From Planctomycetota bacterium (lineage in GTDB: Bacteria > Planctomycetota > Planctomycetia > Gemmatales > Gemmataceae), in NCBI GenBank assembly GCA_016873095.1, contig VGYC01000065.1, forward strand, positions 1-34,079: a stretch of 34,079 bases of DNA, given 5' to 3'. Shown here one piece after another: positions 1-34,079 of this stretch. Under the pieces are notes generated by a model that ran no database searches, was not told the origin of the DNA, and was given only the letters and a program-made list of their open reading frames with translations. How positions within the stretch are numbered: the stretch's first letter is position 1; the number at the start of each line of letters is the position of its first letter. A program made the position numbers and the translations under genes.

Positions 1-192
1 CCTGGCATGACCGGACCCTCCGTGGTCGTCGTGCGCCATGTGAAATTACCAGGAATTTGAACGAAATTGCCCATTTTGACAAGGCCAGCTGCAGCTTTGC
101 AAAACCTTAGTTAATCACGGCGCCATCTTGCGGTGCAGGTATGGGGCGCGGCGAAGGTGACGGCGACCATTGCAGATGGGAGGAATCAGCAC
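1..192. other. Upstream non-coding stretch
   Basis: I see no supportable gene before the first membrane protein. A TTGACA hexamer lies at 76-81, but no convincing -10 box stands 16-18 bp downstream, so I do not call a promoter. The last bases (177-184, GGGAGGAA) are the ribosome binding site of the next gene. Confidence 0.5.
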
Positions 193-774
193 ATGTTTCG
201 CGAAAGCCTGGAGCATATTGGCCATGCCTTGCGCGAGCCGGAGGGGTTCGCATGGCGCTGGCAGCGCATCGGGTCGCCATATCCATGGTGGGTGTTCGCG
301 GCACTGGCGGCGACGGCCATCGCCGGCACCCTGAGTTACGGGATGACCATGGGCTTGCTCGGCGGCGTGCAGCGCATGCTGGAGTGCGGGCTGGCCTGCA
401 CGCTGGCGGCCGGCGTTTCCTGGTCGCTGCCGCTGCCGGCACTGTACATCCTCAACAGTCTCACCGGATCGCGCTTGCGGGCCAGCACCACCTTTCTCGC
501 CGCCCTGGTCACGACCAGCTGGGGCGGGCTCGCCATGATTGCTTCCATTCCGATCAACGTGTTCTTCTCGGTGGCGTTGCCGTACGCGCCCGTGGTGTTG
601 CTCATCAATCTCATCGTGTTCGCCGGCGTGGGCGTGGCGATGATCGATGTCTTCAGCCGCGTGATGGCCCGGCTGGAGCCAAGCCGCGGCCGGGTCCCGG
701 CCTTGTGGCTCGCCCTTGTCGGGGCCATCGGCGCCGAACTGTTCTACGCATTCGGCCTGTTCCAGTTCTCCTGA
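193..774 (+). CDS. Small multi-pass membrane protein, unknown function
   Basis: A 193-residue protein with a short polar N-terminus (about 30 residues, ending in a WRWQRIGSPYPWW stretch) followed by four to five hydrophobic segments and a short C-terminal tail. The ATG at 193 is chosen because GGGAGGA precedes it at 177-183; the frame is open further upstream but without a good ribosome site. The next gene starts 10 bp after the stop, with its Shine-Dalgarno sequence in the gap, so the two are probably co-transcribed. A segment reading LPALYILNSLTGSRL resembles LPSFYFSSLLAGVRL in the next protein, which suggests distant paralogy. I do not recognise a named family. The topology suits a membrane scaffold or Yip1-like protein, but that is a guess. 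Confidence 0.8.
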   Translation: MFRESLEHIGHALREPEGFAWRWQRIGSPYPWWVFAALAATAIAGTLSYGMTMGLLGGVQRMLECGLACTLAAGVSWSLPLPALYILNSLTGSRLRASTTFLAALVTTSWGGLAMIASIPINVFFSVALPYAPVVLLINLIVFAGVGVAMIDVFSRVMARLEPSRGRVPALWLALVGAIGAELFYAFGLFQFS

Positions 775-784
775 GGAGCCTGAC

Positions 785-1546
785 ATGACCATCGGTGTCG
801 TTGAAAAGCCGGCAGCGCCCACGAACCACGAGTCGTCCCTGGAGGAACATTCGACCATGCACCTGGTCGAATTGCTGCTCAAGGACGAGTCGCGCGTGGA
901 CGAGCTGAACCGGGTACCGGAAAACCAGCGCGAGCTGTTGCCGCGCTTCCTGTTCATCGCTCAGGCCAGCTACCTGGCCTACTCTTTGATCATGTTGCTG
1001 GTGATCAACCTGGCGCCGCAGGATAGCGATCCCGATCGCCTGATCAGGTTGCCGCCGGCGGGCTGGCAGGACGGCAGCGGGCTGGGACTGCTGCTGGCTT
1101 ACAATCTCGGCATCGTGTTGGCGGCCTGCGTGTGCCTGCCGAGCTTCTACTTCTCCAGCCTGCTGGCAGGAGTGCGGCTGACCTGGCTGCAGATCGTCAG
1201 CCTCATTGCCAAGGGAACCGCGGCGAACTCGATCATGCTCCTCGGCATCTTGCCGATCTACGTGACCGTGGTGCTTGGCGGGGTGGTGTTGGCGGCGCCG
1301 GAAGCCGAGCTGCAATGGATGATCAAGATCGGCCTGATGCTGCCGTTCCTTGCAGGGCTGTGGGGGCTGCGGGCCATCTACGAAGGCATCATGGACTTAC
1401 ACGATGTCGGCGGCCAGCCCGATTGCTCGAAGCGCCGCTGCTTCCTGCGACGGCTGACGCTGTCCTGGGCGGCCGTCTACACTGCCGTGCTGCCGATCAT
1501 GATCTACCGCCTGTGGGAGTTCTTCGCGCTGGGAATGACGACGTAG
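785..1546 (+). CDS. Multi-pass membrane protein, probable paralogue of the preceding gene
   Basis: A 253-residue protein with about 65 polar N-terminal residues rich in Glu and Asp (cytoplasmic by inference), then five or so hydrophobic segments and a C-terminal helix before a short tail. The ATG at 785 is preceded by GAGGAG at 775-780, which follows directly on the stop of the upstream gene. It shares the pattern LPxxYxxxLLxGxRL and an overall hydrophobic profile with the upstream protein, so the pair may be a divergent duplication. No enzymatic motif is visible. The following gene begins 42 bp after the stop on the same strand, so a three-gene membrane-protein operon is likely. Confidence 0.8.
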   Translation: MTIGVVEKPAAPTNHESSLEEHSTMHLVELLLKDESRVDELNRVPENQRELLPRFLFIAQASYLAYSLIMLLVINLAPQDSDPDRLIRLPPAGWQDGSGLGLLLAYNLGIVLAACVCLPSFYFSSLLAGVRLTWLQIVSLIAKGTAANSIMLLGILPIYVTVVLGGVVLAAPEAELQWMIKIGLMLPFLAGLWGLRAIYEGIMDLHDVGGQPDCSKRRCFLRRLTLSWAAVYTAVLPIMIYRLWEFFALGMTT

Positions 1547-1588
1547 CGGACATGCGTCCATGAACCTCGCATGTCTGGGGGAATTCAG

Positions 1589-2326
1589 ATGTCGCTGGGA
1601 CAACTGCTCATGCTGCACCTGATGGCGGGAGCGGGAGCCGGCGTCGCCGGCGCCGTGTACCTGACCGCGCGGCGCCGTACATACGCGGCACTCTGGTTTC
1701 AGGTTGTCTCGGCCCTGCTCTTCTGGCCGATGTACCTGCCGGTGTTGCTCTCACGCCAGGCGACCACGACCGGTGACCCTGAAACCGGCGACATACCACC
1801 CGCCGCTGCTGACGACCTTGGCCGGATCATCGCACAGGTGGATAGCGAACTGGACCACGCGTTAGGGAGCCTGGATGGCTGGGCAGAAGACGTGCTGGCC
1901 CGCGAGAATGGACGGCTGCTCGAACTTCGCTCTGCCTGGACCAGCCAGGCCCAGCGCATCCGCGACATGGATCGACTCCTGGAGAGGCCTGAGTACGCGC
2001 TGGCCGGCGAACCGCTCGCCCTCCCCGGTGCGATCGACCCCGGCGATCGGCTGCGCGCCAGCCAGGAGGTCATTCGCCAGAACATCGAACGCCTCCGGCA
2101 GGTCCGGCAACGGACGTATGCCGACCTGCTGGGCACGCTGTCGTGGGTGCGCGAGCTGGCGTCGATGATCCACCTGGCCAAGTTCACCGGGGCTCCGCCC
2201 TCACGCGCCGAGGAACTGGTGGCGCAGATCGCCGCCGCCGTCGAAGGGCTTTCGGCATTGACATGGGAAGACGACCGCGCTGTGAAAGGGATGGACTGGC
2301 GGAAAAAAGTCGTGGTAACCAGTTGA
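1589..2326 (+). CDS. Membrane-anchored helical protein, unknown function
   Basis: A 245-residue protein with two N-terminal hydrophobic segments (about residues 5-23 and 35-53) followed by a soluble, mostly helical region with many Arg, Glu and Leu residues, as in REELxxQI-type coiled coils. An in-frame ATG exists at 1571, but the one at 1589 sits behind GGGGGAATT and is preferred. It has no recognised domain. The reading frame does not really end here: after the TGA at 2324-2326 the same frame continues, without another stop, into the next ORF to 2725. It may therefore be the N-terminal part of a longer protein interrupted by one stop codon. Confidence 0.7.
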   Translation: MSLGQLLMLHLMAGAGAGVAGAVYLTARRRTYAALWFQVVSALLFWPMYLPVLLSRQATTTGDPETGDIPPAAADDLGRIIAQVDSELDHALGSLDGWAEDVLARENGRLLELRSAWTSQAQRIRDMDRLLERPEYALAGEPLALPGAIDPGDRLRASQEVIRQNIERLRQVRQRTYADLLGTLSWVRELASMIHLAKFTGAPPSRAEELVAQIAAAVEGLSALTWEDDRAVKGMDWRKKVVVTS

Positions 2327-2335
2327 CGGATTTCT

Positions 2336-2725
2336 GTGGTGAAGGACAGAATTCAGCTGCTGAATACGGGCCTGTCGCTGTGGAGTGGCAAGGACTGGAT
2401 CCATATGTTCCTGCACCTGAAAGCCGGCGAGGCCATCGCCGGCAAGTCGTTTCTCATCAGCTCCCAGGATCCCCAGGGCCCAGGTCGCCCGGCAATTCAC
2501 TTCCACATCAATTCGACGAAAGCACCGGTGCTCAACGTGAATTCCCAGAATTACGCGATGCACCTGGAGTTCGGCATGGAAATGGATGGAGTCGTCCCGG
2601 GCAAGCTCTATTTGTGCCTGCCCGACGAACGCAAGAGCTGTCTTGCCGGCAGCTTCACTCAATGCGGCAGGCCGAATGCGAAGTACCCCAGGCAGGCAAC
2701 GCCGAGGATCGCGCCGCCGAGATGA
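2336..2725 (+). CDS. ORF of unknown function, possibly the broken C-terminal part of the preceding gene
   Basis: A 129-codon frame starting with GTG GTG, in the same frame as the preceding gene and separated from it by one TGA and three codons. No good Shine-Dalgarno site precedes the GTG. Residues 1 to about 105 look like a real compact beta-rich protein (LNTGLSLWSGKDWIHMFLHL, later VPGKLYLCLPDERKSCLAGSF). The last 20 or so residues are proline- and arginine-rich and overlap the 3' end of the convergent permease gene by 67 bp, which suggests that the original stop has been lost. It could be an independent gene, a remnant, or the far end of a read-through product. I do not recognise the family. 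Confidence 0.45.
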   Translation: MVKDRIQLLNTGLSLWSGKDWIHMFLHLKAGEAIAGKSFLISSQDPQGPGRPAIHFHINSTKAPVLNVNSQNYAMHLEFGMEMDGVVPGKLYLCLPDERKSCLAGSFTQCGRPNAKYPRQATPRIAPPR

Positions 2726-3987
2726 ACGTCGCGCCAGCGGCCCGTGAGCACTTTCAGGATCGGATGCAGTGCCATCCCGGCCGTCAGGCCGTTGGCGATG
2801 TTGACGGTGAAGACCATGAGTGCCACCGTCGCCACCGCCGGCACGGCCTCGCTGACATCGTCGAAATCGATCTTGCGAAACGCCGCCGTCATCAGGAAGC
2901 CGACGACGATCAATGCCGGCCCGTACGCATAGCGCATCTCTTGCAGCGGTTGAAAGAGCGGGATGAAAAATAACGCAAGCAGAAAGAGCCCGGCCGTGGT
3001 CAGCGCCGTCAGCCCAGTCCGGCCACCCTCGCGGATGCCGGTGGCCGACTCGATATAGGCCCCGCTGGTCGAGGTGCCCACCACGGCGCCGAACACACAT
3101 GAAAGCGAATCCACCAGCATCGGCTGATGCATGTCCGGCAGGTTGCCGTCCTCATCCAGTAATTTGCCCTCGGCGGCAACGGCCAGCAACGTCCCCAGCG
3201 TGTCGAGGAAGCTGATCAGCACCAGCGTGAGCAGGATCGGCAGGAAGTTGATATCCAGCACACCGGCGATATCGAGATGCCCGGCGATCCGGCCAAGATC
3301 GTACTCGTCGCTCCAAGGCGCCGCGGCGATGCGCTCCGGCACGGCCCCTTCGCCCAGCGCGAAGCCGAGCGTCCCCGTGAGCACCATGCCGAGCAGGATC
3401 GCCGCCGGAACGCGCCAGTAAAGTAGCGCCATCATGAAGACGAAGCCGCCGATTGCGAGCAGCACTTTCGTCTCGCCGAGGTCGCCGATCTTCAAGGGCA
3501 TGGGCTGGCTGCCGACGATGATCTCGGTCTGCCACAAGCCCAAAAAGAGCAGAAACAGCCCGATGCCGGCGGCGAAGCTGTGCTTCATGCTCGGCGTGAT
3601 GGCCCGGGCCAGCCAGGTCCGCAGCCCAAGTAGCGTGAGCACCAGAAAGATGGCTCCGGCGACGAACACCGAGCCGAGCCGCTTCTCCCAGCCGATGCCC
3701 ACGAGGGCGAAAGCGATGAATGCGTTCTCGCCCATGTAAGGAGCGACGGCCACCGGCAAGTTGGCGTACAACCCCATGAGCAGGCAGCCGAAGACGCATG
3801 TGAGGACGGTGGCGACGGTGCTGGGGCCGCGCGGGATGCCGGCATGCTCGAGAATGGCGGGATTGGCGACGATGATGTAAGCCATGGCCGCGAAGGTGGT
3901 CGCCCCCGCCAGCACTTCGGTCCGCAGGGTGGTCTTGCGGTCGCGCAGCCGAAACCAGCGTGCGAGCAGGCCGGGCGCATCGCTCAT
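2659..3987 (-). CDS. NCS2/AzgA-type purine (guanine/hypoxanthine) permease
   Basis: A 442-residue polytopic inner-membrane protein with about 12-14 hydrophobic segments, a normal length for the AzgA/PbuG branch of the NCS2 nucleobase transporters. These proteins import hypoxanthine, guanine or adenine by proton symport. Signature stretches are TEVLAGATTFAAMAYIIVAN near the N-terminus, APYMGENAFIAFALV, the SFLDTLGTL motif (the position of the family's FDTxGT motif) and GTSTSGAYIESATGI. The ATG at 3987 overlaps the TGA of the upstream anti-sigma-like gene (ATGA), so the two are translationally coupled. A purine nucleoside phosphorylase gene lies 18 kb away and may belong to the same salvage route, but the two are not in one operon. 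The exact substrate cannot be read from sequence. Confidence 0.92.
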   Translation of the reverse strand: MSDAPGLLARWFRLRDRKTTLRTEVLAGATTFAAMAYIIVANPAILEHAGIPRGPSTVATVLTCVFGCLLMGLYANLPVAVAPYMGENAFIAFALVGIGWEKRLGSVFVAGAIFLVLTLLGLRTWLARAITPSMKHSFAAGIGLFLLFLGLWQTEIIVGSQPMPLKIGDLGETKVLLAIGGFVFMMALLYWRVPAAILLGMVLTGTLGFALGEGAVPERIAAAPWSDEYDLGRIAGHLDIAGVLDINFLPILLTLVLISFLDTLGTLLAVAAEGKLLDEDGNLPDMHQPMLVDSLSCVFGAVVGTSTSGAYIESATGIREGGRTGLTALTTAGLFLLALFFIPLFQPLQEMRYAYGPALIVVGFLMTAAFRKIDFDDVSEAVPAVATVALMVFTVNIANGLTAGMALHPILKVLTGRWRDVHLGGAILGVACLGYFAFGLPH

Positions 3988-4406
3988 GGCTTCTTCTTCC
4001 GGCGCGGCGGCTCGAGATAGGGAGCGCTCGACTCGAACATCTTGCGGCGGCGTTTCTCGACGCGCGTCTTCGGCTCCTCATGCCGGGACTTGAGGTCCGC
4101 CAGGTTTGCCTGGCAAAACGCGCAGCCGACGGTGTCGAGATGAAAGTCGATGTAGTCGCGCAGGCCGTCGTCGATGGCCTTGAGGAGATAGGCACGCAGC
4201 TGATCGCGCCCCGGGCAAGAAAGCCGGTGCCGTCGCCAGATCGCTCCCAGCGAATGCTCGCCGCGATCGCGCTCCTGCATCATCAGCTTCAGCTCGCTGC
4301 GCAGCTTCTCCGATTCGCGCAGCGCCTGCTCGACCTGCGCCGTCTCGGCATCGCCCAGCGCATCATCCAGGTAGCCGGCCAGCTGCTCACGGCCAATGTC
4401 CGCCAT
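3984..4406 (-). CDS. Anti-sigma-like zinc-finger protein, soluble
   Basis: A 140-residue protein without a membrane segment. The N-terminal part (REQLAGYLDDALGDAETAQVEQAL) looks like the helical start of anti-sigma or zf-HC2 domains but lacks cysteines. The second half repeats the theme (CPGRDQLRAYLL, then FHLDTVGCAFCQANL) and has a Cys...His-x5-Cys-x2-Cys arrangement that could bind zinc as in ZAS anti-sigma domains. The C-terminus is very basic (PPRRKKKP). No sigma factor gene lies in the window, so the partner is unknown. The stop overlaps the start of the purine permease by 4 bp, which implies co-expression. The anti-sigma role is inference from the motif layout. Confidence 0.7.
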   Translation of the reverse strand: MADIGREQLAGYLDDALGDAETAQVEQALRESEKLRSELKLMMQERDRGEHSLGAIWRRHRLSCPGRDQLRAYLLKAIDDGLRDYIDFHLDTVGCAFCQANLADLKSRHEEPKTRVEKRRRKMFESSAPYLEPPRRKKKP

Positions 4407-4477
4407 GAGATGATTGTATCACGAAAGCTCGACAGGAGTGCGCCTCGGTTGCCCGGCCGGGCGTGCGAAATGGCCAT

Positions 4478-5629
4478 CTAGTTGGAAGTCGAAATCAAGC
4501 GACAGCCCTTGAATCCCGGGCCGAAGACGCCCGTGAGATTGTAATTCCCTTCAATGACGACCGAGGCTCCGTGCTTGACCGAGCGGGTTTCCGACTTGTC
4601 GCCAAAGTACATCGCAATTTTCACAGGCTGTCCTTCCTTGTGCCGCAAACCAGTCTCCAGGTAGACAATCTCGTCAAGCACCGACTCAACCTTGCCGGTG
4701 ACCCGAACTCGTTTGCCGGCATACAGACGATCCATCGCGTCCGGGCCTTTGTCAAGCGTTTGCGTGCCGAGCGCCACGGCTGAGGTTTCGACTATTGCAT
4801 TGGGCTTCTCCAGCGGCGGCTTGGCGATCTTCGGATCCACGGATGCCCGGCGAAATGGAATCGTAACCGTCCCGGCCGAATCGGTATGTTTCAACTGGTC
4901 ATCTCCCACGAAGTAGACGATGGGAGAGTCGTTGGGCTTGAAGAAATCTGCAGCTGGGACAGAGCCGTCGCGTCGAAGCTTGGCGCTGTCCAGCCCAACA
5001 CCCACGACCTTCCAGGTGCCGGTGACAGTTGCCGCGGGGTTCTTGACAAACAAAGTGAAAGTTCCATCGGAGCGATAATCATAGGTGGTATTTCCCGCGA
5101 CCGAATCCACCCATTGCCCGATCAGCCGTGAGGCCATCTTCTCAAATTCGGGGTTGCCATTTCCCAGGCTGACCTTGCGAACCGGCGGCACCGGAGCCGG
5201 CTTTCCCTTGGCGGTCTTGTCGTCGGCTGACGGGGAGAATCGAACAATGAGAACAATGACCAGCGCGATGAGGCAGCCCAGGAGAACGCCGCCACCGATG
5301 AGGTTGCGGGCGTTGAACAGGCTTGCCTTGGGCTGTTTCCTCTTCTTCTTCTTTCGCGGACGATCATCATCGTCGTCCCCCTCGTCATCGTTATCCTCAA
5401 CGTCAACGTCGTCTCGATTCCTTCGAGCGGTTTTGGCGGCTTTCGATGGCGGCCGCTTGCGAGGATCTGAAAGTTCCTGGACATCCTCGGCGCGCCGGCG
5501 CGCGGGTTCGCCGTCGTTCCCTTCCGCAGCCACGAGTTGTACCTCTTGACATGAAGGGCAGCGGATTTTCTTGCCTATCTTTTCCTCGGGGATCCGCAAC
5601 TTCTTGCCGCAGGAACAAGTGAAAATCAT
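4478..5629 (-). CDS. Zinc-ribbon, single-span membrane protein with lipocalin-like and OB-fold-like regions
   Basis: A 383-residue protein. The frame is open further upstream, but the ATG at 5629 is the clear start: it follows GGGGAGCC and opens directly into a zinc ribbon (MIFTCSCGKKLRIPEEKIG; Cys5, Cys7, Cys24, Cys27). Residues 40-105 form a disordered linker with an Asp run and a Lys/Arg run. Residues 110-130 form one membrane span. Outside it, residues about 163-265 resemble small lipocalin-like domains (LIGQWVDS..., GTWKVVG...), and residues about 275-383 resemble a tRNA_anti-like OB fold (AGKRVRVTGKVESVLDEIVY). Cytoplasmic ribbon and outside beta domains are inferred from the span. The function is unknown; the architecture is typical of planctomycete envelope proteins. 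Confidence 0.8.
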   Translation of the reverse strand: MIFTCSCGKKLRIPEEKIGKKIRCPSCQEVQLVAAEGNDGEPARRRAEDVQELSDPRKRPPSKAAKTARRNRDDVDVEDNDDEGDDDDDRPRKKKKRKQPKASLFNARNLIGGGVLLGCLIALVIVLIVRFSPSADDKTAKGKPAPVPPVRKVSLGNGNPEFEKMASRLIGQWVDSVAGNTTYDYRSDGTFTLFVKNPAATVTGTWKVVGVGLDSAKLRRDGSVPAADFFKPNDSPIVYFVGDDQLKHTDSAGTVTIPFRRASVDPKIAKPPLEKPNAIVETSAVALGTQTLDKGPDAMDRLYAGKRVRVTGKVESVLDEIVYLETGLRHKEGQPVKIAMYFGDKSETRSVKHGASVVIEGNYNLTGVFGPGFKGCRLISTSN

Positions 5630-5783
5630 GGCAGCTGGCTCCCCGGCCTGCGCATCTCCTGTCCGAGTTTCCTGCCAGGTATTGTATGCCGCTTCGCCTG
5701 CATGCCCACGTGCAGATCGTGAATGATGCCGCGCAGGGAACGTGGCGAGCGTCTGAGGCAAGTCTGACGTGTGACTGCCAGGC

Positions 5784-8237
5784 TCACGCCGCGTGCTTCC
5801 AGGCGGGACTGGCTTGCTTGGGGCCGGGGTGTTTTCGCCAGGTCTTGCGGCGGGGGGCCGACTCATCCGTGCTCCAGAAGAGCATCGCGAAGGCCGGCAC
5901 GAGGAAGGGGCGGACGAGGAAGGTGTCGATGAGCACGCCAAAGGCGAGGGCGAAGCCGATCTGCATGAGCGTGTTCAGGCCGGCCAGCATGAGGGTGGCG
6001 AAGGTGCCGGCCATGATGAGGCCGCACGAAGTGATGGCGCCGCCGGTCCGGGCCAGGGCCCGCCGCATGCCCTCCACCATGCCGTAACGCTTGCGCTCCT
6101 GGATCGCTCGCGTTACCAGCAGAATGTTGTAATCCTCGCCTACGGCCACCAGGATCGTGAACAGGAAGAATGGCACGCGCCAGTCCACGTGCGGCAGCGG
6201 GGCGCCCGCCCAGAAGTAGCCGCACAGCACCGTGGCGCCGAGTGCCGCGAAATAGCTCAGCATCACCGTCACCAGGAGATAGCCGGCAATGGCGAGCTTT
6301 TTCACCAGGATCAGCAGGATGACAAAGATGGCGGCGATGACCCGACTGTTGACACGGAAACGGTCGCCTTCGGTCAGGGCTTCCAGGTCCTGGGAGTTGG
6401 CGGTGACGCCGAAGCATTCGGACTGCGGCGCTTCGGGGAGCAGCGTCGAGCGCGGCAGTTCCTTGTCCAGCCAGGTCCTGATCGTCCGCAGCGTTTCGCC
6501 GCTCTGCCTGGTGAATGGATCGGACTTCAGCACGACATCGATGCGCGTGACGAACCGGCCGTCCTTGATGGCCGGGCTGCTCACCTCTGGCTCCGCTTCC
6601 TCGGCGTCGCCGGTGCTCGGCTGGTCGGCGATCTGAGCAACGTAATGTTGCCGGGCCTTGTCGCGCAGACTCTCCAGGTAGCTCTCGATGCTCGGCTGCA
6701 AGTAGACGAGGAGTCGATGGAAGAAACCGTCGCCGTTCGGATCGGGAGTCAAGTCCGGAAAAGGAGCGCCCATGGGTTGCGTGAAGCTGCGGACCTCGGC
6801 GACATTGTCGAGCAGACCGAAGCCACGACTGAGATGATCGACCTCGAGCCGGCCTTCGCGGCTGTTCCAGGCGGTCCTGGAGACCAGCAAGACGGTGACC
6901 GGCCCGATCTCGCCGGCAGTGTAGTGGCGCTTGATCGCCGCCAGGCCCTTCAGGCTGTCGCACTCGCTGGACAGCTCGCTGGTGGCGCAGTAGTTGGGCT
7001 GGACGCGCAGGCCGATGATTGCCAGCGGCACCAGGATGGCTATGGCCACGAGCCAGACGATGACGGGCCGGGCGGCGACGCGGTGGCTGACCCAGTCCCA
7101 GAAGCCGAGACGCTGGATCCGCAACTGCCGCTGCAGTCGATGCCGGGACGGTCCGGGCATGCCCACGGGCCAGAAGGCGACCCGTCCCAGCAGGCGCAAC
7201 AGAGCCGGGGTGAGCGTGAGCGACGCCAGCAGCGCGACACCGAGGCTGAGGGCAATGGCGGGACCGGCGTAACGGACCTTGGCAAACTCCGCGAGTCCCA
7301 TCAGGCCGAGGCCGACCATGACAGTGGCCGCGCTCGCCGCCAGCGCCTCGCCGACGCCGCCGACACTCGCCGCCAGCGCCTCGATGCCCTGCTTGCCCGC
7401 TTCCAGCTCTTCGCGATAGCGGCTGATGAGGAACAAGCAATAGTCCGTCCCCGCTCCATAGAGGATCACGATGGCAAAGATCTTGCTGATGTTGACAAGG
7501 TGCACTCCCGGCAGAAGCGTCAGCAGGGCGAGTACGTTGAGCGCGACCCAGACGGAGAACGCAATGGTGACCAGCGGAATCAACGCCAGCAGCGGCGCCC
7601 GGTAGACGAGCAACAGGATGCCGACAACGAGAACGATGGTGGCGATGGTGGTATTGTCGAGGCTGGTGGCGCAGGTTCGCGTCAGGTCGCGGCCGACGCC
7701 GGCGGCCCCGGTCGAGTAGACCTTCGGCGCGTTGCGTCCGGCCGTCTGCACGCGTTTGATCACGGCCTCGCGAGCCCGATCCACGCTATCCGCCGTGGCC
7801 AGCGCCAGGTATGGCGTGCTCAGCGCCAGCTTCACGAGCGTGCACTTGCGATCGTAGCTGAGAAGCCGGTTGCCGACGAGGCCGTCGCTGTAGCTATCCA
7901 CCTTGCCGAGCTTTAGCTCAGGCGCGTCCTGGCGAAGCTTGTCCAGGTCCTTGACCATGGCATCGACTAGTGCGAGATCCGCCTCGGAGAGCGGCGCCTC
8001 TTCGCGCTCGACGACAAAGACCAGGTTGCTGGCCATCACGTCCTGCGGAAACGCCTGTTCCATCAGATGATAGGCGCGGACGCTGGTGAATCGCTCGGGA
8101 ATGAAGCGGACGTCATCGTCCTGGGTCTGCGTGTCCCAGCGCGGCGCGATCGCGGCCAGGCCGGCGCCGCCCAGCACCCAGAGGAGGCAGACTATCCAGG
8201 GATGTTTGGCCGTCATCCGACCCAGTTCGGCAAACAT
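5784..8237 (-). CDS. MMPL/RND-superfamily exporter
   Basis: An 817-residue inner-membrane transporter with the two-fold repeat of RND proteins: an N-terminal span (about 12-31), a large outside loop, a cluster of spans (about 198-350), a second span (about 392-411), a second loop and a final cluster. The proton-relay Asp-Tyr pairs of the MMPL family are present in both halves (GTDY, Asp265-Tyr266; GEDYN, Asp702-Tyr703). These proteins export lipids, hopanoids or other hydrophobic compounds with proton motive force. The final 30 residues are polar and basic. It lies 224 bp downstream of the metallophosphoesterase gene on the same strand, so it may be a separate transcription unit. The substrate cannot be told; a link to the nearby adaptor proteins is possible but unproven. 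Confidence 0.9.
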   Translation of the reverse strand: MFAELGRMTAKHPWIVCLLWVLGGAGLAAIAPRWDTQTQDDDVRFIPERFTSVRAYHLMEQAFPQDVMASNLVFVVEREEAPLSEADLALVDAMVKDLDKLRQDAPELKLGKVDSYSDGLVGNRLLSYDRKCTLVKLALSTPYLALATADSVDRAREAVIKRVQTAGRNAPKVYSTGAAGVGRDLTRTCATSLDNTTIATIVLVVGILLLVYRAPLLALIPLVTIAFSVWVALNVLALLTLLPGVHLVNISKIFAIVILYGAGTDYCLFLISRYREELEAGKQGIEALAASVGGVGEALAASAATVMVGLGLMGLAEFAKVRYAGPAIALSLGVALLASLTLTPALLRLLGRVAFWPVGMPGPSRHRLQRQLRIQRLGFWDWVSHRVAARPVIVWLVAIAILVPLAIIGLRVQPNYCATSELSSECDSLKGLAAIKRHYTAGEIGPVTVLLVSRTAWNSREGRLEVDHLSRGFGLLDNVAEVRSFTQPMGAPFPDLTPDPNGDGFFHRLLVYLQPSIESYLESLRDKARQHYVAQIADQPSTGDAEEAEPEVSSPAIKDGRFVTRIDVVLKSDPFTRQSGETLRTIRTWLDKELPRSTLLPEAPQSECFGVTANSQDLEALTEGDRFRVNSRVIAAIFVILLILVKKLAIAGYLLVTVMLSYFAALGATVLCGYFWAGAPLPHVDWRVPFFLFTILVAVGEDYNILLVTRAIQERKRYGMVEGMRRALARTGGAITSCGLIMAGTFATLMLAGLNTLMQIGFALAFGVLIDTFLVRPFLVPAFAMLFWSTDESAPRRKTWRKHPGPKQASPAWKHAA

Positions 8238-8460
8238 GACCCGTAACGCCCTCCATTGGTGGGACGGTCGATTCTTGAGAATCGAGGCGAAGGTGAGACG
8301 ACAGTATTCATCGGAGGTGCAATGCTATGGGCTGTAGGGAAAATGCCGGAAAAGCCCAAGATAGCAAGGCCGCAGAAGTGTCGTGAACCTGGTGAATCAG
8401 CGCGGGCAGGGCAACCGCCGCCGTCTGGCGCAAATCGGCAGCCTGCGCAGCTGGCGACGA

Positions 8461-9240
8461 TCAATTGTGTCCGCGGCGCCGTTCTTTCGAGGGCAACACT
8501 TCCAGGCAGGTCGTCCACCAGCCGGTGCGGATCGTCTCGATGAATTCGTCCGGCAGTCGCTCCGCTGCCATCTCGTGGGCCAGCCGGTCATGATCGTATG
8601 CCACTGGAACGAACTCGACGCTTACATCGGTGTCAACGGACAGGATGGCATACCACACATTGGTCGTGCCATCGTTTTCCGGCCGGCCGAGCACGCCGAC
8701 ATTGACGAAGTGCTTGCCGTCGAAATGCCGCTGCCACTTGATGCCGGTGTGCGTGGCCAGGATGATGTCGGCTTCATGGACTTCGGCAAGGTGCCTCAAG
8801 AAATGGCTCGATGTTGTCGAATCCCAGAGGAATTCGTTCATGCGCCGCGGGCTACCATGGCACATGAGCGCGCGGCGGCCGGCCACCGTCAGACGCCGTT
8901 CGAGCGGCAACTCGCGCAGCCAGGCGCGATTGTCCCGGCTGGTGCCGGCCAGGGTATAGGCGTAGCTGATGCGTGCGAAATAATTGTCGCGCGGATCCGT
9001 GTAGCCGCACTGGCAGTCCGGTAACTCATGGCCAATGGAATTGTCGTAGTTCCCCTGGATGCAACGCACGCCGTGTTCTCTGAGGAGCGGAAAAACGCGA
9101 TTCGGCTGCGGGCCGAAGGCGCCGACATCGCCAAGGCAATAGACGTCGCCGATGCCGCGTAACTGCACGTCGGCCAGCGCCGCTTGCAAGGCGAGGTAAT
9201 TGCTGTAGATGCCGCCGAAGACGGCGATACGCTCGGCCAT
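8461..9240 (-). CDS. Metallophosphoesterase-fold protein with degenerate metal motifs
   Basis: A 259-residue protein of the calcineurin-like/YfcE-like phosphoesterase fold. The ATG at 9240 has AGGAG just upstream and lies 2 bp after the radical SAM stop, so the two are one translational unit. Motif II (CLGDVGAFGP, Asp38), motif III (GNYDNSIG, Asn64-Tyr-Asp66) and the later His (CHGSP, His128) are present. Motif I, normally D-x-H-G-N, reads GGIYSN, so the Asp and His metal ligands are Gly10 and Tyr12. The last motif, normally GHTH, reads THTG and lacks its second His. A CQCGYTDPRDN insert adds two cysteines. It may bind one metal or none and act as a binding protein, or have a non-standard site. 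Confidence 0.85.
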   Translation of the reverse strand: MAERIAVFGGIYSNYLALQAALADVQLRGIGDVYCLGDVGAFGPQPNRVFPLLREHGVRCIQGNYDNSIGHELPDCQCGYTDPRDNYFARISYAYTLAGTSRDNRAWLRELPLERRLTVAGRRALMCHGSPRRMNEFLWDSTTSSHFLRHLAEVHEADIILATHTGIKWQRHFDGKHFVNVGVLGRPENDGTTNVWYAILSVDTDVSVEFVPVAYDHDRLAHEMAAERLPDEFIETIRTGWWTTCLEVLPSKERRRGHN

Positions 9241-9242
9241 GC

Positions 9243-10148
9243 TCACGAGTCTCCTGTGGTCGGGATGTTGGCACACAGTGTGCCATGCTGATGACACGTG
9301 TAACAGGCGCGAAAGCGCAAGCGAAATGGGCGCAAGCTATCCGCCAGCGTGTCTCCCATTCGTGCTTCGCCGGCTTCAACCAGAATGGGACAGACGAAAA
9401 CGCCGCGATCGGTGACGATGCGCGCGTGGCTGCACAGCAGCAGCCGCTCGTCGAAGCCGGCCATCATCTCCGGCGTGACGCGCTCATGGTCCTGGTAACC
9501 GCGCTGCCGGTCGGCCTCGGCGCCAATTCGCAGCGTGGGCAGAATCTTGATGCGCGGCTTCCGGTAGCCGTTTGTCTTCATGAGATTCACGAAGCCTGCG
9601 AAGAGCCGCGCCGCGTCGTCGTCGCACGTTTGCGTCACGGTCAGGATGGGCAGGAAACCGTGGTCCAAAAGGTGCCGGACGCCGGCCAGGATGCGAGCGA
9701 AGGTGCCGGCGCCGCGGATGGCGTCGTTTTCCGCCGCCGTGAAGCCGTCCATCGACACGCGGAATTCGAGGCTGTAGCGGGACGCATCCTCGGCCGCACG
9801 CAGGCGGCGCAGCCAGTCTTCCTTGAAGACGGTACCGTTGGTGAGCACGGTGGCCGGGCCGTAGCGCAGCGTCAGTTCCAGGATGGCGGTCATGTCGCGA
9901 TTCAGGAAGGGCTCGCCGCCGGTGAAGTAATACTCCTTCACGCCGAGCCCGACCGAGGCCGCGAGATGTCGGCGAACCGTCTCCAGGTCGAGGAAACCGA
10001 ACGTGTGATTGCGCGGGCTGCAACTGATGAAGCAGTGGCTGCACTCCAGATTGCACACCGTGCCGCCGACCTGGAACCAGAGATCGTCGAGATGGTCCAG
10101 CGCCACCTGCGGCGCGGCGGAATCGAGGATGGGCAGCGGAATCGTCAT
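9243..10148 (-). CDS. Radical SAM protein with C-terminal cysteine cluster
   Basis: A 301-residue radical SAM enzyme. The CxxxCxxC motif binding the [4Fe-4S] cluster is CNLECSHC (Cys32, Cys36, Cys39), and the SAM-binding GGEP motif is at 77-80 (YYFTGGEPFLNRD). The C-terminal third has Cys239, Cys253, Cys282, Cys285 and Cys292, which suggests a SPASM/twitch-like auxiliary cluster as in peptide-modifying radical SAM enzymes. The ATG at 10148 lies 4 bp after the stop of the PqqD-M50-HlyD gene, and its stop is 2 bp before the phosphoesterase start, so all three are one operon. The PqqD-like domain in the upstream protein is what such enzymes often use for substrate peptide binding. The substrate is unknown. 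Confidence 0.9.
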   Translation of the reverse strand: MTIPLPILDSAAPQVALDHLDDLWFQVGGTVCNLECSHCFISCSPRNHTFGFLDLETVRRHLAASVGLGVKEYYFTGGEPFLNRDMTAILELTLRYGPATVLTNGTVFKEDWLRRLRAAEDASRYSLEFRVSMDGFTAAENDAIRGAGTFARILAGVRHLLDHGFLPILTVTQTCDDDAARLFAGFVNLMKTNGYRKPRIKILPTLRIGAEADRQRGYQDHERVTPEMMAGFDERLLLCSHARIVTDRGVFVCPILVEAGEARMGDTLADSLRPFRLRFRACYTCHQHGTLCANIPTTGDS

Positions 10149-10152
10149 GCGG

Positions 10153-12387
10153 CTACATCAGGCCCAGATCGAACGTCGATGACAGCGCTCGCCACACCCA
10201 CCAGGCTCCAGTGCGGTATTCGTTGTGAATCTTTACCTGGGCGAGCACGCCGGGGTAGATGGCGGCGTCCAGTCCCTCGGGCAAGAAGTCGATGCCGACG
10301 AGGTAGACTTGGGATTGCGGGGCGTACTGTCCGGCCGAGGAACCGGGCTTGACCGCGAGTGGGCCGCCGCCCTTGTTGGTGAGCGCGACCGGCACGTCCC
10401 TGGCTTCGGAGACGGGCCAGAAACTGACCTTGCCTTGCCAGGTCATGGTGTCACGGCCAATGACGCGGATGCTTACCGGCGGATCGTTCTTCTTGTTTTC
10501 CTTCACCAACTCGTACTCATCGGGGGAAAGCGGGACCAAAATGCGCAGCGACCTGGGGTCTCCGACGCTGCAGAACGCCCTGGCCTGGTCCTTGTCCCAG
10601 TACTTGCCAAGCTCGTCCGTCAGCGGCAAGCCCATGACGACTCCCTTCCGCGGCGCATACAGCACGAGGCGTCGGCGCGACTCACCCAGTACCTCCAGCT
10701 GTCGCCGTGCTTCCTCGCGCTCTTCCCAGGCGCGCTTGCGGTTGCTCTGAACCTGTAACCGCTCCTTGGGATCGCGCGTGTCCAGCAATTGCTTGTCGTA
10801 GGCCAGCAGCAGCTTGTTCTTGATGCTGAATTGCGTGCGGCTGTCGGCTTCCTTGTTATCCAGTTCCGGACTGCGAAACTCGGCGAGCACCGTTCCCTTG
10901 TTGACCTCCTGACCTTCCTTGACCTTGATCTTGTCGAGAATGCCGGGGACTTCGAGGTGCACCTGAACGATGTCGTCCGGTTTGATCTGCACGAGTCCCG
11001 TCTGGCGGACACGGCTGACGGGCAGCGGCAGGAAGAAAAAGCCCGCCAGGATGAGGGCCAGCACCCCGGCACTGATGCTGACGCGGATCGATTTCATGTC
11101 GGGCACCCTCCCACGCTTGTGTAAGTTCTTGCCCAGCCTGTACAGCGGCCAGCCGATCATCGACCCCGCTGCCATGACGGCCAGCATGTTGCTGATGACC
11201 TCGAGCTTGTAAGGCTTCAAGAACGTGGCCATGAACTTGAGAATGACGAACGTGATGACCCAGCGATAGATGTAACTGGTCACCGCGTAGGTGACGAACA
11301 GGATGCGCCGCCACAGTTCCATGTACGGCTCGGGCTGCACTTCGATGCCCAGGCAGTGGTCCATCACCAGCCGCTGGATATAGCGATTGGCGCGATCGCG
11401 CAGGTTGGGAATCTCCAGCCAGTCGGCAAGGACGTAGTAACCGTCGTAGCGCATCAGCGGATTGCCATTGAACATCACGGTGCTGACACTGCACACGACC
11501 ATGAGGCACAGCGCCATGTAATTGATGAAGGGATGGCTGGACGAATTCCACCAGACAAAGGTGGCAATGGCGGCAATCATCAGCTCGACGTATATGCCGG
11601 CGCCGCTGATGATGATGCGTTTCCACTTGCTGGGCAGCATCCAGGCATCGGAAACGTTGCAATACATTGCCGGCGAGAAGCACAGGAACAGGAAGCCCAT
11701 CTCGTGGACCTCGCCGCCGAACGCCTTGCAACTGAGTCCGTGTCCGAACTCGTGTATGACCTTGACGACCCCCAGCGCCGCCCACATGTAAAAGATGGTC
11801 TTGAAGCTGAAGAATTCGTGGAACGACGGCCAGCGGTCGCGGAACGTCTGGAAATGCGTCAACACCAGCAACAGCGCCCCCGACATCACACCGATGCTCA
11901 GCAGCAAGAACCAGATGGTGAACATCCAGCGCGTGTAGGGCAGCATCTTCTCCAGCAGGCGCTCGGGATCAAAGATCGGAATCTTGATGTAGAGGATGTT
12001 GGTGAGCGCCTGGATGAGTTCCTGGCGCTTGCGTTTCTTGCGGCCATCCCACAGTTGCTTGCCGGCCGCCGGCGACTCATTCTGTGCCAGACCCGCCTTG
12101 AGCAGTTGCTGCCCGAACTGCTCGAGGTCCTCAAGCGTGAGACGATCGGGACGAAAGCGCTTCTCGAACGCTTTCTGGGCGTCGTCCAGCGTGTGCTTGC
12201 CGTCCATGAGCCCGAGCAGGAAGTTCTCGTGCTCCTTGAAGCGGTAATAGCGCATGCTGACGGGATCTTTGACGACGTAGTAGGTCCGGCCCTCGTATCG
12301 CTGCGGCTTGACGTTGAGATCGGCGCGCAGTCGCAATCGCAACTGCTTGCGGCGTTCAAGGTCGGAAGCCGGGGTGTCTTTTTTCAC
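10153..12387 (-). CDS. PqqD-like / M50 site-2-type protease / HlyD adaptor fusion protein
   Basis: A 744-residue three-part membrane protein. Residues about 30-100 look like a PqqD/RRE-type winged helix (YRFKEHENFLLGLMDGKHTL). Residues about 150-420 are a polytopic M50 metalloprotease core with the zinc motif HEFGH (His212, Glu213, His216) and the later FNGNPLMRYDGYY stretch, which supplies the third ligand (Asp315) in this family. After a span at about 436-455, residues 460-744 form a HlyD-like adaptor with a lipoyl-type half-motif (VPGILDKIKVKEGQEVNKGT), a coiled coil and a beta-barrel part. The start is GTG at 12387, next to a heptamer repeat array and without a clear Shine-Dalgarno site; the next Met is too far inside. 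It may handle export or cleavage of a peptide. Confidence 0.88.
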   Translation of the reverse strand: MKKDTPASDLERRKQLRLRLRADLNVKPQRYEGRTYYVVKDPVSMRYYRFKEHENFLLGLMDGKHTLDDAQKAFEKRFRPDRLTLEDLEQFGQQLLKAGLAQNESPAAGKQLWDGRKKRKRQELIQALTNILYIKIPIFDPERLLEKMLPYTRWMFTIWFLLLSIGVMSGALLLVLTHFQTFRDRWPSFHEFFSFKTIFYMWAALGVVKVIHEFGHGLSCKAFGGEVHEMGFLFLCFSPAMYCNVSDAWMLPSKWKRIIISGAGIYVELMIAAIATFVWWNSSSHPFINYMALCLMVVCSVSTVMFNGNPLMRYDGYYVLADWLEIPNLRDRANRYIQRLVMDHCLGIEVQPEPYMELWRRILFVTYAVTSYIYRWVITFVILKFMATFLKPYKLEVISNMLAVMAAGSMIGWPLYRLGKNLHKRGRVPDMKSIRVSISAGVLALILAGFFFLPLPVSRVRQTGLVQIKPDDIVQVHLEVPGILDKIKVKEGQEVNKGTVLAEFRSPELDNKEADSRTQFSIKNKLLLAYDKQLLDTRDPKERLQVQSNRKRAWEEREEARRQLEVLGESRRRLVLYAPRKGVVMGLPLTDELGKYWDKDQARAFCSVGDPRSLRILVPLSPDEYELVKENKKNDPPVSIRVIGRDTMTWQGKVSFWPVSEARDVPVALTNKGGGPLAVKPGSSAGQYAPQSQVYLVGIDFLPEGLDAAIYPGVLAQVKIHNEYRTGAWWVWRALSSTFDLGLM

Positions 12388-12456
12388 AGTTTTCAGTGTT
12401 CAGTGTTCAGTGTTCAGTGTTCAGTGTTCAGTTTTCAGTTTTCAGTTTTCAGTGTG
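12387..12456. repeat. Heptanucleotide tandem array (ten units)
   Basis: Ten exact 7-bp units run without a gap: one CAGTTTT, five CAGTGTT, three CAGTTTT and a last CAGTGTG. On the minus strand, the sense strand of the flanking genes, this reads as repeated AACACTG and AAAACTG. The array ends at the GTG start codon of the PqqD-M50-HlyD gene and occupies its whole ribosome-binding region. Heptameric repeats of this kind are known from cyanobacteria and other bacteria. Their copy number often varies, so phase or length variation affecting translation is possible. Confidence 0.95.
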
Positions 12457-12491
12457 GACCTATTTCTGCCAACTAAACACTGCAATCTTTT

Positions 12492-14570
12492 TCAATGTTC
12501 CACGACGATGGTGACTGGCCGTCCCGAGAGGAAGCGGCCGTCACGGTTATCGACATCGACGCCGACGCGGATCTGCCGGGTACCCGAATCGACGGCGCCG
12601 CCGACCATTGTCAGACGTGCCAGCACGCGATGCTGGCTGACCTCCAGCATGTTCGGCACCGGCCACAGATACACGTGACCGTCCTTGCAGCCGGAGACGG
12701 CGTACGAGCCCGCGTCCTTGCCGGACAGGCCGGCGTCGGGAAAGAACGCCGCGCATGTGACCGGCGCTTTCTCACGGGTGACGTACTGGCGAAGCTCGAA
12801 GCCGCGCTGGTTGGCGCCCGGGGTCCGCCAGAGAATCAGCCGGCCTTCCGGGGCGCCGCCCGTCAACATCAGCGAGCCGTCGGGCGAGAACAACGCGAGG
12901 GTCACGAAGGGAGTGGTGCCGTCAGGGTTTTCGAGGATGCCCGTCTGGATGCCGTCCTGGGTCGAGAGGATTTGCAGGCGGCGGCCCTGGTCAAAGACCA
13001 TGCGGCGGCCGTCGCGATCCACGCCCAGCTGTCCCACTGTGCCGGAGCGGTCCGGGATCGGATCGATGGCCTGCTTCGCGCCCTTCTCATGCAGATCGTA
13101 AACGCGCAGCGTGTTGTCCGTGCTGGCGGCGACCAGCTTCGTCTCCGGCGTGAAGCTCAGCGCGGTGATCGTGCCGTCCGGCGAGATGCCAGGCGACAAG
13201 GTGTAAAGCGGCTCACGCGATTCCGTCTTCCAGACCTGAATGCGGTGATCGGCGCCGCCGCTTGCGAAGAACGCGCCGACGGGGCCAAAGGCAAGCGCCG
13301 TGACGCCGTCGGCGTGCCCGGCCTTGAGCTTGTCGGCAAAGCTGACATCATAGCGGCGCTTCTTGATGTCGAGCTTGTCGAGTTCCCAGAGATAGATGTC
13401 GCCATTGGCGCAGCCGGTGAGGAGCAGATCCATCGGCGCGCCGGGAGGTGTGCACGCGACGGTCCGCACGGCATCGGGATGGTACAGCACCCAGCGCGGC
13501 GAGGATTCGGCCGGATCCCAGACGCATACGGTCTTGTCTTCGCTGGCGGATATGACGCGCGGCTTGCGCGGGTCGCGGGTGACGGCAACAGCGGTCACTT
13601 CCTTGCGATGCCCCATCAGGACACGCGGGGCGACTTCAGTGGTCGGCTCCAGAAACACCGGCATGCCAACGTGTAGCCGGCTGCGGTTCGGCACGTCCAC
13701 CATGCCCTCGGCACGCAGCCGTTCCGTCGAATAGATCTGCACGATCGGTTCGAGCTTCTTGACCGCTTCTTCTCCCTTGTGATGAATGATCTTGATGCGG
13801 CAGCGAACCGGAAGTTCGTTGCGAATGGTGTGCTCCTTCAAGTCGATCTCGGAAGCTTGCTGCTCGTGCTCGGCAACCTTGATGCCCTCCTTCTTGGTGA
13901 TCTTGTCCTGAAACGACTTGTTGCGGGACAGGAGCTTTTCACGGTATTCTTCTTCGCGGATCAAGCGATTGCCACCAATGATGGTGTTGTAAGCCTTCTC
14001 TGCCGAGATCGCTCGCAGATCGGCTTCCTTGTAGAGTTCTTCGGCGCCCTTGTATTCCGCGATTGCAGCATTGTACTTGGCCCTGCGCAGGGCAACCTCA
14101 TTGAGGATTCGCGCGGGGTCGAGCTTTGCGATCACCTGTTTTGGGCGGACCGTGGCTTCTTCTTCCCACGGCCGATAGATGACGGCCAGATCGGCCAGTC
14201 CCTGGATCACGTTGCGTTGCAAGAAGGGCTCGCCGATCAGGCATGCCACGCCCGCAGCGGCCGCCGTCCCTTCCGGAATCTCGTCGCCGATGCACAGCAC
14301 CTTGGCATCCACCTGGGCGGCGACATCCACTTGCTCGGGCGTGGTGGTGTGTCCGTGCACGACGACCGCGTTCATGGGACTGCCGCTGCCGACATGCCAG
14401 TCCACGCGCGGAGTCTGTCGCGGATAAAGCAGTTCGCCGAGGGCCTCCTCGGTTTCCGGTTCGGTGTTGCTTTTCCTGTTCGGCGTGTCGGTCTTCCACC
14501 AGTCGAAGTAATAAACGACGACAGCGAACAAGGCCACGCCGAGCACCACCGTCAGCAAGAAGCGTCCCAT
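12492..14570 (-). CDS. HlyD-like membrane-fusion protein with an inserted seven-bladed WD40 propeller
   Basis: A 692-residue protein. An N-terminal anchor span (residues 4-24) is followed by an adaptor region with coiled coil (about 150-250) and lipoyl/barrel strands (about 250-312, HHKGEEAVKKLEPIVQIY). Residues 315-637 contain seven WD40-type repeats, including GHRKEVTAVAV...VCVWD, GHADGVTALAF...IQVWK and the last one ending in GHVYLWP, which is enough for a closed propeller. After it, residues 640-692 (ARLTMVGGAVDSGTRQIRVG, then GRFLSGRPVTIVV) resume the adaptor's terminal barrel. The propeller is thus inserted, not appended, and lies outside the inner membrane by inference. The ATG at 14570 follows GAGGGAT. 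It lies between two other HlyD-type genes on the same strand. Confidence 0.88.
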   Translation of the reverse strand: MGRFLLTVVLGVALFAVVVYYFDWWKTDTPNRKSNTEPETEEALGELLYPRQTPRVDWHVGSGSPMNAVVVHGHTTTPEQVDVAAQVDAKVLCIGDEIPEGTAAAAGVACLIGEPFLQRNVIQGLADLAVIYRPWEEEATVRPKQVIAKLDPARILNEVALRRAKYNAAIAEYKGAEELYKEADLRAISAEKAYNTIIGGNRLIREEEYREKLLSRNKSFQDKITKKEGIKVAEHEQQASEIDLKEHTIRNELPVRCRIKIIHHKGEEAVKKLEPIVQIYSTERLRAEGMVDVPNRSRLHVGMPVFLEPTTEVAPRVLMGHRKEVTAVAVTRDPRKPRVISASEDKTVCVWDPAESSPRWVLYHPDAVRTVACTPPGAPMDLLLTGCANGDIYLWELDKLDIKKRRYDVSFADKLKAGHADGVTALAFGPVGAFFASGGADHRIQVWKTESREPLYTLSPGISPDGTITALSFTPETKLVAASTDNTLRVYDLHEKGAKQAIDPIPDRSGTVGQLGVDRDGRRMVFDQGRRLQILSTQDGIQTGILENPDGTTPFVTLALFSPDGSLMLTGGAPEGRLILWRTPGANQRGFELRQYVTREKAPVTCAAFFPDAGLSGKDAGSYAVSGCKDGHVYLWPVPNMLEVSQHRVLARLTMVGGAVDSGTRQIRVGVDVDNRDGRFLSGRPVTIVVEH

Positions 14571-14585
14571 GATAATCCCTCGGCT

Positions 14586-14633
14586 GTTTACGTTTCGCGC
14601 TCGCGCGGCGCCGCTCGAGCGCGAAACGTAAAC
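14586..14633. terminator. Intra-operon hairpin, 18-bp perfect inverted repeat
   Basis: GTTTACGTTTCGCGCTCG at 14586-14603 is perfectly inverted at 14616-14633 around a 12-nt loop. It starts at the stop codon of the GAF-HlyD gene and ends 15 bp before the WD40-adaptor start. There is no T-run after it on the minus strand, so it may act as an attenuator, an mRNA-processing or stability element, or a repeat-element relic, more than as a classic terminator. A related sequence is found at 21783-21868. Confidence 0.6.
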
Positions 14634-16747
14634 TAAAAGAACCAGACCACCTTCTCGTAAAGGAACTCCCAGACGCCGTAGAAGAGCGAGTAGCCCATGG
14701 CGTGGTTGCCGCAGCGAATGCGGGTATGGACCTCGATGTTCGAGGTTTGCAGGGCAGCCAGCGGGATGCGCGATTCTTCGGGGATGTCGTTGCCGGAAAT
14801 GCGCGCCCAGGCCATGACCATCGGCTCGGATTCGCCGCCCGGATCGTCCTTCTGCTCCCTGTTTTGCTTGGCCCTGGCTTCCTTGGCGATCTTGCTGCGA
14901 TGCAGCTTGGCCTTGAAGGTGGACGTCGGCATGTTGGTGAGCAGCAGGTCCACGTCCAGTTCATCGTTGACCGCGGCATGGCCGTACGCCGCCAGCACCT
15001 GGCCGATGTGCTTCTGAGGAATCTTCAGCTCGATCTCCCACTCGGAGAGCTTCGGATTCTTCATGTCCACCTTGCCGATCTGCAAGAGGGCCTCGTTCGG
15101 CTTGATTGGTCGATTCAGGAGGGTATCGCGAAAGTCGCCGGTGAGGATGATGCCGCTCATCGGAGCCCGCACCCAGAATTCGCCCGGCCGTTGCAAGATG
15201 GCATTGGTCCGCTGCTGCAAGTCCTCCAGCTGGCGCGAATAGGCGTCGCGGCGAATCTTGGCCTCGTTGATCTCGTGCGCCAGCGTGGACTTGTCGCCTT
15301 CCTTGAGCTGGCTGCTCAGCTTGATGGTGTTGTCGGCCGTGTCGATCTTGAGTTTCATGTCGGTGATCTTGTCATCCAGGTCCATGTCGAACAGGCGCAG
15401 GAGTTGCTGGTCCTTGACGACCTGGCTGCCTGATTTCAGCGTGCCCTTGATTTCCCGGACCGTACCGGAATTGGAAGAGTACAGGTAGCTGCGGTCGCGC
15501 GGCAGGAGCTGGCCGGAGGCCTCCATCTTGAGCGGATAAGGCACCAGCACCAAGACGCCGATCAGCAGCACCACGGCCACGCCGATCAGTGTGAGGATGG
15601 CCCGGGCCTTGCCTCCCAGGCCGTCTTGCAACTTGGCCAGCGGAAACCACAGGAAGCGCATCGGAATGCGGCGATACTCGGAAGCGTTGTACAGCGCCGC
15701 GGTCGCGTGTTTGCCGACGACCTCCAGCCGGGCCACCATCTGCTCCGGGCCGGCAGGAGGATCGAAGCATTCCAGAAGTAGAACGGAGCGCGGCGGCTTC
15801 TTGGTGTTGGTCTCGCGCTCGTCGCGCAGCGGCAGCACCACCAGGAGCTTGCTGTTGCTTTCCGCGAGGTATTCGTCGAGTGCCTTCAACACGTTCGGAG
15901 GCAGGGTGTCGTCCTTGATGCCGCTATAGACGAGCTTCTCACCCCAGGCCAGCACGCTGTCGAACAAGGTGCGCATGAGGCGAACGAGGTTGGAACGCTT
16001 CTCGACGACATCGGCGCCGCTCACGGCCAGCACGGCGCATCTGGGGCCGTCGCGCACGCCGACGGTGACACGGTCGGCCTCGGCGAGACGCCGGCCTTCG
16101 TTGGCGATCAAGTACGCGACCTCGGTCGGATTGAGACTGCCGTGGATCTGCTTGGCAAATGACTCGAGCTGCGTCCAGACTTGCTGCTGTCCGGTGATCT
16201 GTCGCAACTGATGCTTGACGGTGTAGCCCGAGGCCAGCGCAGCCATGCGGACCAGGAACTGCAAGAAGCCGCGCTGCGCATCGGTACCGCGATTGGCCTC
16301 TTGCCAGATCTCGACCAGGCCGGCCACCTGGTTTTCGATAAGGATGGGCGCCAGCAAGATCACGTAATCAGTGGGATTGCCCGGCGGCACCGAGTTGCCG
16401 CTCGGTTCGCCCATGCTGCTCTGCGGCCAGACGATTCCCGGCTGGGCTTTCATGGCCGCTTGACGGAGCAGTTCGTCATGCATCTGCCTGCCGACGTCGG
16501 AATTGTCAATTCCGACCTGCCGCATGTTGATTTGGAATTGCAGCTGGAGATTGCCCTGGGCCGTCCGCAGCCAGACGGCGCCTGCCGGCGCGGCAAGGGC
16601 CGCCACGACTCGTTGCAGGAACTCGTTGTAATAGTCTGGCGGCGGCAGCTCCATTTCCGACAGTCGGGCGATCTCCTCGGCCAGGCGATTGATCTGACGT
16701 CGAATCTGCTCTACCTGCTCGAGGTTTGGTTCGGGGCCGACGCTCAC
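14633..16747 (-). CDS. Tandem GAF-domain HlyD-type adaptor protein
   Basis: A 704-residue protein. After a short coiled coil (residues 7-32), two GAF-like regions (about 38-175 and 190-355) form a cytoplasmic sensor half. A single span (383-403, AILTLIGVAVVLLIGVLVLV) leads to a periplasmic HlyD-like half (about 408-704) with a half lipoyl motif (SSNSGTVREIKGTLKSGSQV), a coiled-coil hairpin and barrel strands. GAF domains bind small ligands or mediate dimer contacts; here they could gate the adaptor. The GTG at 16747 is the start, with GAGGA eight bases upstream. It is the first gene of the adaptor cluster, and a TATAAT box lies on this strand about 50 bp upstream of the start. A GAF sensor joined to a transport adaptor is unusual outside planctomycetes. 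Confidence 0.87.
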   Translation of the reverse strand: MSVGPEPNLEQVEQIRRQINRLAEEIARLSEMELPPPDYYNEFLQRVVAALAAPAGAVWLRTAQGNLQLQFQINMRQVGIDNSDVGRQMHDELLRQAAMKAQPGIVWPQSSMGEPSGNSVPPGNPTDYVILLAPILIENQVAGLVEIWQEANRGTDAQRGFLQFLVRMAALASGYTVKHQLRQITGQQQVWTQLESFAKQIHGSLNPTEVAYLIANEGRRLAEADRVTVGVRDGPRCAVLAVSGADVVEKRSNLVRLMRTLFDSVLAWGEKLVYSGIKDDTLPPNVLKALDEYLAESNSKLLVVLPLRDERETNTKKPPRSVLLLECFDPPAGPEQMVARLEVVGKHATAALYNASEYRRIPMRFLWFPLAKLQDGLGGKARAILTLIGVAVVLLIGVLVLVPYPLKMEASGQLLPRDRSYLYSSNSGTVREIKGTLKSGSQVVKDQQLLRLFDMDLDDKITDMKLKIDTADNTIKLSSQLKEGDKSTLAHEINEAKIRRDAYSRQLEDLQQRTNAILQRPGEFWVRAPMSGIILTGDFRDTLLNRPIKPNEALLQIGKVDMKNPKLSEWEIELKIPQKHIGQVLAAYGHAAVNDELDVDLLLTNMPTSTFKAKLHRSKIAKEARAKQNREQKDDPGGESEPMVMAWARISGNDIPEESRIPLAALQTSNIEVHTRIRCGNHAMGYSLFYGVWEFLYEKVVWFF

Positions 16748-16799
16748 GGCTATCCTCGTTCAGTAAGGGGACTTGTCAGGACAGGAACAATCAAAGCAA

Positions 16800-16828
16800 A
16801 TTATACGCGAGGCAAGCGAAACTAGAAA
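16800..16828 (-). promoter_or_regulatory. Possible promoter of the adaptor cluster
   Basis: On the minus strand a perfect TATAAT (16805 to 16800) is preceded, at a 17-bp spacing, by the weak -35 hexamer TTTCTA (16828 to 16823). The start codon of the GAF-HlyD gene lies 52 bp downstream of the -10 box. The surrounding DNA is AT-rich compared with the window. Confidence 0.4.
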
Positions 16829-16971
16829 CTAAATCTCGTTCCCCGGCTCGGTCGGCTCAACCTGGGAACGGACTGCCCGCGCGGCGCTGCCTCGCGGGTG
16901 TCAACCCTGGTAAGCAGCCAGGCAGAGCTCGAGCGGCGCGTATGGTCAGGGCCTGGATACGAGGTGAATTA

Positions 16972-17316
16972 TCAGTTGCCTTGCTCATAGCCCAGGATGG
17001 CGTGCATGAGGTCGGCGGGATCGACCTCGCATTCCGGCAGGGGCCAGCCGAAGCGTTCGGTGGCAGCAAGCTGGCACGCCGCGCCGCGGTCGGACTTCTG
17101 ACTCCAGAGCACGACAAACTTGACGATCGAGCGGGCCCGGCGACACAGGCGTCCCAGCTCGCGGCGCGTGTTCTCTTCGGCGGGATTCTTGTCGTGGATC
17201 AGTTCCGCCCGATCGACGAGCCAATCGACCAGCATGCGTGCCTCGGCATCGCCCAGGCCGCGTGTCAGCCCCTCGTCCTCGAAGATCGGATTCAGCAGTG
17301 CTCGCGGCGCCAGCAT
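16972..17316 (-). CDS. Small protein of unknown function
   Basis: A 114-residue soluble protein, mostly helical, with the stretches GLGDAEARMLVDWLVDRAELI and LGRLCRRARSIVKFVVLWSQ. It has three cysteines but no metal-binding spacing, no signal peptide and no membrane span. The ATG at 17316 is the first in the frame; the ribosome binding site is weak. It stands alone on minus between the adaptor cluster and a divergent membrane-protein gene. The codon use looks like that of its neighbours. I do not recognise the family. Confidence 0.65.
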   Translation of the reverse strand: MLAPRALLNPIFEDEGLTRGLGDAEARMLVDWLVDRAELIHDKNPAEENTRRELGRLCRRARSIVKFVVLWSQKSDRGAACQLAATERFGWPLPECEVDPADLMHAILGYEQGN

Positions 17317-17675
17317 GGACCGTGCCTGTCAATTGTAGCCCGATCGCAGCGTACGAATCGGACGGGAATCGTCTCGCCAACCCAAAAGAGGGCGGGACTA
17401 TAGCCAGCCCCCCGCGCCGGAGCAACACGAAAACCGGTGCCGTCATTTGCTGAACGGCGCTTGCTGGGCCGACGCAGATTGCCCAGAGTGAGAGCCAGGG
17501 CTGCAACTCGATCCGACAGAGCTACGGGTGCAATTCCCAAGCGTGAAAAACTGCTGCTACAGAACCCTTGCGGGTGAGGCACGACCATTGCTAAGTGTTT
17601 TGGCCCTAATATAATGTGTTTTCGAGACTCGCACTATTATGCCCCGGAAGCGCTGATTCCCATAAGGAGACCTGC
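17317..17675. other. Divergent intergenic region
   Basis: These 359 bp between the minus-strand 114-residue gene and the plus-strand 666-residue gene hold no convincing gene. The last 90 bp are AT-rich and contain the promoter listed separately. A small ACCC/GGGT hairpin lies around 17560-17575 and has no evident role. Confidence 0.5.
17588..17615 (+). promoter_or_regulatory. Sigma-70-like promoter of the 666-residue membrane protein
   Basis: TTGCTA at 17588-17593 (four of six consensus bases) and a perfect TATAAT at 17610-17615 are separated by 16 bp. Transcription would start near 17622 and leave a leader of about 54 nt before the ATG at 17676. Confidence 0.5.
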
Positions 17676-19676
17676 ATGGCAGAGGATCAAGGCGGGCAAC
17701 GCAACCTGCCCCAGATGGCCTGGCTCAAGCTGTTCACGGCGTTCAAGGTTGCCCTCGATCCCAAGAAGCTGCTTCTTGCCGGCGGCGGAATTCTGATGAT
17801 GGCCATCGGCTGGTGGCTGCTATCCTTCGTCTTCTTTGCCGCATTCGCCTCGTCACGGCCGACCGTGGATCAATACGTCATTACCAAGGGACAGGATGCA
17901 AAGGAGCAAGAGGAAGGTTTTCGCAAGTTCAAGGCCGCGCGGGCTTCGTGGAACCTGATGTACGAGCTGGCAGGCAGCACGCCGGAATCCATCAAGAGCG
18001 CGACGCGCAAGGACGCCGGCGATCTGGCCAGCACGTATGGCGAGTACAAGGCGCTCGAAGACTTGAGGAGTCGCGTCGAACGGTTCCACATGCTGGTCGC
18101 GATCACCTCAGGCGACGTCGCATATTTCGAGATCAACAAGGATCGCTATGCCTTCAAGGCGGACAAGGACGCGACGCCGCCCAGGGAAGTGAAGGCCGGC
18201 GAGATCAAGATCGTCGATGTGGCCACTGGCAAGGTGCTTCTTGGGGGCCTGGTCGTCACGCTGGAAAACAAGGAGAAGGTCGGCGAGTTGCAAAAGTTCA
18301 TTGCCACGGTCCAGTCAGCCGCACAGATCTTGCTGGCTGATCCTGCCAGACGCGATCTGGTCATGAAGGCCGTGTCGCTCGCCGAAGGAACGGATGATCT
18401 GATCCTGCCGTTCGGCAAGCTGCGCACCTTGCCATGGTCGGAGTACCGCGGACCCAACCCCGTCCTGTACGCCACCGGCGACGTCAAGGTGGGGCGGACC
18501 AAGGGCTTGCTCAGCTGGTTCTGGTCGGAGCAGATTCCCGTCGTGCTCGAACCGCTGTGCAAGCTGATGGAGACGGTGAAGTCGTTCTTGAAACCGTCGG
18601 CCGGCGTCCGCGAGAAGATCTACTTGCTGTTCGTGATGCTGTGGACGATGCTGACGTGGGGCTTGTTCGGCGGGGCCATCACGCGCATGGCGGCCGTGCA
18701 GGTCGCGCGACAGAATGAGAAAGTGGGCATGGTCGAGGCCTTTCGCTTCGCTCGTGGCCGGCTTCGTTCGTTCTTTTTCGCCCCGATCCTCCCGCTATTC
18801 TTTTTGGCGTTCATCACATTCTTGCTGGTACTGTTCGGCTGGTTCGAAGGCTTCACCTGGGCTCTCGGCGACATTGTGACCGGCCTGTTCTGGCCCATGA
18901 TATTGATCGGTGGGCTGGTGATGGCCGCCATCCTGGTCGGCCTGGTCGGCTGGCCGCTCATGCACGCGACCATCAGCGCCGAGGGAAGCGACAGCTTCGA
19001 CGCCCTCAGCCGTTCGTACAGCTATGTCTACCAGGCGCCGTGGCATTATGCCTGGTACGCGTTCGTGGCCATTGTCTATGGTGCCGTGCTCATCTTTTTC
19101 GTCGGCTTCATGGGCTCGCTGTTCGTGTACATGGCCAAGTGGGGCGTCGCCACGGCACCCTTCGTGCCGAGCGATCGTGAGCCCACCTACTTCTTCGCCA
19201 GCGCACCGACATCCTTTGGCTGGCGCGACCTGATGCTCAAGCAGAGTCCGAATGTCGAGTTGAAGAAGCGTCTAGTCAATACGGGCGAGGTCATACCGGC
19301 CTACGGCTTCACGGAAGAATATGAAAAAACCATAAGCCTGAATAATCGCATCGGCGCCTACATGGTCACGTTCTGGCTGGGACTGGTCTTCCTGCTCATC
19401 GTCGGCTTCGGCTACAGCTTCTTCTGGACTTCGGCGACGATCATCTACTTGCTGCTGCGTCGCAAGGTGGACGATACCGAGCTGGACGAGGTGCATCTGG
19501 AAGAAGAAGATGATGAGCCGTTCGCGCCCGAACCGCCGCCACCGTCGCCCTCGGAGCCAGCCAAGTCGACGGCCGCCGTGACCATGGTGGAATCTCCCAC
19601 GCTGCGCAAGCCGCCGGAAAACACGGGCGCGCCACCGTCCCCGCCCCCGGATGGCGACACGCCGGGACACGGATAA
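17676..19676 (+). CDS. Large multi-pass membrane protein, unknown function
   Basis: A 666-residue protein. The ATG at 17676 is preceded by AAGGAGA (17664-17670). One span lies near residues 29-55. A soluble domain of about 250 residues follows, then a cluster of five or so spans (about 325-500), another span pair near 565-600, and a proline- and acid-rich cytoplasmic-like tail (EEEDDEPFAPEPPPP). The C-terminal part with a GLFGGAITRMAAVQVARQNE stretch recalls planctomycete membrane proteins of the same size that I have seen only as hypothetical. It probably has its own promoter. The isomerase gene follows 90 bp downstream on the same strand after a structured spacer. Confidence 0.85.
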   Translation: MAEDQGGQRNLPQMAWLKLFTAFKVALDPKKLLLAGGGILMMAIGWWLLSFVFFAAFASSRPTVDQYVITKGQDAKEQEEGFRKFKAARASWNLMYELAGSTPESIKSATRKDAGDLASTYGEYKALEDLRSRVERFHMLVAITSGDVAYFEINKDRYAFKADKDATPPREVKAGEIKIVDVATGKVLLGGLVVTLENKEKVGELQKFIATVQSAAQILLADPARRDLVMKAVSLAEGTDDLILPFGKLRTLPWSEYRGPNPVLYATGDVKVGRTKGLLSWFWSEQIPVVLEPLCKLMETVKSFLKPSAGVREKIYLLFVMLWTMLTWGLFGGAITRMAAVQVARQNEKVGMVEAFRFARGRLRSFFFAPILPLFFLAFITFLLVLFGWFEGFTWALGDIVTGLFWPMILIGGLVMAAILVGLVGWPLMHATISAEGSDSFDALSRSYSYVYQAPWHYAWYAFVAIVYGAVLIFFVGFMGSLFVYMAKWGVATAPFVPSDREPTYFFASAPTSFGWRDLMLKQSPNVELKKRLVNTGEVIPAYGFTEEYEKTISLNNRIGAYMVTFWLGLVFLLIVGFGYSFFWTSATIIYLLLRRKVDDTELDEVHLEEEDDEPFAPEPPPPSPSEPAKSTAAVTMVESPTLRKPPENTGAPPSPPPDGDTPGHG

Positions 19677-19686
19677 GCGACTCGAT

Positions 19687-19736
19687 TGCCGATTCGAGAA
19701 CCTCGGAGTTTCCGAAGTCCGAAACTGCAATCGGCA
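19687..19736. other. Possible three-way-junction RNA element
   Basis: An outer stem TGCCGATT (19687-19694) with AATCGGCA (19729-19736) encloses two further hairpins: CGAG/CTCG at 19695-19705 and AGTTTC/GAAACT at 19707-19726. All pairs are perfect. It lies between the stop at 19676 and the next start at 19767, with no T-run. It could be an mRNA element or a folded repeat. Confidence 0.4.
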
Positions 19737-19766
19737 TGCGCATGCAGCAAAGAAAAGAAGGATCTG

Positions 19767-20756
19767 ATGTCACGTTCCATCATCCTGTTCACCGGGCAAT
19801 GGGTCGACGTGCCCTTGCAGGAACTGGCTGCGAAGGCGGGCGAGTGGGGCTACCAGGGACTGGATTTGTGTTGCGGGGGAGATCATTTCGAGGTTCAGCG
19901 CGCACTGAGCGAGCCGGACTATTGCCAGCAGAAGATCGACCTCCTTGGCCGGCATGACCTGTCGCTGACTGTCCTGAGCAATCATCGTGTGGGCCAGGCT
20001 GTCGGCGACGCCATCGACGACCGCCATCGCAAGATTCTGCCGGAATACGTGTGGGGCGACGGGGACCCGGAGGGAGTGCAGCAACGCGCGGCCGAGGAGA
20101 TGCTGGCCACGATCCGTGCTGCACAGAAACTGGGGCTATCGGTTGTCGGCGCCTTCACGGGCTCACCTGTCTGGCCGAGCCTGTTCGGCTATCCCAGTCC
20201 CGATGCCGATTTCCTGGAGCGCGGCCTGCAGCCATTTGTCCGCCGCTGGCGGCCGATTCTTGACGCCTGTCGCGACGCCGGCATTCGCTGTGCGCACGAA
20301 GTGCACCCAGGTCAGGTCGCCTTCGACATCCATTCCGCGGAGATGTTTCTCGATCTGTTCGACGGCCGCGAAGAACTGGGCTTCACGTTCGACCCCAGTC
20401 ATTTTCACTGGCAGGGTCTCGATCCCGTCGAATTCATACGCCGCTTTCCGGAACGCATCTTCCACGTGCATATCAAGGATGCGGCCCTCGACCTCAATGG
20501 CAAGAACAGCCTGCTGAGCGGTCACTTGCCTCATGGCGACCGGCGCCGCGGCTGGGAGTTCCGCGCTCCCGGGCACGGCGGCATCGACTGGGAAGCCATC
20601 ATCCGCGCCCTCAACGACATTGGCTATGAGGGCCCGCTCGCCGTCGAGTTCAAGGACGCTGGCATGGACCGCAACCACGGCGCCGAGGAAGCCTGCAAGT
20701 TTGTCAAACGCCTCAATTTCGAGCCGGCCCAGGGCCGCGGCGGCGCCTTTGCGTAG
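19767..20756 (+). CDS. Sugar phosphate isomerase/epimerase-like TIM barrel protein
   Basis: A 329-residue protein of the xylose isomerase-like (AP endonuclease 2) TIM barrel family. The ATG at 19767 follows an AAGGA site. Typical pieces are the N-terminal FTGQWVDVPLQELAAKAGEW with GYQGLDLCCGG, the metal-site stretches CAHEVHPGQVAFD (Glu and His), FTFDPSHFHWQG (Asp and His), HVHIKDAALD and PLAVEFKDAGMD (Glu). These residues bind a divalent metal in family members that interconvert ketoses or oxidised sugars. The precise sugar is unknown. No signal peptide is seen. The stop codon lies in a hairpin shared with the convergent GTPase gene. Confidence 0.88.
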   Translation: MSRSIILFTGQWVDVPLQELAAKAGEWGYQGLDLCCGGDHFEVQRALSEPDYCQQKIDLLGRHDLSLTVLSNHRVGQAVGDAIDDRHRKILPEYVWGDGDPEGVQQRAAEEMLATIRAAQKLGLSVVGAFTGSPVWPSLFGYPSPDADFLERGLQPFVRRWRPILDACRDAGIRCAHEVHPGQVAFDIHSAEMFLDLFDGREELGFTFDPSHFHWQGLDPVEFIRRFPERIFHVHIKDAALDLNGKNSLLSGHLPHGDRRRGWEFRAPGHGGIDWEAIIRALNDIGYEGPLAVEFKDAGMDRNHGAEEACKFVKRLNFEPAQGRGGAFA

Positions 20757-20779
20757 GCGACGCCGGCAGCGTCGCCTAC
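20753..20779. terminator. Bidirectional hairpin between convergent genes
   Basis: GTAGGCGACGC (20753-20763) and GCGTCGCCTAC (20769-20779) pair perfectly over 11 bp with a 5-nt loop. The TAG stop of the isomerase (20754-20756) and the TAG stop of the GTPase on the other strand (20776-20778) both lie inside the stem at mirrored positions. There are no T-runs. Confidence 0.6.
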
Positions 20780-21768
20780 AAGTGCAGTTCCACGATATCC
20801 TTGTCGTGCAAAACGTGGTCGCGGCTGACCGGTTGGCCGTCGTAAACGCCGGTGCCCCAGATGCGGGCCGTCTTGAGCTTGTCGGCGAAATCGCGATGCA
20901 CCAGGGCGGCCATCTCCACCAGCGTGCTGCCCGCCGGGCACGTGAACGGCGAGGTCAAGTCCGGCGGCTTGCCTGGCTGCTTCGTGTACACGCGGATCAT
21001 GTTCAGGAACTTGTAGATGGCGGTGCGCAAGTCCTCCAGCCCGGTGCCATGCTCGGCGGCGATGCCGTGGATCGTGAAGCGCTGGCCGAACATCTCGCGG
21101 ACGATTTCCAGCCGGTCGCCGGCGCCGGGCAAGTCGATCTTGTTGGCTACCAGCAATGTCTTGACGTACTTGACGGTCAAATCGTCCTGGGTCTTTGGCT
21201 CCTCGGCCACGAGAATGGTCTTGGTCTGGGCCAGACGATCCAGCACAGGCTCGACGGCGAAGGGGCCATCGTCGTCGCCCACGTCCACCATCAGCAACGC
21301 GGCATCGGCGGCGCGGACCAGGCTCGACAGGTAGCCTTCCATGAAATCGGCAGTGATCGGCGGCGTGTCGATGAGTTGCACGCGGGCATCTTCCCAGTCC
21401 ATCATGCCGACCTGCGGTTCGTGCGTGGTGAAGGGATAGGCGGCGACCTCCGGCGTGGCGCGTGTCAAGCGGCTCAAGAGCCGGCTCTTTCCTGCGTTGG
21501 GTCCGCCGACGATCACATATTGCCCGGCGCCCTGCCTGGGAATCTTGTGGCTGACACCGATCTTCTTCGGACTCTTCTTCGCCTGCTCGACCTCATCGCG
21601 CAGGGCGCTCATCCTGGTCTTGAGGTCGGCCTGCATCTTCTCGCTGGCCTTGTGCTTGGGCAATAGCGTGTACATCTTCTTGAGACAGGCGAGGCGGTCC
21701 TCGGGCGTCTGCGCCTTCTTGAACTCGGCCTCGGCTTCCAGATACTGCGGCGTGAGGTTGGCGGCCAT
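20776..21768 (-). CDS. Obg/DRG-like GTPase with TGS domain
   Basis: A 330-residue GTPase. The ATG at 21768 is chosen; the open frame upstream to 21828 has no support. Residues 1-75 are a helical, charged N-terminal region as in DRG-type proteins. The G motifs are G1 GGPNAGKS (88-95), an FTTHEP switch I, G3 DTPP (134-137) and G4 NKID (about 213). The C-terminal 70 residues are a TGS domain (IRVYTKQPGKPPDLTSPFT through HVLHDKDIVELHL). TGS GTPases of this branch act with ribosomes or tRNA; archaeal and eukaryotic DRG proteins are the best known. It stands alone on minus between an isomerase and a phosphorylase gene. An HflX or Obg assignment fits less well because their extra domains are missing. 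Confidence 0.88.
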   Translation of the reverse strand: MAANLTPQYLEAEAEFKKAQTPEDRLACLKKMYTLLPKHKASEKMQADLKTRMSALRDEVEQAKKSPKKIGVSHKIPRQGAGQYVIVGGPNAGKSRLLSRLTRATPEVAAYPFTTHEPQVGMMDWEDARVQLIDTPPITADFMEGYLSSLVRAADAALLMVDVGDDDGPFAVEPVLDRLAQTKTILVAEEPKTQDDLTVKYVKTLLVANKIDLPGAGDRLEIVREMFGQRFTIHGIAAEHGTGLEDLRTAIYKFLNMIRVYTKQPGKPPDLTSPFTCPAGSTLVEMAALVHRDFADKLKTARIWGTGVYDGQPVSRDHVLHDKDIVELHL

Positions 21769-21782
21769 GATGTCGGATCCGT

Positions 21783-21868
21783 GTTTGCGTTTCGCCTGGC
21801 ACAGGCAGCTGCATGATGGCGGACGCAATCGCCCGTGCCGTGCGAACCTGCGAACGCGAAACGTAAAC
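21783..21868. repeat. Imperfect inverted repeat related to the 14586-14633 hairpin
   Basis: GTTTGCGTTTCGC (21783-21795) and GCGAAACGTAAAC (21856-21868) are inverted copies with one mismatch, separated by 60 bp. The right arm, with one more base (CGCGAAACGTAAAC), is identical to 14620-14633. It lies in the divergent gap between the GTPase and the phosphorylase genes. Confidence 0.6.
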
Positions 21869-21951
21869 CAGAGATTGCAAATCGCCCTCCATCAATCTAA
21901 AATCTGCGGACCGTCTTCGGCAATGGGAAAACATCAATGGAGGGCCCGGCA

Positions 21952-22770
21952 ATGGAAATGTACGAGCAGATTCAAGAAGCGAAGCGGGCCGTCGAGTCGC
22001 GCTGGCAGGGCAAGCCACGCGTTGGCATCATCCTGGGCACCGGACTGGGCGGCCTGACCGAGGATATCAAGGCAGAGGCGGCGATTCCATATGAGGAGAT
22101 TCCGCACTTCCCGCGCTCGACGGTCAAGTCCCACGCCGGTCGGCTGGTGTGCGGAAGCCTTGGCGGCAAGGCCGTGATGGCGATGGAGGGACGTTTCCAC
22201 TTCTATGAAGGCTACACCCTCAAGCAGATCACCTTTCCGGTGCGCGTCATGCGTGCTCTGGGCTGCGACATGCTCATCGTCAGCAATGCCTGTGGCGGCA
22301 TGAATCCCCAGTACTCGAAGGGGGACATCATGTTTATCGAGGATCATATCAACCTGCTCGGCGACAACCCGCTCATCGGCCCGAATGACGAGCGGCTGGG
22401 CGTGCGCTTTCCCGACATGTCGCATCCCTACGATGCGAAGCTGATCGAGCTGGGCCGCCGGATTGCTCTGGAAGAAAAGATCGCCACGCAGAAGGGCGTG
22501 TTCGTGGCAGTGTCCGGCCCCTGTCTGGAGACACGGGCCGAGTATCGCTTCCTGAAGGACATCGGTGCCGACGTGGTGGGCATGTCCACAGTGCCGGAGG
22601 TCATCGTCGGCGTGCACGCCGGCATGCGCATCATGGGATTGTCGGTCGTCACTGACATGTGCCTGCCGGACGCGCTGGAACCGGCCGTTCTGGAAGAAAT
22701 CATTGCCGTCGCCAACACGGCGGAGAAGAAGCTGCGCGTGCTGGTGCGGCGGGTGGTGGCGGAGGCCTAG
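21952..22770 (+). CDS. Purine nucleoside phosphorylase (trimeric PNP family)
   Basis: A 272-residue enzyme that splits purine nucleosides with phosphate to give the free base and ribose-1-phosphate. The ATG at 21952 is preceded by GGAGGG (21939-21944); another in-frame ATG lies at 21937 but overlaps that site. Family motifs are [11 protein letters not shown] (25-35), SHAGRL (60-65, phosphate-binding His), GRFHFYEGY (80-88), NACGGMNP (112-119), [10 protein letters not shown] (189-198, the base-binding Glu) and [11 protein letters not shown] (210-220). At the residue that is Asn243 in human PNP this protein has Asp (VVTDM, Asp235), as in methylthioadenosine phosphorylases, so specificity for 6-oxopurines is not assured. 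It would supply the base pool for salvage. Confidence 0.93.
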
Positions 22771-22874
22771 GCCGCCGTTACGACATGCAGCGGGTGCTCT
22801 TCGCATCTGGCGTGGTCGGGGATCAACGCCAGGGCATGAGTGCATCGCATTGCCGTATCGATAAGATAGAAGGC

Positions 22875-23915
<1,041 letters not shown>

Positions 23916-24966
23916 ACCGCTGCCAGCTCCGCCCGCGCCGCCGCGCGCCATGGGCGCGCTGCGCAAGTACGGCAAGATCCTGCGCATCGCGCTGGTCGAG
24001 CGGCTCGTCTATCGAGCTGATTTCTTCGTCAGTACGATCTTTCGCTTCTTGCCGCTGGTCACGACCGTGCTGCTCTGGGAAGCGGTTTTCGACAGTTCCG
24101 GTCGGTCGCGGCTGGGCGGTTACTCGCGCAACGAGATGGTCGCGTACCTGCTGCTCGTGCAGATCAGCCGGATGTTCTCGAGCATGCCGGGGCTGGCGGC
24201 CGGCATCTCGCGCGACATCCGCGACGGCACGCTGAAGAAGTATCTGCTGCAACCCATCGACATGATCGGATACCTGCTGTCGTACCGCATCGCCCACAAG
24301 ATGGCGTACATCGCGACAACGGCCTTGCCCTACGCGATCCTGTTCTTTTTCTGCCGCGACTTCTTCGACGGCCTGCCCGACGCGGGCACGCTGGCTCTCT
24401 ACTTTCTCGCGCTGGTGATGGGCTTTCTACTGGGCTTCTTCTTCGAGATGATGATCGGCATGGTCGGGTTCTGGTTTCTGGAAGTGACCTCGTTCCTGTA
24501 TGTGGTCAACACGCTGAACTTCTTCGTGTCCGGGCACATGTTTCCTCTGGAACTGTTGCCGCCGGCATGGGTGACAGTGCTGAAGTCGCTGCCGTTCCAG
24601 TACCTGGCATACTTTCCGGCAGCAGTGTTTCTCGGCAAGGTCGAGGGACCCGAGTTATACTGGGGCCTTGCCGGTCAGCTTGCCTGGATCATCGCCTTCG
24701 TCGTCCTGGCACGCGTGCTCTATCGCGTGGGGCTGGCGCGCTACAGTGCCTACGGAGGATAATGGCCTCATCGGGGCAACCGATCGGTACTTCAGGCGTG
24801 CAACCTGCGCAATCCAGTGATTCCAGAGCCGCACGCGTCGCGACGCGCTTCGCTCGGCTTGAGGATCGAGCCAGGCTCCACGGACCCGAATTCTCGCTTT
24901 GACTTGGCAAGGAAACTGGTGCAGGATCTTCACAGGCCTGCACTGGCGGGATCCTGAGGCCTGGGC

Positions 24967-26460
24967 ATGCGCAATTGGCTTTGCGACAAGCTGACTCCAG
25001 TTGACGCGGACACATCGCACGCCGAGATGTCCCGCTGGGTATTTCTGCGCCTTCTCGGCGTGGTCTATCTGGCAGCCTTCGTGTCACTCTGGTCGCAGAT
25101 CGACGGCCTGATCGGCAGCCGCGGCATCCTGCCGGTCAGCGAATTCCTGGACCAATGGAATGCAAACACCGATTGGCTGCAAGCACCTTCGTTCTGCTGG
25201 CTCGACCCGGGCGACCCGATGCTGCACGGTCTTTGTGCCGGCGGCACGATGCTGTCGTCGCTGCTGATCCTCGGCATCCTGCCGGGCCTGATGCTGGGGC
25301 TGCTATGGATGTCCTATCTGTCATTGACGGTGGCGGGGCAAGTGTTTCTCGGCTATCAATGGGATGCGCTGCTGCTGGAGACCGGCTTGCTGGCGATCTT
25401 CTTCGCGCCGTGGGGCTTTCTGCCCATGCCCGGCCGGCCTGACAGGTCGGCCGCCGTGATTCGCTGGCTGCTTCGCTGGCTGCTGTTTCGCTTGATGTTT
25501 GCCGCTGGGCTGGTCAAGCTGGTCAGCGGCGACATGAGCTGGCGCGATCTGAGCGCGCTGCAGGTCCACTACCAGACGCAGCCGTTGCCAAGCTGGGTGA
25601 GCTGGTACATGCATCAGCTGCCCGGCTGGTTTCAGTCGGCGTCGGTGCTGTTCACGTTTGTCGTCGAGCTGGGTCTGCCCATCCTGCTGTTCGGCCCGCC
25701 GCGCTGGCGGCACGCGAGCTGCCTTGGCATCGCCGGCTTTCAGTTGCTCATCCTGGCCACGGGCAATTTCGGCTTCTTCAACCTGCTGACCATCGCCCTG
25801 TGCGTGGCACAACTGGACGACAGCGTGTTTCCGGCTGCGCTGCGGCGATGGTTGACACCGCAGCAACCGCCGGCCGGTTCCGGCGGCGACCGACCGGCAT
25901 GGCTGGTCCTGATCTGGTGCTTCGCCGCAACGATTGTTCTGCTGAGCCTTGAGCCGTTCTTGAGCAATCTTGGCCTCGACCGGCACTGGCCTGGCTGGCT
26001 GCGCGAGGCGCGACGAACCGTGGCTGCCTTTCGTTCGGTCAATCAGTACGGCATGTTCGCGATCATGACCACCAGCCGGCGCGAGATCATCGTCGAAGGC
26101 AGCGCGGACGGCAAGACCTGGCTGGCCTACGAGTTCCCTTACAAGCCGGGAGACGTCAGGCGTCCGCCGGCCATCGTGCCCTTGCATATGCCCAGGCTCG
26201 ACTGGCAGATGTGGTTCGCGGCCCTGGAGACATACGAGAGCACTCCGTGGTTCCAGAAGTTCCTCGCTCATCTCTTGCAAGGCACTCCCGAGGTCCTCGC
26301 CTTGCTGGAACGGAATCCATTTCCGGACCGGCCGCCCCTCTTCATTCGCGCGCTCGTCTACGAGTACCGTTTCACAAGCCGGGAGGAACGCCGTCAAACC
26401 GGCGCCTGGTGGCAACGGGAGTACCGTGGGAGTTACTCCCCGGTGCTTCGCCAGGACTGA
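24967..26460 (+). CDS. Lipase maturation factor (LMF1) family membrane protein
   Basis: A 497-residue polytopic protein. The ATG at 24967 follows a TGAGG site. The N-terminal half has about eight spans with family-type stretches (WVFLRLLGVVYLAAFVSLW; GSRGILPVSEFL; QWDALLLETGLLAIFFAPW; RLMFAAGLVKLVSGDMSWRD; HYQTQPLPSWVSWYMHQLP). The C-terminal third is the soluble LMF domain (FRSVNQYGMFAIMTTSRREI, EGSADGKTWLAYEFPYKPGD, PLHMPRLDWQMWFAAL, LVYEYRFTSREER). In animals LMF1 helps lipoprotein lipase to fold in the ER. Bacterial homologues are known from genomes, but their role is unclear; an envelope redox or folding function is a guess. The neighbouring SGNH hydrolase is convergent and need not be its client. 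Confidence 0.92.
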   Translation: MRNWLCDKLTPVDADTSHAEMSRWVFLRLLGVVYLAAFVSLWSQIDGLIGSRGILPVSEFLDQWNANTDWLQAPSFCWLDPGDPMLHGLCAGGTMLSSLLILGILPGLMLGLLWMSYLSLTVAGQVFLGYQWDALLLETGLLAIFFAPWGFLPMPGRPDRSAAVIRWLLRWLLFRLMFAAGLVKLVSGDMSWRDLSALQVHYQTQPLPSWVSWYMHQLPGWFQSASVLFTFVVELGLPILLFGPPRWRHASCLGIAGFQLLILATGNFGFFNLLTIALCVAQLDDSVFPAALRRWLTPQQPPAGSGGDRPAWLVLIWCFAATIVLLSLEPFLSNLGLDRHWPGWLREARRTVAAFRSVNQYGMFAIMTTSRREIIVEGSADGKTWLAYEFPYKPGDVRRPPAIVPLHMPRLDWQMWFAALETYESTPWFQKFLAHLLQGTPEVLALLERNPFPDRPPLFIRALVYEYRFTSREERRQTGAWWQREYRGSYSPVLRQD

Positions 26461-26462
26461 AA

Positions 26463-26510
26463 GGCTGTGGGGTCAGACCCGTTGCCCAACCTGATCCTTT
26501 TCGGACGGCC
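26463..26510. repeat. Degenerate GGGGTCAGACCCC-type palindromic repeat
   Basis: The core GGGGTCAGACCC (26469-26480) plus the following GTTGCCCAACC matches, with one difference, the reverse complement of the right arm of the element at 28394-28497. The end TTTTCGGACGGCC resembles that element's TTTTCGGACAGC. It looks like a shortened copy. It lies between two convergent genes and could also serve as their terminator. Confidence 0.7.
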
Positions 26511-26516
26511 GCTCAT

Positions 26517-27656
26517 TCAGGGACCAGGATCGAGAAGGGCTGCGATGACCTGAGCGTAGACGCGATGGCCGAAGTCGTTCGGATGGTTGACGCCGTTTCC
26601 GGTTTGATCCCAGTCCTGCTTGAGATCCAGGAACCGGGCCCAGATCGAAGTCAGGTCCGCGACTGCGACACCGGGCTCGGCCAGTTCCTGCAAGGCATCG
26701 CGATACTGTGGGCAGAGCTCATGCTTGAGTCGGACCCATGCGCGATTGCCGAGCATCGATGCCACCAGAATGAACTCACAGTCGGGCAAGCGGGCACGGA
26801 TCTTCTTGATCATGGATTTGGTGTTGGCTTGATAATCCTTCGCGGCCCGGCCGGCCGAATCGTTCATCCCGAACGCAAGGATCACCAGATCCGGCTTCGC
26901 GTCAGCAACCTTGTCGATCTGTGTCAGTCCCCAGCTGGTATCGGTCCCGCCGACCGCAAGATTCTTCATGCGGACCGGTCCGTGAAAGCGCGCGGCTAAG
27001 TGCGCGCGCAGCAACTCCGGATATGCCGGCTGGAATGGCATCGCCTCGTAGAGCGCCGACGCATTGGCGCCTGCCGAGATGCTGTCCCCGAGCGTCACGA
27101 TCGACAGCGCTTGCCGCTTGACGAGTTTCGCCACGGATCGTGGCAATGCCTTGCCATCGAATCTCGGCACCGACGCTTTCCACAAGTCGGGCGCGTGCGT
27201 GTAGGTGATGCAGGTCTGCATCGCGGCGTACTCGAGCTTGCCGCCGAAAAAGATCTCGCCCTTGCCGTCCCGGTGCGTCAGCTCGTATTTCTGCGATTTG
27301 GCCGGCCGGCGCAATTGCTCGGGCGTTCGCGATGGAATGCGCGAGCCCTCCGGGAGCACGATGGTGCGCGACTCCGGCTTCCAGACATAATCCCTGCCGC
27401 TCTGGTAAGTCACGTCTCCCGCCGAATTGCGAACCGCCAGCACCTTGCGCACCGGGAACAGTACCGAGGCCCGTGCCGTGCCCGTCCTGGCATCCTTGAT
27501 GAACAAGACAGATTCCCCTTCGACCCGGTCACCCGCCCAGAACGGCCGCAACAGCTCCGGCGCATACTGCCACGTTTTCGCTCGCTCCTGGCCCAGAGCG
27601 GCCGTCAGCGGCCAACCCAGGGAGAACCCGACGACAAGGATTACTGTTCGCCACAT
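26517..27656 (-). CDS. Secreted SGNH/GDSL-family hydrolase
   Basis: A 379-residue protein with a signal peptide (residues 1-22, hydrophobic core VILVVGFSLGWPLTAAL). An N-terminal beta-type domain of about 150 residues precedes the SGNH hydrolase domain. Block I is TLGDSISAGA (Ser192), block II is NLAVGGTDTSWG (Gly236-237), block III is FGMNDS (Asn265) and block V is GVNHPNDFGH (His358). In block V the usual Asp before His is not at the standard place: the stretch reads N-G-V-N-H-P. Such enzymes are esterases or deacetylases, often on polysaccharides; a role near the GH9 cellulase in polysaccharide use is possible but not shown. The ATG at 27656 has AGAGG upstream. It is divergent from the DinB gene. 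Confidence 0.88.
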   Translation of the reverse strand: MWRTVILVVGFSLGWPLTAALGQERAKTWQYAPELLRPFWAGDRVEGESVLFIKDARTGTARASVLFPVRKVLAVRNSAGDVTYQSGRDYVWKPESRTIVLPEGSRIPSRTPEQLRRPAKSQKYELTHRDGKGEIFFGGKLEYAAMQTCITYTHAPDLWKASVPRFDGKALPRSVAKLVKRQALSIVTLGDSISAGANASALYEAMPFQPAYPELLRAHLAARFHGPVRMKNLAVGGTDTSWGLTQIDKVADAKPDLVILAFGMNDSAGRAAKDYQANTKSMIKKIRARLPDCEFILVASMLGNRAWVRLKHELCPQYRDALQELAEPGVAVADLTSIWARFLDLKQDWDQTGNGVNHPNDFGHRVYAQVIAALLDPGP

Positions 27657-27731
27657 GCGCGCCTCTGGAATTCTGGCCTTCTAAAACGGCAACGCCCTAC
27701 AGTTACCGTAGCAACCCGGAGGATCGAGACC

Positions 27732-28319
27732 ATGGATTACGAATATATCGCTATCCCCGAGGCCGACGTGCCGCTGGCAGCCGAGCCAGTTTTCCAGCAC
27801 GTCGTCACGACCTATGCCGGCGAGGCAAACAAGACCGTGAGCATGTGGCGGGCCGTGCCGGATGACCTTCTCGACTTCAAGCCGCACGCAAAGACGAATT
27901 CCATACGCACGATCCTGGTTCACCAGCTTCTCTCCGAGCGCCGCTTCTTCGCAATGTTCATCGGCACGAAGGAGCCTCCTGTCGAAGAACTGCTGCCGAT
28001 GAGTGAGAACCCGGTCGTCGAGGAGTATATTGCGAAGTACGTCATGTTGGTGAAGCTGCGTCTGCCGCAGATAGCGGGCGGCACGACCTCATGGTGGTTG
28101 GAACAACGGCCCTTCTTCGGTGGCTTGCACAGGGAGCGCATCTGGATCTTCTGGCGGCGAGTACTGCACACGGCCCATCATCGGACCCAGGTGCAATCCT
28201 GGCTGCGGCTGGCCGGACAGCACGTCCCGCCGATCTACGGACCATCGGGCGACGTGCAATGGGCCGAGGACGACCCGACGTACTCACTGGAGGCGGCGAA
28301 GCGCGGCGGCGACAACTGA
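27732..28319 (+). CDS. DinB-like four-helix-bundle protein
   Basis: A 195-residue protein of the DinB/YfiT-like fold. The ATG at 27732 follows GGAGGA. The three histidines of the usual metal site are His64 (ILVHQLLSE), His146 and His150 (VLHTAHHRTQ). A TYAGEANKTVSMWRAVPDDL stretch lies in the first helix, as in other DinB proteins. Members include thiol-dependent transferases (mycothiol, bacillithiol) and proteins induced by DNA damage; most are uncharacterised. No signal peptide is present. It is divergent from the SGNH hydrolase gene with 75 bp between the starts, and is followed by a repeat element. Confidence 0.88.
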   Translation: MDYEYIAIPEADVPLAAEPVFQHVVTTYAGEANKTVSMWRAVPDDLLDFKPHAKTNSIRTILVHQLLSERRFFAMFIGTKEPPVEELLPMSENPVVEEYIAKYVMLVKLRLPQIAGGTTSWWLEQRPFFGGLHRERIWIFWRRVLHTAHHRTQVQSWLRLAGQHVPPIYGPSGDVQWAEDDPTYSLEAAKRGGDN

Positions 28320-28393
28320 CGTCTTGACTTCCTAGGCCTTGGTCCGTTTTCCGGTGCCTCCGCTACAATACATGGCAACATGGCGTCTCAGAG

Positions 28394-28497
28394 GCTGTCC
28401 GAAAAGGGGTCAGACCCCCTGCGTTTCGTGTGATCCAGCGTCAATCTGGGGACTTTGCACCTGGTTGGGCAAGGGGTCTGACCCCTTTTCGGACAGC
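28394..28497. repeat. REP/MITE-like palindromic element with 25-bp perfect inverted ends
   Basis: The arms at 28394-28418 and 28473-28497 are perfect inverted copies beginning GCTGTCCGAAAAGGGGTC and ending at the core GACCCC. The 54-bp centre is unpaired. The family is known from many genomes, often near REP-associated tyrosine transposases; none is in this window. A shortened relative lies at 26463-26510. A 10-bp direct repeat, ACATGGCGTC, lies outside both arms (28378-28387 and 28540-28549). Confidence 0.85.
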
Positions 28498-28541
28498 GTC
28501 TCGAAGATGCAACGTGTCAGCCCTGGGATGGTGCTGGGCAC

Positions 28542-29495
28542 ATGGCGTCCAATCCATTGCAAGCATTGCTCGATGCCCGCGGTACGGTGGTGCTTGACGG
28601 CGCCCTGGCCACCGAACTGGAGCGGCGCGGCGCCGATCTGGACGACCCGCTGTGGTCCGCGCGGCTCTTGATCGACGAGCCCGAACGGATCCGCGAGGTT
28701 CATCGCGAGTACTTTGCCGCCGGGGCCGACATTGCCACCACCGCCAGCTACCAGGCGACCTTTGCCGGTTTCGCGCGGCGCGGGCTTGACGCCCAGTCGG
28801 CGGCGTGCTTGCTGCGGCTGAGCGTGCAGCTTGCCCGGGAAGCGCGGGATGAGTTCCTCGCTGCCGTCGGGCCGCGCGACGCCGTGCCGCTCGTCGCTGC
28901 CTCGTGTGGCTGCTACGGTGCAGCCCTGCACGACGGCTCGGAGTATCGTGGCGACTATGGTCTGTCCCGCCAGCAACTCAGCGACTTCCACCGGCCCAGA
29001 CTGGAGTCACTGCTTGAGAGCGAACCCGACCTGCTTGCTTTCGAGACCATTCCTTGCCTGATCGAAGCCGAAGCCATAGTCCGGCTGCTGGAGAACTACC
29101 CGCACGTGTCGGCATGGTTGAGCTTCAGTTGCCGGGATGAACGGCATGTGTGCCACGGCGAGCGCCTGCATGAGTGCCTGGTCGTTGCGGAGTCAGCGCC
29201 GCAAGTAACGGCCGCCGGCATCAACTGCACGCCGCCGCGCTTCGTGAACGCCTTGCTGGAAAGCCTTGCCGGCCATGCGTGCAAGCCACTCATCGTTTAT
29301 CCCAATCGCGGTGAGTCCTGGGACGCGCCGCATCGTCGCTGGCTGCCTGGCCCGGCCATGCCCGGCGACTGGGGCCAGGCTGCCAGGCAGTGGCGTGCCC
29401 GCGGCGCCCGCATCATCGGCGGTTGTTGCCGCACCACGCCGGCCGACATTCGCGCGCTCCGCCTCGCCATGGAGGCAGGCAGTTTCGACGTGTAG
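28542..29495 (+). CDS. Homocysteine S-methyltransferase family protein (MmuM-like)
   Basis: A 317-residue zinc-dependent methyltransferase. It would pass a methyl group from S-methylmethionine or a similar donor to homocysteine to give methionine. Family motifs are VLDGALATELERRG (17-30), DPLWSARLL, ADIATTASYQAT, the ligand Cys229 (GINCTPP) and the paired Cys295-Cys296 (GGCCRTTPADI). The length is normal for MmuM/Hmt enzymes and too short for MetH, so cobalamin is not expected. The ATG at 28542 starts 44 bp after the palindromic element; no strong Shine-Dalgarno site is seen (GGTGCTGGG). It may be transcribed from within or through the element. Confidence 0.92.
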   Translation: MASNPLQALLDARGTVVLDGALATELERRGADLDDPLWSARLLIDEPERIREVHREYFAAGADIATTASYQATFAGFARRGLDAQSAACLLRLSVQLAREARDEFLAAVGPRDAVPLVAASCGCYGAALHDGSEYRGDYGLSRQQLSDFHRPRLESLLESEPDLLAFETIPCLIEAEAIVRLLENYPHVSAWLSFSCRDERHVCHGERLHECLVVAESAPQVTAAGINCTPPRFVNALLESLAGHACKPLIVYPNRGESWDAPHRRWLPGPAMPGDWGQAARQWRARGARIIGGCCRTTPADIRALRLAMEAGSFDV

Positions 29496-29821
29496 ACACT
29501 TCGCGACGTCAGCGAGGTTTCCCGACGCAACGGCTCGTCGGCAACCTCGCCATGATGGCGAAGACTATGCGAAAGGCAGAGAACCACGGATTTCACTGAT
29601 GGCACGGATGAGTTGCCTGGAGTGCGCGAAACCGCCGAGCGAGCTTCCTTCACGCATGTCGGGCGGAGCGGTCTGGTTCAGGCGAGCTTACCCCCGGCAA
29701 CGAATCTGTCCGACGACGCCGTGCCGCAACCTGTTTCACCGTAACGGCTGCGACACTCAGCGCGCCGGGCATTTCGTTGCCGGGGTGCCGAGAGGGGGGT
29801 GGCAACGCAACGAATCTTTGC
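29496..29821. other. Intergenic region with short repeats
   Basis: These 326 bp between convergent genes hold no gene. They contain a CACGGATTTCACTGATGGCA-type sequence (around 29583-29608) with its CACGGAT repeated; similar sequences are common intergenic repeats in planctomycetes. GCAACGAATCT occurs twice (29697-29707 and 29807-29817). A CGTTGCC/GGCAACG stem (29775-29807) may end the GH9 transcript. Confidence 0.55.
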
Positions 29822-32800
29822 TTACAGCACCTCCACTTCCTTCTCGTTCACCAGGATTCCCGTCGGCGTCGGCACGGTTCCGGGCGTGCCCTGGAAGCCG
29901 AAGGTGACTTCGCCGCCGGCGGCGATGGTCTTGTTCCAGTCGGCGGCGCGGATGACGTAGCGCTTGCCGACATGGCTGACGATGACCGCATTCCAGATCG
30001 ACGTGATCGCGCCGTCGAAGTCGAAGGCGATGGTCCAGCCGTTGATGGCCGCCGCGCCCAGATTGCGGATAGTCATGTCGGCGACGAAGCCGGTGCTCCA
30101 GTTATCGCGGACCTTGAAGGCAACGCCGATGCCCGTCGCCGGCGCATCGTCGTCGGCGATTGACCCGGTTGCCTGCGCGATGCCGATCACTGCGTTGGTC
30201 GCGCCGCTGAGGTTCACGAAGAAGGTCTCCTTGCCCTCGACCAGCGTGTCACCCAGGATGGTGACGGCGATGGTCTGCGTCGTGGTCCCCGGCGCGAAAG
30301 CGAGTGTGCCGCTGGCGGCGAGGTAGTCGCTGCCGGCCGTGGCGGAACCGTTGGCCGTGGCGTAGCTGACCGTTACCGGACTCGTCGCCGGCCCGGAAAG
30401 TTGCACGGTGAAGACGGCCGTCTTCGTTCCGGTATTGCCTTCGGTCACCGTCACGTCGTTGATGGAGATGATCGGCACGCCGGGCGTCGAGGTCGGCGTC
30501 AGTCCGGAGAGGTGTTGCGTGCCAAACTCGTACACCGGGATGAAATCGCTGGGCGCGAGCAGGTCGCGGTTCAAGGACAGGCCCTGGAACGACCAGTCGT
30601 TGGCCGGGTTCCATGCCGACGCCGGCAAGCCGTTGCGCAGGCCGATGCGTAGCTGCGACTCCTTGGCGAACATGCCGGCGCCGGGGCCGATCACCACGCC
30701 GGCGAAGCTGACATCCACGTAGTAAATGCGCTGGGCGGCATCCCATGGCAGCAGCACGCTGAGCTTGGCGCCCTGCGAGTAGCTGGACTGGACGACCACG
30801 TCGCTGACCGTGTAACCGGCAGCGTAAACCTCGGAGAGATTCACGAAGTAACGGAAGGACAGGTCGGAGCTGAGCCGCGCCGGCCAGGCGGAGCGATTGT
30901 TGAGGACGGCGCGCACCTCGGTGAAGGTGCTGCCCTGCTGGTTGACGCTGGCCTGGACAAAGAACTCCCGATCGCGGACATCCGGCTTCGGGAAGTCGGC
31001 GAGCGGTTGCCCGCCGTACTCGAGGAACAGCCGGGCGAGAGCGCCGGTGAAGCCGGCGTTGTAGTCGAGGGCGACCTCGTTGCTGATGTAGTTGCTACGG
31101 ACGTCGTGGTAATCGTTGTCGTTGGCCGATTCGGGACCGCCGACGAGCGCGCCGTAGAGCACGTGGCGGTTGGGCGCGGCATTGGAGACGTTGCCGTCCC
31201 AGATGCCGCTGCCGCCGCGATGGTGCGGGTTCTGCGGCGGGTTGTTGCCGAAGCCGACCACGTAGCTGCGGTTGTTCGGGTTCTTGCCGAGGATGTACTC
31301 CATCTGCCCGAGCGCGAAATCGTGGTAGCGGCCGTTGTAGTCCTTCACCGTGTCAGCATAGATCAGGGCGATGAAGGCCGTCGTCGAGGCGTAGCGGAGC
31401 GAGCCCCAGTTGCTGAGGAACGCCAGCCCGCCGGGGGTGTAGGTGATGCGCGTCGCGCCGCCGTTGATGCCGACCGACCAGTAGTCGAGCCAGCGCTCGG
31501 CGTCGCTGCGATAAACCTGCTTGCCGGTGGCCTGGGCCAGCATGACGGCGGCGCCGTAGCGCTTGTCGTCCCACGAGTGCGTCCAGGTCATCGTCTGCCC
31601 GGCGAAGTGCTGGGCGTAGTAGGTCTCGGCCTTGTTGAGATAGGCGGCGTTGCCAGTGGCCTTGTAGAGCCAGATGGCGCCCCAGACGAGTTCGTCCTGG
31701 TAGCCGCTGAAGGAGTTGTAATAGCTGGCGGCGTCGGTGATGCTGTCGCTGTACTTGCCGCGGTAAGTATCGGCGAAGGAGTAGAGCTGGATGGCGTGTT
31801 GCAGAAGCTTGTCGGCGTAGGCCGTATCGGTGGCGCGGAAGACCAGCGACGCGGCGGCGAGGGCGGCGGCGGCCTCGCCGGCGAGGTCCGAGCCGGGGCG
31901 CGTGGCATCGATCTTGTACGCCGGCCGGGCCATCTGCATCACTTCGGGCGGCACCCAGGCGGCATGGTCCAGATCGCCGCGGCCAACCTGGCCCCAGAAC
32001 TCGTTGGGCGCCGTGTGCGCCTTCACGATCCAGTCGGTCCCCCACTTGATCGCTTCGAGCACGCGGTCGAGCTGCCCGCTCTGCTGATAGGCGTCGCGAT
32101 ACTGGTCGACGCCCCAGGCGAGCAACGTCATGGAGCCGGACATGGGCAGGCCGAACTTGACGTGATCGCCGGCGTCGTAGTAGCCGCCGGTGAGATCCAC
32201 ACCGACGTCGCTGCCGTCGCTCATGGCCGAGTCGCCACGCCAGTCCACGATGTAGTCATCCGGCAGATCGCCGGAACGATTAGCCTCATAGAAGAACAGC
32301 GCTTTCTGCAAGGCCTCGCCATAGTTGAACGTGGACGTTGTCGGCGCATCGTCGTTGATGATCGTGCCCTGTCCCGCGGCGACGGCGATGGTTGCACCCA
32401 CCGCCGCCGACAAGTTGACGAAGAATGTCTCGTTGCTTTCCTGCAACGTGTCTCCCTTTACCTGGATCGCAACCGTCTTTTGCGTCTCACCCGCTGCGAA
32501 CGTCAGCGTTCCGGAAGCAGCGACGTAGTCACTACCAGCGCTGGCGGTGCCGTCGGCCGTGGTGTAAGCGACGCTGACGGTGCCGGACGCGGCTTTCGAC
32601 AGGCTGACCGTGAACGTCGCCAGCGTCGTGCCGGAATTGCCTTCGGTCACGCTGGCGTTGCCGATGGAGATTGTCGGCAACGCCACGGCGACATCGTCGT
32701 TCATGATCGTACCGAGAGCCTGGACGCGCGCCAGCGTCGCTCCCACTGGATTGCTGAGCTTGAAGAGGAACGTCTCATTCGGCTCGACCGTGGTGTCGCC

Positions 32801-33805
32801 ATTGACCAGCACGCTGACGGTCCTCTGCGTCTGCCCGGCGGCAAACGTGACGGTCCCGCTGATCGCCTGGTAATCGCTGCCGGCGAGCGCCGTCTGATCG
32901 GCGGTGGCATACGCCACGCTGACGGCCTGCGTCGCCGCCTGGGACAACGTCAGCGTGAAAGTCGCGGTGGTCGTGCCGGCGTTGCCCTCGGTGACGCTGA
33001 CATCGGCCACCGTGATGGACGGCGTCGCCGGCGGCGGTGGTGGCGTGACGCCGCCGACCGGCTGGCCATTGAAGATGTGGCCGGTCGGCTTGGTGGTGAC
33101 GTTGCCGGGCGAGCCGTTGAAGCCGAACGACACCGTCGCGCCCGGCGCGATGACGGCGTTGTGTCCGCCGTCGCGGATCACGTAGTGGTTGCCTTGCCGG
33201 CTGTCGATGCGTGCGTTCCAGATCGAGTCGATGGCATGGCCGAAGTCGAACTCCAACTTCCAGCCGGAGATGCTGGCCGTCCCCGTGTTCTTGATGGAGA
33301 TGCTGCCGCCGAAGCCGGTTTTCCAGTCGCTGGTCACGGCGAAGTCGACAGCCACCGTGGACGTGGCTGCGGGCTCGGCGCCCCAGGTGAGGACATAGCT
33401 ACTCGGCGAAGTGGTCCCGCCGGCGGTGAAGCCGAAGCTGGCGCTCTTGCCGGCGTCGAGGTTGCCATTGCTGCCGTCCGCCTTGACGATGTAGCGGTCG
33501 CCGACGTGGCTGACGATCTGGGCGTTCCAGATGGAATCGATATTGGTGGCGAGGTTGAACTCGAGCCGCCAGTCGTGGATAGTCGCGCTCTGGTCGTTGA
33601 GCAGCGTGACGCCGGCCTGGTAGCCGCTGCCCCAGTTGTTGACGACGGCGAAGGTGACGGCCGGCGTGGTGTCGATGCCGGCGGCGGGGACCAGGCGATC
33701 TTCGAGGCGCTCCAGCGCCAGCGTGGCACGCTTGCGGCGCACAGGCTTGGGCTCTGATCGTTTGAGGCGAAACCAATTCGCGGACCATCGGCGCAGAGTG
33801 AGCAT
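29822..33805 (-). CDS. Secreted multimodular GH9 cellulase (CBM2-CBM2-Calx-Calx-GH9-CBM3c-Calx-CBM2)
   Basis: A 1327-residue enzyme. The ATG at 33805 follows GGAGG; the frame upstream to 33889 is not supported. Order: a basic N-terminus with LERLEDRLVPAA (31-42), CBM2 (46-141), CBM2 (151-250), a Pro-rich linker, Calx-beta (262-371), Calx-beta (378-486), GH9 (492-940), CBM3c-like (943-1095), Calx-beta (1112-1219) and CBM2 (1225-1327). GH9 residues seen are Asp544 and Asp547 (GGYYDAGDHVKFG), His861 (NPHHRGGSG) and the acid Glu910 (DVRSNYISNEVALDYNAGF). GH9-CBM3c pairs are typical of processive endoglucanases (theme B). The CBM2 modules bind crystalline cellulose. Calx-beta modules probably act as calcium-stiffened spacers. 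It is expected outside the cell or on its surface. Confidence 0.95.
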   Translation of the reverse strand: MLTLRRWSANWFRLKRSEPKPVRRKRATLALERLEDRLVPAAGIDTTPAVTFAVVNNWGSGYQAGVTLLNDQSATIHDWRLEFNLATNIDSIWNAQIVSHVGDRYIVKADGSNGNLDAGKSASFGFTAGGTTSPSSYVLTWGAEPAATSTVAVDFAVTSDWKTGFGGSISIKNTGTASISGWKLEFDFGHAIDSIWNARIDSRQGNHYVIRDGGHNAVIAPGATVSFGFNGSPGNVTTKPTGHIFNGQPVGGVTPPPPPATPSITVADVSVTEGNAGTTTATFTLTLSQAATQAVSVAYATADQTALAGSDYQAISGTVTFAAGQTQRTVSVLVNGDTTVEPNETFLFKLSNPVGATLARVQALGTIMNDDVAVALPTISIGNASVTEGNSGTTLATFTVSLSKAASGTVSVAYTTADGTASAGSDYVAASGTLTFAAGETQKTVAIQVKGDTLQESNETFFVNLSAAVGATIAVAAGQGTIINDDAPTTSTFNYGEALQKALFFYEANRSGDLPDDYIVDWRGDSAMSDGSDVGVDLTGGYYDAGDHVKFGLPMSGSMTLLAWGVDQYRDAYQQSGQLDRVLEAIKWGTDWIVKAHTAPNEFWGQVGRGDLDHAAWVPPEVMQMARPAYKIDATRPGSDLAGEAAAALAAASLVFRATDTAYADKLLQHAIQLYSFADTYRGKYSDSITDAASYYNSFSGYQDELVWGAIWLYKATGNAAYLNKAETYYAQHFAGQTMTWTHSWDDKRYGAAVMLAQATGKQVYRSDAERWLDYWSVGINGGATRITYTPGGLAFLSNWGSLRYASTTAFIALIYADTVKDYNGRYHDFALGQMEYILGKNPNNRSYVVGFGNNPPQNPHHRGGSGIWDGNVSNAAPNRHVLYGALVGGPESANDNDYHDVRSNYISNEVALDYNAGFTGALARLFLEYGGQPLADFPKPDVRDREFFVQASVNQQGSTFTEVRAVLNNRSAWPARLSSDLSFRYFVNLSEVYAAGYTVSDVVVQSSYSQGAKLSVLLPWDAAQRIYYVDVSFAGVVIGPGAGMFAKESQLRIGLRNGLPASAWNPANDWSFQGLSLNRDLLAPSDFIPVYEFGTQHLSGLTPTSTPGVPIISINDVTVTEGNTGTKTAVFTVQLSGPATSPVTVSYATANGSATAGSDYLAASGTLAFAPGTTTQTIAVTILGDTLVEGKETFFVNLSGATNAVIGIAQATGSIADDDAPATGIGVAFKVRDNWSTGFVADMTIRNLGAAAINGWTIAFDFDGAITSIWNAVIVSHVGKRYVIRAADWNKTIAAGGEVTFGFQGTPGTVPTPTGILVNEKEVEVL

Positions 33806-34079
33806 GGTGTCCTCCAGAAGACCGGACGGGAAAACCAGCCGCGGCGCGTACCGCGGACCAATACACCGTTTCCTGAGATCCTGAGACAATCAACTGGATG
33901 GGAGCCTCGCCTCGTTCCGTTACGAGCGCCAAAGCTGAATTGATTACCCCGCATGTCTTGGTACGGGGTTCAAGTGGAATCGTTGAGCCCGGTTTTGTGT
34001 GAGTCTTCGGGCGGTGCGAAACAAGCCGCTTCTCTTCCCGCGGAACAGAGAAAGGCTAGCGGGGGTCCAGGGGGCGGCA
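33806..34079. other. Upstream region of the GH9 gene
   Basis: No gene is supportable. The ribosome site CCTCC (GGAGG on minus) is at 33811-33815. A TCCTGAGA direct repeat lies at about 33869-33887 and an ACCCCG/CGGGGT stem at 33947-33970. No clear promoter pair was found on minus. Confidence 0.4.

Follow-up and report, generated by a model that had tools for sequence, protein, structure and literature searches.

The window analysed here, i.e., the whole stretch of 34,079 nucleotides from a planctomycete of the family Gemmataceae, carries five consecutive minus-strand genes, and the question raised by this locus is whether these genes form one system. A sequence-only reading had regarded them as a candidate for a single, undescribed export and modification system, in which three HlyD-type adaptors work together with a radical SAM enzyme and a phosphoesterase, possibly with a downstream MMPL exporter as pump. 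The features of the locus are as follows:

16972..17316 (-): gene X, 114 aa, no known domain, 227 bp upstream of A
14633..16747 (-): gene A, 704 aa, tandem GAF domains, one membrane helix (about residues 384-402) and a periplasmic HlyD-type adaptor (Pfam, orthologues, hydropathy)
12492..14570 (-): gene B, 692 aa, membrane-anchored HlyD-type adaptor with an inserted WD40 propeller (Pfam, model)
10153..12387 (-): gene C, 744 aa, PqqD/RRE-like domain (residues 16-108), M50 intramembrane zinc protease and HlyD-type adaptor (about 455-735) (Pfam, NCBIfam, alignments, model)
9243..10148 (-): gene D, 301 aa, radical SAM enzyme, Rv1681-like (below cut-off)
8461..9240 (-): gene E, calcineurin-like (Metallophos_2) phosphoesterase, partner of D
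5784..8237 (-): MMPL-family transporter, 223 bp downstream of E
22659-24762 (+): ABC ATPase and ABC-2 permease

All five genes from A to E were found in the proposed order. The intergenic gaps are 62 bp (A-B), 104 bp (B-C), 4 bp (C-D), and 2 bp (D-E), which confirms the tight spacing reported for the last three genes. For E, the ATG at 9240 is a better start than the GTG at 9297. The conserved small gene X had been overlooked, and the statement that no ABC ATPase is present has to be corrected in view of the ATPase encoded together with the ABC-2 permease, although this transporter lies on the opposite strand and is not a conserved neighbor of the block. The region between B and C (12388-12491) contains a short tandem repeat of the CTGAACA type.

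A, B, and C belong together. They occur in that order in 38 of 40 C-centred loci across the class Planctomycetia, and the same order is found in the named genomes of Singulisphaera acidiphila, Paludisphaera soli, and Pan216. This co-linearity bears out the earlier view that the three adaptors form a unit, which fits an export apparatus. C itself was matched in 45 of the 48 good genomes among the relatives, and its function is therefore likely to be fundamental to these bacteria with their unusual envelopes. In loci from other orders, a small gene, which we take to be DUF3467-like, lies beside the block in 15 of 34 cases, mostly after C (e.g. L138, L156, L173). The window's genome (8.36 Mb in 548 contigs) contains a second A-B-C copy on contig C46 (L096 4040-9023), with 35%, 30%, and 46% identity and a WD40 domain in B. 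The C gene of this second copy stops just past its HELGH motif and looks decayed or misassembled.

The enzyme genes D and E behave differently. D matched Radical_SAM (4.5e-17) and contains a CxxxCxxC motif and further cysteines, and E matched Metallophos_2 (2.3e-10). The D-E pair was absent beside C in all 40 class loci searched, where no E match and only one generic radical SAM match (27% identity) were found. With a criterion of at least 55% identity, D orthologues were detected in 22 of 99 genomes, including that of the window, and E was present in all 22. Of the 21 relatives, 15 have both genes side by side and six have them on separate contigs, and in the 13 genomes that were searched for both C and D-E, the pair always lies away from C. 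The sequence-only reading had itself named adaptor homologues without D and E as the finding that would turn the shared system into a chance operon, and this is the arrangement that the relatives show. The five genes are two separate units, namely A-B-C and the enzyme pair D-E, which does not belong to the A-B-C module. The most straightforward interpretation is that the pair was relocated next to C in the window's lineage; gaps of 2-4 bp that look like a tight operon in a single genome can join unrelated units.

A functional link between D and E is supported by contig C398 of the window's genome (L207 238-2097), on which both are fused in the order E-D in one 620-aa frame. In six D-E loci (L191, L195, L199, L192, L205, L206), a FAD oxidoreductase gene directly precedes D, and in three of these a gene for FTR (formylmethanofuran:H4MPT formyltransferase) lies ahead of the oxidoreductase gene. 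FTR is an enzyme of the C1 pathway, and a role of D-E related to C1 metabolism is possible. The mere presence of FTR is uninformative in this respect because it is nearly universal in the class (96 of 99 genomes), and only the neighborhood in a few genomes gives a hint. In the window's genome, FTR and the oxidoreductase are encoded together on contig C27, without D-E.

For the A-B-C block, there is a published counterpart. Kamneva, Poudel and Ward (2015; PMC4452313) described a short "secondary" SecA_DEAD ATPase that goes together with three HlyD-type proteins. They suggested that the SecA-like protein acts as the ATPase and that the M50 protein, whose M50 similarity they termed weak, may be a pore, pointed out that the genes of the module may be unlinked, and left role and mechanism open. 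The members of this module can be recognized here: A is the GAF protein with HlyD/biotin_lipoyl domains, C the M50 protein with HlyD domain and membrane helices, B the third HlyD/biotin_lipoyl protein, now with a WD40 insert, and a SecA_DEAD protein without SecA_SW is encoded on contig C145. A SecA_DEAD gene inside the locus, which is common but not defining as unlinked cases have been published, was not found in the window's genome. Going by these features of the sequences, A-B-C is a variant of the SecA_DEAD-linked module of Kamneva et al. (2015), and the system cannot be termed undescribed. It differs from the published locus by the unlinked SecA gene, the WD40 insert in B, and the additional gene X. 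Relative to the main text of that paper, in which the terms for a PqqD/RRE-like domain and a WD40 insert are absent, the following aspects are new: the RRE-like fold, M50 motifs that are conserved almost throughout, the insertion of the WD40 propeller and the groups in which it occurs, gene X, a SecA gene apart from the block in Gemmatales, and the statistical test of co-occurrence. Beyond the 2015 paper, we found no experimental work on any module member in the open-licence literature.

The window's genome encodes a canonical SecA and, on contig C145 and thus unlinked to A-B-C, a short SecA that contains SecA_DEAD, PP_bind, and P-loop and lacks SecA_SW. In a phylogenetic tree, the short SecAs, whether linked or not, were all split from canonical SecA with full support, and the Gemmatales copies formed one clade. 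The short SecA gene lies directly upstream of A in several Pirellulaceae/Planctomycetaceae loci, and A-C pairs from other classes of the phylum have a short SecA gene as neighbor in 9 of 20 loci, with OEP (TolC-type) genes as neighbors in at least two. Within the window, no TolC-type gene was seen beside A-B-C. Among genomes from outside the class, 26 of 41 with C encode a second SecA_DEAD protein, as compared to 9 of 189 without C (p ~1e-16, with shared ancestry not fully corrected). When counted by family, a second SecA is found in 15 of 22 families with C and in 7 of 61 without C (p ~1e-6, ancestry only partly corrected). The remaining 15 of the 41 C-positive genomes have no second SecA at the threshold used, and one of these (G127/L220) has a degenerate copy. 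The short SecA encoded elsewhere in the genome is a strong candidate for the energy source of A-B-C.

Gene C is the most complex component. In Pfam, it matched HlyD_D23 (1.3e-12), Peptidase_M50 (1.1e-7), and weakly PqqD (0.003). The M50 motifs are HEFGH at position 212 and NGNPLMRYDG at position 307; among 139 C proteins, 135 contain HExGH, and nearly all share the second motif (NxNP with DG). All of the best relatives of C come from planctomycetes, with those from Gemmataceae being nearest. The AlphaFold2 model of C has a mean pLDDT of 84 and supports a PqqD/RRE-like fold at residues 16-108. This region could be superimposed on TbiB1, which has been solved with its leader peptide, with a Z-score of 11.5 and 2.7 A over 87 residues at 13% identity. 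The model thus supports that C opens with a fold like that of RiPP leader-peptide readers (RRE). C differs from RiPP recognition element proteins such as TbiB1 (lasso peptide B1) in that its predicted RRE-like domain sits in a membrane protein. Residues 432-735 matched MacA/AcrA-type adaptors in the model-based structure search, and the HlyD part is structurally closest to adaptors of the MacA/AcrA/MexA type. As adaptor matches dominate the list of this search, its results bear on the HlyD and RRE-like parts. In the model, we read about seven membrane helices, with which the RRE-like domain would be cytosolic and the HlyD domain periplasmic.

The PqqD-like and M50 arrangement of C is shared with the M50 proteases of the YydFGHIJ/LiaK epipeptide and daptide systems. 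C scored far under the curated cut-offs of the respective models, with 186 of 300 bits (1e-54) for the daptide M50 model NF041824 and 52 of 225 bits (7e-14) for the YydH/LiaK model NF058609, and it differs from these proteases by the fused HlyD adaptor. A conserved radical SAM partner or precursor gene for C was not found in the class loci and relatives.

In the window copy of A, Pfam detected GAF, while the HlyD domain remained below the threshold. Among orthologues of A, GAF was detected in 15 of 16 and HlyD_3 in 13 of 16. Hydropathy analysis showed a single strong membrane helix near residue 390. B has an N-terminal membrane anchor, and its HlyD domain is split by the WD40 propeller at about residues 311-637. 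The AlphaFold2 model of B has a mean pLDDT of 86, and the propeller matches known WD40 structures with a Z-score of 35. In other orders, B is a plain HlyD protein of about 300 aa, and the WD40 insert occurs in Gemmatales and the Pan216 group. In Rhodopirellula baltica BR-MGV (L171 2515-5877), A and B are found in one open frame of 1121 aa with GAF, lipoyl, and HlyD domains, which is possibly a natural fusion.

From the domain anatomy, the linkage, the intact protease motifs, the presence of the short SecA, and the co-occurrence of C with a second SecA, which are all directly established, we infer a six-step working and a polypeptide substrate. We consider it probable, at roughly two in three, that A, B, and C are the envelope parts of a SecA_DEAD-linked, type I-like secretion module that works in this manner. 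The cytosolic PqqD/RRE-like domain of C would bind a signal segment of the substrate (step 1), and the short SecA ATPase encoded elsewhere in the genome would push the chain (step 2). The M50 membrane domain of C would cleave the chain within the membrane and possibly lines the route of the chain as well (step 3). Together, the HlyD domains of the three proteins would make up a mixed adaptor in the periplasm, and this adaptor would dock on an outer-membrane channel of the TolC type (step 4). The tandem GAF domains of A may sense a small molecule in the cytosol and gate the machine accordingly (step 5), and the periplasmic WD40 propeller of B could serve as an added docking platform in Gemmatales and the Pan216 group (step 6). 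The RRE-like domain, the preserved protease site, and the co-occurrence with SecA make the module published in 2015 accessible to concrete hypotheses.

The resemblance to type I secretion (HlyB-HlyD-TolC) consists in the HlyD-type periplasmic adaptors, the TolC-type genes near some relatives, and an RTX protein at one locus. Differences are that there are three distinct adaptors here, that a protease and GAF domains are fused to them, and that the candidate motor is SecA-like. A HlyB-type ABC exporter linked to A-B-C was not found, and no ABC gene is conserved beside the block in the 40 loci. A more far-reaching and tentative view, to which we give less than even odds, is that the module represents a distinct kind of trans-envelope secretion that is near-universal in Planctomycetia, with a SecA-type motor in place of the ABC exporter, RRE-like selection, M50 processing, and a hetero-adaptor of three HlyD proteins leading to TolC.

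It would also be conceivable that A-B-C exports nothing and is a complex for regulated intramembrane proteolysis or envelope sensing, with GAF and WD40 domains as sensors, the M50 domain as site-2 protease, and the HlyD domains as scaffolds. The nearly always intact zinc motifs, the tandem GAF domains, the near-universal occurrence in the class, and a window without a linked pump gene would all agree with such a function. As three HlyD domains are present, however, and short SecA and TolC-type genes are associated in other loci, we regard this alternative as unlikely. Even less convincing is a function of the adaptors in small-molecule or lipid efflux together with an unlinked RND, MMPL, or ABC pump, in which case the SecA association would be indirect. 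The structural proximity of the HlyD part of C to MacA/AcrA/MexA-type adaptors and the MMPL and ABC-2 genes within the window are in line with it, but the co-occurrence partner is SecA, and neither of the two transporter genes is conserved beside A-B-C. MMPL matches near C were in fact zero across the 40 loci, so that neither the MMPL exporter, which had been suggested as the pump, nor the ABC-2 transporter was retained for this role. Least probable of all is a RiPP-like system of all five genes, in which D modifies a peptide that is cut by C and exported by the adaptors and MMPL, since the short C-D and D-E gaps that suggest one transcript, the below-cut-off matches of C to the daptide and YydH/LiaK models, and the RRE-like fold are outweighed by the fact that D, always accompanied by E, lies away from C in the relatives, that a precursor gene was not found, and that MMPL is not near C elsewhere.

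With respect to substrates of the proposed secretion module, very long open reading frames near C were seen in 14 of 20 loci as compared to 9 of 20 control stretches, which is no significant enrichment, and several of the long frames had the base composition of antisense shadows. Giant proteins were therefore dismissed as substrate candidates. At one locus of a relative (L220 1-5637), a 1879-aa protein with many RTX repeats adjoins A of an A-C pair; RTX proteins are typical type I substrates. The SecA-like neighbor of this A-C pair has lost its ATPase motifs.

Gene X is present in 38 of 44 Gemmatales genomes and in none of the 15 other genomes of the class, and it is located upstream of A in many loci. 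No other conserved small gene was found near A. We considered the product of gene X as a precursor peptide and discarded this idea in view of its length, its restriction to Gemmatales, the lack of a known domain, and the absence of a membrane segment in the hydropathy analysis. Elsewhere in the window (29822-33889, minus strand), a 1355-aa multidomain cellulase with CBM2 repeats, GH9, CBM3, Calx-beta repeats, and a CBM49-like domain is encoded, which is probably a large secreted protein.
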